A stretch of DNA of 64,000 nucleotides. Origin: Halomonas chromatireducens. GTDB taxonomy: Bacteria; Pseudomonadota; Gammaproteobacteria; Pseudomonadales; Halomonadaceae. The notes under the pieces are model-generated. The model was not told the DNA's origin. It saw only the letters and a program-made list of their open reading frames with translations, and ran no database searches. The position numbers and the translations under genes were made by a program. Positions 1 through 64,000 of this stretch are shown here, piece by piece. The first letter of the stretch is position 1. Every line of letters begins with the position of its first letter. Where the stretch lies: contig NZ_CP014226.1 of NCBI RefSeq assembly GCF_001545155.1, positions 890,145-954,144 of the forward strand, written 5' to 3'.

Positions 1-950
1 GCGAGCAGGGTGATCGAGCCGCCGACGTGGCCGAGGGCATGTCGGCGAGCGACGAGGCGAGCCCGGCCGGGCACGAGGTCCGCGAAAGCGGCGGGCGCTG
101 GCAACAGCAGCCCCTGGCGCTGCACGCTCAGACCGGCGGCGACGGCGATAGGGTGACGCCGGATCGCGTGCGGGCCTTCATGAATGGCTATCGGGCGCTG
201 CATCCGGAACATGAGGAGAGCCTGCTCACCCCCCAGCCGGCGGCGCCAGACGCCGGTGGTGGCGCGGCCCTTGCCGAGCGCCAGCCCGCGGTTGCGGGCA
301 CCGAGACCCTGCCGGCGCGGCCATCGCTACCCGAGGAGGATGCTACCCGCGCGCCGCCGCTGGGCTACGCCATTGCCCAGCTGCATGGTGTCTATATCCT
401 CTCCGAGACCGAGCGCGGCCTGATGATCGTGGACATGCATGCCGCCCATGAGCGCATCGTCTACGAGCGCATGAAGCATCAGGTGCATGGTGAGGCCGGG
501 GATGATGGTGGACTGCAGGCCCAGCCGCTGCTGGTGCCGGTGTCGCTGGCGGCCAGCGCCGCGGAAGTCTCCACCGCGGAGGCCGAGCGCGACGCCTTCT
601 CCCGCCTGGGCGTGGAGCTCGATGTGGCCGGCCCCGAGACCTTGCTGGTACGCCAGGTACCGGCGCTGCTGATGGATGCCGATGTCGAGCCGTTGATTCG
701 CGACATGCTGAGCGACCTGGAGCGCTACGGCCGGTCCGATCGCCTGGAGGCACACGTCAACGAGCTGCTGGCCACCATGGCCTGCCATGGCAGCGTGCGA
801 GCCAACCGGCGGCTGACGATCGCGGAAATGAACGCTCTGCTGCGTGACATGGAGCGTACCGAGCGCAGCGGCCAGTGCAATCACGGCCGTCCCACCTGGA
901 CCGAGATGAGCATGAAGGACCTCGACCGGCTCTTTATGAGAGGACAGTAG
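1..950 (+). CDS. mutL: DNA mismatch repair protein MutL, C-terminal part (5' end outside window)
   Basis: MutL couples MutS mismatch recognition to downstream strand processing. The frame is open from base 3 to the TAG at 948-950, so only about 315 C-terminal residues are present. The GHKL ATPase half lies upstream of the window. The first ~105 residues are a low-complexity Ala/Pro/Glu linker. The dimerisation domain follows, from [14 protein letters not shown]. It contains [12 protein letters not shown], matching the DQHA(X)2E(X)4E metal-dependent nickase motif of MutL proteins from bacteria without MutH, and near the end QCNHGRPTW, the CPHGRP-like zinc motif. The miaA start follows four bases after the stop, as in the conserved mutL-miaA-hfq operon. 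Identity is secure; the nickase inference rests on the motif. Confidence 0.97.
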
Positions 951-954
951 CTCC

Positions 955-1911
955 TTGTCACTGCCAGATACCCGCCCCCCCGCCATCCTTCTGATGGGTC
1001 CCACCGCCGCCGGCAAGACCGACCTGGCCATGGCGCTGCATGAGCGCCTCGAGTGTGACCTGGTCAGCATGGATTCGGCCATGGTCTACCGCGGCATGGA
1101 TATCGGCAGCGCCAAGCCCTCGCCCCAGGAGCTAGCCCGGGCGCCACACCGATTGATCGACATTCGCGATCCGGCCGAGCCCTATTCGGCGGCGGATTTT
1201 CGCGATGACGCACTTCGCGAGATGCGACAAATTACCGCAGCGGGCCGGGTGCCGCTGCTGGTGGGCGGCACCATGATGTACGCCAAGCGCCTGCTCGAAG
1301 GCGTGGCCAACCTCCCGCCGGCCGACCCGGCAATACGCGCCGAGCTATTGCGTGAGGTCGAGCGGGATGGGCTCGCCGCCCTGCATGAAGCGCTGTCGCG
1401 CATCGATCCGGAATCTGCCAGCCGCATACACCCCAATGATCCGCAGCGTCTCATGCGTGCCCTGGAGGTTTACCGGGCCACGAATAAGACCCTCACTGAT
1501 CTTTGGCGGGAGCAACGTCCTGAAACCTTCCCCTGGAAGGTGTTGTCGATAGGAGTCACGCCATTCGAACGTCATATCCTGCACGAGCGTATTGCCCAAC
1601 GCTTCGATGGCATGCTGGAGGACGGCTTGGTCGAGGAAGTGGCAACGCTGCGTGCCCGTGACGACCTGCATGCCGACCTGCCCTCCATGAAGAGCGTGGG
1701 CTATCGTCAGGTATGGGACTATCTCGATGGTAAGCTCGATGGCGAGGGTGATATCGAGCTGCTGCGCCAGCGCACCGTTATTGCGACGCGGCAACTGGCA
1801 AAGCGCCAATTGACCTGGCTGCGAGGTTGGCCGGGTCTACACTGGGTCGATACCCAAGGTAACGACGCGTTGAGTGAAATCCTGAAATTCGTGCGCGAAT
1901 TCGGCTCTTAG
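955..1911 (+). CDS. miaA: tRNA dimethylallyltransferase MiaA
   Basis: MiaA transfers the dimethylallyl group to N6 of A37 in tRNAs reading UNN codons, giving i6A37. MiaB, also in this window at 48.2-49.5 kb, then thiomethylates it. The 318-residue product has the P-loop GPTAAGKT at residues 15-22 and the [17 protein letters not shown] substrate segment. I use the TTG at 955, four bases after the mutL stop, with AGAGGA ending inside mutL as a possible Shine-Dalgarno. The next in-frame ATG would remove the first beta strand before the P-loop. It is translationally close to mutL and read towards hfq. Confidence 0.97.
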
Positions 1912-1953
1912 CGTAAGATGTTGGCTTCGAGTGGCCGGGTGACCAGGCCAAGC

Positions 1954-1971
1954 CGGCATGGTGTCATGCCG
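1954..1971 (+). other. Short hairpin in the miaA-hfq gap
   Basis: CGGCATG and CATGCCG form a perfect 7-bp stem with a GTGT loop, 42 bases after miaA and 65 bases before hfq. No U-tract follows, so it does not look like a classical terminator. It may stabilise the miaA mRNA end or be incidental to an hfq promoter in the same 125-base gap. No function is assigned. Confidence 0.35.
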
Positions 1972-2036
1972 CTATAGGCAGACAACCCAAGAACACAACT
2001 TCCACCCCTCATGAGAACGTTTTAGGGAGAGGTAGC

Positions 2037-2288
2037 ATGTCCAAAGGGCAATCCCTTCAAGACCCGTACCTGAATATCCTGCGCAAGGAGCGCATTCCGG
2101 TGTCGATTTTCCTGGTCAACGGCATCAAGCTGCAGGGACAGATCGAGTCATTCGATCAGTTCGTCATACTGCTGCGCAATACCGTCAGCCAGATGGTCTA
2201 CAAACATGCCATTTCCACGGTGGTGCCATCGCGTAATGTACGCCTGCCGCCGCAGGACCCTGCGGCTCAGCCGGAAAGCAACGTGTGA
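2037..2288 (+). CDS. hfq: RNA chaperone Hfq
   Basis: Hfq is the hexameric Sm-like protein that anneals small RNAs to target mRNAs. The 83-residue product opens with the canonical [20 protein letters not shown] segment. It carries Sm1 around [20 protein letters not shown] and Sm2 with [12 protein letters not shown], which includes the conserved KHA. The C-terminal tail is short, as in Pseudomonas and unlike the 102-residue E. coli protein. A strong Shine-Dalgarno (GGGAGAGG) precedes the ATG. hflX starts nine bases after the stop. Confidence 0.98.
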
Positions 2289-2297
2289 GGTTATTGA

Positions 2298-3620
2298 TTG
2301 TTTTTTGAACGTCCCGATGCCGGCGAAACGGCAGTACTGGTTCATGTGGACTTTCAGGATGAGCGTGAGCGCGAGGATCCAGGTGAATTCCTGGAGCTCG
2401 TGCGCTCGGCGGGTGCCGAGCCTGCCACCCTGTTGAGTGGTAGCCGGCAACGGCCCGATTCGCGTACCTTCATCGGCAGCGGTAAGGTCGAGGAGCTGCG
2501 CGAGACGCTGAGCGTTCACGGCGCGGAACTGGTGATCTTCAACCATGCCCTGAGCCCTTCCCAGGAACGCAATCTCGAGCAAGTGCTCAAGTGTCGCGTT
2601 CTCGATCGCACGGGGCTCATCCTCGATATCTTCGCCCAGCGGGCACGTACGCATGAGGGCAAGCTGCAGGTCGAGCTGGCGCAACTGGAGTACATGTCGA
2701 CCCGACTGGTGCGCGGCTGGACTCACCTGGAGCGACAGAAGGGCGGCATTGGCCTGCGTGGGCCCGGCGAGACCCAGTTGGAGACTGACCGGCGTCTGCT
2801 GAGGGCGCGCATCAAGGCAATACACAAGCGCCTCGACAAGGTGCGTACTCAGCGTGCCCAGAATCGACGTGCCCGGGCTCGGGCCGAGATACCCAGCGTT
2901 TCGCTGGTCGGTTACACCAACGCCGGCAAGTCGACGCTATTCAATGCGTTGACCGAATCGAAGGTCTATACGGCAGACCAGCTGTTCGCTACCCTCGATC
3001 CGACGTTGAGGCGCCTGGAAATCGGCGATGTGGGCCCCGTGGTGCTAGCCGATACCGTCGGCTTTATCCGCCACCTGCCACACAAGTTGGTAGAGGCGTT
3101 TCAGGCCACGCTCCAGGAGGCATCCGAGGCAACCTTGCTGGTACACGTCATTGATGCCGCAGACCCTGATCGCGAACGCAATATCAGCGAGGTCGAGGGT
3201 GTCCTGAATGAAATCGGTGCCCTGGATGTGCCGATGCTCAAGGTAATGAACAAGATCGATCTGCTCGACAGCGCTCCGCGAATCGAGCGTGACGGCCAGG
3301 GCCGCCCGGAGGTGGTCTGGGTTTCAGCGCAGGAGGGCCGGGGGCTCGACTTGTTGGAGGAGGCGCTTTCGGAGTGCCTCGCCGATGACGTGATTGACTT
3401 TTCACTGACACTTTCTCCGGAACAGGGGCGGCTGCGGGCGGGCCTGCATGAGCTTGGCGCAGTCAGAGAAGAGCATTTCGAGGAACCGGATGGCAGAGTG
3501 GGACTCAAAGTGCGACTTCCCCGGCGCGACTTCCTGCAGCTGATGTCTCGGCTGGATGAGCGGGCCGAGGATTACCTTCCTCCTGAACTGTGTGAACGCC
3601 CGGTATGGGAGGCCAGATAG
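2298..3620 (+). CDS. hflX: Ribosome-associated GTPase HflX
   Basis: HflX is an Obg-class GTPase that binds and splits stalled 70S ribosomes, notably under heat stress. The 440-residue product has the N-terminal HflX domain (roughly 20-195, including the Gly-rich GGIGLRGPGETQLETDRR segment). The G domain follows, with G1 GYTNAGKS at 205-212, DTVGF as G3 and NKID as G4. TTG at 2298 is chosen because the encoded MFFERPDAGETAVLVHV matches the family's usual N-terminus and no in-frame ATG lies nearby. It is cotranscribed with hfq across nine bases. Confidence 0.96.
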   Translation: MFFERPDAGETAVLVHVDFQDEREREDPGEFLELVRSAGAEPATLLSGSRQRPDSRTFIGSGKVEELRETLSVHGAELVIFNHALSPSQERNLEQVLKCRVLDRTGLILDIFAQRARTHEGKLQVELAQLEYMSTRLVRGWTHLERQKGGIGLRGPGETQLETDRRLLRARIKAIHKRLDKVRTQRAQNRRARARAEIPSVSLVGYTNAGKSTLFNALTESKVYTADQLFATLDPTLRRLEIGDVGPVVLADTVGFIRHLPHKLVEAFQATLQEASEATLLVHVIDAADPDRERNISEVEGVLNEIGALDVPMLKVMNKIDLLDSAPRIERDGQGRPEVVWVSAQEGRGLDLLEEALSECLADDVIDFSLTLSPEQGRLRAGLHELGAVREEHFEEPDGRVGLKVRLPRRDFLQLMSRLDERAEDYLPPELCERPVWEAR

Positions 3621-3761
3621 CCTCGGGCTCTCTGGCCAGATGACCGGCTTCCCCATAAACAGAATAGCCAGGCGCCGTTGGCGCCGACGACAGGATGGCA
3701 ACCGACTCCCCCACTACCCAGAAGACGGTGGCGGGGAGGCAACGCAGAGTGGAGACGACGT

Positions 3762-4997
3762 ATGGCTTGGAATGAGCCTGGTGGTGGTGGCAACCAGCAT
3801 GACCCCTGGAGCGGAGGGGGCCGGCGCGGCGGTGGTAATGGCGGCGGGGGCGGAAACCGTGGCGGTAACCAGGGGCCACCCGACCTTGATGAAGCCCTGA
3901 AGAAGTTTCAGGACAAGCTCAATGGCATGCTGGGTGGTCGCGGTGGCAAAGGTGGCGGTGGCAAGGGCGGCAAGGGGGGCAGCGGCAAGCCGCGCAATAC
4001 TCTGGCGTTGCCCGGCCTGCTGCTCGTCATTGCCCTGGCGATTTGGGGGGCCTCGGGCTTCTATCTGGTCGACCAGGCAGAGCGCGGTGTCGTACTGCGC
4101 TTCGGCAAGTTCCAGGACGTGGTCACGCCCGGCCTGCACTGGAATCCGCCCCTGATCGATGATGTGCGCATGGTCAACGTGACCCGGGTTCGCTCGCTGA
4201 CGCAATCACAGGCGATGCTGACCCGCGACGAGAATATCGTCGAGGTCGAGATATCGGCCCAGTATCAGGTCAACAATCCGCGTGACTTCGTGCTCAACGT
4301 GCGCAACCCGCAGTTGTCGATCGAGAATGCGCTGGACTCCGCACTGCGTCACGTGGTCGGTGGCACCGATATGATCGAGATCCTCACTTCCGGACGTGAA
4401 ATTCTCGGCAGCTCCGTCGCCAGCCGCCTGCAGTCGTATCTGGACAGCTATGGCACCGGTATACGCCTGCAGACCATCAACATCGAGTCCACCTCGGCGC
4501 CGGCTCCCGTCATTGATGCTTTCGATGACGTCATCAGGGCTCGTGAGGATCGTCAGCGGACCATCAACGAGGGCATGGCTTACGCCAATGCCATCATACC
4601 TGCCGCTCAGGGTCAGGCGCAGCGCCTGGTCGAACAGGGTCAGGGTTATCGTGAGTCGGTGGTTGCCGAGGCTCAGGGTCAGGCGAACCGCTTCAATGCA
4701 CTGCTGGTCCAGTACCGCAATGCACCGGAAATCATGCGTGAGCGTCTCTACCTGGATGCCATCGCCGAGGTCTTCGGCGAGACACCGAAGGTGCTGATCG
4801 ACGTCAGCGACGAGACACCGCTGATGTATCTGCCCCTCGACCAGCGTCCCGGCGGAACCCGCAGCGGAGATGGCGAAGGTGACAGTGCCCGTGGCGAGAG
4901 CGGCGAGCTGGACCCGCGCGTCCTGGAGCGGCTCCGCACCACCTCCTCCGCGCAGGGCGGCGGCAGCAACAGTGGTATCCGCAGGGAGGGCCGCTAA
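3762..4997 (+). CDS. hflK: FtsH-modulating SPFH protein HflK
   Basis: HflK and HflC form the large periplasmic-side cage that surrounds and modulates the membrane protease FtsH. I start at the ATG at 3762 (411 residues, MAWNEPGGGG...), preceded by GGAG. An upstream in-frame ATG at 3678 adds only unconserved sequence. The first ~78 residues are Gly/Asn/Lys-rich and cytoplasmic, a transmembrane helix spans about 81-103, and the SPFH/Band 7 domain follows. The C-terminus is a Ser/Gly/Arg-rich tail. hflC begins on the base after the TAA stop, implying coupled synthesis of the two partners. Confidence 0.96.
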   Translation: MAWNEPGGGGNQHDPWSGGGRRGGGNGGGGGNRGGNQGPPDLDEALKKFQDKLNGMLGGRGGKGGGGKGGKGGSGKPRNTLALPGLLLVIALAIWGASGFYLVDQAERGVVLRFGKFQDVVTPGLHWNPPLIDDVRMVNVTRVRSLTQSQAMLTRDENIVEVEISAQYQVNNPRDFVLNVRNPQLSIENALDSALRHVVGGTDMIEILTSGREILGSSVASRLQSYLDSYGTGIRLQTINIESTSAPAPVIDAFDDVIRAREDRQRTINEGMAYANAIIPAAQGQAQRLVEQGQGYRESVVAEAQGQANRFNALLVQYRNAPEIMRERLYLDAIAEVFGETPKVLIDVSDETPLMYLPLDQRPGGTRSGDGEGDSARGESGELDPRVLERLRTTSSAQGGGSNSGIRREGR

Positions 4998-5879
4998 ATG
5001 ATCAATAATCGTTCACTGATTATCGTGGGTACTCTGGCGGCCGCTGCCTGGCTGGCCAGTAACAGTCTCTATGTGGTCGACGAGACCGAACGTGCCGTCA
5101 AGCTGCGCTTCGGTGAGGTCATAGAGGAGAACATCCAGCCGGGACTGCACTTCAAGGTCCCGATCACCCAGACCGTACGCAAGTTCGATACCCGGGTGCT
5201 GACGCTGGATACCGATACCAGCCGCTACCTGACCCTCGAACAGAAGGCGGTGATCGTCGACTCCTTCGTCAAGTGGCAGGTGGTCAATCCGACCCGCTAC
5301 TACGAGGCGACTGCCGGTGATGAGCTGATGGCGATCCGCCTGATCCAGCCGCGGGTCGACGAGAGCCTGCGTAACGAGTTTGGCCGGTTGGACCTTCAGC
5401 AGATCATCGCCGAGCGTCGCGACGACTTGATGATCCGGCCCACCGAGGATCTCGACTCCCTGATGCGTGAAGAACTGGGGGTCTCGATACTCGACATTCG
5501 AGTCAAGCGGATCGACCTTCCGGAAGACGTGTCGGCGGCTGTCTATGACCGTATGCGCTCCGAACGTGAGCGGGAGGCTCGCGAATGGCGAGCCCAGGGC
5601 CAGGAAGAGGCCGAGCGTATTCGCGCCAACGCCGATCGCCGACGCCAGGTACTTCTGGCACAGGCCACCGAGCGTGCCGAAACGCTTCGAGGTGAAGGTG
5701 ATGCCGAAGCGGCAGGCATCTTCTCCGAAGCCTACGGCCAGGACCAGGAGTTCTTCTCCTTCTGGCGCAGCCTGAACGCCTATCGTGATAGCTTCGATGG
5801 CGAAAAGGATATGCTGGTGCTGGATCCCTCCAGCGACTTCTTCCGCTATCTCAAGTCGCCGTTCCCAGATCAGGACTGA
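4998..5879 (+). CDS. hflC: FtsH-modulating SPFH protein HflC
   Basis: Partner of HflK in the FtsH-regulating membrane complex. The 293-residue product has one N-terminal signal anchor (about residues 5-22, SLIIVGTLAAAAWLASNSL) and then the SPFH domain with VVDETERAVKLRFGEV. A long charged helix rich in Arg/Glu/Ala (about 180-245) corresponds to the coiled-coil region, and a short hydrophobic segment lies near the end. The gene directly abuts hflK. It is the last gene of the superoperon; terminator-like hairpins follow it. Confidence 0.96.
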   Translation: MINNRSLIIVGTLAAAAWLASNSLYVVDETERAVKLRFGEVIEENIQPGLHFKVPITQTVRKFDTRVLTLDTDTSRYLTLEQKAVIVDSFVKWQVVNPTRYYEATAGDELMAIRLIQPRVDESLRNEFGRLDLQQIIAERRDDLMIRPTEDLDSLMREELGVSILDIRVKRIDLPEDVSAAVYDRMRSEREREAREWRAQGQEEAERIRANADRRRQVLLAQATERAETLRGEGDAEAAGIFSEAYGQDQEFFSFWRSLNAYRDSFDGEKDMLVLDPSSDFFRYLKSPFPDQD

Positions 5880-5942
5880 GTTGGAGGGGCGGGGCAGGCT
5901 TTCCGCCCCCTCCATGAGCTTTCATCCTGGCGCCCGGCGGGG

Positions 5943-5970
5943 TTCAACCCGCCGGCAAACGTGATAGAAT
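5943..5970 (+). promoter_or_regulatory. Candidate sigma-70 promoter for hisZ
   Basis: TTCAAC (5943-5948) and TAGAAT (5965-5970) are separated by 16 bases. The same TAGAAT hexamer sits at similar positions before yajQ (10918), the LysE gene (22584) and rpe (about 56932). Transcription from it would start just before or inside the terminator hairpin at 5976-5999, so the arrangement could be regulatory. The -35 match is weak. Confidence 0.35.
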
Positions 5971-5975
5971 CCTCG

Positions 5976-5999
5976 AACCGGGCGTGGCCCGGTTTTTTT
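5976..5999 (+). terminator. Rho-independent terminator after hflC / before hisZ
   Basis: AACCGGGC and GCCCGGTT form a perfect 8-bp stem around a GTG loop, followed by a run of T. Two more GC-rich hairpins lie just upstream: GGAGGGGCGG with CCGCCCCCTCC (5883-5913), and CCGGCGGGGTT with AACCCGCCGG (5934-5955). This is the only one of the three with a U-tract. It most simply ends the hfl superoperon. Confidence 0.8.
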
Positions 6000-6065
6000 G
6001 TGGGCATTCTTTGGCAACGCAAATACTTTTCGCCCCGCTTCCAACTGTCTTGCAGGATTGACAAC

Positions 6066-7241
6066 ATGACCATTGCTGACCGCTGGCTGCTGCCCGACGG
6101 CATGGACGAAGTGCTGCCGCCTCAGGCGAGCCGCATGGAAGAGCTGCGCCGGGCGCTGCTCGATCTCTATCCCTGCTGGGGTTACGATCAGGTAATGCCA
6201 CCGCCGGTGGAGTTCCTCGACTCCCTGCTTACCGGTACCGGCACCGACCTCGATCTGCAGACTTTCAAGCTGACCGACCAGTTGACGGGCCGCATGATGG
6301 GGGTCAGTGCCGACGTGACGCCCCAGGTGGCTCGAATGGATGCCCATTCGATGCGGCACCAGGGGCCGGCCAGGCTCTGTTACTGCACCAACGTGCTGCG
6401 CGCCAAGGCCGACCAGCATCAGGGTGGGCGCAGCCCGGTGCAGGTAGGTGTGGAGCTGTTTGGTCATGCCGGCCTGGAAGCCGACCTGGAAATCCTGCTG
6501 CTGGCGTTGACCAGTCTCAGGCTGGCGGGCGCCGAGGAGCTGCACCTGGCCCTGGGACATATCGGGATTTATCGCAGCCTGGTCGAGGCGGCCGAGCTCG
6601 ATCGCGATCAGGAGCGGGCGCTGTTCGAAGCACTCGAACTGAAGTCTCCCGGGGCACTGTCGGAGCAGGTCGGTGCCAGCGTGTCGGATCCGGCATTGGC
6701 GGCAATGCTCATGGCACTTGGCGAGCTGCACGGTGGTCCGGAGGTGCTGGACGAGGCGCTTGATCACTTTACCGGTGCTCCGGTAGCGGTAACCGAGGCG
6801 CTGGCTCAGTTGAGAGCGCTGTACCAGGGTGTGCGGGATGCCCACCCTCAGGTCGACCTCTATTTCGATCTTGCCGAGCTACGGGGCTACCGTTATCACA
6901 CGGGCATGATGTTTACCGCCTTCGTGCCCGGCTATGGCCAGGCGCTGGCCAAGGGCGGACGCTATGACGATACCGGCAGGGCCTTTGGCCGTGCGCGGCC
7001 GGCGACCGGTTTTTCCATGGACCTCAAGCTGCTGGCCAGTTTGGTACAGAGCGAGCCGGCTTGCGATGGCATCTGGGCACCGGCGCAAGGCGAGGGTATA
7101 GCAGAAGCGATCGCAACACTGCGTGAGCAAGGCAAGCGCGTGGTTCAGGCCTTGCCGGGCCAGGCTACCGCTCCTGAGGCACATCGTTGCAGCCACCAGT
7201 TGGTAGATAGCGATGGTCGCTGGCAGATAGTGGCGCTTTAG
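6066..7241 (+). CDS. hisZ: ATP phosphoribosyltransferase regulatory subunit HisZ
   Basis: HisZ is a histidyl-tRNA synthetase-like protein without aminoacylating activity. It pairs with the short form of HisG to make the first enzyme of histidine synthesis. The 391-residue product resembles a class II synthetase catalytic core (motif 2-like around RLCYCTNVLRAK, then ELRGYRYHTGMMFTAFVPG). It lacks the anticodon-binding domain and is shorter than HisS. I start at ATG 6066 (MTIADRWLLPDG); the frame upstream runs through the terminator. Position before purA matches Pseudomonas. Its presence predicts that HisG elsewhere is the short type. Confidence 0.93.
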   Translation: MTIADRWLLPDGMDEVLPPQASRMEELRRALLDLYPCWGYDQVMPPPVEFLDSLLTGTGTDLDLQTFKLTDQLTGRMMGVSADVTPQVARMDAHSMRHQGPARLCYCTNVLRAKADQHQGGRSPVQVGVELFGHAGLEADLEILLLALTSLRLAGAEELHLALGHIGIYRSLVEAAELDRDQERALFEALELKSPGALSEQVGASVSDPALAAMLMALGELHGGPEVLDEALDHFTGAPVAVTEALAQLRALYQGVRDAHPQVDLYFDLAELRGYRYHTGMMFTAFVPGYGQALAKGGRYDDTGRAFGRARPATGFSMDLKLLASLVQSEPACDGIWAPAQGEGIAEAIATLREQGKRVVQALPGQATAPEAHRCSHQLVDSDGRWQIVAL

Positions 7242-7247
7242 ACTTGA

Positions 7248-8642
<1,395 letters not shown>

Positions 8643-8708
8643 CCAGTCGTAAGGCTTGATCGACATCGAAATTAGTCGTTATCGGAAGAGAATACAGAAA
8701 TAGAAGCA

Positions 8709-8739
8709 ACAAGCCGGCGTAAGCCGGCTTGTTCTTTTT
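8709..8739 (+). terminator. Rho-independent terminator after purA
   Basis: ACAAGCCGGC and GCCGGCTTGT make a perfect 10-bp stem with a GTAA loop, followed by TCTTTTT. It separates purA from the convergent ATP-grasp gene. Confidence 0.85.
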
Positions 8740-8751
8740 GGGGGGCGCATT

Positions 8752-10266
8752 TCAAGGCAGGCTGACGATGCCCGCCTGATGTCGCCGTGCTTCCATGCGT
8801 GTCAGGAAGACGCGCATGATGCGCTCATAAAGTGCCTTGCCCAGCACGGCATCCTCTATGCCAGCATCCACATTGGGGTTGTCATTGACTTCGATGACCA
8901 CGACTCGCTCGCCGGCCTGCTTGATGTCCACACCATAGAAGCCGTTGCCGATCAGGCGAGTGGCCTTGAGGGCAGCCTGAAGTACCGCGGGCGGCGCGTC
9001 ATCGGGATCGTGGGTGGTGAAGCCGCCGCTTTTCATCCGTTCACCGGAATGGTCATAGATCTGCCAATGGCCACGCGACATGTAGTAGCAACTGGCGAAG
9101 AGAACCTGGCCGTCGAGCACGCCGATGCGCCAGTCATATTCGGTAGGCAGCCACTCCTGGAGCAGCAGCAGAGCGGAACTGTCGAACAGCTTGGTGGCCT
9201 CCCGTTCCAGTTGGTCTGAGTCCGAAACCTTCACCACGCCGCGGGAAAAGGCGCCATCAGGTATTTTCAAGACCAGTGGGAAGGTCATGCCCTGCAGCGA
9301 TTCGGCCAGGCGGCCCCGGTCCCCGCGCTTCAATAGCCGGCCTTCCGGCGCAGGCACCCCCCGGGCGCGTAGCAGGGCATGCAGATAGACCTTGTTGGTG
9401 CAGCGCAGGATGTCCTGAGAGGTATCGATCACCACCAGGCCTTCATGCTCAGCCAGCCGGGCCATGCGATAAGTGTGGTGATCAAGCGCCGTGGTTTCGC
9501 GAATGAACAGGCCGTCGAATTCGGCAAGCCGGCTCATATCGCGGCGGGTGATGAGCGACACATTGATTCCCATGCGGCGGCCCGCGCGGATGAACGCCCG
9601 AAGCGCGCCGCGATTGCTTGGTGGAAGGGCTTCCTGAGGATCGATAAGGATTGCCAGGTCGTAGCGATAGCGCCGACGCGCCTTGGGCGTGCGCCATACC
9701 TTGAGCGAATGGCGATTGAGCGATGAGGCGAACAGGTCCTGTTCATCGACGGTCAGGTCGCGCAGCCGCAATGGCTTGAGCCGTGACAGGCGCCATAGAT
9801 CGTGACGACGTACCAGGCGGGCTTCCAGCAGCGGGCAGGGCAAGCGCTCGAACAGGCGCCGTGCCAGCCTGGCAAGCCCGGGCTCGCGACACTCGCCGAA
9901 AAGCAGGCGCAGCGTCACCTGGTCTCCAAGAAGCTGCCCCTCGCTGGCCAGCTCGCCGAGCAGCGGTGCCAGGGAGTCCAGCTGCAAGTCGGTCAGTGAC
10001 TTGCGTGCCAGTGCGTTGAGCGTCTCCACGGTGGGCAGGACACGTTGCCCACGGGCCTGGGCGAGTAGCGAGACGTAGTAGCCGCGCCCCAGATAGTCCA
10101 ACTCACTGCAAAGGTTGATGACATGAGTGGCCCGGTCCTGGTCGTCGCGGCTGGTACGATGCCGTCGGTCCAGTGACAGGAAATCGTCGGCACTGACCAG
10201 ATCCTCGGTAGGGTAATAGGGCCGCCAGTCATCCAGGCGGTCAACGACGATACGTAGCGGGCACAT
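8752..10266 (-). CDS. RimK-like ATP-grasp protein with RLAN-type N-terminal domain
   Basis: The 504-residue protein has two parts. The N-terminal ~250 residues (MCPLRIVVDRLDDWRPYYP...) resemble the RimK-like ATP-grasp N-terminal (RLAN) domain. The C-terminal half is an ATP-grasp fold with FPLVLKIPDGAFSRGVVKV, LLQEWLPTEYDWRIGVLDG and the metal-binding IEVNDNPNVDAGIED. Family members are predicted ATP-dependent amidoligases that join amino acids or peptides to an acceptor; the substrate here is unknown. I start at ATG 10266 because AGGAA lies just upstream and the sequence before it is unconserved. It is divergently transcribed from a GNAT gene, a pairing reported for RLAN amidoligases. Confidence 0.85.
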   Translation of the reverse strand: MCPLRIVVDRLDDWRPYYPTEDLVSADDFLSLDRRHRTSRDDQDRATHVINLCSELDYLGRGYYVSLLAQARGQRVLPTVETLNALARKSLTDLQLDSLAPLLGELASEGQLLGDQVTLRLLFGECREPGLARLARRLFERLPCPLLEARLVRRHDLWRLSRLKPLRLRDLTVDEQDLFASSLNRHSLKVWRTPKARRRYRYDLAILIDPQEALPPSNRGALRAFIRAGRRMGINVSLITRRDMSRLAEFDGLFIRETTALDHHTYRMARLAEHEGLVVIDTSQDILRCTNKVYLHALLRARGVPAPEGRLLKRGDRGRLAESLQGMTFPLVLKIPDGAFSRGVVKVSDSDQLEREATKLFDSSALLLLQEWLPTEYDWRIGVLDGQVLFASCYYMSRGHWQIYDHSGERMKSGGFTTHDPDDAPPAVLQAALKATRLIGNGFYGVDIKQAGERVVVIEVNDNPNVDAGIEDAVLGKALYERIMRVFLTRMEARRHQAGIVSLP

Positions 10267-10434
10267 GAGGTTCCTGGTGAGGTAGGTAGGGCGGCGGGGA
10301 GAGGCATTCAGCATGCCCTTGACCGAGGTTATGGACAAGATGCTGGCAGCCTGAAAAAATTTCATCCAGCGCTGCTGCTGACAAGTGTGCGATGCATAGC
10401 GACAATCCGTTGCTGCCAAACCGGAATTCATGAC

Positions 10435-10893
10435 ATGACCGTTACGTTGCGCGAGGCGCAGGCCAAGGATCTGGACGCCCTCGTTCGTCTCGAGCAGGTC
10501 GCCTTCGAGGGTGATCAATTCAGCCGTCGGCAACTGTGGCACCTGCTCAATCGGGCCAATGCCCATATTCTGCTGGTCGAGAACGCCGAGAACCGCCTGC
10601 TCGGCCATGGCATCCTGCTGTTTCGCCGAAGCAGTCAGCGTGTGCGTCTCTACTCCTTCTGCGTACATCCCGAGGTGCGTGGGATGGGAATCGGTCGCCA
10701 ATTGCTCGAGGCCCTGGAGCAGGAGGCGCGGCGGTGCGGCGGTGAGCGCCTGGTTCTGGAGGTGCGTGCCGACAACCGGGTTGCGCTGGCGTTATATCGG
10801 CGCATGGGCTTCACCCTGCAGCGTTGGCTGGAAGACTACTATGAGGATGGATGCGCCGGCTGGCAGATGGAAAAGCCGCTGACGGCGGTGTGA
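10435..10893 (+). CDS. GNAT family N-acetyltransferase, partner of the RimK-like gene
   Basis: The 152-residue single-domain acetyltransferase shows VRLYSFCVHPEVRG followed by the acetyl-CoA binding motif MGIGRQLLEALEQEA (V/I-x-x-x-G-x-G-x-x-L). It then has the motif B region ADNRVALALYRRMGF, a RimI-like ending. The start is ATG 10435; two nearby upstream ATGs give unconserved extensions or a short out-of-frame read. It is divergent from the ATP-grasp gene across 168 bases. In related bacteria a similar GNAT domain is fused to a C39-like peptidase; here it stands alone. The substrate is unknown. Confidence 0.85.
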   Translation: MTVTLREAQAKDLDALVRLEQVAFEGDQFSRRQLWHLLNRANAHILLVENAENRLLGHGILLFRRSSQRVRLYSFCVHPEVRGMGIGRQLLEALEQEARRCGGERLVLEVRADNRVALALYRRMGFTLQRWLEDYYEDGCAGWQMEKPLTAV

Positions 10894-10964
10894 TAGGTGA
10901 ATATAACCTGCAACTGCTAGAATGCGTTTCCACCCTCCTTATAATCGGCCAGTGGGACTTGACC

Positions 10965-11450
10965 ATGCCATCCTTCGACATCGTTTCCGAATTCGACAAG
11001 CACGAAGCCAGCAACGCCGTTGACCAGGCCAATCGCGAGATCCAGGGTCGTTTCGACTTCAAGGGTGTGACGGCGAGCCTCGAACTCAATGGTGACACCG
11101 TTCAGCTCGAGGCCGAGGTCGATTTCCAGCTGACGCAGATGCTCGACGTGCTGCGCAACCGGCTCATTGCCCGGGGTATCGATGCCCGCTGCATGGATCC
11201 CCAGGACCCCGAGCTTTCCGGCGTCCGGGCCCGCCAGCAGATCGTCCTGAAGCAGGGGCTCGAGCAGAAGGAAGCCAAGGATATCGTCAAGCGCATCAAG
11301 GATAGCAAGCTCAAGGTCCAGGCCCAGATCCAGGGCGACAAGGTCCGTGTGACCGGCAAGAAGCGCGACGACCTGCAGCAGGTCATGGCCCTGTTGCGGG
11401 GCGAGGGCGGCCCCGACCTGGCGCTGCAGTTCGACAACTTTCGGGACTGA
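10965..11450 (+). CDS. yajQ: YajQ family nucleotide-binding protein
   Basis: The 161-residue protein opens with MPSFDIVSEFDKHEASNAVDQ and has two ferredoxin-like halves typical of YajQ (older name UPF0234). Xanthomonas and Pseudomonas homologues bind cyclic di-GMP and act with a LysR-type regulator. E. coli YajQ binds nucleotides and RNA. I start at ATG 10965, which gives the standard length. A TAGAAT -10 hexamer at 10918-10923 in the 71-base gap after the GNAT gene suggests its own promoter. Family assignment is firm; the role here is not shown by the sequence. Confidence 0.95.
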   Translation: MPSFDIVSEFDKHEASNAVDQANREIQGRFDFKGVTASLELNGDTVQLEAEVDFQLTQMLDVLRNRLIARGIDARCMDPQDPELSGVRARQQIVLKQGLEQKEAKDIVKRIKDSKLKVQAQIQGDKVRVTGKKRDDLQQVMALLRGEGGPDLALQFDNFRD

Positions 11451-11558
11451 GCGAGTGCCTTGGTGTCGTGCTGCCTTGCCGCATCACGACATTCGATGCT
11501 GGATCCTCCACCCTACTGCAGTGTGATCTGATACAGGTCAAGTCGGGGTGAAAGCGAA

Positions 11559-11586
11559 CTTGAAATCCCGCCATTCGCCACCAATT
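11559..11586 (+). promoter_or_regulatory. Candidate heat-shock (sigma-32) promoter of the hsp20 gene
   Basis: CTTGAAA at 11559-11565 equals the sigma-32 -35 consensus. After a 13-base spacer, CACCAATT (11579-11586) partly matches the CCCCATNT -10. It lies about 80 bases before the Hsp20 start in a 218-base gap that holds no other recognisable element. Confidence 0.5.
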
Positions 11587-11668
11587 CTGCTAATGTCAAG
11601 GGGCAGCCCGACGGCATTGGGTATTCCGATTTGTGTCACATATGAAGTGAGCAAACAGGAGGTGGCGT

Positions 11669-12202
11669 ATGAATCTGCAGAAGCTCTCTCCCTGGAACTG
11701 GTTCAAGAGCGAGAACGCTGATACCCCGGCTCCGCCAACCACGGTTGAGTCCCGGCGGGGTGAGCTCACGCCGTTCCTGGGCATGCATCAGGAGTTGGAT
11801 CGCTGGATGGACAGCGTGATGCGTCAGTTCGGCATGCCGTCCCTGGAAAGTCGCCTTGGGGACATGCCGGGTCTGCTGCAGCCACGGCTCGATATCGCCG
11901 AGCGTGGCAGCGAATACGTGATCAGCGTCGAGGTGCCGGGGGTAGAGGAGAAGGACATCACGCTCTCCCTGGATGACCATCGCCTGGTCATTGAAGGCGA
12001 GAAGCGCCACGAGAGCCGTACGGAGGAGCACCAGTTACATCGTGTCGAGCGCTCCTATGGCAGCTTCCGGCGCGTACTGGACCTGCCGGCGGATGCCCGG
12101 GATGAGGAGATCCAGGCCTCATTCGATAAAGGGGTGCTGACGGTGCGGGTGCCGCGCAGTGAACAAGCCAAGCCGGCCCGCCGTGAAATACCTATTCAGT
12201 GA
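11669..12202 (+). CDS. Small heat-shock protein, Hsp20/alpha-crystallin family
   Basis: The 177-residue protein has a variable N-terminal arm (about 1-70, WNWFKSENADT, then HQELDRWMDSVMRQFG). The alpha-crystallin domain (about 73-170) includes PRLDIAERGSEYVISVEVPGV, the VERSYGSFRRVLDLPADA strand typical of Hsp20, and GVLTVRVPR. Small heat-shock proteins hold unfolding proteins for refolding by DnaK/ClpB. A textbook Shine-Dalgarno (AGGAGG) precedes the ATG, and a sigma-32-like promoter lies upstream. A terminator follows, so the gene is probably monocistronic. Confidence 0.96.
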   Translation: MNLQKLSPWNWFKSENADTPAPPTTVESRRGELTPFLGMHQELDRWMDSVMRQFGMPSLESRLGDMPGLLQPRLDIAERGSEYVISVEVPGVEEKDITLSLDDHRLVIEGEKRHESRTEEHQLHRVERSYGSFRRVLDLPADARDEEIQASFDKGVLTVRVPRSEQAKPARREIPIQ

Positions 12203-12250
12203 AAACGGCTGATAACCCGGTTGTCAATGCCGGTCGCTGATGACAGTATC

Positions 12251-12278
12251 GGGCTCGCCCAGTGGCGGGCTCTTTTTT
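12251..12278 (+). terminator. Rho-independent terminator after hsp20
   Basis: GGGCTCGCC and GGCGGGCTC pair over nine positions (two as G-U in RNA) around a CAGT loop, followed by TTTTTT. Confidence 0.8.
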
Positions 12279-12364
12279 CGCCATAGGCAGAGGCGATTGG
12301 CCACGGTGGCAGTGATGGGCTTCAATGGTCAGCAACAGGATCGCCTCACTTCCGGAGGAAGCGC

Positions 12365-12769
12365 ATGCACTCGCTTCGCCGTGCCGCATACATTGCCCTG
12401 GCCTGGGTCAGCTTCTGCCTCGGTGTCATCGGTGTCTTCGTGCCGCTGATGCCGACAACCTGCTTCATGCTGCTGGCGGTCTGGGCGGCCTCTCGCGGTT
12501 CGCCGCGTTTTGCGCTGTGGATTCGTGAGCATCCCCGCTTCGGTCCGGCCGTGGTGGCCTGGGAGGGCGAGAGAGCCATTCCCCGCCACGCCAAATGGTT
12601 GGCTGGGGCCATGCTGAGCTTCTCGATCCTGGTATTGCTGTTCACCCTCAGCGTGGTCTGGCTGAAAGTGACGCTTGTTACCGGGCTCGTGCTGCTGGGC
12701 CTGTGGATTGCCAGCCGTCCCGAGCCTCGGGGGCTTGGCGCTCCCCCCGCGCAGCTTGTTCGCCGCTGA
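12365..12769 (+). CDS. DUF454 (YbaN-like) inner membrane protein
   Basis: The 134-residue protein matches the DUF454/YbaN pattern. It has an N-terminal helix with WVSFCLGVIGVFVPLMPTTCFMLLAVWAASRGSPRF, the family hallmark G-x-x-L/V-P-x-x-P-T-T. A cytoplasmic-like stretch follows (WIREHPRFGPAVVAWEGERAI), then two hydrophobic helices (about 80-122). Function is not established for the family. GGAGGAAG precedes the ATG. It lies between the hsp20 terminator and pepN, on the same strand as pepN. Confidence 0.88.
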   Translation: MHSLRRAAYIALAWVSFCLGVIGVFVPLMPTTCFMLLAVWAASRGSPRFALWIREHPRFGPAVVAWEGERAIPRHAKWLAGAMLSFSILVLLFTLSVVWLKVTLVTGLVLLGLWIASRPEPRGLGAPPAQLVRR

Positions 12770-12845
12770 ATCGACGGCTGCCTTTGAGGTTCGGGAGCCG
12801 GCCCCCGTACAATGGTCGTCGATTCCCGTCAGGAGCCTTTCCGCG

Positions 12846-15479
12846 ATGTCTGAACCCAAGCCGACCTATCTCAGCGACTATCGGCCGCCTGCCTACCGTG
12901 CCACTCACACCGAACTGACCTTCGATCTCAAGCCCGATGCCACCCGGGTCAAGGCTCGCCTGCACCTGGAGCGCCATCCGGAACGAGAAGCCGGCGCCGC
13001 CCTTGAACTCGATGGCGAGCAGCTCGTGCTCAAGTCCATCGCCATCGATGGTCAGCCACTGGAACAGGATGAGTATGCGCTCACGGCAACCGGTCTGATC
13101 GTACACCGGGTGCCGGAGCGTTTCCTGCTGGATACCGAGGTGGAAATCGCCCCGCAGGAAAATACCGCGCTCGAGGGACTCTACCTCTCCAACGGCATGT
13201 ACTGTACCCAGTGTGAGGCAGAGGGCTTCCGTCGCATCACCTATTACCTGGACCGACCCGATGTCATGGCGACCTTTTCCACCACGGTGATAGGCGACGC
13301 AACCCGTGAGCCGGTATTGCTTTCGAACGGCAATCCGGTGGAGCGCGGTGAGCTGCCGAGTGGGCGCCATTTCGTGACCTGGGAGGATCCACACCCCAAG
13401 CCCTGCTATCTGTTCGCCCTGGTTGCCGGGGATCTCCAGAAAGTAGAAGACAGCTTTACCACCATGAGCGGGCGCGAGGTGGCGCTGCAGATATGGGTCG
13501 AGGAGGAGAACCTCGACAAGACCGACCATGCCATGGCGTCACTGAAGCGGGCCATGACGTGGGATGAAGAGACCTACGGGCGTGAGTACGACCTGGACCT
13601 GTTCATGATCGTGGCGGTCAACGACTTCAATATGGGCGCCATGGAGAACAAGGGACTCAACATCTTCAACTCGGCAGCGGTGCTCACCCATCCCCATACC
13701 GCCACCGATGCCGCCTTCCAGCGGGTCGAGGGGATCGTTGCCCACGAATACTTCCACAATTGGTCAGGGAACCGGGTGACCTGTCGTGACTGGTTCCAGC
13801 TCTCGCTGAAGGAGGGATTCACCGTCTTCCGTGATCAATGCTTCTCTGCCGATGTCAATTCGGCGCCGGTCAAGCGCATCGAGGACGTCTCCTTCTTCCG
13901 CACGGCCCAGTTTGCCGAGGATGCCGGGCCTACGGCGCATCCGATACGCCCTGATCATTACATAGAGATCACCAATTTCTACACCCTGACTATTTATGAA
14001 AAGGGGGCAGAGGTGGTCCGCATGCTGCGCAATCTGGTGGGCTGGGAAGCTTTTCGCCGCGGCAGTGATCTCTACTTTGGACGCTTCGACGGGCAGGCGG
14101 TAACCATCGAGGATTTCGTAGGCTGCATGGCAGAGGCATCGGGGCTTGACCTGTCCCAGTTCATGCGCTGGTACTCTCAGGCCGGGACGCCGGAGATCGA
14201 TGCCCACGGTGAGTACGACTATGCCAATGCCGAATACCACCTGACCCTGCGCCAGCGTACCCCGGCCACCCCCGGCCAACCTGAGAAAAAGCCGCTGCAC
14301 ATTCCGCTGCGTATGGGCCTGGTAGGTACCAAGAGCGGTCGTGACTTGCCCTTGACGTTGAACGGTGATTCGCTGGGTAGTGATGCGGTGATTCATCTAT
14401 GTGAAGACGAACAGACGTTCATCTTCACTGACGTTTCCGAGGCGCCGGTGCCCTCCTTGCTGCGCGGCTTCTCTGCGCCGGTTCAGCTGCGCTTCCACTA
14501 CAGTCGCGAAGACCTGGCATTCCTCATGGCCAGTGACTCCGACGGTTTTAATCGCTGGGATGCCGGCCAGCGACTGGCCATGCTGGCGCTGGATGACTTG
14601 ATTGCTGCACACCGCAATGGTGTCGAGAAGGTGATGGATCCTCGTGTTGTCGAGGCCTTCCGGGCCCTGCTTGAGCGTGGCGGCGACGACAAGGCGGTGC
14701 TTGCCGAGATGTTGACCCTTCCCTCCGAAGCTTATATCGCCGAACAGCAGCCGCTGGTGGATGTGGATGCCATCCATGCGGCGCGCACCTTCGTCAAGCA
14801 ATCCCTGGCTGTCACCCTTCGCGATGAATTCATGGCGCTTTTCGAGGCGAATCGCTCGGATGCTCCCTATGCTCCCGAACCGGAGCAGATTGGCCAGCGT
14901 AGCCTCAAGAACGTTGCCCTTAACTACTTGATGGCGATAGAGGATGAGCAGGGCATCGAATCGGCCCAGGCGCAGTTCCGTGCCGATCACAACATGACCG
15001 ACGTGCGTCATGCCCTGACCCTGCTCACTCACAGCAGCCGCACGGACCTGGCCGACCCGGCTTTGCGAGCCTTCGGTGAGAAATGGGCGCACGACCCGCT
15101 GGTAATGGACCAGTGGTTCAGCATTCAGGTCACCCGCCCTCAGTCGGATGCGCTGGACCGTGTCAGGTACCTGATGGACCATCCGGCCTTCTCATTGAAG
15201 AATCCCAACAGGGTGCGTGCCCTGGTCGGAACTTTCGCCAACCAGAACCGCGTCAACTTTCATCGTATCGATGGAGAGGGCTACCGACTGCTCGCCGATG
15301 TGGTGATCGAGCTGAATCGACTCAACCCGGAGATCGCCGCACGGCTGATCACTCCGCTGACCCGCTGGCAGCGCTTCGACGAGACCCGCCAGGACTTGAT
15401 GAAGGGTGAGCTCGAGCGTATTCGCGCCGAGGAGCTCTCGCCGAACGTCTATGAGGTGGTGGAAAAAGCGCTGGCTTGA
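12846..15479 (+). CDS. pepN: Aminopeptidase N (M1 family)
   Basis: A broad-specificity cytoplasmic zinc aminopeptidase, here 877 residues (E. coli 870). Visible residues are the exopeptidase motif GAMEN at 264-268 and the zinc site HEYFH at 300-304 with the third ligand in KEGFTVF (Glu323). The N-terminal beta domain and the long all-helical C-terminal domain are complete. ATG 12846 (MSEPKPTYLSDYRPP) is used because it starts exactly where family conservation starts. The open frame extends upstream to 12675 over the DUF454 gene and is not credible. Confidence 0.97.
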   Translation: MSEPKPTYLSDYRPPAYRATHTELTFDLKPDATRVKARLHLERHPEREAGAALELDGEQLVLKSIAIDGQPLEQDEYALTATGLIVHRVPERFLLDTEVEIAPQENTALEGLYLSNGMYCTQCEAEGFRRITYYLDRPDVMATFSTTVIGDATREPVLLSNGNPVERGELPSGRHFVTWEDPHPKPCYLFALVAGDLQKVEDSFTTMSGREVALQIWVEEENLDKTDHAMASLKRAMTWDEETYGREYDLDLFMIVAVNDFNMGAMENKGLNIFNSAAVLTHPHTATDAAFQRVEGIVAHEYFHNWSGNRVTCRDWFQLSLKEGFTVFRDQCFSADVNSAPVKRIEDVSFFRTAQFAEDAGPTAHPIRPDHYIEITNFYTLTIYEKGAEVVRMLRNLVGWEAFRRGSDLYFGRFDGQAVTIEDFVGCMAEASGLDLSQFMRWYSQAGTPEIDAHGEYDYANAEYHLTLRQRTPATPGQPEKKPLHIPLRMGLVGTKSGRDLPLTLNGDSLGSDAVIHLCEDEQTFIFTDVSEAPVPSLLRGFSAPVQLRFHYSREDLAFLMASDSDGFNRWDAGQRLAMLALDDLIAAHRNGVEKVMDPRVVEAFRALLERGGDDKAVLAEMLTLPSEAYIAEQQPLVDVDAIHAARTFVKQSLAVTLRDEFMALFEANRSDAPYAPEPEQIGQRSLKNVALNYLMAIEDEQGIESAQAQFRADHNMTDVRHALTLLTHSSRTDLADPALRAFGEKWAHDPLVMDQWFSIQVTRPQSDALDRVRYLMDHPAFSLKNPNRVRALVGTFANQNRVNFHRIDGEGYRLLADVVIELNRLNPEIAARLITPLTRWQRFDETRQDLMKGELERIRAEELSPNVYEVVEKALA

Positions 15480-15515
15480 AGGCCGGCAATCGGTCGCTAA
15501 ACCTGGCACGAACCA

Positions 15516-15540
15516 CAGCGCCGCCCATGGGGCGGCGCTG
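15516..15540 (+). terminator. Terminator-like hairpin between pepN and the convergent operon
   Basis: CAGCGCCGCCC and GGGCGGCGCTG form a perfect 11-bp stem with an ATG loop between two convergent genes. The T content downstream is weak (CTGTTTC), so termination efficiency is uncertain. Confidence 0.55.
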
Positions 15541-15578
15541 CTGTTTCGGGTGGTGCTGTTGCTTCGGGCGGAGAAGGC

Positions 15579-15866
15579 TCAGTTGATCAGCCAGCTCAAC
15601 ACCGTGACGCCGAGCAGCCCCCAGATCAGGGTCGCCACCAGGCGCCGGCGCAGCAGGGCGCGCAGGCCCAGATAGAGCAGCCACAGGCCGAGAACCAGGA
15701 TCAACAGGCTCACCAGGGTAGTCGGGACGCCTAGCGAAGCGGAGAGGCCGTGGAAAAATCCACGGGCGGCATCGCCCAGGTTCTGGAAGAAGTGGATCAG
15801 CAGATCCACCATGAAACGGATGATCTCGCCGAGTGTCTTGCCCAGCCAGGTAAAGAAATCTTGCAT
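15579..15866 (-). CDS. Small membrane protein, last gene of the DUF1538 operon
   Basis: A 95-residue protein I do not recognise. It begins with an amphipathic aromatic stretch (MQDFFTWLGKTLGEIIRFMVDLL, FFQNLGDAARGFFHGL). Two strong transmembrane helices follow (about 48-66 and 77-93), separated by a basic RALLRRRLV turn, with the C-terminus at WLIN. It starts 17 bases after the CBS gene, so it belongs to the four-gene operon and may be an accessory subunit of the DUF1538 membrane protein. No catalytic residues are visible. Confidence 0.7.
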   Translation of the reverse strand: MQDFFTWLGKTLGEIIRFMVDLLIHFFQNLGDAARGFFHGLSASLGVPTTLVSLLILVLGLWLLYLGLRALLRRRLVATLIWGLLGVTVLSWLIN

Positions 15867-15883
15867 GTGTCGTTCCGGTAGCC

Positions 15884-16270
15884 TTACTCGATCATGTCGA
15901 GAACGGTCCCTACGATATCATCCATGGTGACCAGGCCCACCAACTTGTTGTCATCGAGCACCAGAATCCGCTTCACCACGCTGTCGGTCATCAGGCTGGC
16001 GACATGACGCACATCCAGTGACTCGCCGACGCCGATGGCCGGCTTGGCGCAGACGTCATAGACGTTGATCAAGTCGATATCACCGTTCTCGGCGACGATG
16101 GTCTTGAGGATATTGGTGTAGGTGATCAGGCCCCAGGCGTCGTGGGGGTCCTGCTGCTCGACGACCAGGCTTTTGAGGTTGTGGCGCTTCATCAACCCCA
16201 GGGCGTCGCGAAGGGTGGCGAAGGGCGATACCGTCACCACGTCGCGCATCATGATGTCCTTGACCAGCAT
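15884..16270 (-). CDS. Stand-alone CBS-domain pair protein
   Basis: The 128-residue protein consists of a tandem CBS (Bateman) module. The first repeat runs from MLVKDIMMRDVVTVSPFATLRDALGLM, the second from VCAKPAIGVGESLDVRHVASLM to KRILVLDDNKLVGLVTMDDIVG. Bateman modules bind adenosyl ligands (AMP, ATP, SAM, c-di-AMP) and regulate transporters or enzymes. Between the PII-like gene and the small membrane gene, and downstream of DUF1538, it most plausibly senses a nucleotide for the membrane protein. GGAGTGACAAG precedes the ATG. The ligand is not predictable from sequence. Confidence 0.88.
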   Translation of the reverse strand: MLVKDIMMRDVVTVSPFATLRDALGLMKRHNLKSLVVEQQDPHDAWGLITYTNILKTIVAENGDIDLINVYDVCAKPAIGVGESLDVRHVASLMTDSVVKRILVLDDNKLVGLVTMDDIVGTVLDMIE

Positions 16271-16294
16271 CTTGTCACTCCGTCTGTTATTGAA

Positions 16295-16645
16295 TCAGTG
16301 GTCGTGTCTGAGCCGCTCTTCGAAGCGCTTGACCTGCGACATGTCGATGCCACCGAGGTGCTCCACGGGCAGCGTCATTACCAAACCCTTGGAGTCATCG
16401 CCGGAAGCGTTGAGTACCTGGCGTATGGCCTTAAGTACCTTCAGCGACAGCCCTTTCTCCAGCGTCATCAGCATGATGCTTTGACTGCCCTCGAAGGTCA
16501 GGCCGAAGAAGGTCTTCTTGCGCTCCCCACCGATTCCTCGGCCTGACATCAGGGTCATGCCAACGGCACCCGCGTCGGTGGCGGCATCGATGCACTCCTG
16601 CTCGAGATCCTCCGGAGCGATGGCAACCAATAGCGAAAACTTCAT
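16295..16645 (-). CDS. PII-like signalling protein
   Basis: The 116-residue protein (MKFSLLVAIAPEDLEQECIDAA...) fits the PII/GlnB ferredoxin-like fold. A T-loop-like segment, GRGIGGERKKTFFGL, lies near 35-50, and the chain ends in a helix, VKRFEERLR. It is a divergent, unclassified PII relative, lacking the GlnB uridylylation-loop signature. Its ATG overlaps the DUF1538 stop as ATGA, so translation is coupled. PII proteins often gate membrane transporters (GlnK-AmtB, SbtB-SbtA). By analogy it probably binds adenine nucleotides and regulates the DUF1538 protein. Confidence 0.85.
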   Translation of the reverse strand: MKFSLLVAIAPEDLEQECIDAATDAGAVGMTLMSGRGIGGERKKTFFGLTFEGSQSIMLMTLEKGLSLKVLKAIRQVLNASGDDSKGLVMTLPVEHLGGIDMSQVKRFEERLRHDH

Positions 16646-18138
16646 GTCCTCTTGCCTCCAGACTTGGCCACCCAATCCATGAGGATGGCATAGCTCATAA
16701 CGGTCACGATAGGGAAGATCGAGGCGAAAGCGATCAGCCCGAAGCCGTCGATCAGTACGTTACGTCCATCGATCTGGCTGGCCAGGCCAATGCCGAGCGC
16801 CGTTACCAGGGGCACGGTCACCTCGGAGGTCGTTACGCCTCCCAGGTCGAAGGCCAAAGCCACGATATACCGGGGCGCCAGGGCGGTCAGCAGGATAACC
16901 AGCGTATAACCACCGATAATGTAGTGGTGAATGGAGTCGCCGGTGATGATGCGATGTACACCGATGGTAATGCCAATGGCCACGCCGAGTGCCACCAGCA
17001 GGCGGATCACGTTGCCCTGGATCTTGCCCGCTGCTGCCTCTTCGGCCTGCTGACCAATGGCGATAAGTGCCGGTTCGGCCATGGTGGTGGCGAAACCGAT
17101 GCAGAAGGCGAAGAGATAGACCCAGAGCCAGGTATCGAGGGTGACCAATTGGTAGGCCATGCTCTGGCCGATGGGGAAGAGGCCGAGCTTGAGACCCACC
17201 ACGAAGGCGTAGAGACCGATGATGACCAGGGCGAAGCCAATGCTGACCCTGAGTGGATCGGCAAGTGAACGCTTGAGGACGGCGTATTGGAAGAACAGGA
17301 TCACCAGAATGATCGGCAGCACGTCGCGCAACATGCTGAAAAGATCGAGCACCATGACCAACAGCCCGGAAGGGGGCTCTGTGTCGCTGCTGGGCGCGAC
17401 CAGCTCTGCGCTATTGGCGATGCTGCCCGGATCGGCGTAGACCAGGATGCCGTAGAGCTGGACGCTGATCATCGGCACCATCACGGCCAGCGCCACCAGG
17501 CCGAAGCCATCGATCAGTGAGCTGCGGCCACGAATGGAGGCCGCGAGGCCAATGCCCAGGGCGGCTATAAGGGGCACAGTGACGATATTGGTGGTCACCC
17601 CGCCGGAGTCGTAGGCCAGGCCGACGATTTCTTCGGGCGCGAAGAACGTCACCAAGACGACCAGCATATACCCCACGATCATATACCAGTGCAGGGGGTG
17701 GCCCAGAATGATTCGGAACACACCGAGCGCCATCACCAGCCCCACGGAGCCGGCAACGATCAGGCGTAGCGTCAGGGCGTTGATCCGCCCATCGCTGATC
17801 TGTGCGGCCTGATCGGCGACAGCGATCAACGCCGGCTCGGCCACCACCGCAGAGAATCCGATGGCAAAGCCGAACAGCATCAGGATCGGCATCGAGCCGC
17901 GGCGAGCGAACTGGTTGGCCAGGCGCTTGCCCACCGGGAAGATACTCAGTTCTAGCCCCTGCAGGAACAGCGCGACGCCAACGGCAACGATCAACAGGCC
18001 GATCGTCATGCTTAACCCGTTGTCGGGCCATTGCCTCAACAGCAGTGCCTGAAAAAGGACCACCACAATGATAATCGGCAACAGGTTACGCATGGCATGG
18101 GCCAGCGCTTTGAGAAAATCCCTGAGTTGCTCTGCCAA
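16642..18138 (-). CDS. DUF1538 polytopic membrane protein
   Basis: A 498-residue integral membrane protein made of two homologous halves (about 10-230 and 260-490). Both halves carry the same signatures: GFAxGFxxxxAEPALIA, then A(Y/F)DxGGVTTxxVTVPLxxALGIGLA, then LIDGFGL. The repeated Glu in AEPALIA and Asp before GGVTT lie in hydrophobic surroundings, as expected for ion or substrate binding in a pseudo-symmetric transporter. The transported species is unknown. The start is TTG 18138 with a good Shine-Dalgarno (GGGGAG); the next ATG would cut off the first amphipathic helix. It heads an operon with PII-like, CBS and small membrane genes. Confidence 0.85.
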   Translation of the reverse strand: MAEQLRDFLKALAHAMRNLLPIIIVVVLFQALLLRQWPDNGLSMTIGLLIVAVGVALFLQGLELSIFPVGKRLANQFARRGSMPILMLFGFAIGFSAVVAEPALIAVADQAAQISDGRINALTLRLIVAGSVGLVMALGVFRIILGHPLHWYMIVGYMLVVLVTFFAPEEIVGLAYDSGGVTTNIVTVPLIAALGIGLAASIRGRSSLIDGFGLVALAVMVPMISVQLYGILVYADPGSIANSAELVAPSSDTEPPSGLLVMVLDLFSMLRDVLPIILVILFFQYAVLKRSLADPLRVSIGFALVIIGLYAFVVGLKLGLFPIGQSMAYQLVTLDTWLWVYLFAFCIGFATTMAEPALIAIGQQAEEAAAGKIQGNVIRLLVALGVAIGITIGVHRIITGDSIHHYIIGGYTLVILLTALAPRYIVALAFDLGGVTTSEVTVPLVTALGIGLASQIDGRNVLIDGFGLIAFASIFPIVTVMSYAILMDWVAKSGGKRT

Positions 18139-18204
18139 GACCGGCTCCCCTGAGCATGTTCCGTTGATACGACAATCGGTCTTGTCGCTGTTAAGCGGGG
18201 CGTG

Positions 18205-18233
18205 GACAGGCTAGCCTGTCATTTCAGATAGTA
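18205..18233 (-). promoter_or_regulatory. Perfect 16-bp palindrome and -10-like hexamer upstream of the DUF1538 operon
   Basis: GACAGGCTAGCCTGTC (18205-18220) is a perfect palindrome, 67 bases upstream of the DUF1538 start. On the minus strand, TACTAT (18233-18228) could be a -10, placing the transcription start at the edge of the palindrome, a typical repressor position. The -35 is not clear. The divergent gene, lemA, begins about 209 bases away on the other side. Confidence 0.4.
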
Positions 18234-18428
18234 ACATTAGCCTGATTCGATGGATGACTGGCGATGTGCCACGGTCACTGGCGACATGATACGTCTGAGG
18301 CCACATTATATCATCGCGTATGGCCTTGTGTGGGAATGCCCGGTTTGTCGTGAATTGATCAGGGTCAAGACTATGTTTTTCGTCCGGAACGAGATCGCGC
18401 GCATCGCGCAAAAAGGAGAGGAGCAGCC

Positions 18429-19025
18429 ATGAATGTCTCGTTGATCATCGTGCTGGTGGTGCTGGGCCTGCTGGTCATCTACAGCGTCAGTATTTACAAC
18501 CGGTTGGTGGCCTTGAAGAACCGCTATCAGAATGCCTTTGCACAGATCGAGGTACAGCTGAAGCGTCGTTACGACCTCATTCCCAATCTGGTGGAGACGG
18601 CCAAGGGCTACATGGCCCATGAGCGTGAGACACTCCAGGCTGTCACAGAGGCGCGTAATACGGCCCTGGCGGGCCTAAAGCACGCCGCGGCACAACCCGG
18701 AGAGCCGGGAGCCATGGCCGAACTGGCCGGTGCCGAAGGGGCGCTGGGGGCTGCGCTTGGACGCTTCAACATGGTCATGGAGGCATACCCGGATCTCAAG
18801 GCATCCGAGAATATGCGCCAGCTCTCCGAGACGCTCACCAGCACCGAGAACCGGGTCGCCTTTGCTCGTCAGGCCTTCAATGACGCGGTCATGCAGTACA
18901 ACACCTACAAGCAGAGTTTCCCTCCGATCCTGCTGGCAGGTCCGTTGGGGCATCGAGAGGATGCGGCCCTGCTCGAATTCGAGGATAGCGCCGAGATTCA
19001 GGCGGCACCCAAGGTCAGCTTCTGA
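18429..19025 (+). CDS. lemA: LemA family protein
   Basis: The 198-residue protein has one N-terminal transmembrane helix (about 3-23, VSLIIVLVVLGLLVIYSVSIYN). The LemA helical domain follows, with NRYQNAFAQIEVQLKRRYDLIPNLVETAKGYM, AYPDLKASENMRQLSETL and ENRVAFARQAFNDAVMQYN. LemA proteins are membrane-anchored helical bundles of uncertain function, often encoded next to M48 proteases or TPM-domain proteins, as here. A strong AGGAGAGG precedes the ATG. The M48 gene starts 11 bases downstream, so the two form an operon. Confidence 0.95.
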   Translation: MNVSLIIVLVVLGLLVIYSVSIYNRLVALKNRYQNAFAQIEVQLKRRYDLIPNLVETAKGYMAHERETLQAVTEARNTALAGLKHAAAQPGEPGAMAELAGAEGALGAALGRFNMVMEAYPDLKASENMRQLSETLTSTENRVAFARQAFNDAVMQYNTYKQSFPPILLAGPLGHREDAALLEFEDSAEIQAAPKVSF

Positions 19026-19036
19026 CGGGAGTAGGA

Positions 19037-20974
19037 ATGGACTTTTTCGGAGCCCAGGACCAGGCGCGGCGGCTGACGGTACGGCTGGTACTCCTGCTGC
19101 TCATGGCGGTGGCCGGTATGGTGGCTGCGGCGGTGCTGATCGTGGCGGTGGCCATGGCACTGCTCGATGGCGGGCAAGCCGGTGCCGATCCCCTGGCGCG
19201 TGCGTTCGACCCGGTGTTGCTTGGCAGTGTCGCCCTTGGGGTTGTGGCAGTGGTGGCTGTCGGAAGCCTGATGCGCCACCGGCAGCTCCGGGGCGGCGGC
19301 TCTGCGGTTGCCGAAGCGTTGGGGGGACGCCTGATCAATGCGAATACCCATGACACCGACGAGCAACGACTGCTCAATGTGGTGGAGGAGATGGCCATCG
19401 CCTCTGGCATGCCCGTGCCGGCGGTCTATGTGCTGGAAGAGTCCGCCATCAACGCCTTTGCCGCGGGCCACGCGCCCCACGATGCCGCCATCGGTGTCAC
19501 CCGTGGCGCTATCCAGTCACTCGATCGAGACGAGCTCCAGGGTGTCATAGCCCATGAATTCAGCCATATCCTGCACGGCGACATGCGCCTCAACATGCGC
19601 CTCGTCGCGCTACTCTACGGTATTCTGGTGATTGGCCTGGTCGGCCGCATGCTGCTGCGGGGCATGGTCGGTCGGCGTGCGGTGCGCAGCTCGCGTCGCG
19701 GTAACGGCCAGGCAGTAATGCTGGGTGCGGGCATTGCTCTGATGGCAGTGGGCTACGTGGGAACGCTCTGCGGCAATCTCATCAAAGCTGCCGTCAGCCG
19801 GCAGCGCGAGTTCCTGGCGGATGCCAGCGCGGTGCAGTACACCCGCAATCCGGCAGGCCTGGCGCGGGCACTGAAGCGCCTGGCGGCCCACTCCCATGGC
19901 TCCGAGCTGCGGGCCACTCAGGCAGCCGAGTTCAGTCATCTCTATTTCGGTCGCGGCCTGCGCGGCCTGAGCGGGCTCACCGCCACCCACCCGCCGCTGA
20001 CTACGCGTATCGAGCGACTAGAGCCCGATTGGGATGGAAACCTCCCGGAGCCGCGGCCGGTCAGTGACGATCCGGCAGCCGAAAGGCGTGAACCCGGCGA
20101 TATGCCGTCGACTGCCGGGCTGGCGGGTCTAGCCGCCGTTGATACCCTGTCGTCTCGGCCCACGACGACGCACTCTGCCGGTACGCATGGCCTTTCGCAG
20201 CGGGTCGGGCAGCCCGGCCCGGCGGATATCCTGCGTGCACGCCAGACCTTGGATGGGCTGGACGACCGCCTGCTGGAGGCTGCCCATGAGCCCTATGCCG
20301 CCCGGGCGTTGGTCTACGGCATATTGATGGGCGTTGATCCATCCAGCCGCCAGCGCCAGCGTCAGGCGCTGGTGGACCAGGCGCTACCAGAGGTGCTGGT
20401 GGAGCTGGACCGCCTGGCTCCTCCGCTGGCGGCCATGACCCCTGGCCAGCGGCTGGCGCTGATCGAACTGGCTTTACCGGTACTGCGCCAGCTGACCACG
20501 GCTCAGTTCGCCGGCTTCCGGACCTGCCTTGCCCGGCTGATGGCCGAGGAGACGCACCCCGGTGCCCTGCAGTGGGCGCTGCATCGTATCGTGCTTGTGG
20601 GAATCGAAGGGCCACGTTACCGTCGACACCGTCATCTTCAGCTGGCTGCGCTGGAGGCTCCCATTGCACGTTTGCTGTCGAGCCTGGCCAAGGCGGGGGA
20701 TGTGGAAGAGGCTGAGGCCAGGGAGGCTTTTCAGTCCGCTCTTCAGGCGTTGCCGATCGCGCCAGCTTACATGGACCGGTTGGCGGGTCCGGCGGAGCTG
20801 GATCAGGCAGTGGAAAAGCTGCTGCAGTTGCCGGACGACGACAAGATTCTGCTGCTGGATGCCATGGCGCGCTGCGTGTTCCACGACGGTCGTATTGCGC
20901 CGCCTGAGGCTGAGATGTTGCGGGCGGTTGCCTGGTCAATGGGCTGCCCATTGCCGGCGACAGCCGCTGATTGA
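19037..20974 (+). CDS. M48 family membrane metalloprotease with C-terminal helical (TerB-like) domain
   Basis: A 645-residue fusion. Residues 1-275 are an HtpX-like M48 peptidase. Two transmembrane helices lie near 14-42 and 54-76, the zinc motif HEFSH is at 173-177, a hydrophobic hairpin follows (about 190-250), and the third-ligand helix contains SRQREFLADASAVQYTR. Residues 275-420 include a Pro/Ser/Thr-rich linker. Residues 420-645 are helical and end in DDKILLLDAMARCVFHDGRIAPPEAEMLRAVAWSMG, which resembles a TerB-like helical segment. Ordinary HtpX is about 290 residues, so the tail is a substantial addition. It is coupled to lemA and probably works in inner-membrane quality control. Confidence 0.85.
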   Translation: MDFFGAQDQARRLTVRLVLLLLMAVAGMVAAAVLIVAVAMALLDGGQAGADPLARAFDPVLLGSVALGVVAVVAVGSLMRHRQLRGGGSAVAEALGGRLINANTHDTDEQRLLNVVEEMAIASGMPVPAVYVLEESAINAFAAGHAPHDAAIGVTRGAIQSLDRDELQGVIAHEFSHILHGDMRLNMRLVALLYGILVIGLVGRMLLRGMVGRRAVRSSRRGNGQAVMLGAGIALMAVGYVGTLCGNLIKAAVSRQREFLADASAVQYTRNPAGLARALKRLAAHSHGSELRATQAAEFSHLYFGRGLRGLSGLTATHPPLTTRIERLEPDWDGNLPEPRPVSDDPAAERREPGDMPSTAGLAGLAAVDTLSSRPTTTHSAGTHGLSQRVGQPGPADILRARQTLDGLDDRLLEAAHEPYAARALVYGILMGVDPSSRQRQRQALVDQALPEVLVELDRLAPPLAAMTPGQRLALIELALPVLRQLTTAQFAGFRTCLARLMAEETHPGALQWALHRIVLVGIEGPRYRRHRHLQLAALEAPIARLLSSLAKAGDVEEAEAREAFQSALQALPIAPAYMDRLAGPAELDQAVEKLLQLPDDDKILLLDAMARCVFHDGRIAPPEAEMLRAVAWSMGCPLPATAAD

Positions 20975-21127
20975 TACCTGGCTCTACCCGCTGAAAAGGG
21001 ATCGTTTTGTCGATGCGCTGTCCAACCTATTATCACAGGGCACGTGCTCTCGACTTGCAGGTTCGTCAGGGCTTTGCTGCAATGGATCTCTTTTCCTGAC
21101 GGCCTCACATTGACTGGAGATACTTGA

Positions 21128-21811
21128 ATGGCGAAGACCCCCTGGAAGCTTGCCGCGGTAGGGCTGACCCTTGCGCTGGGCCTGGCTGGCTGTGGCGATA
21201 CGGAAGACGAGGCCGGGGCACCCGAGGTCGAGGAGACGGAGATTCCCGCGGGCGAGACACTGGAAGATACCATGCCCGACGATACGGAAGCGGCGACCGA
21301 AGAGGCGCCCGTGACAGAGGAAGAGGCCACACCGGAGGACGCTGCTCCCATAGAGCCGGGCGACGACATAGAAGCGGATGCCGAGACGTTGGGTGAATCA
21401 CCGGCTGCAACCTTGGATGAAGGGGGCGCCCTGCCGGGTGAGCCTACCAGCTCGGATATCGATGCCATCCTGGAGGACACCGAGCGTCGCTTCGAGGAGG
21501 CACAGCGGCGTATTGATGAACAGTATGAAGAGGTTGAGCGAGATTCGCCGGCACTGGAGCCGATGGAAGAGTCGACGGACTTTCGCTCGACGATCGAACC
21601 CATGCAGGACGATGATACCGGCGACTCCCCTTCGGCCATCGACGAGGAAGCGGAGCGGCGAGGCGAAACGACGCAGTCGGATATCGATGCCATGCTGGAG
21701 GAAACCGAGCGTCGCTTCGAGGAAGCGCGGCGCCAACTCGACGAACAGTTCGAAGAAGCCGAGCGGCGCGACCCGCAGAGTGAAGCGCCTCAGTTCGACA
21801 TCGAGGATTGA
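21128..21811 (+). CDS. Acidic lipoprotein with duplicated helical segment
   Basis: A 227-residue predicted lipoprotein I cannot assign to a family. The signal peptide ends in the lipobox LAGC at 19-22, so Cys22 would be lipidated. Residues 23-100 are almost entirely acidic and low in complexity (Glu, Asp, Ala, Pro, Thr). Two copies of a charged helix follow at 107-139 and 182-214, each reading (S/Q)SDIDAxLExTERRFEEAxRxxDEQxEExER, joined by a Met/Asp-rich linker. High acidity fits a periplasmic or surface protein of a halophile. It stands alone between the M48 gene and a bidirectional terminator. Confidence 0.75.
   Translation: MAKTPWKLAAVGLTLALGLAGCGDTEDEAGAPEVEETEIPAGETLEDTMPDDTEAATEEAPVTEEEATPEDAAPIEPGDDIEADAETLGESPAATLDEGGALPGEPTSSDIDAILEDTERRFEEAQRRIDEQYEEVERDSPALEPMEESTDFRSTIEPMQDDDTGDSPSAIDEEAERRGETTQSDIDAMLEETERRFEEARRQLDEQFEEAERRDPQSEAPQFDIED
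21446..21769 (+). repeat. Intragenic duplication within the acidic lipoprotein gene
   Basis: Codons 107-139 (21446-21544) and 182-214 (21671-21769) encode near-identical 33-residue helices, 225 bases apart. Both contain GATATCGATGCCAT and GAGCGTCGCTTCGAGGA. The high nucleotide identity suggests a fairly recent internal duplication. Confidence 0.75.
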
Positions 21812-21837
21812 GGGCCCGTGCTGCGTCATGCCATGAA

Positions 21838-21863
21838 AAAGGCCCGCCGTCAGGCGGGCCTTT
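21838..21863. terminator. Bidirectional terminator between lipoprotein and cold-shock genes
   Basis: AAAGGCCCGCC and GGCGGGCCTTT form a perfect 11-bp stem with a GTCA loop, with A-rich sequence on one side and T on the other. It can serve both convergent genes. Confidence 0.8.
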
Positions 21864-21922
21864 CGTCTGGGGGGCCAGTCTTCAAGCAGAAGCCAGGCCA
21901 ATGCGCCTGCCGAAGCAGTACC

Positions 21923-22129
21923 TCAGTCGGCGAGCTTGATGTTGGAGGCCTGAAGGCCCTTCTTGCCCTGGGTGACCTCGAAGGTAACCTTTTGGCCATC
22001 CTGCAGGGTCTTGAAGCCGTCAGCCTGAATCTCGGAGAAGTGGGCGAACAGGTCGTCACCACCGTCGTCCGGAGAGATGAAGCCATAGCCCTTGGTATCG
22101 TTGAACCACTTGACAGTGCCAGTTGCCAT
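21923..22129 (-). CDS. Cold-shock-domain protein (CspA family)
   Basis: A 68-residue single OB-fold RNA/DNA chaperone. [20 protein letters not shown] contains RNP1 (KGYGFI) and DDLFAHF is RNP2. The TAAGGA Shine-Dalgarno lies close to the ATG. Some 180 bases of upstream minus-strand sequence could be a 5' leader of the kind that makes csp mRNAs cold-responsive, but I see no diagnostic cold box. Confidence 0.96.
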
Positions 22130-22639
22130 TGTCGATTTCCTTACTTACTGATTGATCGTGCAGGGCACTCGGCAGTACCGGAGGCCCGAAGTGCGTGGGC
22201 AAGGCGAGAAAAGTGCGCTTCGGGTCTATCGACAGTTCGACATACTGTTAACGACTTCCCACTTGCTTTCCGACGCAACGGATAATGCATGAGTGGCGAA
22301 CCACCATGCCCGCCCAAACAACTTTAGATAGAAATAATCGGAGCGTCCAGCGAATCCCGAGCATGAAATATGCCATACCGAGTCTGTCCTTGAGCCGACC
22401 CATGCCTGCCTGCGAGGCGCTACGCACCAGATCGAAAAGCTGGCTGCAGGGAGGCCGCCGGCACCGCGTAGCCAACCGGTGCGGTTCTCTGACGACCACG
22501 GCAAAGCCGCAGCCATGCTACCCGGAACGTGTTGTCCCGATCGAGGCATTGAGTGCCAGGTGTTGGTTTGTAAGGCGATGGCGTAGAATCGCCCCGTTGC
22601 CCGATCCCGGGTAATGCATCGGCAGGGAGCGCTCGAGCC
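22130..22639. other. 510-base intergenic region without a recognisable gene
   Basis: This gap separates the divergent csp and LysE genes. The right end carries TAGAAT at 22584-22589, a probable -10 of the LysE gene. The left end would be the csp promoter and leader. Reading frames of 83 to 109 codons exist on both strands, but they are Arg/Cys/Trp-rich, have no convincing ribosome site and resemble no family I know. I see no tRNA or terminator. Confidence 0.5.
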
Positions 22640-23284
22640 ATGTTGTGGGATGCCCAGTTCTGGCCATTTGTGGTTGCCATTACTCTGCTGACTCTCAGCC
22701 CCGGGGTGGATACTTTACTGGTGATCCGCAACACGGCTCGCGGTGGCGTGCGTGATGGTGTGCTGACCAGCGTGGCGATCTGCTGTGGCCTGTTCGTGCA
22801 TGCCACCGTGTCGGCGCTGGGGATTTCCCTGATCCTGCTGCAGTCGGCATGGGCCTTCGGCCTGCTCAAGGTGGCGGGAGCCGGTTACCTGATATGGCTG
22901 GGGATCGCCAGTCTGCTGGCGGCACGACGTGGCCAGGGCCTGCCAATTGAAGGCGTGATGGGCGCGCGCGAGGCGCGCTCGGTGTGGCGGCCGCTTCGGG
23001 AAGGGCTGCTGTCCAACGTGCTCAATCCCAAGACCGTTGTCTTCTACATGGCATTTCTGCCCCAATTCATCGCCCCGACGGACCCTGCCCTGATCAAGTC
23101 ATTGTGTCTGGCAGGCGTGCATTTCATCATCGCCAACCTGTGGCAGATCGGTATCGTCTTGACGGTGGGCAGTGCGGGGCGCTGGCTGGGAAGCCGCCTC
23201 TTTGCGCGCGTCTTGAATGGAGCAACCGGCGCGGTACTGATCGGGTTTGGCATCAAGCTGGCGCTGGAGCGTCACCCCGTTTGA
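22640..23284 (+). CDS. LysE/RhtB family amino acid exporter
   Basis: A 214-residue protein with about six transmembrane helices. It has the RhtB-type N-terminus WPFVVAITLLTLSPGVDTLLVIRNTARGGVRDG, the central GYLIWLGIASL, and LREGLLSNVLNPKTVVFYMAFLPQF, the family hallmark NPK-x-x-x-F-Y-x-x-x-L-P-Q-F. These exporters extrude amino acids such as lysine, threonine, homoserine or leucine; the substrate cannot be read from sequence. It is monocistronic and ends at a hairpin facing the convergent slt gene. Confidence 0.9.
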   Translation: MLWDAQFWPFVVAITLLTLSPGVDTLLVIRNTARGGVRDGVLTSVAICCGLFVHATVSALGISLILLQSAWAFGLLKVAGAGYLIWLGIASLLAARRGQGLPIEGVMGAREARSVWRPLREGLLSNVLNPKTVVFYMAFLPQFIAPTDPALIKSLCLAGVHFIIANLWQIGIVLTVGSAGRWLGSRLFARVLNGATGAVLIGFGIKLALERHPV

Positions 23285-23298
23285 GCGATTGCAAACGC

Positions 23299-23327
23299 TT
23301 GGGCCCCGGTATGCAACCGGAGCCCAA
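23299..23327. terminator. Hairpin between convergent LysE and slt genes
   Basis: TTGGGCCCCGG and CCGGAGCCCAA pair over 11 positions with one mismatch around a 7-base loop. No long T-tract follows on either strand. Confidence 0.45.
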
Positions 23328-23362
23328 TAAGGGTAATTCTAGTGTCGTTCGAGTGGCGCCGG

Positions 23363-25315
23363 CTAGTTGCGTGCCAGCAGCGAACCGTCGTAGCGCACCG
23401 TGGTTTCCGCCGAGCTGAGCATCGAAACGCCCTCGGTGCTGCCTCCGTTGGCCAGGCTCTCGAAGATGACCCGGTAGGCGAGCACCGCCTGGACATAGTC
23501 GCGTGTCTCGCGGAAGGGAATGCTCTCCACGAAGAGGTCGAACTCCTCTGGCGAGTCGCGCAGCCAGCGATCGACCCGGCCGGGGCCGGCATTGTAGGCC
23601 GCGGCTGCCGCCAGGCGATTGCCCCGATAGCGGTCGGTCATGTCGCGAATATAGGTGCTGCCCAAGCGGATGTTGAGCTCCGGGTCGAGCACGCCGTAAG
23701 ACCCGGGGTCACTGATGCCGAGCTGGCGGCTGAGCTGGGTGGCGGTGCCGGGCATTATCTGCATCAGCCCGCGGGCGCCAGCGGGGGAGAGCGCCGTCGG
23801 ATTGTAGGCACTTTCGCGTCGCGCAATGCCCATCAGCAGGTAAGGGTCAACGCCGGTATTGTTGCCCCAGCGCAGGAAGTAATCCCGATAGGCTTCCGGA
23901 AAGCGCCAGTCCAGCGCGTCCCACATCTGGCCGGTGATGGTGGTCTGGACAAGGCGAGCATGCCAGCCCCGGCGCGCGGCGTAGTCGGCGAGGGCCCGCG
24001 CCTCTCTGGGTGTTCCAATGGCCACTGCATTCAGCCACTCGCTGTTGGCCAGGCCATCCTCGCCGATGCGCAGCAGGGCTTCCGTACGCTGCACGGCTGG
24101 CCACTGGGCGACCTCCTGACGATACGCCTCGTCGAAGCCATTGCGCTCGAGGTTCAGGGAATAGGGGCGATTGAGACGGTCCGATGCGGCGAAGGCGAAG
24201 AAATTGCGTCCGTCGGCAGCGCGAGCATAGGCGACCTGGGCACGCTCCGTGTCACCCAGCTGTTCGTGGGCCCGCGCCTTCCAGTATTGCCAACGACTAT
24301 TGTCGCGGGTCTCATCGGGCATTGCCTCGATCCAGCGGAGTGCGCCGGACCAGTCCCGGCTGCTCAGGGCATGGCGCACGCGCAACTCGAGTACCCGCGC
24401 GGTACCCACCCGGGGCAGAATATCGTCCACCCAGCCCCGGTTATTGTCGATGTTGCGCACCAGGGAGTAGAAGGCCAGGTCCTCCTCGATGGCATGGCGA
24501 TGCTCGCCGTCGAAGGTCAGGTAAGGGGCAACCTTGCGCCATGCCTCCATGGCGGCTTCGGTATCGGCACGGGTGAAGCCATGCATGGCAGCGGCAAACA
24601 GCGCCCCGCTGCCGAGGCACTCGGGGCCGATGCAGTTGGGTACTTGGGTGATGGCGGCGTAATTCCCCTGCAGGCGGGCCTTGGCGTCGCGGGCTTCCTG
24701 CCAACGACTGCCGAGCTGGCGACCCAGGTAGCTGGCAAGACCGCTTTCGCCCTGTTGCCAGGCCAGCATCTTGCGCTCCCAGATATCGACTTCGCTGATC
24801 TCCCCCGTTTCCCGCAGTTGGCGGAACAGGGGGTCGCAGGCTGACGATTGCGAGCTGCCCACGTGCCACAGCTTTCGCCCACCCTGCGCAGCAGCCTCGG
24901 GATCGCTGCCAAGCAGCGCCGTATAGTAATGGCATTGACGTTCGGCGCCTGCGGGCTCGCCATCGGCAACGGCGAGGACGGCACCGTAGCGACCTGCGCT
25001 GCCGTAGCGGCTGATGGCCTGGCCGCGCATCCACTCGGCCAGGGGGGCGTCCTTGTGCCGCTCGATGAACGCCAGTATCTGGCTGGGCTCGGCCTGGGGC
25101 AGTTGATCGCGCAGGCGGTGATACTCCACATAGCCGTAGAGCACATGATCATTGATGGTGCTGCTGTTGATTCTGCTCCACTGCTGGTTGCGAGCCGCCT
25201 CCAGTGCCTCACGCATGGCGCTGTCGCTCGGCTGGGCATGAGCAACGAGTGGCAGGCTGATGGCAGCCGCGGCAAACCAGGCGGCGGCGCTGTTTAGCAG
25301 GTGGCGATGGCGCAT
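23363..25315 (-). CDS. slt: Soluble lytic murein transglycosylase (Slt70 type)
   Basis: A 650-residue periplasmic enzyme that cleaves peptidoglycan glycan strands with 1,6-anhydro ring formation. The signal peptide ends AHA|QP near residue 28. A long alpha-superhelical doughnut (about 40-440) includes WQYWKARAHEQLGDTERAQVAY. The C-terminal goose-lysozyme-like domain has the catalytic Glu in IARRESAYNPTALSPAGARG and GLMQIMPGTA. ATG 25315 is preferred because the 44 upstream codons precede the signal peptide and look non-coding. It is divergent from the thioesterase genes. Confidence 0.93.
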   Translation of the reverse strand: MRHRHLLNSAAAWFAAAAISLPLVAHAQPSDSAMREALEAARNQQWSRINSSTINDHVLYGYVEYHRLRDQLPQAEPSQILAFIERHKDAPLAEWMRGQAISRYGSAGRYGAVLAVADGEPAGAERQCHYYTALLGSDPEAAAQGGRKLWHVGSSQSSACDPLFRQLRETGEISEVDIWERKMLAWQQGESGLASYLGRQLGSRWQEARDAKARLQGNYAAITQVPNCIGPECLGSGALFAAAMHGFTRADTEAAMEAWRKVAPYLTFDGEHRHAIEEDLAFYSLVRNIDNNRGWVDDILPRVGTARVLELRVRHALSSRDWSGALRWIEAMPDETRDNSRWQYWKARAHEQLGDTERAQVAYARAADGRNFFAFAASDRLNRPYSLNLERNGFDEAYRQEVAQWPAVQRTEALLRIGEDGLANSEWLNAVAIGTPREARALADYAARRGWHARLVQTTITGQMWDALDWRFPEAYRDYFLRWGNNTGVDPYLLMGIARRESAYNPTALSPAGARGLMQIMPGTATQLSRQLGISDPGSYGVLDPELNIRLGSTYIRDMTDRYRGNRLAAAAAYNAGPGRVDRWLRDSPEEFDLFVESIPFRETRDYVQAVLAYRVIFESLANGGSTEGVSMLSSAETTVRYDGSLLARN

Positions 25316-25514
25316 GGTGGCGGCCTCCGGAAGGCTTGAGTCGGAACCTCTGTATCGTCGCCCATTGGAGCATATTTGAGTAGGGGTTGGGTGATGATTT
25401 CCAGGGTGTTGGTTGGCTTCGTTCAACGGTGAGATGCTTGTGCGCAAACAGCGTGAGGGCTAGGCTGAACAGGTTCCTATCAAACGCTTGTTGGGCTATC
25501 GTGAGGAGTAGGAT

Positions 25515-26042
25515 GTGACCCAAGACATACAGCCTGGCGAGGTTGTCCGCCGTGACCCCGAGGCCTGGCGAATCGCTCTGACCCGCTTCGTCTCTATCAT
25601 CCCGCATACCCAGGAATTGGGACTCGAGGTGATCAGTGTGGTTCCCCCGGAGGTGACAATGCGGCTTCCCTGGCGTGACGAGCTGCTGGGCGATTCCACG
25701 CGGGGGCTGGTGCATGGTGGCGTACTCACCATGCTGCTGGATACGGTATGCGGCTCTGCGGTGCTTTGCGGCCTGCCCTCGCCGGAGGTCTGCCCGACGT
25801 TGGACCTGCGCGTCGACCATTACCGGCCGGCGTTGGCGGGTCGTCCCATCATGGCCAGTGCCCGTGTGCTCTCCGTAACAGAATCGGTGGTCTTCACCGA
25901 AGGCACGCTCTGGCAGGATCCCGAGCGGCCGGTGGCCCGCGGCATTGGCAATTTCATGCGCCTGGGGCCTCGCAACACGCCGCCGGGCTTTGGTGAGGCG
26001 TTGTTCAGCGGGGCCAATGAGGGAGCGAACGACGATGGTTGA
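25515..26042 (+). CDS. PaaI-like hotdog thioesterase, first copy
   Basis: A 175-residue hotdog-fold protein. The signature HGGVLTMLLDTVCGSAVLCGL, with the catalytic-site HGG, is followed by TLDLRVDHYRPALAGRPIMASARVL, as in PaaI/YdiI-type acyl-CoA thioesterases. The GTG start at 25515 is supported by AGGAG six bases upstream. It overlaps the next gene, also a hotdog protein, by eight bases. The pair probably forms a heteromeric or dual-specificity unit. The acyl substrate is unknown. Confidence 0.87.
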   Translation: MTQDIQPGEVVRRDPEAWRIALTRFVSIIPHTQELGLEVISVVPPEVTMRLPWRDELLGDSTRGLVHGGVLTMLLDTVCGSAVLCGLPSPEVCPTLDLRVDHYRPALAGRPIMASARVLSVTESVVFTEGTLWQDPERPVARGIGNFMRLGPRNTPPGFGEALFSGANEGANDDG

Positions 26043-26505
26043 CGACTTTCACGATGCGGCCTGGCTGGAGAAAACCCGGGCCGAAGGCGATGTCGCCGCC
26101 TGGCTGGAGCGAGTGCCCTATACCCGCTTCATTGGCGTTTCGGCATCGCCCGACACCGAGGGAGACGGCATGGTTTTTCATCTTGAACCGCGCCCTCACA
26201 ACATCGGCAACATCCTGCTGCCTGCCGTTCACGGCGGGGTGGTGGCTGCCTTCATGGAGACAGCCGGCACCCTCGACCTGATGCTCGCGACGCGGACACC
26301 CCGGTTGCCGCGTATCGTCGACTTCTCCATTGATTATCTACGCGCGGCCCGCGTGATACCGACCCATGCTCGCTGCAGCCTTTTGCGGGAGGGACGGCGC
26401 ATGGCCAATGTCCAGGTCAAGGCCTGGCAGGAGCGTGAAGATGAACCTGTGGCCACGGCGCGTCTGCACTTCGTCTTGAGCACCACAGAACACCCCGACG
26501 CTTGA
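26035..26505 (+). CDS. PaaI-like hotdog thioesterase, second copy
   Basis: A 156-residue hotdog-fold protein with YTRFIGVSASP, the motif VHGGVVAAFMETAGTLDLM and IVDFSIDYLRAA. ATG 26035 lies inside the end of the preceding thioesterase gene (eight-base overlap), indicating coupled translation. The active-site acidic residue following HGG differs between the two (Asp in the first, Glu in the second), so they have probably diverged in specificity. Confidence 0.87.
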   Translation: MVDDFHDAAWLEKTRAEGDVAAWLERVPYTRFIGVSASPDTEGDGMVFHLEPRPHNIGNILLPAVHGGVVAAFMETAGTLDLMLATRTPRLPRIVDFSIDYLRAARVIPTHARCSLLREGRRMANVQVKAWQEREDEPVATARLHFVLSTTEHPDA

Positions 26506-26599
26506 AATTCCCGCCTCGGACCCCATATCGCTGAACAGTTCTACACGCGCGACGCCATGGCGGCGTCGCCGCTGGTTCAAGCCATGAGGTAACCGATCC

Positions 26600-28504
26600 A
26601 TGTCCACTACCGCTCACGAGGAAACGCTCGGCTTCCAGACTGAGGTCAAGCAGCTGCTGCACCTGATGATTCACTCCCTCTATTCCAACCGGGAGATATT
26701 TCTACGCGAGCTGATTTCCAACGCTGCCGATGCCTGCGACAAACTGCGCTATGCGGCGCTGGACAACGATGCGCTGTATGAAGGCGATAGCGAACTGCGT
26801 ATCGAGATCACGCATGACGAGAAGGCCGGCACGGTAACGGTACGCGACAACGGCATCGGCATGAGTCGTGACGAGGTGATTCACAACCTGGGTACCATTG
26901 CTCGGAGCGGCACCGCCGAGTTCCTCAAGCAGCTCTCCGGCGAGCAGCAGAAGGATGCCAGGCTGATCGGCCAGTTCGGCGTGGGCTTCTACTCCAGCTT
27001 TATCGTCGCCGATGAGGTGACAGTGCGAACCCGCAAGGCCGGCACTGACAAGGCGGAGGGCGTCGAGTGGCGCTCCAGGGGAGAAGGCGAGTTTACCGTT
27101 GCAGATATCGAGAACGAGCGCCACGGTACCGAAATCGTGCTTCACCTCAAGCCGGATGCCAAGGAGTTTGCCGACGACTTCCGCCTCAAGGGGCTGGTGC
27201 GCAAGTACTCCGATCATATCGAGGTCCCGGTACGCATGCCCAGGATCGAGGCCGCCAAGGATGACGACGGCAATGAGATAGAGGGAAGCGAAGTTACCAC
27301 CTGGGAAACCGTCAACGAGGCCACCGCACTCTGGTCCCGGCCCAAGGGCGAGATCTCCGATGACGAGTACAAGGCGTTCTACAAGCATGTGGCCCATGAC
27401 TTCAGCGATCCGCTGACCTGGAGCCACAACAAGGTCGAGGGCAAGCTCGAGTACACCAGTCTGCTCTTCGTGCCGGGGCGTGCTCCCTTCGACCTCTACG
27501 AGCGGGATGGCTCCCGGGGCGTGAAGCTCTATGTGCAGCGCGTCTTCATCATGGACGATGCCGAGCAGTTCCTGCCGCTCTACCTGCGTTTCATCAAGGG
27601 GGTGCTCGATACCCGCGAACTCTCTCTCAACGTTTCCCGTGAGCTGCTTCAGCAGGATCCCAAGGTCGAGAAGATCAAGAGTGCGCTGACCAAGCGGGCG
27701 CTCGACATGCTCAAGAAGCTGGCCAAGGACAAGGAAAGCTACCAGACCTTCTGGAATACCTTCGGCACCGTGCTTAAGGAAGGGCCGGCCGAGGACTACG
27801 CCAACCGTGAAAAGATCGCAGGGCTGCTACGGTTCTCCTCAACGCATACCGATAGTGCCACCCAGGACCAGTCACTGGCCGACTACGTCGAGCGCATGAA
27901 GGAAGGGCAGGCAAAGATTTACTACATCGTGGCCGACAGCTTCAATGCGGCCAAGTCGAGCCCGCACCTGGAGATCTTCCGCAAGAAGGGCATCGAGGTG
28001 CTACTGCTCTCCGATCGGATCGACGAGTGGCTGATGAGCCACCTCACCGACTTCGACGGTAAGACCCTGCTCGACGTGGCCAAGGGTGATCTCGATCTTG
28101 GCGAGATCGAGGGTGAAGAGGAGAAGAAGGCCCAGGAAGAGACCGCCAAGGCCAAGGAGGCGCTGGTCAAGCGTGTCAAGGAGGCCTTGGGGGACGAGGT
28201 CCAGGAGGTCAAGGTGACCCATCGACTGATCGATTCGCCGGCCTGTGTGGTGCTGCCCGAGCATGAGATGGGCTTTCAGATGCGTCGCATCATGGAGGCG
28301 GCCGGGCAGAAGGTGCCTGAGGTCAAGCCGATACTCGAGCTCAACCCGGAACATGCGCTGGTCGACCGGCTCGAATCGGCGGAGGGCGAACGTTTCGCTG
28401 ACCTGGCGCGAATCCTGCTGGATCAGGCGATCATCGCCGAGGGCGGTCATCTCGATGATCCGGCGGCCTACGTCAAGCGCCTCAATGCGCTGCTGATAGC
28501 CTGA
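26600..28504 (+). CDS. htpG: Molecular chaperone HtpG (Hsp90)
   Basis: A 634-residue bacterial Hsp90. The N-terminal GHKL ATPase has [18 protein letters not shown] and [11 protein letters not shown]. The middle domain includes the catalytic-loop region [18 protein letters not shown], and the C-terminal dimerisation domain ends in KRLNALLIA. Length and order match E. coli HtpG (624). A perfect TTCG-tetraloop hairpin follows. No clear sigma-32 promoter is visible in the short upstream gap. Confidence 0.98.
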
Positions 28505-28539
28505 TTCCGCAAGGGCAATACCCCATCGATGGTCCACGT

Positions 28540-28565
28540 CACAGGCCGCCTTCGGGCGGCCTGTG
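28540..28565 (+). terminator. TTCG-tetraloop hairpin after htpG
   Basis: CACAGGCCGCC and GGCGGCCTGTG form a perfect 11-bp stem closed by the very stable TTCG tetraloop, 36 bases after the htpG stop. Only a short T-rich stretch follows. Confidence 0.65.
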
Positions 28566-28758
28566 CGTGTTTGTGATCACGGCCAGGTCGGCCCTTTACG
28601 TCAACGTCACATCCTGTTTTTTCCATTATTTCAGCCGGATAGTGCTACATTCAGTTGCTGTCGATCGACATCATTGCGGTTGTGCATTGCGGCATGGTCA
28701 GGTATGAATAGTCAGTTTGACCTATCCGAAACTTCGATAACCATAAGGGAGATCCAAC

Positions 28759-30330
28759 GTGAAGATTGGTGCACCCAAGGAGCTCGCCCAGGGGGAGGCA
28801 CGCGTCGCGCTGACCCCTGACAGTGCGCAGCTCATACACAAGCTTGGACACGAATGCCTGATCGAATCAGGAGCCGGCATCGCTGCCGGTTTCGATGACG
28901 AGGCCTATCGCTCCGCCGGTGTGGCAGTGGTGGAGAGCGCCGAGGCACTTTGGCGCGAGGCCGAGGTGGTTATCAAGGTGCGCGAGCCCAGCGACGCAGA
29001 AGCCGACCTGCTGCGGGACGGCCAGACGCTGATCAGCTTCTTCTGGCCGGCCCAGAACGAGGCGCTGCTGGAGCGCTGCCGGGCGAGGGGGGCCACCGTG
29101 GTCGCCATGGACATGGTCCCGCGAATCTCTCGGGCCCAGAAGATGGATGCCCTGTCGTCCATGGCCAATATCGCCGGCTATCGGTCGGTGATCGAGGCGG
29201 GCAACAATTTCGGCCGCTTTTTCACCGGCCAGGTCACTGCCGCCGGGAAAGTGCCACCGGCCAAGGTGCTGGTCATCGGCGCTGGTGTGGCGGGTCTCGC
29301 CGCCATTGGTACTGCAACGAGCCTCGGTGCGGTGGTTCGCTCCTTCGACGTGCGCCCCGAGGTTGCCGAGCAGATCGAATCGATGGGCGCCGAGTTCCTG
29401 TTTCTCGACTTCGAGGATTCCCAGGATGGCTCCGGCACCGGCGGCTATGCCGCACCGTCAAGCCCCGAGTTCCGCGAGAAGCAGCTGGCGCTGTTCCGTG
29501 AGCAGGCGCCAGAGGTCGATATTGTCATCACCACGGCGTTGATTCCCGGCAAGCCAGCGCCCAAGCTGTGGCTGGAGGACATGGTCAAGGCCATGAAGCC
29601 GGGGTCGGTCATTGTCGACCTGGCCGCCGAGAAGGGCGGCAACTGCGACCTCACCAAGCCCAACGAGAAGGTGGTCAGCGACAATGGCGTGACCATCGTC
29701 GGCTTTACCGACTTCCCTTCGCGCATGGCGACCCAGTCATCGTTGCTTTACTCGACCAACATCCGTCACATGCTCACCGACCTGACGCCTGAAAAGGATG
29801 GTGCCATCGTCCATGACATGGAAGATGACGTGATCCGAGGGGCGACGGTCACTCATCAGGGTGAGGTTACCTTCCCGCCGCCGCCCCCCAAGGTCAAGGC
29901 GATTGCCGCCGCCAAGCCCAAGCCCAAGGAGAAGGTGCCGACACCGGAGGAGAAGAAGGCCACAGAGCTTGCCACCTTCAAGGTGCAGACCAAACGACAG
30001 GTGACGTTGCTTGGCGTCGGGGGCGCATTGATGCTGCTGCTTGGCCAGATTGCCCCGGCCTCGTTCATGCAACACTTCATCGTTTTCGTGCTGGCCTGCT
30101 TCGTCGGTTTCCAGGTGATCTGGAATGTCAGCCATTCGCTGCATACGCCGCTGATGGCGGTGACCAATGCCATTTCCGGGATCATCATTCTCGGGGCGGT
30201 CCTGCAGATTGGATCGGGCAACTGGGTGGTGGTATTGCTTGCGGCGATCTCGGTACTGATCGCGACCATCAATATAGTGGGTGGCTTCCTGGTGACACGC
30301 CGGATGCTGGCCATGTTCCAGAAGTCCTGA
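28759..30330 (+). CDS. pntA: Proton-translocating NAD(P)+ transhydrogenase, alpha subunit
   Basis: PntAB uses the proton gradient to transfer hydride from NADH to NADP+, supplying NADPH. This 523-residue alpha subunit has the NAD(H)-binding dI domain ([20 protein letters not shown], the Rossmann [18 protein letters not shown], and the mobile-loop region [18 protein letters not shown]). A Pro/Lys-rich linker follows, then four transmembrane helices (about 410-520). It is the undivided E. coli-like form rather than the split PntAa/PntAb. pntB follows 16 bases downstream. Confidence 0.97.
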
Positions 30331-30346
30331 GCGGCGGAGTAACGAC

Positions 30347-31792
30347 ATGTTGGGTCAAGGTTTTGTTTCTGCCGCAGCCATTGCGGCAAGCGTTCTCTTC
30401 GTGCTCTCCCTGGGTGGACTGAGCAATCAGGAAAAAGCCAAGCGTGCCGTCTGGTACGGCATCGTCGGCATGGCGGTGGCGGTGCTTTTCACCGCTTTCG
30501 GTCCGGGCATCGGCAACTACTGGCTGATGATCCCGATGATCGCGATCGGCTCGGTGATTGGTTGGAAAGTGGCCACGCGGGTGGCCATGACCGAAATGCC
30601 CCAGCTGGTGGCGGCGCTGCACAGCTTCGTCGGCCTGGCGGCGGTGTTCGTCGCCTGGAACGCCGATCTCGAGCGGCGTCGGGTACTGGCGGCACAGGCA
30701 CTCGGTGCCGGCTACCAGGAGTTTTCGGCCTTTGCCGCCCTGGTGGCGACCAAGGCATCGGATGAACTCACCTTCCTGCAGCTCGAGGTGGTGTTCGCCA
30801 TCTTCATCGGTGCGGTGACCTTCACCGGTTCGGTGGTGGCCTTCGGCAAGCTGGCCGGCAAGGTGGACGGCAAGCCACATAAGCTGCCCGGCGGCCATAT
30901 GCTCAATGCGGGAGCGGCCGCATTCAGTCTGCTGTTGGCGATTCTCTACCTCAACGGTGCCGGCTTCTGGACCCTGCTGATTCTCGCGGCGCTGGCCTTC
31001 TTCATCGGCTGGCACCTGATCATGGGTATCGGCGGTGCCGATATGCCGGTGGTGGTGTCGATGCTCAACAGCTACTCGGGCTGGGCGGCGGCAGCGATCG
31101 GCTTCACCCTCTCCAACGATCTGCTGATCGTCACGGGGGCGCTGGTGGGTTCCTCCGGGGCCATTCTCTCCTACATCATGTGCAAGGCGATGAACCGCAA
31201 CTTCGTCAGCGTCATTCTCGGTGGCTTCGGTGGTGGCACCCAGGGGCCGGCTGCCGAGATCGAGGGCGAGCAGGTGGCCATCGATGCCGCGGGCGTGGCC
31301 AGTTCACTGAATAACGCCGACAGCGTGGTTATCGTGCCTGGCTACGGCATGGCCGTGGCCCAGGCCCAGAACGCGGTGAGCGAGCTGGTGCGCAAGCTGC
31401 GCTCGGCAGGTAAGGAGGTACGCTTCGCCATACACCCGGTGGCCGGGCGTCTGCCAGGGCACATGAACGTACTGCTGGCCGAGGCCAGGGTGCCCTACGA
31501 TATCGTGCTGGAAATGGACGAGATCAACGATGATTTCCCCAAGACCGACGTCACGATCGTCATCGGCTCCAACGATATCGTCAACCCTGCCGCCCAGGAC
31601 GACCCCAACAGCCCCATCGCCGGCATGCCGGTGCTTGAGGTCTGGAAGTCCTCGGTCGTCTTCGTCTGCAAGCGTGGCCAGGGCACGGGCTATTCGGGCA
31701 TCGAGAACCCGCTCTTCTACAAGGAGAACACGCGGATGTTCTATGGCGATGCCCGTGAGAGCATCGATTCGCTGCTCTCCTTGATCGACTGA
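30347..31792 (+). CDS. pntB: Proton-translocating NAD(P)+ transhydrogenase, beta subunit
   Basis: The 481-residue beta subunit has about nine transmembrane helices forming the proton channel (about 5-270). The NADP(H)-binding dIII domain follows, with [29 protein letters not shown], the loop [12 protein letters not shown] and [32 protein letters not shown] precedes the ATG at 30347. It is cotranscribed with pntA and ends at two adjacent hairpins, the second a good terminator. Confidence 0.97.
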
Positions 31793-31844
31793 GGCGATAT
31801 CGCCCGGGCCGGTATCGCCGGCCCGGTGCTATGCTAGGCATCAG

Positions 31845-31867
31845 GCGCCCCCGAAGGGGGCGCTTTT
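31845..31867 (+). terminator. Rho-independent terminator after pntAB
   Basis: GCGCCCCC and GGGGGCGC form an 8-bp stem with a GAA loop, then TTTT. A second GC-rich hairpin (CCGGGCCGG with CCGGCCCGG, about 31804-31826) precedes it. Confidence 0.8.
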
Positions 31868-31907
31868 CGTTACACTCTTCTCTCTACCCGACTTTTCAGG
31901 GGTGAAC

Positions 31908-33008
31908 ATGTCCGATGAACCCATGCGGGTGGCGGTGCTGGGCGGGGGCAGTTTCGGTACTGCACTTGCCAGCATTGCTGCCGACAACGGGGCAGAAGTG
32001 TGTCAGTGGCTACGCGACATCGATCTGGTGGAACAGATCAACCGTGAACACCGAAACGGCCGCTACCTGCCCGACTTTGCCATCAACCCGGCGGTCAAGG
32101 CATCGAGTGATATGCAGGCAGTGCTCGAGCGGGCGGAACTGGTGCTGGTGGCGATTCCCTCCAAGGCCTTTCGTGACGTCGTGCGGCAGGCACGCCCCTG
32201 GCTTCGCTCCGACCAGATCCTGGTGAGTACGACCAAGGGTATTCAGGAGGAGGGCTTCAAGCTGATGAGCCAGATCCTTCAGGAGGAGACGGGCTTTACC
32301 CATATCGGGGTGATCTCGGGCCCTAACTTGGCCACCGAAATCGCCCAGAAACAGCTCACCGCCACGGTAGTGGCCAGCGACGACCCGCTGACTCGTACCC
32401 GGGTGCAGCAGGCGCTGAGCTGTGACTACTTCAGGGTCTATGCCAGCAACGACCGCTACGGCGTTGAGCTGGGCGGGGCGTTAAAGAATATCTATGCGAT
32501 CGCCGCCGGTATGGCCGCCGCGCTGGGCATGGGCGAGAACACACGCAGCATGCTCATGACCCGGGCGCTGGCCGAGATGGGGCGTTTTGCGGTGGACCAG
32601 GGGGCCAATCCCATGACGTTCCTCGGCCTTGCCGGCGTGGGTGACCTGATCGTCACCTGCTCGTCGGACCTGTCGCGCAACTACCGAGTCGGCTATGCGC
32701 TGGGCCAGGGAAAATCCCTCGATGAGGCGGTGGCGGCTCTGGGTCAGGTAGCCGAGGGGGTCAACACGGTGCGCCTGGTGCGCGACAAGGCTCGCGAGGC
32801 CGGTGTCTACATGCCCCTGGCCGAAGGGCTCTACCAAGTGCTGTTCCAGGGCGTGCCGGCGCGCGAAATGGCGCGCATGCTGATGCGGGGGGAGCAGAGC
32901 AGCGATGTGGAATTTCTGCTCTCACGGGAGGACGTGCAGCGGGCCCACCGGCGGGTCGAGGCCGCCGACGACCAGCCGGACGCCAGCAGGCATGGGAGCG
33001 GGCAATGA
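31908..33008 (+). CDS. gpsA: Glycerol-3-phosphate dehydrogenase [NAD(P)+]
   Basis: GpsA makes sn-glycerol-3-phosphate for phospholipid synthesis. The 366-residue product has the N-terminal Rossmann motif [11 protein letters not shown], the conserved STTKGI, the GPNLATEIA loop, the catalytic lysine in [13 protein letters not shown] and the C-terminal domain [17 protein letters not shown] 31908 is chosen over the in-frame GTG at 31902 because AGGGGTG then sits at normal distance. The C-terminus is longer than in E. coli, by about 25 residues rich in Arg/Asp. sixA overlaps the stop (ATGA). Confidence 0.96.
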
Positions 33009-33496
33009 GTAAGCGCCTGCTGATCATGCGCCATGGTGAGGCCGGCCCGGGCAGCGTCGATGCCGAGCGCACGCTCACCGTTCGTGGCCATGCTGAAGCT
33101 GCGCGCATGGCAGACTGGCTGCAGTATCAGGAGCTGGCCCAGGCGCGAATACTCGCCAGCCCGTATCGGCGAGCGCAACAGACGGCGGTGCATGTGGCGG
33201 CCAGCCTGGGATGTGAGATTCAGACCCTGGGTATCGTCACGCCGGACGATCCCCCCGAGGCGGTGATTGACTGGCTGCTGGAGCAGACCGGCCGAGGGCC
33301 GTTCGTGCTGGTCAGCCATATGCCGCTGGTGGGTGCCGTGACAGGGCTGCTGGTCGAGGGGCGAAGTGACCGCGGGCTGGGCTTTCCCACGGCGGCCGTG
33401 GCCGAGCTCGAAGCCGAGGTGTGGGCGGCGGGCTGCGCCAGGCTACTGCGCTTCATGGCGCCAAACGACGTTACCTGGCCAGATGAGCGGCCCTGA
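33005..33496 (+). CDS. sixA: Phosphohistidine phosphatase SixA-like
   Basis: The 163-residue protein of the histidine-phosphatase superfamily has [12 protein letters not shown] at the N-terminus with the catalytic [14 protein letters not shown] as the second Arg motif, and [17 protein letters not shown] with the second catalytic His. SixA removes phosphate from phosphohistidine proteins such as ArcB or the nitrogen PTS protein NPr. The ATG overlaps the gpsA stop by four bases. Confidence 0.92.
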
Positions 33497-33513
33497 ATCA
33501 ATGGAGAACTGCC

Positions 33514-33822
33514 ATGACTTTCGTCGTCAACAATCGCGTCTTCGTCAACCCCGGCCATGAGGGGGCATTCGAAGCGCGCTTTCGTGCTCGAGCCGGCGAA
33601 ATCGACAAGCAGCCGGGCTTTCTGGCCATGCGTGTGCTTCGGCCATTGGGCAATCAGGCCCCCTATGTGGTGGAGACCGAGTGGGAGAGCCAGGAGGCCT
33701 TTCACGCCTGGGTCGGCGGCGATGACTTCAAGCGCGCCCACGCCAACCCCATGCCCAGGGAAGCCGTCGGCGAGGGCGGCGGGCTCGAGCAGTTCGAGGT
33801 TGTGATCCGCAGCGGTGGCTAG
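33514..33822 (+). CDS. ABM-domain protein, IsdG/HmoA-like heme monooxygenase candidate
   Basis: A 102-residue dimeric alpha/beta barrel (ABM) protein. Besides the fold pattern, it keeps the three residues that define IsdG/IsdI heme-degrading enzymes: Asn6/Asn7 near the N-terminus, Trp66 in FHAWV and His76 in FKRAH (IsdI Asn6, Trp66, His76). That makes heme degradation more likely than generic quinone monooxygenation. No heme uptake genes are nearby. It follows sixA by 17 bases with a GGAG ribosome site and is probably the last gene of the gpsA operon. Confidence 0.82.
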   Translation: MTFVVNNRVFVNPGHEGAFEARFRARAGEIDKQPGFLAMRVLRPLGNQAPYVVETEWESQEAFHAWVGGDDFKRAHANPMPREAVGEGGGLEQFEVVIRSGG

Positions 33823-33838
33823 ACGATGACGGCAACGC

Positions 33839-34786
33839 TTAGATCAGCCCGGCGAGACGCAGGCCAAACACCCCTAGCGTGATGGTCACGCTTGCCATCA
33901 GCGTAGTGAGGGCGATGATATTGGCGGTCAGCACGGCGTTGCCGCCCATCGCCTTGGCCATTACAAAGGCAGCCGCTGCCGTGGGACTGGCGAAAAACAG
34001 GAAGAGCACACCGAGTTCGCGCCCTTCGAAGCCGACCAGCCAGGCGGCACTGGTGGCCAGTACCGGTATCGTGATCATTTTCATCAGGCTGGCGCCAGTG
34101 GCCAGGCGTCCCGATGCCCGGATCGAGCCCAGGGAGAGGGTGGCGCCGATACAGACCAGCGCCAGGGGCAGGGTCAACGAGGCAAAATACTCCCCTGAGG
34201 TCATCAGCCAGCCGGGAAGGCGCAGTTCGAGGGCGGCCACCGGCACAGCCACTACCACTGCCAGAATCAGCGGATTGTGTGCGATGTGCGAGGCGATACT
34301 GCGCCAGTTGGTGCGCTGATGGGGCTGGTAGGCGGCCAGGGCAATCACCGAAAAGGCGTTGTAGGTAAGAATCACCACCCCCAGCAGCAGGCCGCCGGCG
34401 GAGAGGCCATAGTCACCGTACATGCCTGCGGCGAGGGCGAGCCCGACGATGCCGCAGTTGCCGCGGAAGGCGCCCTGGACATAGACGCCACGGTCGGCAT
34501 GAGGCACCCGCAGGATCGCCCAGCCCCAGCTGAACAGGAAATTGCCCAGGGTGGCCAGGGCAAAGAAGCCGAGCAGCAGCGGGTTCAGGGTAGCGTCCAG
34601 GTCGGCCTTGATGATGCTGAGAAAGATCAGCATCGGCATGGTGCCCTTGAAGACCAGTAGCGAAGCGGTATTGATAAAGGGCTGATCGATCCAGCCGGCA
34701 CGCTTCAGGCCCAGGCCGATGAAGACCATGACGAAGACCGGCAGCGTGACTTCCAGGGTGCCGAAGAAGACGTCGATCAGTTCCAT
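33839..34786 (-). CDS. AEC (auxin efflux carrier) family transporter
   Basis: The 315-residue protein has about ten transmembrane helices in two five-helix halves. It carries the family features VFIGLGLKRAGWI, FRGNCGIVGLALAAG (the central GNxG region) and the C-terminal FFASPTAAAAFVMAKAMGGN. AEC carriers move small organic anions such as malate or malonate; the substrate is unknown. The ATG directly abuts the stop of a 33-codon membrane-peptide gene (TGA then ATG), and no strong Shine-Dalgarno is visible, so its translation is probably coupled to that peptide. Confidence 0.9.
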   Translation of the reverse strand: MELIDVFFGTLEVTLPVFVMVFIGLGLKRAGWIDQPFINTASLLVFKGTMPMLIFLSIIKADLDATLNPLLLGFFALATLGNFLFSWGWAILRVPHADRGVYVQGAFRGNCGIVGLALAAGMYGDYGLSAGGLLLGVVILTYNAFSVIALAAYQPHQRTNWRSIASHIAHNPLILAVVVAVPVAALELRLPGWLMTSGEYFASLTLPLALVCIGATLSLGSIRASGRLATGASLMKMITIPVLATSAAWLVGFEGRELGVLFLFFASPTAAAAFVMAKAMGGNAVLTANIIALTTLMASVTITLGVFGLRLAGLI

Positions 34787-34888
34787 TCAGCGAGCCAGCC
34801 AAAGGCCGACCGTCACGGCGGCAATCACGGTGATCCAGAAAATTCGGTTACGGATCCGGGTATCACGCGGGGGGCGCGGCGCTGGCAT
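34787..34888 (-). CDS. 33-residue single-span membrane peptide abutting the AEC gene
   Basis: Very small gene: a basic, Pro/Arg-rich N-terminus (MPAPRPPRDTRIRNR) followed by one hydrophobic helix (about 16-32, IFWITVIAAVTVGLWLA) and a terminal Arg. GGAG lies about seven bases before the ATG, and its TGA touches the ATG of the AEC transporter. Positive residues before the helix predict a cytoplasmic N-terminus. It could be a small transporter subunit or a translated leader that couples AEC synthesis. I know no family. Confidence 0.6.
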   Translation of the reverse strand: MPAPRPPRDTRIRNRIFWITVIAAVTVGLWLAR

Positions 34889-34916
34889 GGGGAGACTCCG
34901 ATAGGGCTTGGGTTCC

Positions 34917-35060
34917 AGGAAACACTGAACAAATGCCTACACGAGCGAATCGCTGCGTTGCGCGGTGCTCGGAATCCTCACATATACCCCATATGCTCCG
35001 GTTCCTGTGCTCCGTGCGCCTTGCGCTTCATCTCGCTCGATGATTTGTTCAGCGATTCCT
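34917..35060. repeat. MITE-like palindromic element (144 bp)
   Basis: The ends are an 18-bp inverted repeat with 16 matches, AGGAAACACTGAACAAAT on the left and AGGAATCGCTGAACAAAT read inward from the right. The interior is also roughly palindromic (GCGTTGCGC near GCGCCTTGCGC, CGAGCGA on both sides) around CATATACCCCATATG. It has no reading frame of note. Elements of this general shape are common interspersed repeats in gammaproteobacteria. It lies beside the damaged hydrolase gene. Confidence 0.7.
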
Positions 35061-35155
35061 TAGGGGACACTTCAGATCGACTTGGCGAAATAGGGTAAAC
35101 CCGTTAGCCTGCTATCGCCATAGACTTTACGTCTTGCTTGACACTGGATTCCACC

Positions 35156-35780
35156 ATGACCGCTTCCCCCGCTAGCCAACGACCGCGATTGATCTTCGCC
35201 CATGCCAACGGCTTTCCCGGCATGAGCTACCGCAGCCTGCTCGCACCGCTACACGAGCGCTTCGACGTTCATCCGGTCGATCGCCTGGGTCATCATCCCG
35301 ACTACCCGGTCGGCCACAACTGGCTGGCACTGCGCGATGAGCTGCTCGATCATCTCACCCATAGTCAGGAGCCCGCCATTGGCGTGGCCCGACCGTGAGG
35401 CCATGGCCAATCACCTGCGTCGTCGTGGCCTGTTCCGGCGCTTCACGCCCGATGCGCTGCATGACTATGTTGAGGGAGGCACCCGGCTGCGCGATGATGG
35501 AACGGCCGAGCTGGTCTATGATCCAGCCATCGAGACCGAGATATTCCGCCAGCTTCCGGACCACTTGACCCGCCTTCCACGGCGCCTGCAAGTGCCTTTT
35601 GGGCTGCTCGCCGGTAGCGATTCCGACCTGATCACCCCGGCGCGACGACGTCGGCTTGAACGGCACCGGATCAAGCTGGCTCTGGTACCGGGTACGCACA
35701 TGTTTCCCATGGAGCACCCCGAGGAGACGCGACAGGCATTGCTGGCAATGCTGGATGACTTGCTGGAGAACTCGGCATGA
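35156..35780 (+). pseudogene. Alpha/beta hydrolase, internally deleted and frameshifted
   Basis: The N-terminal part (ATG 35156 to a TGA at 35396-35398) encodes RLIFAHANGFPGMSYRSLL and ends EPAIGVARP. The rest continues in another frame from about 35385 as WPDREAMANHLRRRGLFRRFTP, through the acid region GLLAGSDSDLITP and the catalytic His region PGTHMFPMEHP to 35780. The join loses roughly 90 residues, including the GHSLGG nucleophile elbow and start of the cap, and shifts the frame. The two pieces together are a recognisable single hydrolase without a catalytic serine. The following hydrolase gene overlaps its stop (ATGA), so this was once the first gene of an operon. Confidence 0.85.
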
Positions 35781-36646
35781 GCGATCCAAGAGACATTAGC
35801 CTGGCCGGTGGGCGGCTCGCGGGATTGTGCTGGGGTCCAGAGGAGGTGCCGACCTGGTTGGCACTCCACGGCTGGCTGGATAACGCGGCGAGCTTCTCGC
35901 GGCTGGCGCCCCTTCTGGTACGCCAACTAGGGATCCGCATCGTTGCCATCGACTTCAGCGGACACGGTCATTCGCAACATGTCGCCGGCGACTATGCGCT
36001 GTGGGACTACTGCCACGACCTGCTGGATGCCGCCGATGAGCTTGGCTTGGAGCAAACCACCCTGCTGGCTCACTCCATGGGAGCAGTGGTGTCCTGCCTG
36101 GTCGCGGCGGCACTGCCTGAACGTATCAGTCGACTGGTGTTGATCGATGGCCTGGGAGCGCTCACCACTCCAGCCGGCGATGCTGCACAACAGCTGCGCA
36201 AAGGGCTGCGCGCCAGTCGTCGTTCCCTATCGGCCCCACCACGCTACCCTGATGTCGAGACTGCCGTTGCGGCACGGGTAGCGGGTGGAGTGACGCCCAT
36301 CGATGCCGAAACGGCCGCCCCGGTGGTGGCGCGCAACCTGAATGACGAAGGCGACGGTCATGTGCGGTTGCGCACCGACGGTCGCCTGCTCTGGCCCTCG
36401 CCGGTGCGCCTGACGCCGGAACAGGTCCTGGCCCTGCTCGGGTCCATCCAGGCGCCGGTGCTGTTGATCGAAGGCGAGAGTGGCATACTCGGCGGGCGGG
36501 AGTCGGCTGCCGCCGCACGATCGGCGGTTCCGACATTGACCAGGCGGATATTGCCCGGGGGACACCATCTGCACCTGGAGCCCGGTGCGGTAGCGACAGT
36601 AGCGGGAGCCATCCTCGAATGGCAGGCAATGGAAGCGGGCGCGTAA
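35777..36646 (+). CDS. Alpha/beta hydrolase (intact)
   Basis: A 289-residue hydrolase. It has the oxyanion region LALHGWLDNAASFSRLAP, the nucleophile elbow LLAHSMGAVVSCLVAA with Ser in H-S-M-G, the acid in the QAPVLLIEGESG strand region and the catalytic His in LPGGHHLHLEPG. It resembles the serine hydrolase-like (SERHL/MEST-type) esterases encoded near such operons; the substrate is unknown. The ATG overlaps the stop of the decayed hydrolase gene and the product runs in series with the patatin gene 28 bases downstream. Confidence 0.88.
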   Translation: MSDPRDISLAGGRLAGLCWGPEEVPTWLALHGWLDNAASFSRLAPLLVRQLGIRIVAIDFSGHGHSQHVAGDYALWDYCHDLLDAADELGLEQTTLLAHSMGAVVSCLVAAALPERISRLVLIDGLGALTTPAGDAAQQLRKGLRASRRSLSAPPRYPDVETAVAARVAGGVTPIDAETAAPVVARNLNDEGDGHVRLRTDGRLLWPSPVRLTPEQVLALLGSIQAPVLLIEGESGILGGRESAAAARSAVPTLTRRILPGGHHLHLEPGAVATVAGAILEWQAMEAGA

Positions 36647-36674
36647 CAGGGAGCGACATCAGGAGTGGTGCAAT

Positions 36675-37727
36675 ATGAGTGGTTCGATGGCAGCGAAGAC
36701 CGGTAAGCGTGTCGCCTTGACCCTTGGAAGCGGAGGCGCACGGGGCTATGCCCATATCGGCGTGATCGATGTGCTGGAGGCCCGTGGCTACGAAGTCGTG
36801 GCAATCTCCGGCTGCTCCATGGGCGCGGTCATCGGGGGTGTCTATGCGGCGGGAGAGCTCGATGCCTATCGCGAATGGGTCTGCCAACTCGACTATTTCG
36901 ATGTGCTGAAGCTGGTGGATGTCACCTGGAGCCCCATGGGAGCCATGCGGGCCAGCAAGGTGATGAGCAAGCTGCAGGGCCTGATGGGTGACATCCAGAT
37001 CGAGGACCTGCCGATTCCCTTCACCGCGGTGGCCACCGACCTGGCACGTCAGCGTGAAGTGTGGTTCCAGTCGGGCTCTCTGCTGCGTGCCATGCGCGCC
37101 TCCATCGCCATCCCGGGGGTGATCACCCCGGTGCATATTGGTGCCCAGACACTGGTAGATGGCGGCCTGCTCAACCCTTTGCCGATCATCCCGACCGTAT
37201 CGGCCCATGCCGACCTCATTCTGGCGGTGAATGTCACTGCCCATAGCCCGCAGCCGGTGACTCTGGAGGACCTGCTGCCGTCAGAGCGGGGCGTTGACGA
37301 AGAGGTATCAGAGAATGACTCGTCGCTGAGCGGCTGGATGGATGTGCGCGGTGCGACCCGCCGTTTTCTGGATGGGCTGGGCAACGGCGGGGGGGGCGAC
37401 GAGAGTGAAGCCGGGGCGGGGAAGGCCTCCACTGGTCGTCGCGCCTGGGGGCGGCTGGACATGATCCTGGCCTCCTTCGACATCACCCAGGCGGCATTGG
37501 CGAAATACAAGGTGGCAGGTTATCCCCCGGATATCCTCATCGAAGTCCCCAAGACGGTCTGTGGCGCCTTCGAGTTCCATCGTGCCGACGCCCTGATAAG
37601 GCTCGGGCGGCACCTCACCCTGCAGGCGCTGGACCAATACGAAGGTCGATCCCATGGGGGAAGCCCAGGAATGGTCGTTCAGCCGCCCCAGATGCCGGCG
37701 GAACGTGAATCGGGAGGCGGCGTGTGA
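36675..37727 (+). CDS. Patatin-like phospholipase (RssA type)
   Basis: The 350-residue protein has the Gly-rich oxyanion hole LGSGGARGYAHIG (17-29), the nucleophile motif G-C-S-M-G with Ser48, and the dyad Asp162 in DGGLLNPLP, all as in bacterial RssA/NTE-type patatins. These are predicted serine lipid acyl hydrolases. The C-terminal region (about 200-350) includes a Gly/Ser-rich insert and FEFHRADALIRLGRHLTLQAL. It is probably cotranscribed with the hydrolase upstream. The substrate is unproven. Confidence 0.9.
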   Translation: MSGSMAAKTGKRVALTLGSGGARGYAHIGVIDVLEARGYEVVAISGCSMGAVIGGVYAAGELDAYREWVCQLDYFDVLKLVDVTWSPMGAMRASKVMSKLQGLMGDIQIEDLPIPFTAVATDLARQREVWFQSGSLLRAMRASIAIPGVITPVHIGAQTLVDGGLLNPLPIIPTVSAHADLILAVNVTAHSPQPVTLEDLLPSERGVDEEVSENDSSLSGWMDVRGATRRFLDGLGNGGGGDESEAGAGKASTGRRAWGRLDMILASFDITQAALAKYKVAGYPPDILIEVPKTVCGAFEFHRADALIRLGRHLTLQALDQYEGRSHGGSPGMVVQPPQMPAERESGGGV

Positions 37728-37732
37728 GTCTG

Positions 37733-38308
37733 CTAGGCATCCTGGCCACGGCGGCGTAACAGGACATAAACCGCGCCGGTGCCCCCATCGGCATCCAGGG
37801 CCGAGCAGAAGGCGAGTACCGCCGGCCATTCGCGCAACCAGGCGTTCACATGGCTCTTGATCACGGGGTAGTCGGCGGTGCTGCCCCACGCCTTGCCATG
37901 CACGATCAGCACGCAGCGCATGCGACTGGCGGCAGCGTCACGCAGAAACCCCTCCAGTTCGCAGCGTGCCTCGTCCAGCGTAAGGCCGTGCAGGTCGAGC
38001 CCCGCCTCCCAGGCAATGCGCCCCCGCTTTAGCTGGGTGCGAGTGCGGTGGGGCAGGTCGGACAGGGCAAAATCGAGCGGCTCCGATGGGCGCACGGGCT
38101 CCACGCGGCCATCGCTGGTTCGGCTGGCAGTGTCGCTGTTCCCCGCGGCAACCGCCGCGGCGCGCCGCTCGGCCGCCGACGGATCCTTGCGACGTGGTCG
38201 ACCGGGATCGGCACGGTCGCTGACAATACGCCTCACGCCGGCTTCATGCAGTGCCTGGCGAAAGGCGCTGACATCGTCTTCATCCGGTGGGCGTCGGCGT
38301 CGGCTCAT
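37733..38308 (-). CDS. Smr-domain endonuclease-like protein
   Basis: A 191-residue stand-alone Smr protein. A basic disordered N-terminus (MSRRRRPPDEDDVSAFRQAL...) is followed by the Smr domain from about residue 98: LDLHGLTLDEARCELEGFL, then VLIVHGKAWGSTADYPVIKSHVNAWL (H-G-K-x-x-G-S) and the terminal GAVYVLLRR. Smr domains nick DNA or cleave RNA, for instance at collided ribosomes. It is convergent with the patatin gene and divergent from prmB. Confidence 0.92.
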   Translation of the reverse strand: MSRRRRPPDEDDVSAFRQALHEAGVRRIVSDRADPGRPRRKDPSAAERRAAAVAAGNSDTASRTSDGRVEPVRPSEPLDFALSDLPHRTRTQLKRGRIAWEAGLDLHGLTLDEARCELEGFLRDAAASRMRCVLIVHGKAWGSTADYPVIKSHVNAWLREWPAVLAFCSALDADGGTGAVYVLLRRRGQDA

Positions 38309-38426
38309 GTGCTACTCGTGGGAAGGGTTCGGGGCGCACAGTATAGCGGCCTGAGCGCGACTGTGAACCGTTGGCCACCGCGGGTACAATCGACCCCTGT
38401 CAGCAACCGATCCCACAGGAACCCAC

Positions 38427-39380
38427 GTGGCCGAATCCTCTTCCGTTTCCCGTTCGACGCTCACCCTGGATGATGCGGCCCTGTCCGCCGACCTCGTCAC
38501 GCTACGCGACTACCTGCGCTGGAGTGTCAGCGAGTTTCATCTGGCCGGCCTGTTCCACGGGCACGGCACCGATTCGCCCTGGGACGAGGGGGTCGCCTTG
38601 GTGCTGGGTTCGCTGCACCTGCCCTGGAACGTCGACCCGGCGGTGCTGGATGCGCGGCTGCTGCCCATGGAGCGCCTGCGTATCGTGGCCCTGGTACGCG
38701 AACGCATCACCACCCGGCGCCCGCTGCCGTATCTTCTGGGCGAAGCCTTCTTCGCCGGCTTTCCCTTCCACGTGGACGAAAGAGTGTTGATCCCCCGTTC
38801 GCCGATTGCCGAGCTCATCGAATCGGGGTTCGAGGCGTGGTTTCCGGATCAACCGCCGACCCGGGTGCTCGACCTCTGTACCGGGTCGGGCTGCATCGGT
38901 ATCGCCACGGCGCTGCACCTGCCCACCTGCGACGTCGACCTGGCCGATATCAGCCCGGAAGCGCTGGCGGTGGCCAAGCAGAACATCCAGCGTCATGAGG
39001 TGGGTGCCAGGGTGCGGGCCGTGCTGTCGGATGTATTCGACGGCCTCGGCGGCCAGCGCTACGACCTGATCGTCTCCAACCCTCCCTACGTGGATGCCCG
39101 TGACCTGGCCACCATGCCCTCCGAGTTTCGCCATGAGCCGAGCCTGGCGCTGGAAGCGGGACATGACGGGCTCGATATCGTCCGGCGTATCCTGCGCCAG
39201 GCCCGTGAGCATCTCACCGAGGACGGTGTACTGATCGTCGAAGTGGGCAATTCGGACCGCCACCTGGAGGCCGCCTTTCCCGAGGTGCCTTTCCTGTGGC
39301 TCGACTTCGAGCGTGGCGGCCAGGGCGTCTTCGCTCTCTCTGCCGCGGAACTCGACGCCCATGCGGCGTCCTTCGCCTGA
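38427..39380 (+). CDS. prmB: 50S ribosomal protein L3 glutamine methyltransferase PrmB
   Basis: PrmB methylates a Gln of ribosomal protein L3. The 317-residue product has a helical N-terminal substrate-recognition domain (to about 115). The class I methyltransferase fold follows, with [17 protein letters not shown] (SAM binding) and the N5-Gln signature NPPY at 218-221. GTG 38427 is the start, with AGGAACCC upstream. aroC follows 44 bases downstream, the standard prmB-aroC order. Confidence 0.95.
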
Positions 39381-39424
39381 TCGCTGACAGCGATCATCCA
39401 TAGAATCACTCAGGAGGCACGCCC

Positions 39425-40510
39425 ATGTCCGGCAACACATTCGGCAAGCTGTTTACCGTCACTACCTTCGGCGAGAGCCATGGGCCGGCCCTTGGCGCCA
39501 TCGTCGACGGGTGCCCGCCGGGCCTGCCGTTGACCGAGGCCGACCTGCAGCAGGACCTGGACCGTCGGCGCCCCGGCACGTCACGTCACACCACACAGCG
39601 CCGCGAGCCCGACCAGGTGAAGATCCTCTCCGGCGTGTTCGAGGGGGTGACCACCGGCACCTCCATCGGGCTGCTGATCGAGAACACCGATCAGCGTTCC
39701 AAGGACTACTCGAACATCAAGGATCAGTTCCGCCCCGCCCACGCCGACTATAGCTACCATCACAAGTACGGTATTCGTGACTACCGGGGCGGTGGCCGCT
39801 CCAGTGCCCGGGAAACCGCCATGCGGGTGGCGGCAGGGGGGATCGCCAAGAAGTACCTGGCCACCCAAGGCATCGTAGTGCGCGGCTACATGAGCCAGCT
39901 CGGCCCCATCGAGATCGCCTTCAAGAGCTGGGAGGCGGTACATGACAACCCCTTCTTTTGTCCCGACCCGGACAGGGTGCCTGAGCTCGAGGCCTTCATG
40001 GATGAGCTGCGTCGAGCCCAGGATTCGGTGGGTGCGAAGATCACCGTGGTGGCCGATGGCCTGCCTCCGGGGCTTGGTGAGCCTGTCTTCGACCGGCTTG
40101 ATGCCGAGCTGGCGCATGGCTTGATGAGCATCAATGCCGTCAAGGGTGTGGAGATCGGCGACGGCTTCGCCGCCGTGGCGCAGCGGGGCAGTGAGCACCG
40201 CGATGAAATGACGCCGGAGGGGTTTCTCTCCAATCACGCCGGCGGCGTGCTCGGCGGCATCTCCTCGGGACAGCAGCTGGTCGCGCATCTGGCGCTCAAG
40301 CCGACCTCGAGCATCACCACGCCGGGGCGCTCCATCGACTTGCATGGCCAGGCGGTCGAAGTGATCACCAAGGGACGCCACGACCCCTGCGTGGGCATTC
40401 GTGCCACGCCGATCGCCGAAGCCATGATGGCGCTGACCTTGATGGACCACCTGCTGCGTCACCGCGCGCAGAATACCGACGTGCGCGTCACCACGCCGGT
40501 GCTGCGCTGA
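39425..40510 (+). CDS. aroC: Chorismate synthase
   Basis: AroC converts EPSP to chorismate using reduced FMN. The 361-residue protein has the family signatures [18 protein letters not shown] at the N-terminus, [31 protein letters not shown], and [15 protein letters not shown]. Chorismate feeds the TrpE and TrpG/TrpD reactions also encoded in this window. It follows prmB and precedes the PHA locus. Confidence 0.98.
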
Positions 40511-40584
40511 ATCGGATTCCGGGCTAGGCCCGCTGGGCCTGGCTGGCTGCTACACTCAATAAACCACTTGAGCCGAGTACCGCC

Positions 40585-41031
40585 ATGAAGATCAACGTCG
40601 AGTTCGACCTGACCCCTGACGAGTTCCGCCGCTCCCTGGGCCTGCCCGATGTCGAGGCTTTCCAGCAGGATTTGCTGAACCGGATTCACAAGCAGATGGA
40701 GGCTGGGGTCGAAGGCTACGACCCCATGAGCCTTATGCAGCCTTTTCTGCAGCAGCAGGGGCTATCTCAGGGACTTTCTCAGGGCATGACCCAGGGGTTG
40801 TCTCAAGGGCTTGCCAGCTTCGGCACCTACCAGCAAATGATGCTGGATATGCTGCGCAAGGCCAGTAGCGGCAAGGCGGACCAAGCAGAATCCGAAGAGG
40901 AAAGAGCCGGAGCAAGAAAGGAAAAGGCAGCGGCCAAGGGCGAGCAGAAGCCAGAGCCGGCCGAGGCTAAGAAGAGCAGCAAGCGGGCAGGTACGGCGAG
41001 TGCTCGCTCGAGGTCGCAGCGCAGTGAGTGA
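40585..41031 (+). CDS. DUF6489-like protein with glutamine-rich tetrapeptide repeats
   Basis: A 148-residue protein. The N-terminal ~50 residues (MKINVEFDLTPDEFRRSLGLPDVEAFQQDLLNRI) resemble the DUF6489 family. Residues 59-76 are tandem GLSQ/GMTQ tetrapeptides. A helix follows (YQQMMLDMLRKASS), and the C-terminal third is a basic Lys/Ala/Glu/Ser-rich tail of the kind seen in DNA- or granule-associated proteins. Just upstream of a phasin and PHA synthase, it may be a granule-associated factor; that is inference from position. Function unknown. Confidence 0.7.
   Translation: MKINVEFDLTPDEFRRSLGLPDVEAFQQDLLNRIHKQMEAGVEGYDPMSLMQPFLQQQGLSQGLSQGMTQGLSQGLASFGTYQQMMLDMLRKASSGKADQAESEEERAGARKEKAAAKGEQKPEPAEAKKSSKRAGTASARSRSQRSE
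40759..40812 (+). repeat. Tandem 12-base codon repeat inside the DUF6489-like gene
   Basis: Four full units and one half unit encode G-(L/M)-(S/T)-Q, for example GGACTTTCTCAG and GGGTTGTCTCAA. The codons vary synonymously between copies, so the repeat is retained at protein level rather than freshly slipped. Confidence 0.75.
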
Positions 41032-41246
41032 CCCGGCCAGGACAATGGCTTCCAAGTGCGAAATCGGCAGTTGTGCGACCTTGGAATGAGCTACATTAAG
41101 TTGCAACCAAGGGCGTGGCAGACTACGCTTTGTGCAGTGCAGCATTCATGCCGCGAAGTTTGCCGTTCAGTAATAGCGAAGGGTGATTGGCGAAGGGGGA
41201 TTGGCGCTGCGCCCGCATGACTTCAGGTCCACAGGAGGTTACCACC

Positions 41247-41684
41247 ATGCAGGACAAGATGATCGACAATTTCAATCAGCAGACGCGCCGCTTCTTCGAG
41301 CCCATGCGCAAGCTGAACTCGCTGATGCTCGGCAATATGGAAAAGATGACCGAGTATCAGTTGGAGGCCATGAAACGCTACAGTCAGCTGGGTACCGAGC
41401 GCATGCGCAGTGCCTCGGAAATCAGTGATGCGGAGGATCTCCAGCAGTTCGGCGCTCAGCAGGCCGAAATGATGAGCGAACTCTCCAAGCAGATGATGGA
41501 GGATGCCCAGGCGTTGAACGAGATGAGCCAGGAATTCCGCTCTGAGCTGGAGAAGCTGCTTAGCGAGGCCGGCCAGCAGCTGGCCGACCAGGCGCGCGAG
41601 AGTGGCGAGAGTGCCAAGCCGGCAGGCTCGGGCAAGGCGGATGCCCCGGCCAAGGCAACCAGCCAGTCTTCGCGCAAAAGCTGA
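41247..41684 (+). CDS. phaP: Phasin family protein
   Basis: A 145-residue amphipathic helical protein (MQDKMIDNFNQQTRRFFEPMRKLNSLMLGNMEKMTEYQLEAM...) with phasin-like heptads. The tail is Ala/Ser/Lys-rich (about 120-145). Phasins coat polyhydroxyalkanoate granules and control their size. ATG 41247 has an ideal AGGAGG upstream, consistent with high expression; an in-frame ATG 60 bases earlier lacks one. It precedes phaC, with a long hairpin between them. Confidence 0.88.
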   Translation: MQDKMIDNFNQQTRRFFEPMRKLNSLMLGNMEKMTEYQLEAMKRYSQLGTERMRSASEISDAEDLQQFGAQQAEMMSELSKQMMEDAQALNEMSQEFRSELEKLLSEAGQQLADQARESGESAKPAGSGKADAPAKATSQSSRKS

Positions 41685-41721
41685 AAATATCCCTGTGTCG
41701 CCTGGAGTCCCGGGCGACGCT

Positions 41722-41764
41722 GCCGCCTCCACAGCGTCCTCCTGCAGGATGTTGTGGAGGCGGC
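41722..41764 (+). other. Intercistronic hairpin between phasin and phaC
   Basis: GCCGCCTCCACA (41722-41733) and TGTGGAGGCGGC (41753-41764) are a perfect 12-bp inverted repeat; the loop itself can pair (TCCTCCTGCAGGA). No U-tract follows. It could protect the phasin mRNA 3' end and reduce read-through, setting a high phasin-to-synthase ratio. Confidence 0.6.
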
Positions 41765-41805
41765 TCGTTGAAGTTACGCCGTGAGTCGATGATCAGGAGT
41801 GGGCA

Positions 41806-43641
41806 ATGCTGTCAGGGTCGGAAGGTCCATCTCAAGCCGAGTGGGAAGAGTGGAATACGCAGCTGCAGGAAATGGGGCAGCAGTATCAGGCATTGATGCA
41901 GGACCTGCTTGCACGAATGGCGCCCGATGCGGCGGCCGACACCATTCATAGCGATATGCGGGAAGCCTTCAAGGCCGGCGCAGAGTCACTGATGCGTGAC
42001 CCGATGTTGCTGTGGCAAACACAGGCGCGTCTGGTTCAGGATCAATGGCAGCTGTGGGAGAACAGCATACGTTCTGTCCATGGCGAGCCGGTCGAGCCCC
42101 TGATAACACCCCCGCGGGGTGATCGGCGCTTCAACGACGAGGCCTGGAGCAATGACCCCTTCTACCAGGCGATCATGCAGCAGTACCTGCTGTTCTCGCG
42201 CATGGTCGAAGAGCTGATTGAGCGCCTTGAGGGGCTGCCCGAGCAACAGAAGCGCAATCTGGCTTTCTATGCGCGCCAACTGGTCAACGCCATGGCGCCG
42301 ACCAACTTCATCTCTACCAACCCCGAAGTCATGCGGCGCACCATGGAGACACGCGGCCAGAACCTGGTAGATGGTCTGACCCGACTGAGGCATGACCTGG
42401 CCAATTCCGCCGATGGTCTGAATGTGAGCATGACCGATCGCAGCGCCTTCGAGGTGGGTGATAACATCGCCGTGACACCGGGCCATGTGGTTTACGAGAA
42501 CGAACTGATTCAGTTGCTTCAGTACACGCCGACGACCGAGACGGTCTTCAAGACGCCGCTACTGGTCGTGCCGCCCTGGATCAACAAGTACTATATTCTC
42601 GACCTCCGTCAGGATAACTCCATGGTCAAGTGGCTGGTGGATCAGGGACACACCGTGTTCCTGATTTCCTGGCGCAACCCGGGGTCCGAGCAGGGGGATC
42701 TGACCTGGGCCGACTATATGCAGATGGGGCCGGTCGCCGCCATGGAGGCCATCGAGCAGGCCTGTGGCGAAAAATCGGTCAACCTTCTCAGTTACTGTGT
42801 CGGTGGAACCCTGGCGGCATCGACGGTAGCCTATCTCACCAGTACCCGCCGCGGTCGCAAGGTCAAGTCAGTGACCTACATGGCCACGCTGCAGGATTTC
42901 CGCGACCCGGGCGAGATCGGCGTGCTCCTGAGTGAGCCGATCCTGGCCGGTATCGAGGCTCGGCTCGAGAATGATGGCTATCTCGATGGCCGCTCCATGG
43001 CCTATACCTTCAACCTGTTGCGCGAGAACGATCTCTTCTGGTCGTTCTATATCAGCAACTACCTGAAGGGCGAGAACCCCGCACCATTCGACCTGCTCTA
43101 CTGGAATACCGATGGAACCAACCTGCCGGCGGCAACGCACGGCTGGTATCTGCGTAACATGTACCTGGAAAATCGGTTGGTGCAGCCCGGTGGTATTGAG
43201 TTGGATGGGGTCAAGATCGACCTGCGCAAGGTTTCCACGCCGAGCTATTTTATCTCGACCCGCGACGACCATATCGCCAAGTGGAACAGCACCTACTACG
43301 GGGCGCTGCTGCCCAAGGGGCCGACCACGTTCGTGCTGGGTGGTTCCGGCCATATCGCCGGTATCGTGAACCCGCCGCACAAGAACAAGTACGGCTACTG
43401 GACCAATAGCGAGTTGCCCGATAGTCATGAGGAGTGGCTGGCCGGCGCCGAACCTCAGGAAGGTTCCTGGTGGCCGCACTGGCAGCAGTGGATGACCGAG
43501 GGTGGCTACGCCGATCTGCAGAAGATGGTGCCGGCACGCCAGCCGGGCGAGGGCGAACTGTCGCTGCTCGAGGAAGCGCCGGGGCGCTACGTGCGCATGA
43601 CCATTCCCGAGGTGCTGGGGGAAGTGCCGCCGAAGGAGTAA
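41806..43641 (+). CDS. phaC: Class I polyhydroxyalkanoate synthase PhaC
   Basis: PhaC polymerises (R)-3-hydroxyacyl-CoA into PHA. The 611-residue protein has the N-terminal granule/partner domain (to about 200) and the alpha/beta-hydrolase catalytic domain. Cys331 lies in the lipase-like box SYCVGG, the catalytic Asp in STRDDHIAKW, and the His in LGGSGHIAGIVNPP. Conserved TPWINKYYILDL-like sequence appears as PPWINKYYILDL. It stands alone without phaE/phaR, so class I. phaA and phaB are not in the window. Confidence 0.96.
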   Translation: MLSGSEGPSQAEWEEWNTQLQEMGQQYQALMQDLLARMAPDAAADTIHSDMREAFKAGAESLMRDPMLLWQTQARLVQDQWQLWENSIRSVHGEPVEPLITPPRGDRRFNDEAWSNDPFYQAIMQQYLLFSRMVEELIERLEGLPEQQKRNLAFYARQLVNAMAPTNFISTNPEVMRRTMETRGQNLVDGLTRLRHDLANSADGLNVSMTDRSAFEVGDNIAVTPGHVVYENELIQLLQYTPTTETVFKTPLLVVPPWINKYYILDLRQDNSMVKWLVDQGHTVFLISWRNPGSEQGDLTWADYMQMGPVAAMEAIEQACGEKSVNLLSYCVGGTLAASTVAYLTSTRRGRKVKSVTYMATLQDFRDPGEIGVLLSEPILAGIEARLENDGYLDGRSMAYTFNLLRENDLFWSFYISNYLKGENPAPFDLLYWNTDGTNLPAATHGWYLRNMYLENRLVQPGGIELDGVKIDLRKVSTPSYFISTRDDHIAKWNSTYYGALLPKGPTTFVLGGSGHIAGIVNPPHKNKYGYWTNSELPDSHEEWLAGAEPQEGSWWPHWQQWMTEGGYADLQKMVPARQPGEGELSLLEEAPGRYVRMTIPEVLGEVPPKE

Positions 43642-43669
43642 TCGGCAGGCATCGACGAGAAGGAGTCAG

Positions 43670-43703
43670 CGTGGCCCGCCTTTGAGCGGGCCACGTTTTT
43701 TTT
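43670..43703 (+). terminator. Rho-independent terminator after phaC
   Basis: CGTGGCCCGC and GCGGGCCACG form a perfect 10-bp stem with a 6-base loop, followed by eight T. Confidence 0.9.
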
Positions 43704-43734
43704 GGATGACGATTTAGCGTCGGTCCGGATGAAC

Positions 43735-44099
43735 GCGAGCTAAAGCTTCCTCCAACAGGGTGGCGATTGCCTGCCATGGCAGGAAAAATCAGCTGTTGGA
43801 GCGCTGGTTTCCATCGCTACTGGCGCCGGCAGGCGCCTTGGCGGAGGCTGCAAGGTGAGTGGCTATCGCCAGCGTTGGTAGCACCGCGGTCGCGAGCTAA
43901 AGCTTCCTCCAACAGGGTGGTGATTGCCTGCCATGGCAGGAAAAATCAGCTGTTGGAGCGCTGGTTTCCATCGCGACTGGCGCCGGCAGGCGCCCCGGCG
44001 GAGGCTGCAAGGGCAGTGGCTATCGCCAGCGTTGGCAACACCGCGGTCGCGAGCTAAAGCTACCTCCGACAGGGTGGTGATTGCCTGCCATGGCAGGAA
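43735..44099. repeat. REP-like tandem array, 157-bp period, about 2.3 copies
   Basis: The motif GCGAGCTAAAGC recurs at 43735, 43892 and 44049, exactly 157 bases apart; the third copy is cut after about 50 bases. Each full unit contains a REP-like GCTAAAGCTTCCTCCAACAG arm, the inverted CTGTTGGAG, the perfect palindrome CCTGCCATGGCAGG and GGCGCCGGCAGGCGCC. The arm resembles the Pseudomonas REP consensus in layout. Copies differ at a few positions. It fills the 473-base gap between the phaC terminator and the convergent lnt gene; no gene is present. Confidence 0.85.
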
Positions 44100-44114
44100 T
44101 TGACGTCACCACCC

Positions 44115-45614
44115 TCAGGCTTTGGCAGTCACATAGGCACGACGTTTCAGCCAAAGCCCCGGCAATACCAGCAAGATGGCGAGCAGCCAGACTGGCCAGC
44201 TGCCGGTGCGGGTGAATGGCGTGAGGCCCTGCATCGGCGTGGCTTCCCCGGTGAGGTAGGTGGTCTCGAACTGGGGGGCTCGGGCGGTGATGCGGCCCTG
44301 GGGGTCGACGATCACGGTGACGCCATTGCTGGTGGCGCGCACCACATAGCGGCCATTCTCGAGGGCGCGCAGGCGGGCCATTTGCAGATGCTGCAGCGGA
44401 CCGATCGACTCGCCGAACCAGGTGTCATTGGATACCGTCAGCAGCAGCTCGGAATCACGGGCCCGATCGGCCACAAGGTCGGCGTAGATGATCTCGTAGC
44501 AGATCGCATTGCCGATGGTGGTGCCCACGGCCTTGATTGGAGGCTGTCTATCAGGACCTTGGGTCATGGCCGGCATCGGCAGGGCGAAGAAGGCGATGGT
44601 TCCACGCAGCCAGCGCTCCAGCGGCAGATACTCGCCGAAGGGCACCAGATGCGCCTTGCGGTACTCGCCTTCCGTATTGCCGACGCCGATCACGCTGTTG
44701 TAGTAGAGCCCACGCTGTTCGCGTTGCAGGATGCCTGTCAGCAGGGCGCTGCCTGGCGGCATGGTGGACTGCGCGCGCGCCAGAATCTGCATTGCTTCGT
44801 CCTCGAACATCGGCAAGGCCGCTTCCGGCCAGATGATCAGGTCGATATCGTCGGCCTGTTCCCGAGTCATCTCCAGATAGGTATTGGCTGCGATGCGCTG
44901 ACCTTCTGGCGTCCATTTGATCAGCTGGTCCAGGTTACCCTGCAACAGGGCGATGCGCAGGGGTTCGCCGGCGGGTGATGTCCATTGAGTCGGCAGGATC
45001 AACGGGGCCAACCAGAACACAGCCACGGGTGCTGCGGCCCACCAGCGGCGACGCAGGAATTCGACCCCGAGGGTGCCGGTGAGCACCGTCAGCAGCGAGA
45101 GCAGGTAGACGCCGCCTATCGGTGCCCAGGGGGCCAGCGGGGAGTCCACATGGGCGCTGCCGAGAAGCAGCCAGGGGAATCCGGTGAACAGCCAGGTGCG
45201 CAGCCACTCACCGAGCACCCAGGCGCCGGCAAAGGTGAGGAAAGCGAGGCGAGGGCCTGTCAGCCGGCGATAGAGCCAGAGGGTGGCGGCAAAGAACAAC
45301 GCCATGGAGCAGACGAACAGGGTGGTCAGGAACAGCGCCAACGGCACCCCGGTGTAGCCGTAGTCGTGAATCGACACATAGACCCAGGAAGCGCCGGAGC
45401 CGAACAGACCGACCCCATAGCACCAGCCCTTCAACGCGGCCTGGAGGGGTGACAGGTAATGAATGCCCACGACCATCAGCCCAGCGGCGACCGGGCCTAG
45501 CCACCAGAGTTCGAACGGGGAGGCGGTCAGTGTGGTGAGCACGCCGGCGATCACCGCCAGCAGATAGGCGGCTACCGGGGAAAGGCGAAGTTCCGTCATG
45601 GTTAGTCGTGGCAT
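44115..45614 (-). CDS. lnt: Apolipoprotein N-acyltransferase Lnt
   Basis: Lnt N-acylates the diacylglyceryl-cysteine of lipoproteins in the inner membrane. The 499-residue protein has about six N-terminal transmembrane helices, then a periplasmic nitrilase-like domain. Its catalytic triad is Glu in LIIWPEAALP, Lys in KAHLVPFGEYLP and Cys in NAICYEIIYADL, and a final helix closes the chain. I choose ATG 45614 (MPRLTMTELRLSP), 10 bases after the corC stop; ATG 45599 is an equally possible start five codons inside. It ends the conserved phoH-ybeY-corC-lnt operon. Confidence 0.95.
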   Translation of the reverse strand: MPRLTMTELRLSPVAAYLLAVIAGVLTTLTASPFELWWLGPVAAGLMVVGIHYLSPLQAALKGWCYGVGLFGSGASWVYVSIHDYGYTGVPLALFLTTLFVCSMALFFAATLWLYRRLTGPRLAFLTFAGAWVLGEWLRTWLFTGFPWLLLGSAHVDSPLAPWAPIGGVYLLSLLTVLTGTLGVEFLRRRWWAAAPVAVFWLAPLILPTQWTSPAGEPLRIALLQGNLDQLIKWTPEGQRIAANTYLEMTREQADDIDLIIWPEAALPMFEDEAMQILARAQSTMPPGSALLTGILQREQRGLYYNSVIGVGNTEGEYRKAHLVPFGEYLPLERWLRGTIAFFALPMPAMTQGPDRQPPIKAVGTTIGNAICYEIIYADLVADRARDSELLLTVSNDTWFGESIGPLQHLQMARLRALENGRYVVRATSNGVTVIVDPQGRITARAPQFETTYLTGEATPMQGLTPFTRTGSWPVWLLAILLVLPGLWLKRRAYVTAKA

Positions 45615-45624
45615 CCTGGCTTGC

Positions 45625-46497
45625 CTATTCTTCCGTGATTGCGTCACTGTTTTGAGCTGCCTCCAGCAGGCGGATGCGACGATTGTCGGCGTTGAGTACG
45701 GTGAAACGCCAGCCGCCCAGCTCGGCATGTTCACCGCGCCCGGGCAGGTGGCCGAAGCGCTGCATGACCAGGCCGCCGACGGTATCGAACTCGTCGTCGG
45801 AAAAGTCGGTGCCGAAGCGCTCGTTGAAATCCTCGATCGGCGTCAGGGCGCGAATGGCATAGCGACCTTCGCCCAGGTCGCGGATATCGTCTTCCTCGTC
45901 GGTATCGTGCTCGTCTTCGATATCGCCGACGATCTGCTCGAGAATGTCCTCGATGGTCACGATGCCGGCAGTACCGCCATATTCGTCGACTACCACCGCC
46001 ATGTGATTGTGGGTGTCGCGAAACTCCTTGAGCAGGCTGTTGAGTCGCTTGGACTCCGGTACGAACATGGCGGGCCGCAGGATATCCTCGATACGGAAGT
46101 TATCGCGCTCCTCGTCCGGGCAGTTGAGCAAGCGCAGCAGGTCCTTGACCAGTAGCAGCCCCTTGATTTCATCAAGGTTCTCGCCGATGACCGGGTAACG
46201 GGAGTGTCCCGTCTCGTCGATCAGCGCCAGGTATTCGTCCGGCGGCTGGTCGGCGGCAATGGCCGCGACCTGGGAGCGGGGTATCAGCACTTCGCGCACC
46301 TGCTGGTCGCTGATGTTCAGGGCCCCCTCGATGATCATCATCGCGTCCTGCTCCAACTTCAGACGAGTGCCGGCCTGGCGCAGGAACTCCATCAGCTCTT
46401 CCCGTGAACTGGGACCATCATTGTCACCCGAGAGGGCGCCGAGTAGTTTCTCTAGCCAGGACTTTCCGCCCTGGCCGTTCGATCGGTCTTCACTCAT
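45625..46497 (-). CDS. corC: CorC-type CBS/transporter-associated domain protein
   Basis: The 290-residue cytosolic protein has tandem CBS domains (about 65-190, including [14 protein letters not shown] and [35 protein letters not shown]) and the C-terminal CorC/HlyC domain (about 205-285, [45 protein letters not shown]). It has been linked to Mg/Co efflux, with lnt downstream. ATG 46497 overlaps the ybeY stop (ATGA). Confidence 0.95.
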
Positions 46498-47024
46498 GGG
46501 TCGAGTCTCTCGTCCTCGCTATCGAAGTGTCGCTCGCCATTGCCACCACTCATGACCTGAACCGGTAGATACGGGTCGGCAATGGAAAAGGTCGCCAGGA
46601 TATCGCGCTCCAGCTGCTCCATGGTGTCGGCTTCCGACTCGTCAATATGGTCATGCCCGAGCAGATGCAGTGTGCCATGGACCACCAGATGAGCGTAGTG
46701 ATCTTCCAGCCGCTTGTCCTGCTCGAGGGCTTCCTGTTGAACCACCGGGTGACAAATCACCAGGTCCCCGAGCAGCGGCAGTTCGATGCCGGGGGGCGCT
46801 TCGAAAGGGAAGGAGAGCACGTTGGTGGGCCGGTCGTGGCCGCGATAGTCCCGGTTGAGCGCCCGGCCTTCGTCGGCATCGACGATGCGGATAGTGACCT
46901 CGGTGCGACGCTCTCCCGGGAAGTGAGCCAGTACGGCATCGACCCAGGCCTGTAGCGCCGACTGCACCGGCAAGCCGCTGCCCGTGGAGGCGATCTGACG
47001 GTCGACTACCGCATGGGAACTCAT
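46494..47024 (-). CDS. ybeY: Endoribonuclease YbeY
   Basis: YbeY is a single-strand endoribonuclease acting in 16S rRNA 3' maturation and ribosome quality control. The 176-residue product carries the metal motif [11 protein letters not shown] (H-x3-H-x5-H) and upstream [33 protein letters not shown]. Its start overlaps the phoH-like stop and its stop overlaps the corC start, each by four bases, so phoH-ybeY-corC is a tightly coupled unit. Confidence 0.96.
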
Positions 47025-48121
47025 GTCTCGCCGTAGTCCTTGCTGCCCCTGTGGCGCTCGCGCTCCTGACGCAGCGACTCGCGCTCACGGGTGCGGGCCT
47101 CGGCCCGGGCACGCTCCTGCACCTCCTGCTCGGCCTCGAAGCCCTCGTAGGCCTCGATGATGCGCTGTACCAGCGGATGGCGCACCACATCCTTGGCCGC
47201 GAAGTGAGTGACTCCAATACCGGGCGTTCCCCGCAACACTTCCAGCACCTGGATCAAGCCGGAGCTCGACCCTCGGGGCAGGTCGACCTGGGTGACGTCC
47301 CCGGTGATCACGGCAGTTGAACCGAAACCGATACGGGTCAGGAACATCTTCATCTGCTCGCGAGTGGTGTTCTGGCTTTCGTCGAGAATGATGAAGGCGT
47401 TGTTCAGGGTGCGCCCACGCATGTAGGCCAGTGGGGCAATCTCGATCACCTGCCGCTCGATGAGCTTGCCGACCTGTTCGAAGCCGAGCATCTCGTAGAG
47501 AGCGTCATAGAGCGGGCGCAGGTAGGGATCGATTTTCTGGGCCAGATCGCCGGGCAGGAAGCCGAGCTTTTCACCAGCCTCCACGGCCGGGCGCACCAGC
47601 AGGATGCGGCGCACCTCCTGATGATTCAAGGCTTCAACCGCTGCAGCGACGGCCAGGTAGGTCTTGCCGGTGCCGGCCGGACCGATGCCGAAGTTGATGT
47701 CATGGGCGCGAATGCTCGAAACGTAGCTCTGCTGGTTCTGGCCGCGGGGCTTGATCAGCACCTTGGGCGTGCGCAGCAGGACGTCGCCGTCTTCGTGTCC
47801 CTCTTCTTCATCCAGCGCCTCGAGGCCGGACTCCTGAAGGAAGAGATGCACGGTGTCTGGTGCCAGGTCACTGGCTTCGGCTTCGCGATAGAGGTGTTCC
47901 AGTACGTTGGCGGCCGCCTTGACTCGATGTCCGGGCCCTGCCAGCTGAAACACGTTGCCACGATTGCGAAGGGTGACGCCGAGTCGTTCCTCGACCAGTT
48001 TGAGGTGCTCATCGCGCTGACCGCAGAGATTGGCCAGACGCTGGGGGTCATTGGGTTCGAGACTCAATGTGATGATGCGGTTCGCCTGAGAAGTTGGCTG
48101 GCTCAAGACAGGGGGATCCAT
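47021..48121 (-). CDS. ybeZ: PhoH-like ATPase YbeZ
   Basis: The 366-residue PhoH-family protein has an N-terminal KH-like region (about 20-85), the Walker [12 protein letters not shown], the [22 protein letters not shown] segment (here [14 protein letters not shown]) as Walker B, and [11 protein letters not shown]. It is thought to be a helicase-like partner of YbeY in rRNA metabolism. The C-terminus is an Arg/Glu-rich helix. It follows miaB by 60 bases in the order miaB-ybeZ-ybeY-corC-lnt. Confidence 0.95.
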
Positions 48122-48147
48122 GCGTTGCGAATGTGGGCTCAGCTTAC

Positions 48148-48169
48148 TGCCCCGGCGAAGGCCGGGGCA
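48148..48169 (-). other. Hairpin between miaB and the phoH-like gene
   Basis: TGCCCCGGC and GCCGGGGCA form a perfect 9-bp stem around a four-base loop. No U-tract follows on the minus strand, so it is more likely an intercistronic stem-loop than a strong terminator. Confidence 0.5.
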
Positions 48170-48181
48170 ATGACAGAATGC

Positions 48182-49525
48182 TCAGTGTAGTGCCGGTGAG
48201 TGCAGCTCGCCACGTAACGAGTTGGGTAGCGCTTCTGTGATGGTCACGTCGACGAAGTGGCCGATCAGCTCGGTGGGGTTGGCGGCACGGAAATTGACCA
48301 CCCGATTGTTCTCGGTACGCCCTGAGAGCTGGCCTGGATCCCTCGGCGAGAAACCGGTGACCAGAATCCGCTGGGTCGACCCCACCATGCGCCGGCTGAT
48401 CTGCATGGCCTGCTGGATGATACGCTCCTGAAGAATCGCCAGGCGCTGCTTCTTGACGCTCTCGGGAGTATCGTCGGCGAGGCTTGCCGCCGGTGTGCCG
48501 GGGCGTGCCGAATAGACGAAGCTGAAGGAGTGGTCGAAGCCGATGCGATGGATCAGGTCCATGGTCGCTTCAAAATCCGCTTCGGTCTCGCCGGGGAAGC
48601 CGATGATGAAGTCCGACGAGAAGCTGATATCGGGGCGCAACTTGCGGATGCGCTCCAGCTTCTCCACGTACTCCTCGACGGTGTGGCCGCGCTTCATCGC
48701 TGCCAGAATACGGTCGGAGCCGGCCTGTACCGGCAGGTGCAGGTGGCTGACCAGTTCCGGTATCTCGCCATAGGCCTCGATCAGGCTGTCGGTGAACTCC
48801 ACCGGGTGAGACGTGGTGAAGCGGACGCGATCGATGCCTTCCACCGCCGCCACGCAGGCGATCAGCTCGGCCAGGTCGATCTCGTCACCAAGCTGGTTCT
48901 CCCCGCGGTAGGCATTGACGTTCTGTCCCAGCAGGTTGATCTCGCGTACCCCCTGATCGGCCAGGTGGATGACCTCGTCCATGACCGACTCGAAGGGGCG
49001 TGAGACTTCCTCGCCGCGGGTATAGGGCACGACACAGAAGGTGCAGTACTTGGAACAGCCTTCCATGACCGAGACGAAGGCGGTGGCCCCGTCCGAGCTG
49101 GGGCTGGGCAGGTGATCGAACTTCTCGATCTCCGGGAAGGTGACGTCGACCACGGAAATCTGATCGTTGCGCCGGGAATCGAGCATGGCCGGGACACGGT
49201 GCAGGGTCTGGGGGCCGAAGACCATGTCGACATGGGGGGCGCGCTTGCGCAGAGCCTCCCCTTCCTGACTGGCCACGCAGCCCCCCACGCCGATCACCAG
49301 GTCGGGATTGGCCTCCTTGAGTTTCTTCCAGCGACCGAGCTGGTGGAAGACCTTCTCCTGGGCCTTCTCGCGAATCGAGCAGGTATTGAGAAGGATGACG
49401 TCGGCGTCGCCTTCGTCGTCGGTCAGTTCCAACTGATGGGATTCGCCGAGCAGATCCGCCATGCGAGCGGAGTCGTACTCGTTCATCTGGCAGCCGTGGG
49501 TCTTGATGAAGAGTTTCTTCGCCAT
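48182..49525 (-). CDS. miaB: tRNA-2-methylthio-N6-dimethylallyladenosine synthase MiaB
   Basis: MiaB adds the methylthio group to i6A37, the product of MiaA encoded at the start of the window. The 447-residue radical-SAM enzyme has the N-terminal MTTase domain with [15 protein letters not shown], the radical-SAM cluster motif C-SKY-C-TF-C (CxxxCxxC), and the C-terminal TRAM domain ending near residue 440. Three auxiliary-cluster cysteines are visible (GCQMN, NTCSIRE, GGCVAS). It heads the phoH/ybeY/corC/lnt run. Confidence 0.97.
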
Positions 49526-49770
49526 AAGAATAGGATCGCGATCGGTTGCCCGACGCTTGCGTCACCGGTGAGTGGAGTGTCGCGGGAATGCGGCTCGGCC
49601 AGCCTGCCGGGCCGTTCTCGAAGATGGGAGCATTATACGGAACCAGGGGCAGTGGGGCCAGCGTGGTGGTCTCGTCGTCCATCGACTGTGTTACGCTTGC
49701 GAGTCTGCAGGCGTGCGCCTTGAAACTCGGGCGCACAACGGTCAATCGAACGGGAAGGAATGACGGCCTT

Positions 49771-50100
49771 ATGGCGGCCAAGCCAATCTATCGGGTGGTT
49801 TTTCACCAACAAGGTGAAGTGTGGGAACTCTACGCCCGCGAGATATTCCAAAGCGACCTCTGGGGATTCATCGAGATCGAGGAATTCGTCTTCCAGGACC
49901 GCTCGAAGCTGGTGGTGGATCCCTCGGCCGACAAGCTGCGCCACACCTTCGATGGTGTGACCCGCAGCTACCTGCCGATCAACTCCATCGTCCGTATCGA
50001 CGAAGTGGAGCGTGAGGGGCCGGCTCGGGCAGTCAAGAGCGAAGGACGTATCGCCGAGTTTCCCCGGGCGCCGATGCCGCCGCCCAGGGGGGAGAGTTAG
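49771..50100 (+). CDS. DUF1820 family protein
   Basis: A 109-residue conserved protein of unknown function (MAAKPIYRVVFHQQGEVWELYAREIFQSDLWGFIEIEEFVF..., then LINSIVRIDEVE-like PINSIVRIDEVE). DUF1820 proteins are short, cytosolic and often encoded opposite miaB, as here. ATG 49771 starts the conserved region; GGAAGGA lies slightly far upstream. The Pro/Arg-rich C-terminus is probably disordered. A long perfect hairpin follows the stop. Confidence 0.85.
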   Translation: MAAKPIYRVVFHQQGEVWELYAREIFQSDLWGFIEIEEFVFQDRSKLVVDPSADKLRHTFDGVTRSYLPINSIVRIDEVEREGPARAVKSEGRIAEFPRAPMPPPRGES

Positions 50101-50116
50101 AAGGGGGCTAACGGCT

Positions 50117-50155
50117 CCGGGTCGAACTGGTCATGAAGTGACCAGTTCGACCCGG
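50117..50155. other. Perfect 17-bp inverted repeat downstream of DUF1820
   Basis: CCGGGTCGAACTGGTCA (50117-50133) and TGACCAGTTCGACCCGG (50139-50155) are exact inverse complements around a TGAAG loop. It begins 16 bases after the stop codon and has no U-tract. The length and perfection exceed what a GC-rich background would give by chance. It may end or protect the DUF1820 transcript or be a protein-binding palindrome. Confidence 0.7.
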
Positions 50156-50206
50156 GGCCATGTGGGGCAACAGGTAGCAGGGTCTTTCCCGCGTTTTTCC
50201 CGGGAC

Positions 50207-50229
50207 TTATCCACAGAAGCTGTGGATAG
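50207..50229. promoter_or_regulatory. Inverted pair of DnaA-box-like sites
   Basis: TTATCCACA (50207-50215) matches the DnaA box consensus exactly. TGTGGATAG (50221-50229), six bases on, is an inverted copy with one mismatch. Together they form TATCCACAG-AAG-CTGTGGATA. It lies about 110 bases upstream of the SH3 gene. The consensus match is clear; binding and purpose are not shown. Confidence 0.5.
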
Positions 50230-50340
50230 CCCTCTTCAACAATGGTCTCATCGGCCGCAGTGCGAACGGGAGGTTCGACGGCGGCATACAGGTCGCGGCG
50301 CAGCAGCTGCCGCACGAGCCTTCGATAGCAGGACAACGGC

Positions 50341-50970
50341 ATGACAATGCATAGATTCAAGACCCTCATGGCGGGCGTCACACTGGGGCTGATGGCCCTG
50401 CCGCTGCACGCCCAGCAGAATACGGACGCTACCCATTGGGTATCCGACGAACTCACCACCTATGTTCGCAGCGGACCGACCGATGGCTACCGCATTGTCG
50501 GCACCCTGACCTCCGGTGAGCCGGTGAGCGTGCTTGAAACCAGCGGGAACTACAGCCGGGTGCGCAACACCGAGGGCAATACCGTATGGGTGCTCAGCGG
50601 TGAATTGCAGGAGGAGCCGAGTGCGCGCCAGCAGTTGCCGGCGCTTGAAAGGCAGGTGGCCGATCTGGAAGAGGAGCTTGGCGGCATCAACGAGACCTGG
50701 GAGGAGAGGGTCTCGGCGATGACCGAGACCCTGGAGGTCCGCGAGCAGCGCATTGCCGAGCTGGAGGCGAGCAATCGCCAGCTCGACAGCGAAGCCGACC
50801 GGTCACGCCAGACCATACGTCAATTGCAGGCTCGACTGGACACCCAGGAAGAGGACCTGCTGATACGCTACTTCATGTATGGCGGCGGGGTGGCTGGCGC
50901 CGGCCTGTTGGTGGGACTGATCATTCCGCATCTGCCACGCAAGAAACGCAAGCGCGACCGCTGGTTCTGA
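50341..50970 (+). CDS. SH3-domain, coiled-coil membrane protein (TIGR04211/YgiM type)
   Basis: A 209-residue protein. The signal peptide ends LHA|QQ near residue 25. A bacterial SH3 domain spans about 33-95 (ELTTYVRSGPTDGYRIVGTLTSGEPVSVLE). A coiled coil follows (about 98-172, QLPALERQVADLEEELGG and ELEASNRQLDSEADRSRQ). A C-terminal transmembrane helix (about 178-197) is followed by a basic tail KKRKRDRW. This is the YgiM layout, thought to act in the envelope. ATG 50341 and ATG 50347 are both possible starts. Confidence 0.88.
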   Translation: MTMHRFKTLMAGVTLGLMALPLHAQQNTDATHWVSDELTTYVRSGPTDGYRIVGTLTSGEPVSVLETSGNYSRVRNTEGNTVWVLSGELQEEPSARQQLPALERQVADLEEELGGINETWEERVSAMTETLEVREQRIAELEASNRQLDSEADRSRQTIRQLQARLDTQEEDLLIRYFMYGGGVAGAGLLVGLIIPHLPRKKRKRDRWF

Positions 50971-50995
50971 TGCCATTGAGCTTGAAGGAGAGGCT

Positions 50996-51637
50996 ATGGC
51001 CCTGAATTGGCTAGAACGTTGGCGGGAAGGGCGCATCGGGTTTCATCGTCCACAGGTGCATCCGGCGCTGATTGAGCACTGGCCACTGCTCGGGGCGAAG
51101 CCAGGCACCAAGGTGCTGGTGCCTCTTTGCGGCAAGAGTCTCGACATGCGCTGGCTTGCCCAGCACGATCATCCGGTGCTGGGCATTGAGCTGGCCGAGG
51201 AAGCGGTCGAACAGTTTGTCGCCGAAGGTACCGGTGAGATTTCCCGCTATCGGCAGGAGCCCTTCGCGATCTGCCGCCAGGGCAGCGTCGAGCTGTGGTG
51301 TGGCGATTTCTTTCATTTCCACATCGAGCAGGCGGCCGAGATCGACGCCTTCTACGACCGGGCGGCGCTGATCGCATTGCCGCCGGCGACCCGCCAGCGC
51401 TATGCCTTTCACCTCGCCCAACTGATCCCGCCCAGCGCGCGTGGGTTGGTGATCAGCCTGATGCGCGCCCCAGGCGACGAGGGCGGCGGTCCGCCGTTCA
51501 GTGTCTGTGCCGACGAGGTGCGCGAACTCTTCGAGCCCAACTTTCTGGTTACTCACCTGGAGGATGGGGAGCCCGAAGAGGGGAGCGGTTTTCGTGAAAG
51601 TGTCTGGGCGATGGTGCGCCGGGGTCCCGCCGTCTAG
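50996..51637 (+). CDS. tpm: Thiopurine S-methyltransferase
   Basis: The 213-residue SAM-dependent methyltransferase has WLERWREGRIGFHRPQVHP, KVLVPLCGKSLDMRWLAQHDH (SAM motif), and FFHFHIEQAAEIDAFYDRAALIALPP. This matches bacterial Tpm, which methylates thiopurines and in some species selenium or tellurium compounds. It follows the SH3 gene by 25 bases with AGGAGAGG before the ATG. Confidence 0.95.
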   Translation: MALNWLERWREGRIGFHRPQVHPALIEHWPLLGAKPGTKVLVPLCGKSLDMRWLAQHDHPVLGIELAEEAVEQFVAEGTGEISRYRQEPFAICRQGSVELWCGDFFHFHIEQAAEIDAFYDRAALIALPPATRQRYAFHLAQLIPPSARGLVISLMRAPGDEGGGPPFSVCADEVRELFEPNFLVTHLEDGEPEEGSGFRESVWAMVRRGPAV

Positions 51638-51666
51638 CGGGAGCGGGGACCTCTAGAGAGCAGGTT

Positions 51667-51706
51667 AAACCAGGCGGGCGCCCATTTGGGCGCCCGCTTC
51701 TGGTTT
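51667..51706. terminator. Bidirectional terminator between tpm and the YajG-like gene
   Basis: GCGGGCGCCCA and TGGGCGCCCGC form a perfect 11-bp stem, extended outward by AAACCAG and CTGGTTT across a small bulge. It sits between two convergent genes. Confidence 0.75.
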
Positions 51707-51742
51707 GGCAGGAAGAGATGCGAGGGAGATACAGTGGCTCGT

Positions 51743-52345
51743 TCAGCGTGCCAGCAGCTGGCCCAGTTCCGGGTCGCGGAAGGCGCGATCGAGGCCGTCG
51801 CTCAGCAGGTCGTTGAGCATGCGCGCATTGGTGTCGCGATCCGGACGAAGTGCATAGCTCTGGGTGCGGCGCGAGGTGTAGGTGCCGGTATAGGTGTTGC
51901 CACCGTTGACCGCCCTGGCTTCGAAGACTGCCTCCAGGCGGGCCTCGTCGATGACCGGCCGGCTCTCGCCCCGCTCATACCCCAGGTGAAGCAGGGTGAG
52001 GGTCAGGCTGGGCCGCCCCTCCGCCGGCTCCGTGGTGGGCGAGAAGCCCATCTCCCGCACCGCGCGCTCGGCTTCGCGCTGGAGACGCGGCACCAGCTCA
52101 TGGGCGCTGACGGTGATGGTGGATGTCGCCATGGCACTTCCGCTCCGGGTGCCGATTACCTCTCCATCGCGGTCATCCACCGCCATTACCGTGATGGCCT
52201 GGCCGCTGCCGCTGGCCGGGACCGCGGCGGTGCGCTGTGGATCCAACTGCAGATAGTGTGGACTGGCACAGCCTGCCAGCAGGGCGCTAGCCAGCAGCAG
52301 GGCAGCTGTACGCAGCGTCGTAAGGCGAAAAGGTCGTCGAATCAT
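51743..52345 (-). CDS. YajG-like lipoprotein
   Basis: A 200-residue lipoprotein with signal peptide and lipobox LLAGC (Cys25). The body resembles the YajG family, with ITVMAVDDRD, GYERGESRPVIDEARLEAVFEARAVNGGNTYTGTYTS and NARMLNDLLSDGLDRAFRDPELGQLL. Function is uncharacterised; E. coli YajG is encoded beside ampG in a different context. It is monocistronic here, convergent with tpm. Confidence 0.8.
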   Translation of the reverse strand: MIRRPFRLTTLRTAALLLASALLAGCASPHYLQLDPQRTAAVPASGSGQAITVMAVDDRDGEVIGTRSGSAMATSTITVSAHELVPRLQREAERAVREMGFSPTTEPAEGRPSLTLTLLHLGYERGESRPVIDEARLEAVFEARAVNGGNTYTGTYTSRRTQSYALRPDRDTNARMLNDLLSDGLDRAFRDPELGQLLAR

Positions 52346-52536
52346 CTAGGGTTCTCCTGAGTGATGATGGAGGAAGGCGACGGAAAATGGCTAGGTAAAG
52401 GGGCTCATAAAGATCGAGCGCATCGCCTTGAGCTGGCACAGATGGCGAGTATATCCGCGACGAGGCCAACCGCAACAGCGTTGAGCGCGACAATGGCAGA
52501 GCGGTTACAATAGGGTTCCACTCAGGGAGAGCGCTT

Positions 52537-52977
52537 ATGATTCGACCCGCAGCCAAGGAGGACATGCCGCACCTCGTCGATATCTGGTTGCGCGCCTCGC
52601 AGCTGGCCCACGACTTCATTCCCGCCGAGTTCTGGCAGCGTCGCGCCCATGACATGGCCACGCGCTATCTGCCTGGCGCCGAGACGCACGTACTGGAACT
52701 GGGTGGCAGCATCATCGGCTTCGCGGCCCTCAATGGTGATCACCTCGAGGCGCTGTTCATCGACCCGGACTTCCAGCGCTTCGGCCACGGCACGCACTTG
52801 ATGGCCCATGCCATGACGTGCCGTGAGCGAATCACCCTGTGCGTCTATTCGCGCAACGTGCGTGCCGTCTCGTTCTACCGCAGGCTCGGCTTTCAATCGG
52901 TGGAGGATCGACTCGAACCGCTGAGCGGCGAGAGCGAAACCCTCATGGCCTGGTGCCGCCAGCCCAACGTCGAGTGA
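52537..52977 (+). CDS. GNAT family N-acetyltransferase
   Basis: The 146-residue protein has MIRPAAKEDMPHLVDIWLRAS at the N-terminus, FAALNGDHLEALFIDPDFQRFGHGTHLMAHAM as the acetyl-CoA motif (R/Q-x-x-G-x-G/H), and VYSRNVRAVSFYRRLGFQSVE as motif B. It is YjaB/YhhY-like in size. The target is unknown. It converges on cysA with only 22 bases between the stops. Confidence 0.88.
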   Translation: MIRPAAKEDMPHLVDIWLRASQLAHDFIPAEFWQRRAHDMATRYLPGAETHVLELGGSIIGFAALNGDHLEALFIDPDFQRFGHGTHLMAHAMTCRERITLCVYSRNVRAVSFYRRLGFQSVEDRLEPLSGESETLMAWCRQPNVE

Positions 52978-52999
52978 ACCTATCGGGCCATCGGCCGGT

Positions 53000-54094
53000 T
53001 CAGGCGGCCTCTAGGCGCTTGCTTTCAGGCGTGCTGCGCTCGTCGGGAAATCGGTGCCAGCGCCGCGGCACCGCGAACAGTCGCATGCCGCGGGTCAGGC
53101 GCAGGCGCTCGTAATCGGCATGGCGCACGGTCGCCAGCCAGGGCTCTCCCAGCCAGTCGGCCTCTAATTCCACCCTGACTTCGGCACCCACCGGCGAGAT
53201 CGCCGTCACGGTGACCGGCAGATGCGCCTTGGCCGTGGCGGTTTCCACCAGCTCCACCTCGTGGGGACGCAGCAGCAGCTCTTCCGCTCCGTCGGGCAGG
53301 TCCACGGCCAGTCGGGCATCGCCACAGGTCAGGACACCATCCCGTACCGAGCCTTCCAGGTGGTTCACATCACCCAGGAACTCGAACACGAAGCGGTTGG
53401 TCGGCGTCCGATAGAGGGTGTCCGGGGTATCGATCTGCTCGATACGGCCATTGCTCATCACCACCACACGGTCGGATAGTTCCAGTGCCTCTTCCTGGTC
53501 GTGGGTAACGAAGACGCTAGTGAAGTTGAGTTCATCGTGCAGGTGGCGCAGCCAGCGGCGAAGCTCCTGACGCACCTTGGCATCCAGCGCACCGAAGGGC
53601 TCGTCGAGCAGCAGCACCTCGGGACGCAGGGCAAGCGCCCTGGCCAGCGAGACGCGCTGTTGCTGGCCGCCGGAGAGCTGTGCAGGGTAACGGTTCGCCA
53701 GCTCCTCGAGCTTGACCATTTCCAGCAGTCGATGCACCCGGGCGCGGATCTCGCCGCTGGTGGGCCGGCTCTTGCGTGGCATCACGGTAAGACCGAATGC
53801 CACGTTGTCGAACACGGTCATGTGGCGAAACAGCGCATAGTGCTGAAAGACGAAGCCGATGCGCCTGTCGCGCACGTGCAGGTTGGTGACATCGCGATTG
53901 CCGAACAGGATGCGGCCGGCGGGTTCGCGATCGGCGCTCTCCAGGCCGGCAATGATACGCAGCAGGGTGGTCTTGCCGGAGCCGGAGGGTCCCAGCAGGC
54001 CGATCAGCTCACCGTCGCGGATGTCCAGGTTCACTGGCTCCAGGGCGCGGCTCGTGCCGAAGTGCTTGGCGATATTCTGAAGGCGGATGCTCAT
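53000..54094 (-). CDS. cysA: Sulfate/thiosulfate ABC transporter, ATP-binding protein CysA
   Basis: The ATPase of the sulfate importer, 364 residues. It has Walker [15 protein letters not shown], a Q-loop VFQHYALF, signature [19 protein letters not shown], Walker [12 protein letters not shown], the switch [11 protein letters not shown], and a C-terminal TOBE/OB regulatory region (from about 235). ATG 54094 gives the true start and overlaps the cysW stop (ATGA). Upstream in-frame sequence belongs to cysW in another frame. Confidence 0.97.
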
Positions 54095-54918
54095 GCGTGA
54101 ACCTCCCGGCGCGCAGCGCGCCATTCCAGGCTGGCCTTGGCAACCAGCGTGAGCAGGGCGATGAAGGCCAGCAGCGATGCGCTGGCGAAGGCGCCCACGG
54201 TGTTGTAGTCCTGGTAGAGCTGCTCCAGGTGCAGCGGCAGGGTGTTGGTCTGGCCCCGGATGGCCCCGGAGACCACCGACACGGCGCCGAATTCTCCCAC
54301 CGCACGGGCATTGGTCAGTATCACGCCGTAGAGCAGTGCCCAGCGGATGTTGGGCAGCGTCACCCGGCGAAAGATAGTCCAGCCCGGTGCCCCGAGGGTC
54401 ACGGCGGCTTCCTCTTCCCGGGAGCCCTGGGCCTGCATCAGCGGTATCAGCTCCCGGGCCACGAAGGGGCAGGTGACGAAGATGGTCACCATCAGGATGC
54501 CGGGCCAGGCGAACATCAGTTGGATGTCGTAGCCGTCGAGCCAGCTGCCGAGCCAGCCGGTTCGGCCATAGAGCAGCAGGTAGATCAGCCCGGCGACCAC
54601 AGGCGAGACCGCAAAGGGGATATCGATCAGGGTCTGCAGGATCCGCCGGCCGGGAAAGCGAAAGCGGGTGACCAGCCATGCCAGCGCCACGCCGAACACC
54701 AGGCAGACGGGAATCGTCAGCAGGGCGATGAACAGGGTAAGGCCGATGGCCGCTACGGTGTATTCATTGCTGACGTTGGTCCAGAACACCCCCACCCCCT
54801 GGGCGAAGGCCTGGGCGAAGATGGCTACCAGCGGCAGCAGCAGGAACAGCGCCGACAGGGCCACGGCCAGGAAAACGAGCAGGCGCCGGACCCGGGGCGC
54901 ATCACCGATCCGTTGCAT
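54091..54918 (-). CDS. cysW: Sulfate ABC transporter permease CysW
   Basis: The 275-residue permease has six predicted transmembrane helices. The EAA loop reads [34 protein letters not shown], and [32 protein letters not shown] is the family-specific C-terminal half. It overlaps cysT by one base (TGATG) and cysA by four, so the operon is translationally coupled. Confidence 0.97.
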
Positions 54919-55775
54919 CAGCCCGCCCCCCCATGCAGTCGCTTGATGAAGCGGCCCTGCCAGATATTGATCACCAGCAGCAGGGCCAGCGAGACGAACA
55001 GCACCACCGAGGCGATGGCCGAGGCGCCGACATAGTCGTACTCCTGCAGCTTCACGAAGATCATCAGCGCGGTGATCTCGGTCTCGTAGGGCATGTTGCC
55101 GGCGATGAAGATGATGGCGCCGAACTCACCCAGCGAGCGCACGAAGGCGAGCCCGGTGCCGGTGACCAGGGCCGGCCACAGGTGCGGCAGGATCACGCGG
55201 CGAAAGGCCGTGCCGTCCGAGGCGCCGAGGGTCAAGGCGGCCTCATCCACTTCATGGGGCAGGTCCTCCAGGACCGGCTGTACCGTGCGCACCACGAAGG
55301 GAATGCTGGTGAAGGACATGGCCAGAGCGATACCCACCCAGGTGTAGGCGACCTGGAAGCCTAGCGGCTCCAGCAGCCGCCCCATCCAGCCGTTGCTGGA
55401 GTAGAGCGTTGCCAGGGTGATGCCGGCGACGGCGGTGGGCAGGGCGAAGGGCAGGTCCATCAGCGCGTCGAGCAGGCGCTTGCCGGGGAATTCGTAGCGC
55501 ACCAGCACCCAGGCGAGCAGCAGCCCGAAGGCGCCGTTGACCAAGGCGGCCACCGCAGCCGCGCCGATGGTGACCATGTAGCTGGCCACCACCCGGCCTT
55601 CGGTGATGATTTCCCAGTACTCGGCCAGGCTGAGCCCTGCCAGCTGACCGAACAGCCCGGTCAGCGGCAGCAGCAGCACCAGCGAGATGAACATCAGGCT
55701 GATGCCGAGCGAAAGGCCGAAGCCCGGCAGCACCCGCTTGGGGGTACTGCCGGCGCGAGTCGCGAGTGTGATCAT
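54918..55775 (-). CDS. cysT: Sulfate ABC transporter permease CysT (CysU)
   Basis: The 285-residue permease partner of CysW has six transmembrane helices and the EAA loop [58 protein letters not shown]. The N-terminal signal-anchor region begins [27 protein letters not shown] 55775 overlaps the sbp stop (ATGA). Confidence 0.97.
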
Positions 55776-56785
55776 CTGCGGCGCTGTAGCTGATCCAGCA
55801 GGGCGCCGCCAGCGAAGTGCTCGTCCATGGCCTGCTCCCAGCTACCGACGATATCCTCGACCCGCAGCAGATCGGTCTCGGGGAACTGGTCGGCGAACTC
55901 CTCCACGACCGCCTCGTGATGGACGCGGTAGTTGAAGCCGGCCAGCATGCGCTGGGCCTCTTCGCTGTAGAGGTACTCGACATAGGCCTGGGCCAGGTCC
56001 TGGGTGCCGTTGCGCTCGGCATTGGGCTCGACCACCGCCACCGGGAATTCGGCCAGGATGCTGACCGGCGGCACGATCACCTCGTAGTCGTCACGACCGT
56101 ACTCGCCGCGGATGTTGTTCACCTCGGATTCGAAGCTGATCAGCACGTCGCCGATGCCACGCTCGATGAAAGTGGTGGTGGCGCCGCGGCCACCGGTGTC
56201 GAAGACTGCCACGTTGCGCAGGAAGGTGCGCATGAAGTCATGGATCTGCTCTTCATCGCCATCGAAGTGCTGCTGGGCAAAGCCCCAGGCGGCCAGGTAG
56301 GTGTAGCGGCCATTACCTGAGGTCTTGGGGTTGGGGAAGACCATCCTGACGTCTTCACGCACCAGGTCGTCCCAGCTCTCGATGCCCTTAGGGTTGTCCT
56401 TGCGTACCAGGAACGCCGTGGTGGAGTAGTAGGGCGAGGCGTTATTGGGCAGCAGTTCCTGCCAGTCCCCGGCCACCAGTCCGGCATCGGCGAGCACCTG
56501 GACGTCAGTCACCTGATTGTAGGTCACCACGTCGGCACGCAGCCCCTGCAGGATGGCACGGGCCTGGGCGGAGGAGCCGCCGTGGGATTGCTGGATGGCG
56601 ATTTCCTCGCCCTGCTCGGCCTGCCACCAGTCGCGGAATTCCGGGTTGATGGCGGAGAAGAGCTCGCGGGCGATGTCATAGGAGGAGTTAAGAATCTCGC
56701 GCTCGGCGGCCAGGGCCGGGGTGGCAAGGCTGACACCCAGGGCAACGGCTAGTGCGGTGCGGCGAACGGTGGACAGCAGATGCAT
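55772..56785 (-). CDS. sbp: Periplasmic sulfate-binding protein
   Basis: The 337-residue sulfate receptor of the CysTWA importer. The signal peptide is cleaved after LATPALA near residue 27. The mature part contains the Sbp/CysP signatures [45 protein letters not shown] and [25 protein letters not shown] lies eight bases before ATG 56785. The AT-rich gap upstream is the likely CysB-controlled promoter. Confidence 0.96.
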
Positions 56786-56817
56786 GCGAGACACTCCAAT
56801 AAGGGAACAGTGGGCTA

Positions 56818-56875
56818 AGGTTAATTCTGACAATGAGGAATTACAATAAGGTTTTTTATTCGTTTTAGAAATATG
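56818..56875 (-). promoter_or_regulatory. AT-rich promoter region of the sbp-cysTWA operon (probable CysB target)
   Basis: This 58-base stretch is strikingly AT-rich for this genome. On the minus strand it reads TTGTAA (-35-like), 17 bases, TAACCT. CysB, the LysR-type activator of sulfate genes, binds long AT-rich sites just upstream of -35. Position and composition fit, but the CysB consensus is too loose to call by eye. Confidence 0.35.
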
Positions 56876-56975
56876 ACTGTGGCGGTTTTCTTCGCCGCGG
56901 TGCCCCATTCCCCCGTCCCTGGCGGTTCCTGCTAGAATGCGGACCACTCTTTCCGAGCGATAGCCTGGACTTGCC

Positions 56976-57683
56976 ATGACCGACGCGATCCGCGATTTTC
57001 TCATTGCCCCCTCCATTCTCTCCGCCGACTTCGCCCGGCTGGGCGAGGAAGTGGACAACGTGCTGGCCTCCGGGGCCGATATCGTCCATTTCGACGTCAT
57101 GGACAACCACTACGTACCCAACCTGACCATTGGGCCCATGGTCTGCGAGGCGCTGCGCAAGCATGGCGTCACCGCGCCCATCGATGCTCACCTGATGGTC
57201 AAGCCGGTTGATAGGCTGATCGGCGACTTCATCGACGCCGGCGCCACCTACATCACCTTCCACCCGGAGGCCTCGGACCATATCGACCGCTCGTTGCAGC
57301 TGATTCGCGATGGCGGCTGCAAGGCGGGGCTGGTGTTCAACCCGGCGACACCGCTCTCCTTCCTCGACCACGTGATGGACAAGGTCGACATGATCCTGCT
57401 GATGAGCGTCAACCCGGGCTTCGGCGGCCAGGCCTTCCTGCCGGGCACCCTGGACAAGCTGCGCGCGGCACGCCAACGCATCGACGCCTCGGGGCGGGCG
57501 ATTCGCCTCGAGATCGACGGTGGGGTCAAGGTCGACAACATTGCCGAGATCGCTGCGGCCGGTGCCGATACCTTCGTGGCCGGCTCCGCGATCTTCAAGG
57601 CCGCCAACGCTGCCGACCCGCATCGCTACGACAGCGTGCTCCGCGACTTCCGCGAGCAGCTGGCCGGAGTCGCTCCGCGGTGA
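56976..57683 (+). CDS. rpe: Ribulose-phosphate 3-epimerase
   Basis: Rpe interconverts ribulose-5-phosphate and xylulose-5-phosphate. The 235-residue TIM barrel shows [33 protein letters not shown] with the metal-site His/Asp, [20 protein letters not shown], and LEIDGGV with the second catalytic Asp. TAGAAT about 40 bases upstream is a probable -10. The next gene's GTG overlaps the stop, starting the rpe-(GIY-YIG)-gph-trpE run. Confidence 0.98.
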
Positions 57684-57979
57684 ACGAAGGTGCCCAGGCC
57701 CCGCTGTGGTACCTCTACATGCTCGAGACACTCCAAGGCGCGCTCTATACCGGGATCACCACCGACGTCGCCCGGCGCGTGGCTCAACATGAGGCGGGGC
57801 GGGGCGCCAAGGCCCTGCGCGGGCGTGGGCCGCTTACGCTGGTGCATCAGGAGCCGGTGGGCAGCCACGGAGATGCGCTGCGGCTCGAGGCGGAGGTCAA
57901 GCGGCTCTCGGCGGTGGGCAAGCGCAGCTGGATCAAGAACCGGCAGGACAGCGAGGAAGCACCATGCACCCCATTCTGA
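57680..57979 (+). CDS. GIY-YIG domain protein (UPF0213/YhbQ type)
   Basis: A 99-residue single-domain GIY-YIG protein. [31 protein letters not shown] contains the YLYM/LYTG form of the GIY-YIG motif with its Arg, followed by [40 protein letters not shown] with the metal-binding Glu. YhbQ proteins nick branched or single-stranded DNA in vitro. GTG 57680 overlaps the rpe stop (GTGA); the 3' end overlaps gph by 16 bases. It is an extra gene inside the rpe-gph pair. Confidence 0.92.
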
Positions 57980-58629
57980 AAGATATCCGGCTGATCAGCT
58001 TCGATCTGGATGGCACCCTGATCGACTCCGTGCCCGACCTGGCCGCTGCCGTCGACAAGGTGCTGGAAGAGCTCGACCTTCCACCGGCCGGCGAGGTGAA
58101 GGTAACGAGGTGGGTTGGCAACGGGGCGCAAAAGCTGGTGGAGCGAGCGCTGACCGATGCCTTGGGCGAGCCGCCCGAGGTCGAATCACTCGAAGCCGGG
58201 CACCGACGCTTTCTGTATCACTACGGCCGGGACCCAGGGGCGCGTACTCGGCTCTATCCCGGAGTGTGTGAAGCGCTGGATGCCCTGCAGGCAGGCGGCC
58301 GGATTCTGACGCTGGTCACCAACAAGCCCTACGCCTTTATCGAGCCGATCCTGGCTCAGTTCGGCCTCGAGCGGCATTTTGCGCTCTGCCTGGGCGGCGA
58401 CAGCCTGCCGCAGAAGAAACCGGATCCAGCCCCGCTGCTTCACGTGGCCGCTCACTTCGACCTGCCTCCTTCGACCTGCCTGATGGTAGGTGATTCCCGT
58501 CATGACATCGCCGCCGGTCGCGCGGCCGGTTTTCGCACCCTGGCGGTTCCCTACGGTTACAATCATGGCGAACCGGTGCAGAATAGTCTTCCTGACGCCC
58601 TGATCGAAACGCTGAAAGAACTCGTTTAG
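57964..58629 (+). CDS. gph: Phosphoglycolate phosphatase
   Basis: The 221-residue HAD-superfamily phosphatase has motif [12 protein letters not shown], motif II LVTNKP, motif III with KKPDPAPLL, and motif [19 protein letters not shown] helical cap lies at about 20-95. Gph removes 2-phosphoglycolate formed during DNA repair. It overlaps the GIY-YIG gene and precedes trpE, the usual gph-trpE order. Confidence 0.96.
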
Positions 58630-58666
58630 TCACCACCAGCTAGTCACCACCACCAAGGACCCGGGC

Positions 58667-60163
58667 ATGATGACTCTCGAACGTTTCCGCGAGCTGGCGG
58701 CTGCCGGCTACAACCGCATTCCGGTAACCCGCGAGGTGCTGGCCGATCTCGACACGCCGCTCTCCACCTACCTGAAGCTGGCCGACGAGCCCTGGACCTT
58801 CCTGCTGGAGTCCGTGCAGGGTGGTGAGAAGTGGGGCCGCTACTCCATCATCGGGCTGCCCTGCCAGGAGCGAATCGAGGTTCGCGGATTTACCGTCAGC
58901 CATATCATCAACGGCGAGCAGCAGGGCATGGCCGAGGTGGAGGACCCGCTCGACTGGATCGAGCAGTTTCATGCCGGCTTCAAGGTGCCTCGGCTGGACG
59001 ATCAGCCCCGCTTCGATGGTGGCCTGGTGGGCTACTTCGGCTACGACACCATCCGCTATATCGAACCGCGGCTGCGTGGGCCCCATGTGGCTGCCAAGGC
59101 CGATCCGCTGGGTGTCCCTGACATCCTGCTGATGGTCTGTGATGATCTGGTGGTGTTCGACAATCTCTCGGGCCGGCTGACGCTCTGGACCCATGCCGAC
59201 CCTGCGGCGTCGGACGCCTATGAGGCGGCGGTGGAGCGGTTGCAGCGGCTTGAGGTGCGCCTGCGCAGTGCCACGCTCAACACCATCAGCCCCGGCACTG
59301 GCCGCAGCGCGGTGGAGGAGGGGCACTTCACTTCCGGCTTCACCGAGGCGGGTTTCAAGGCAGCGGTGGAGACGATCAAGGAGTATGTGCTGGCCGGTGA
59401 CGTCATGCAGTGCGTGCCGTCCCAGCGCATGTCGATTCCCTACCAGGCGTCGCCGCTTGACCTCTACCGTGCCCTGCGAAGCCTCAACCCTTCACCCTAC
59501 ATGTTCTTTTTCAACCTCGATGACCACCACGTGGTGGGCTCCTCTCCGGAGATCCTCACTCGCCTGGAGGATGGAGAGGTGACGGTACGTCCGATTGCCG
59601 GCACCCGGGTTCGGGGCAGGACCGAAGAGGAGGACCGGGCGCTTGAGGCCGATTTGCTGGGTGACCCCAAGGAGGTCGCCGAGCACCTGATGCTCATCGA
59701 CCTGGGGCGCAATGACGTAGGGCGCATCAGCGAGACCGGCTCGGTGGTGGTGACCGACCAGATGGCGGTGGAGCGCTACTCCCACGTGATGCACATCGTC
59801 TCCAATGTCACTGGGCGGCTGAAGCCGGGCCTGACGGCCATGGACGTGCTGCGTGCCACCTTCCCGGCGGGCACGCTTTCCGGCGCGCCTAAGATCCGCG
59901 CCATGGAGATCATCGACGAGCTGGAGCCGGTCAAGCGAGGCATCTACTCGGGAGCAGTAGGCTATCTCTCCTGGCATGGCAACATGGACACCGCGATTGC
60001 GATCCGCACGGCGGTGATCAAGGACGGCGAATTGCATGTACAGGCCGGGGCTGGGGTCGTCGCGGACTCGGTGCCCGAGATGGAGTGGCAGGAAACACTC
60101 AACAAGGGTCGGGCGATCTTCCGCGCCGTGGCCATGGCCGAGAAGGGGCTGGATAACCTGTGA
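58667..60163 (+). CDS. trpE: Anthranilate synthase component I TrpE
   Basis: TrpE turns chorismate and ammonia into anthranilate with TrpG. The 498-residue protein keeps the tryptophan feedback element LLES(x)10S (residues 46-60), so the enzyme should be inhibited by Trp. The chorismate-binding domain has [65 protein letters not shown] and [18 protein letters not shown]. Start ATG 58667 has AAGGA upstream. The 37-base gap to gph is too short for an attenuator. trpG lies 1.46 kb away beyond an inverted gene. Confidence 0.97.
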
Positions 60164-60205
60164 GCGTCTAACGGGGCATGGCGCCTGGTGGCGCTTCCTA
60201 CGAAG

Positions 60206-60230
60206 TGCGGCGGCCTCTGGGGCCGCCGCA
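60206..60230. terminator. GC-rich hairpin between trpE and the convergent metal-binding gene
   Basis: TGCGGCGGCC and GGCCGCCGCA form a perfect 10-bp stem with a 5-base loop between convergent genes. T content on both sides is low, so it may rely on other factors. Confidence 0.5.
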
Positions 60231-60263
60231 TACAATGACTCAGTGTGATGAGTCCGCTATAAG

Positions 60264-61259
60264 TTACGCTTCCGAATCCGACTTTTCGTCGTCCTTCTCT
60301 TCGTCCTCCTCATCGCGACTCTCATGGTCTTCTTCTTTGTCGTCCGCGATCTCCTCGTCGCCGAGCAGTGCAGTGCGGATCAGTGAGGCGTTGTGCTTCA
60401 TGAGCGAAACGTAGTTGGCTGCCTCTCCATCCGGTTCACTCAGTGAGTCGACGTAGAGCGGGCCGGACACGGCAAGGCCGGTATCGGAAGCGATACTGCT
60501 GACGTATCGATCGGAAATGGTGCTTTCCCAGAACAGTGAGGCAGGTTGCGCCTCGTTGACCAGATCGATGATTCGCATCATCTGCTGGGGGGAGCCTTCG
60601 GTCTCGGCATTGGTGCCCCAGATACCGTCATGACGGAACCCATAGGCATCGGCAAAGTAGACGAAGGCGGCCTCGCTGGTTATCAGTAGACGCTGCTCTT
60701 CGGGAATGTCGGCGAGGATTTTCGTAATTTCCTTATGCAGTGCAGCTAGAATATCGCGCGCCGTTTCGGCGCGGGCATGGAAATTGTCGGCGGCGTCGGG
60801 GTGCAGCTCGGCCAGCGTCTCGGCAATGACTTGTACATAGGCTGCTGCCGCACGTGGATCCATCCACAGGTGGGGGTCGGGTTCGCCGCTGTAGTCGCCG
60901 GTGACGATGGGCAGGGTGGGGTACTCCGACGCTTCCGCCAGTGGGACAAGAGGGGCCTGGTTGCCTACGGTAGCATGCACCTGGCGCATCCACTGTTCCA
61001 ACTGGTAGCCGTTGTAGAAAACCAGCTTGGCGTCTTCCAGGGCGATGAAGTTATTGGGGGTCAGCTCCCACTCGTGGACTTCGGCTCCGGGCGGGGTGAG
61101 CGTCACCAGGCGAATGTCATCGCCCCCGACCTGGGCTACAAGATCGCCGAGGATCGAGAAGGTGGCTACCACCTTGGGGGATGCTACTGCCTGGCTGGTG
61201 CCTGCCATGGCAGCCAGGGGGAGAGCCAGCCAGAGCAGGGCATGGCGGGATGGGCGCAT
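60264..61259 (-). CDS. Metal ABC transporter substrate-binding protein, manganese/iron-type, with acidic tail
   Basis: The 331-residue periplasmic cluster A-I binding protein has a signal peptide (cleavage near AVA|SP, residue 27). The four ligands of PsaA/TroA-type proteins are placed as His62 (EVHEWELTPNN), His130 (DPHLWMD), Glu196 (TSEAAFVYF) and Asp271 (YVDSLS). Spacings 130-196-271 equal those of PsaA (139-205-280). The Glu and Asp ligands favour Mn(II) or Fe over the His-rich site of ZnuA. Residues 301-331 are a highly acidic tail. AAGGAG precedes ATG 61259. No ATPase or permease gene is adjacent. Confidence 0.88.
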   Translation of the reverse strand: MRPSRHALLWLALPLAAMAGTSQAVASPKVVATFSILGDLVAQVGGDDIRLVTLTPPGAEVHEWELTPNNFIALEDAKLVFYNGYQLEQWMRQVHATVGNQAPLVPLAEASEYPTLPIVTGDYSGEPDPHLWMDPRAAAAYVQVIAETLAELHPDAADNFHARAETARDILAALHKEITKILADIPEEQRLLITSEAAFVYFADAYGFRHDGIWGTNAETEGSPQQMMRIIDLVNEAQPASLFWESTISDRYVSSIASDTGLAVSGPLYVDSLSEPDGEAANYVSLMKHNASLIRTALLGDEEIADDKEEDHESRDEEDEEKDDEKSDSEA

Positions 61260-61379
61260 CGTAAATCTCCTTTTTGCGGCAGCGCATGGACTCGATAATA
61301 GAGACTGCGGACTGGGCTGGCTAGCCGCGCCGTGTAAACAGGCGGTCGTTGTGGCGGGGCGCGGGCGTGATTCGGTGGA

Positions 61380-61409
61380 TTGACAGCCAGCCCGGCACAA
61401 CGGCACTAT
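61380..61409 (+). promoter_or_regulatory. Candidate promoter of the trp leader
   Basis: TTGACA (61380-61385) matches the -35 consensus exactly; CACTAT (61404-61409), 18 bases on, is a weak -10. Transcription from it would begin at about the leader ATG at 61416, giving a nearly leaderless message, so either this is not the promoter or the leader peptide starts further upstream in frame (TTG 61380 or another codon after 61370). Confidence 0.3.
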
Positions 61410-61415
61410 TGCGGT

Positions 61416-61466
61416 ATGACATCGCCAGATTACATTCATTCTAGCCGGACGTGGTGGCGCTCCTGA
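61416..61466 (+). CDS. trpL: trp operon leader peptide (TrpL-type) with tandem Trp codons
   Basis: A 16-codon frame, MTSPDYIHSSRTWWRS, ends in TGA at 61464-61466. It carries two adjacent Trp codons (TGG TGG, 61452-61457) near its end. The C-terminal WWRS recalls WWRTS of E. coli TrpL. Directly downstream are overlapping hairpins that end in a terminator, 102 bases before trpG. It is not a functional protein: ribosome stalling at the Trp codons is the signal. Weak point: no clear Shine-Dalgarno before the ATG, and an in-frame extension back to 61371 is open. Confidence 0.8.
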   Translation: MTSPDYIHSSRTWWRS

Positions 61467-61524
61467 AGCGGGGCGGCATACCTGTGTCTTGAATGACCAT
61501 GCCGCCGTCCGGGCGGCATTTTTG
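61458..61524 (+). promoter_or_regulatory. Ribosome-mediated transcription attenuator of trpGD
   Basis: Three mutually exclusive stems are visible. 1:2 is CGCTCC (61458-61463) with GGGGCG (61470-61475), overlapping the leader stop. 2:3, the antiterminator, is GGCGGCAT (61472-61479) with ATGCCGCC (61499-61506). 3:4, the terminator, is ATGCCGCC (61499-61506) with an identical GGCGGCAT (61512-61519) followed by T. Segments 2 and 4 are the same octamer, so they compete for segment 3. A ribosome stalled at the Trp codons would mask segment 1, free 2 to pair with 3 and let transcription reach trpG. Confidence 0.82.
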
Positions 61525-61625
61525 TACCTGGTGGCTCTGCACGGCTGGCATGACCGACGCATTCGATCTGGGTAACCTCTGCCTGGCCACTGGTCAGCTG
61601 CAATAGAACAGGACTCTATACCGCC

Positions 61626-62210
61626 ATGTCCGTGCTGATGATCGACAACTACGACAGCTTCACTTTCAATGTGGTGCAGTATCTGGGTGAACTGGGGGCC
61701 GACGTGGTCACCCATCGCAACGATGCCATCACCCTGGAAGAGATCGAGGCGCTTGCACCCAGCCACCTGGTCATTTCCCCCGGACCCTGCACGCCCAACG
61801 AGGCAGGCATTTCCATGGCGGCAATTCGCCATTTTGCCGGTCGCCTGCCGATTCTCGGTATCTGCCTGGGCCATCAGGCGATCGGCCAGGTCTATGGCGG
61901 CGAGGTCGTGCGGGCACCCCAGGTGATGCACGGCAAGACCTCCCGGATCCATCACCATGGCCAGGGTGTCTTCGAAGGGCTGGATGATCCGCTGGAGGTG
62001 ACCCGCTATCACTCCCTAGTGGTGGCGGCCGACAGCCTGCCCGAGTGTATCGAGGTAACCGCCTGGACCGACGAGGACGACGTGACGCCGGGTTTGATCA
62101 TGGGCCTGCGTCATCGCCAACTGGACATCGAAGGGGTGCAGTTCCACCCTGAGTCGATCCTTACCCGCCAGGGGCATGAGCTGCTGGCCAACTTCCTGAA
62201 GCGTCGCTGA
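61626..62210 (+). CDS. trpG: Anthranilate synthase component II (glutamine amidotransferase) TrpG
   Basis: The 194-residue class I glutaminase supplies ammonia to TrpE. The catalytic Cys is in [11 protein letters not shown], with His and Glu in [10 protein letters not shown]; the oxyanion strand is [11 protein letters not shown]. It may also serve PabB in folate synthesis, as in other amphibolic TrpG/PabA proteins. It lies 159 bases after the Trp-codon leader, so its transcription is probably attenuated. trpD follows 33 bases downstream. Confidence 0.97.
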
Positions 62211-62243
62211 TCCGCGCCCGACAGAGACAGAGGAGTTTCCTCC

Positions 62244-63263
62244 ATGCAGATGCGAGAGGCCATTGGCGCGGTGATGCGCCGCGAGAACCTGAGCTTCGAC
62301 GAGACTCACTCGGTGATGCAGCAGATCATGACCGGCGAGGCTACCGATGCCCAGATAGGCGGCCTGCTGGTTGGTTTGGCCATGAAAGGTGAGACCGCCG
62401 AAGAGATCGGCGCGGCGGCCCAGGTCATGCGTGAGCTCATGAAGCGGGTCAGGGTCTCGGCCGAGAACGTTGTCGATATCGTCGGTACCGGCGGGGATGG
62501 CGCCAACCTGTTCAATGTGTCGACCGCCGCCAGTTTCGTGGCTGCCGCCGGTGGCGCCCATGTGGCCAAGCACGGCAATCGCAGCGTATCGTCCTCTTCC
62601 GGCAGCGCCGACCTCTTCGACGTGGCGGGTATCCACCTGGATCTGAAGCCGGACCAGGTAGGGCGCTGTATCGAACAGGTGGGCGTCGGTTTCATGTTTG
62701 CCCCCAACCATCATCCGGCCATGCGCTTTGCTGTCGGGCCGCGCCGGGAAATGGGCGTGCGCACCCTGTTCAATATCCTGGGGCCCCTCACCAACCCCGC
62801 CGGCGCTCCCAATCAGCTGCTGGGTGTCTACTCACCAGAGCTGGTTCCACTGATGGCCGAGGTACTGCAGTATCTCGGCAGCCGCCATGTCATGGTGGTA
62901 CACGCCGAGGATGGGCTGGACGAGATCTCGCTGGCCGCACCGACCCAGGTGGCAGAGCTGAAGGATGGCGTGATCCGCCGCTACACGATCACCCCCGAGG
63001 AGCTGGGTATCGAGCGTCATGACATGACGTCGCTCAAGGTGGTCAGCGCCGAGGACAGCCTGCGCCTGGTCCGCGAGGCTCTGGTGGGTGAGGGGCTGGC
63101 GGCGGACATCGTCGCACTCAATGCCGGCGCTGCGCTCTACTGCGCGGATATTGCCGACACGCTGAAAGAGGGCGTGATGATGGCCCAGGATGCCCAGGCC
63201 TCCAAATTACCATTGGAGAAAATGAAGGAACTGGCCGATTTCACCCGTGTTCTGCTTCCCTGA
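62244..63263 (+). CDS. trpD: Anthranilate phosphoribosyltransferase TrpD
   Basis: TrpD joins anthranilate to PRPP. The 339-residue protein has VDIVGTGGDGANLFNVSTAASFVAAAGG (the PRPP-binding GTGGD), KHGNRSVSSSSGSADL, and NHHPAMRFAVGPRREMGVRTLFNILGPLTNPA. GGAG precedes the ATG. In Pseudomonas-type genomes trpC follows directly; here the next gene is a PPTase on the other strand, so trpC lies elsewhere. Confidence 0.97.
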   Translation: MQMREAIGAVMRRENLSFDETHSVMQQIMTGEATDAQIGGLLVGLAMKGETAEEIGAAAQVMRELMKRVRVSAENVVDIVGTGGDGANLFNVSTAASFVAAAGGAHVAKHGNRSVSSSSGSADLFDVAGIHLDLKPDQVGRCIEQVGVGFMFAPNHHPAMRFAVGPRREMGVRTLFNILGPLTNPAGAPNQLLGVYSPELVPLMAEVLQYLGSRHVMVVHAEDGLDEISLAAPTQVAELKDGVIRRYTITPEELGIERHDMTSLKVVSAEDSLRLVREALVGEGLAADIVALNAGAALYCADIADTLKEGVMMAQDAQASKLPLEKMKELADFTRVLLP

Positions 63264-63313
63264 TGGCCCGGCGAAGCCCGGGGGAATGAGGCGTGTCAGA
63301 GGGTGAGATGTGC

Positions 63314-64000
63314 TCAAGTGCCGAATGAGTCGTGGACACGGGCGGGCAGTGATACCAGGCTGAGAAGGCGACCTTCATGCAGGCAGGCTTCGCCGACGAC
63401 CTCGCGCCCGGCCGTCCAGCCTGAGCCCAGATTGTTGAGCAAGCGCAGGCGAGCTGCGCCGACGCCGTGCCAAGACACCAGCTCGGCGGCTTGGAAGTGG
63501 AACATCTGGCCCACCACCGGATAGAGGGCCTTGAACAGGCTCTCCTTGAGGGAAAAGGTCGCGGTAACCATCAGGCCAGCCTCTGACTCGGGTAACCGCT
63601 CGAGGCGAGCAACCTCCTCTGGGGTAAGCACGCGCCTGGCCAGGCGAAGGGCCTGGGCTGCATCCAGCAGCCGCTCGGCGTCCAGGCCGAGCCCCAGATA
63701 GGCCTGCCTGGGGGCAACCAGCGCAGCGGCCCAGCCATCGTTATGGGTAATGGCGCCTACGCAGTCAACAGGCCAGCAGGGGGATCGGTCTTCGTTCATG
63801 CCTGGCGTCGCGTTCCGGCCGTCCAGGAGCCATAGAGCTCGCCTTGCGCACAGGCGCCCGGCAATGAACTCGGCGCGCCGCTTGGCGATGGCGCCTTGCA
63901 GAGGGGGAGGCAGGGCGATGCCCTCGTAGCTGGAGCCAGAATCGGAGTGATCGCGCCCGGCTCCCTGCTTGCCAATACGCGTGGGATCGAAGCGTGTGGC
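63314..64000 (-). CDS. 4'-phosphopantetheinyl transferase, EntD/Sfp type (5' end outside window)
   Basis: The frame stays open to the window edge, giving 228 residues without a start. The conserved order is visible: AKRRAEFIAGRLCARRAL at the N-terminal side, AITHNDGWAAALVA, the metal/CoA motif GLGLDAERL (D-x-E) and FSLKESLFKALYP (F-S-x-K-E-x-x-F-K). These enzymes transfer phosphopantetheine from CoA to carrier proteins of siderophore, polyketide or fatty-acid synthesis. The ATG at 63799 inside the frame is not the start, because the RRAEF motif precedes it. It converges on trpD with 50 bases between. Confidence 0.93.
   Translation of the reverse strand, partial: ATRFDPTRIGKQGAGRDHSDSGSSYEGIALPPPLQGAIAKRRAEFIAGRLCARRALWLLDGRNATPGMNEDRSPCWPVDCVGAITHNDGWAAALVAPRQAYLGLGLDAERLLDAAQALRLARRVLTPEEVARLERLPESEAGLMVTATFSLKESLFKALYPVVGQMFHFQAAELVSWHGVGAARLRLLNNLGSGWTAGREVVGEACLHEGRLLSLVSLPARVHDSFGT

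Follow-up and report, generated by a model that had tools for sequence, protein, structure and literature searches.

A probable tryptophan attenuator in front of trpG of Halomonas chromatireducens and phage-borne cassettes of the same kind in related halomonads

The trpG gene of Halomonas chromatireducens is preceded by a promoter, a short reading frame with tandem Trp codons, three mutually exclusive RNA pairings, and an intrinsic terminator, which we read with high confidence, from sequence, geometry, and conservation, as a ribosome-mediated Trp transcription attenuator of trpGD. The original prediction of such an attenuator in the stretch of 64,000 nucleotides analyzed here (the window) is supported by conserved Trp codons, stems, and terminator and by the geometry of the leader. 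We regard the feature as very probably a true Trp attenuator that works in the ordinary way, a probable leaderless start and the position before trpG being its variant features. What makes it interesting is its coupling to gene arrangement, together with phages that appear to carry the switch with them.

Leader elements and neighboring genes

The genome of the window (G000) is a single 3.97-Mb contig. An rpe-like gene (recognized by eye) is followed by gph (HAD family) and then by trpE, an opposite-strand znuA-like gene, trpG, trpD, and a phosphopantetheinyl transferase gene, which is again on the opposite strand. With the TrpG of the window as query, one match was obtained in its own genome at E 1e-40, trpG itself. 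All elements of the trpG attenuator were found in the sequence exactly where they had been predicted (Table 1).

Table 1 Features of the trpG leader and neighboring genes; positions are those of the window
Feature	Position	Strand	Remarks
trpE (named by eye)	58667..60163	+	37 nt past gph; without own leader here
znuA-like gene between trpE and trpG	60264..61259	-	PF01297, 257.7 bits; start codon by eye
-35 box TTGACA	61380..61385	+	Read from sequence; genus-wide regex match
-10 box CACTAT	61404..61409	+	Weak, 3/6 match to TATAAT; same hexamer in 39/43 leaders
Leader ORF MTSPDYIHSSRTWWRS, 16 codons	61416..61466	+	ATG 6 nt past -10
1:2 pairing spanning stop codon (anti-antiterminator)	61450..61482	+	-15.1 kcal/mol
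TGGTGG, tandem Trp codons (codons 13 and 14)	61452..61457	+	
Leader ORF stop TGA	61464-61466	+	
Region 2, GGCGGCAT, competitor of region 4	61472..61479	+	
Region 3, ATGCCGCC, partner common to regions 2 and 4	61499..61506	+	
Region 4, second GGCGGCAT copy	61512-61519	+	With region 3, intrinsic terminator (terminator scan)
T-run (U-tract) of terminator	61519-61523	+	
TGGGTAA, single heptamer copy	61569..61575	+	Possible scar, weak
trpG, glutaminase subunit of anthranilate synthase, controlled gene	61626..62210	+	PF00117 match
trpD (named by eye)	62244..63263	+	Next gene after trpG, same strand

Region 2 starts 17 nt past codon 13, 14 nt past codon 14, and 5 nt past the stop codon. By these coordinates, and with the usual size of a ribosome footprint, the placement of the Trp codons would let a stalled ribosome spare region 2 and a ribosome at the stop codon cover it. 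Covariance model R1, built from leaders of the genus (see below), matches the window exactly at the leader with 91.7 bits, the window itself being one of the 40 sequences behind the model. No Rfam family rises above its cut-off anywhere in the window; RF00513 (Trp_leader) scores 18.6 bits versus a cut-off of 41 (E 0.31), at the right place and on the right strand.

The two strands of the window hold a single instance of a short ORF with WW combined with a terminator within 110 nt of it and a competing copy of the terminator 3' arm; 60 first-order Markov sequences of 64 kb, likewise searched on both strands, hold none. Without the competing arm, WW ORF and terminator were combined three times in those 60 sequences.

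Promoter and initiation

TTGACA with a -10 hexamer at 16–18 nt is present in 43 of the 44 genus leaders; the remaining one, G063, is truncated by the end of its contig. The regular expression admitted alternative -10 hexamers chosen by eye, by which the four leaders other than those with CACTAT were added. In every leader with a matched promoter (43 of 43), the ATG lies 5–7 nt past the -10 box. Transcription usually begins a few bases downstream of the -10 box, and the conserved spacing between promoter and ATG suggests that the leader ORF is leaderless, with its ATG at or beside the transcription start. The initiation region had been described as odd, without a clear Shine-Dalgarno sequence and with a candidate promoter whose start would fall on the ATG: a clear Shine-Dalgarno sequence before the leader ORF was not found in the window, and a start near the ATG is backed by the conserved 5–7 nt. 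A promoter scan of the window did not list the leader promoter, because its -10 box matches the consensus at three of six positions only.

The mechanism that we infer from the sequence, its geometry, and its conservation, as regards start site, translation, stalling, and Trp response, is as follows. RNA polymerase would start at or beside the A of the leader ATG, and a ribosome would begin on the leaderless ORF. With charged tRNA-Trp plentiful, the ribosome would get to the stop codon and its footprint would hide region 2; with region 2 covered, region 3 would pair with region 4 and transcription would end at the U-tract. With Trp scarce, the ribosome would stall at codon 13 or 14 and leave region 2 free, which would then pair with region 3 first and prevent the terminator.

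Competing pairings

Computed singly, the hairpins are of nearly equal stability (1:2, -15.1; 2:3, -16.2; 3:4, -15.2 kcal/mol). When the RNA extends to region 3 and a ribosome occupies the Trp codons, seven of eight 2:3 pairs are computed at 0.99 or more; with the ribosome absent, 2:3 (about 0.88) prevails over 1:2, which departs from the simplest textbook scheme. A ribosome that covers region 2 leaves the 3:4 pairing. In the full leader, 3:4 wins both with a stalled ribosome and with none, so the switch must be kinetic, decided during RNA synthesis; the trpG leader is in this respect like known attenuators, in which the decision has to fall during transcription.

Overall folding stability was dropped as evidence (z -1.46; 14 of 200 shuffles equally good). 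Since the whole leader is not clearly more stable than its shuffles, the evidence lies in arrangement and conservation. Alignment A1 comprises 40 of 43 extracted leaders; G043, G044, and G055 (long inserts) are outside it, as is G063, whose contig contains no promoter. Across the 38 distinct rows of A1, the 1:2 pairing is paired in 97.4% of cells, and one pair out of 15, in 1:2, has a single both-sided change (40 of 500 shuffles reach the same). The terminator pairs are invariant across these rows, and the GGCGGC core of region 2 pairs with region 3 in all 38, that is, in 100% of cells versus 25.5–88.5% when slid by one to three columns. The three mutually exclusive pairings, the last of them the intrinsic terminator, are thus present with their bases conserved, with no covariation as proof. 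Covariation was dropped as evidence: for 2:3, every shuffle reaches the observed values, and the genus offers next to none, its paired bases being nearly constant. The need for region 3 to match regions 2 and 4 alike explains the missing covariation and does not replace it as proof. Of what alignment of relatives had been proposed to reveal, conservation of Trp codons and stems was found, but covariation in the stems is almost nil.

Shuffles of the 2:3 pairing genome by genome were weak as evidence, 15 of 63 falling below 0.05; among those 15, L101 and L108 took a segment over the Trp codons and not region 2. L253 was uncounted (terminator outside the regular expression), L127 and L277 are one genome, and seven of 71 matches were left out (L242, which coincides with L448, and six that were second matches or lay on the opposite strand). 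At its foot, the terminator has a C-G pair in place of T-A in Modicisalibacter tunisiensis (L132) and in the prophage of G050.

Distribution in genus, family, and order

At E 1e-40, 86 of 90 genus genomes yielded a TrpG match. No usable match came from G009, G060, G061, G082, and G069 (two pieces), and the regions round trpG and trpE were tabulated for 85 genomes; a znuA-like match lies 5' of trpG in 18 of these 85 rows. By the distance between trpE and trpG, the genus falls into two classes, with G050 outside the count (too little sequence in that table). In the adjacent class (40 genomes, genes 22–100 nt apart), a WW leader or terminator is present in none; in the nonadjacent class (44 genomes, genes at least 260 nt apart or, in G014, G047, and G063, trpE outside the stretch), the regular expression finds a Trp leader with terminator before trpG in all 44. 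The leader ORF contains WW in 38 of these and a single W in six (G007, G015, G021, G022, G025, and G032). A tree of TrpE and TrpG, from a quick search on 78 of the 85 rows (both genes readable and long enough), requires at least six changes for the adjacent class, three of them forced by well-supported branches. The genus is thus a clean natural experiment, with the attenuator where trpG is apart from trpE and none where they are adjacent.

G047 groups on the tree with genomes having adjacent trpE and trpG, yet has the split and a trpG cassette. This cassette is 94.4% like that of another genus (G120), and a receptor and a two-component system were recognized by eye between its trpE and trpG (L065, L122). 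Split and cassette were probably regained by transfer.

At E 1e-6 or better, R1 matches 104 of the 275 family genomes. These belong to 15 of 24 genera, with 42 in the genus of the window (40 of which built R1) and 62 in 14 others. Among 390 genomes of the order, 28 match at E 1e-3, 21 of these outside the family, and matches below 1e-9 are family members exclusively. Among the matches outside the family, the eight loci inspected (L284–L291) resemble plain terminators by eye and were rejected as attenuators. Genus g11 is not among the 104 positive genomes. In two of its genomes (G099, G134), neither leader nor trpE was found within 3.6 kb, so a separate trpG is not always preceded by a leader of this kind.

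The trpE side

A leader ending WRW (TGGCGATGGTGA) precedes trpE in 72 of 79 genus genomes with a readable trpE upstream region; its ORF is mostly of about 25–40 codons (e.g., L039:1158-1257), and TGGCGATGGTGA is mostly accompanied by GCTC one base further on. In G058, the stop of the motif is TAA; G007 has a change in the first Trp codon. The remaining five are the genome of the window, G006, G040, G059, and G071, with a gap between gph and trpE of 29–40 nt, stop codon included, versus 217–361 nt in the other genus genomes where it was measured. In the window, the trpE leader is absent at 58630-58666, and the TGGCGATGGTGA pattern, found at nine places in the genome, does not occur. The lineage of the window has apparently lost the trpE leader and its upstream region by deletion. 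Four of these five genomes are on the tree, where well-supported branches force three changes, and all five genomes have the trpG attenuator.

The statement that trpE is without such a leader consequently stands for the window and fails for the genus, 72 of whose 79 genomes have the WRW leader. Different control of the two anthranilate synthase subunits would be a derived state in the lineage of the window, where transcription of trpE would come from the gph side, free of Trp control, and the enzyme would be subject to Trp through trpGD.

A consistent terminator was not found with the WRW trpE leaders, nor was a convincing structure: in alignment A2 (64 of 73 trpE leaders, G011, G015, G021, G022, G025, G032, G043, G044, and G075 left out), none of six predicted pairs has a both-sided change. 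No Rfam family was found for the trpE leader L039 or the Pseudomonas trpG leader L145. WRW leaders also precede trpE or trpG, if not at every locus, in Pseudomonas, Alcanivorax, Marinobacter, Spongiibacteraceae, Porticoccaceae, and other halomonad genera, and this leader type seems to be the wider one.

Prophages inserted in trpG

The sole R1 match in G103 and one of two in G092 lie before a truncated trpG start that is followed by an integrase gene. In a search of the 275 family genomes, the integrase belongs to a clade of 10 tyrosine integrases (L308–L317; 413–917 bits, the next at 296.9). Nine of these 10 come shortly after a trpG-like start, G141 being the exception: six by exact motif, 171–187 nt before the integrase (G103, G092, G104, G626, G166, G050), and three recognized by eye (G144, G583, G183). 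Judging from these junctions, the clade inserts within the first codons of trpG. Directly 5' of the integrase, a direct pair CTGGGTAA or GTGAGTAA (or near-copies) and an inverted copy were seen by eye; the arm pair recurs before a functional trpG about 35–51 kb on in the seven genomes that have both pairs on one contig (G092, G103, G104, G144, G166, G583, G626). The TGGGTAA heptamer is paired at the ends of these prophages in relatives. Head, portal, terminase, tail, replication, or lysis genes are present in the four elements examined (G050, G092, G103, G104), which are thereby identified as prophages; integrase, truncated and functional trpG ends, and phage structural genes are thus all found in relatives. 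The genome of the window has no integrase of the clade (best match 276.8 bits).

Insertion separates trpE from trpG: in G104 the truncated start comes after trpE (by eye), and in the congener G157 trpG follows trpE with a gap of 108 nt. The znuA gene was considered as phage cargo and dropped, because a znuA-like stretch also precedes the truncated trpG in G626 (by eye).

The prophage end that rejoins trpG is readable in eight cases, of which two carry a Trp attenuator. The end of the G050 element consists of a TTGACA promoter, leader MTLFRPTQRIRQWWPF (WW), GC-rich hairpin, short T-run, arm pair, and trpG start, while the host's own leader (ending GPMAWWRS) stays before the truncated trpG; this assembly involves three contigs, ordered by overlapping ends by eye (see the start of L315 and the end of L497). 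The G092 end has an AlpA-like gene, then a one-Trp leader MTTAPIASIKSWRLH, terminator, and arms. Arms without a Trp attenuator at the trpG end were found in G103, G104, G166, G144, G583, and G626; G583 has a 44-codon WW frame, as in L129, without terminator. A third cassette (MTSISMTIAKQWRLVI) lies before a trpG start and beside an anti-repressor gene on viral contig 2788500074_000003, and an integrase 66% identical to that of G092 is encoded on a different contig with the same genome number. This suggests a third phage cassette, the integrase link being indirect. Over gap-free columns, the two one-Trp phage cassettes are 86–89% identical to the one-Trp cassettes of G021, G022, and G025 and 78–79% to the resident G092 leader; the cassette comparison excludes G015, G035, and G102 (too short) and L132.

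Of 29 viral stretches with the terminator pattern, only L448 and L458 have a Trp leader, arm heptamer, and trpG start; the same two alone were found among six with the region-2 pattern, and none of 19 with the WW pattern passed the filter for terminator, arm, or trpG start. L458 (viral contig, minus strand) has an in-frame TAG at about codon 17 of trpG, either an error or a broken gene.

In G030, which has no integrase of the clade (best 224.5 bits), identity of the leader is 93.5% with the resident leader of G050 and 62.0% with the phage leader, but the arm region is closer to the phage end (84.7%) than to the resident one (75.6%). The corresponding arm regions of G035 and G058 are 94.4% resident and 71% phage. 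The simplest account of the G030 mosaic, as far as its sequence goes, would be recombination between two cassettes with loss of the phage. Arm pairs (at most two mismatches) are present in eight of 44 genus cassettes (G048 doubtful) versus none of 44 controls of the same length. An arm-site scar in the window was rejected, the pair test being negative and the heptamer present as a single copy.

Discussion

That the leader is nothing but the intrinsic terminator of an upstream transcript, with a WW frame beside it by chance, is hardly credible. Terminator-like sites are common (two listed, both the same hairpin, versus 0.9 expected from shuffles), but the next gene upstream points away, promoter, Trp codons, and terminator are conserved across the genus, and the combination is absent from all 60 control sequences, so that this explanation is already contradicted. 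Control by a leader that binds a protein or tRNA (TRAP, T-box, TrpR) in place of a ribosome is equally improbable: no supporting point was found for it, no Rfam cut-off is reached in the window, the Trp-codon ORF is conserved, and the TrpR family was not found in the genome of the window by a search that finds TrpR in E. coli as a control. Attenuation might be only part of the function if the terminated leader RNA also acted in trans, as a small RNA or small mRNA. The leader of Sinorhizobium meliloti, with an RNA start at its ATG, acts in trans according to the accessible text of PMC7298713; among relatives of the window, however, the peptide that precedes the Trp codons is highly variable, which argues against a conserved peptide function, and we regard a role in trans as unlikely.

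The remaining question is one of origin. The window cassette (promoter, leader, and terminator) could be the leftover end of a former trpG prophage and not an inherited host element: two prophages and a viral contig of relatives have such cassettes at that end, the G030 mosaic fits phage loss, and one TGGGTAA is present at 61569. Yet the arm-site pair was not found in the window, the best full-length match of its cassette among those compared is in the near relative G006 (94.6%), and an element present in 15 genera fits vertical descent equally well; we regard this origin as rather unlikely. With a single arm copy, the window cassette cannot be called phage-derived on present evidence. For the family as a whole, a broader reading appears fairly plausible, in which temperate phages of halomonads use trpG for integration, some of them bringing a complete attenuator at the end that rejoins trpG so that the lysogen keeps Trp control, and repeated integration, cassette recombination, and phage loss exchange host attenuators. 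The cassettes of G050 (WW), G092 (one W), and the viral contig and the mosaic of G030 are seen; these cassettes may work and may shape the attenuators of the family. The copy in the window may be one product of such exchange.

As a ribosome-mediated attenuator, the leader is like the E. coli trp leader in its short ORF with tandem Trp codons near the end, its 1:2, 2:3, and 3:4 pairings, and its terminator with U-tract. E. coli TrpL ends WWRTS, and the leader of the window ends WWRS. Unlike E. coli trpL, it controls trpGD and not trpE, is probably leaderless, and has no clear Shine-Dalgarno sequence; its genome is without a TrpR family match, and its Trp_leader score is below the Rfam cut-off, as given above. 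Attenuation of Pseudomonas putida trpE and trpGDC was reportedly described by Olekhnovich and Gussin in 2001 and is thus already known, as are phage-derived genes between trpE and trpG in P. aeruginosa; the likeness to P. putida lies in an attenuator before trpG as a separate unit. Among 25 loci named Pseudomonas or Halopseudomonas, 23 have an RWRWR leader before trpE or trpG, and a scan found no strong terminator with the leaders at these loci, in which they differ from the halomonad trpG leader with its WW and strong terminator. For P. aeruginosa trpGDC, premature 3' ends beside a possible uORF are reported in the accessible part of PMC8297930. In S. meliloti, the trpL ATG stands at the very 5' end of the attenuated RNA, and trans functions are reported for rnTrpL and its peptide (PMC7298713, available portion); the likeness is the RNA start at the leader ATG, whereas S. 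meliloti belongs to another proteobacterial class and the gene is trpE(G). Among the literature matches listed, with most subscription journals outside coverage, Halomonas is not mentioned in connection with attenuation.

Culturable halomonads would lend themselves to two questions, whether Trp control of anthranilate synthase via TrpG alone suffices and whether a gene interrupted by a phage can receive a functional amino-acid attenuator from it. If true, the phage reading would offer a reason for phage-derived genes at the trpE-trpG junction in both halomonads and P. aeruginosa. In the latter, phage-tail-like genes (the R-pyocin cluster) lie between trpE and trpG, according to the available text of PMC12694933; that cluster is a tail-like bacteriocin, whereas the halomonad elements have an integrase and sit in trpG codons. 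A predicted prophage, WX-3, is described in the accessible portion of PMC12456005 as including trpG. On viral contig 2713896754_000003 (L364:1-271), a short trpG-like start is likewise followed by an integrase, with 46% identity to the G092 enzyme, and insertion in trpG may thus reach beyond the halomonads.
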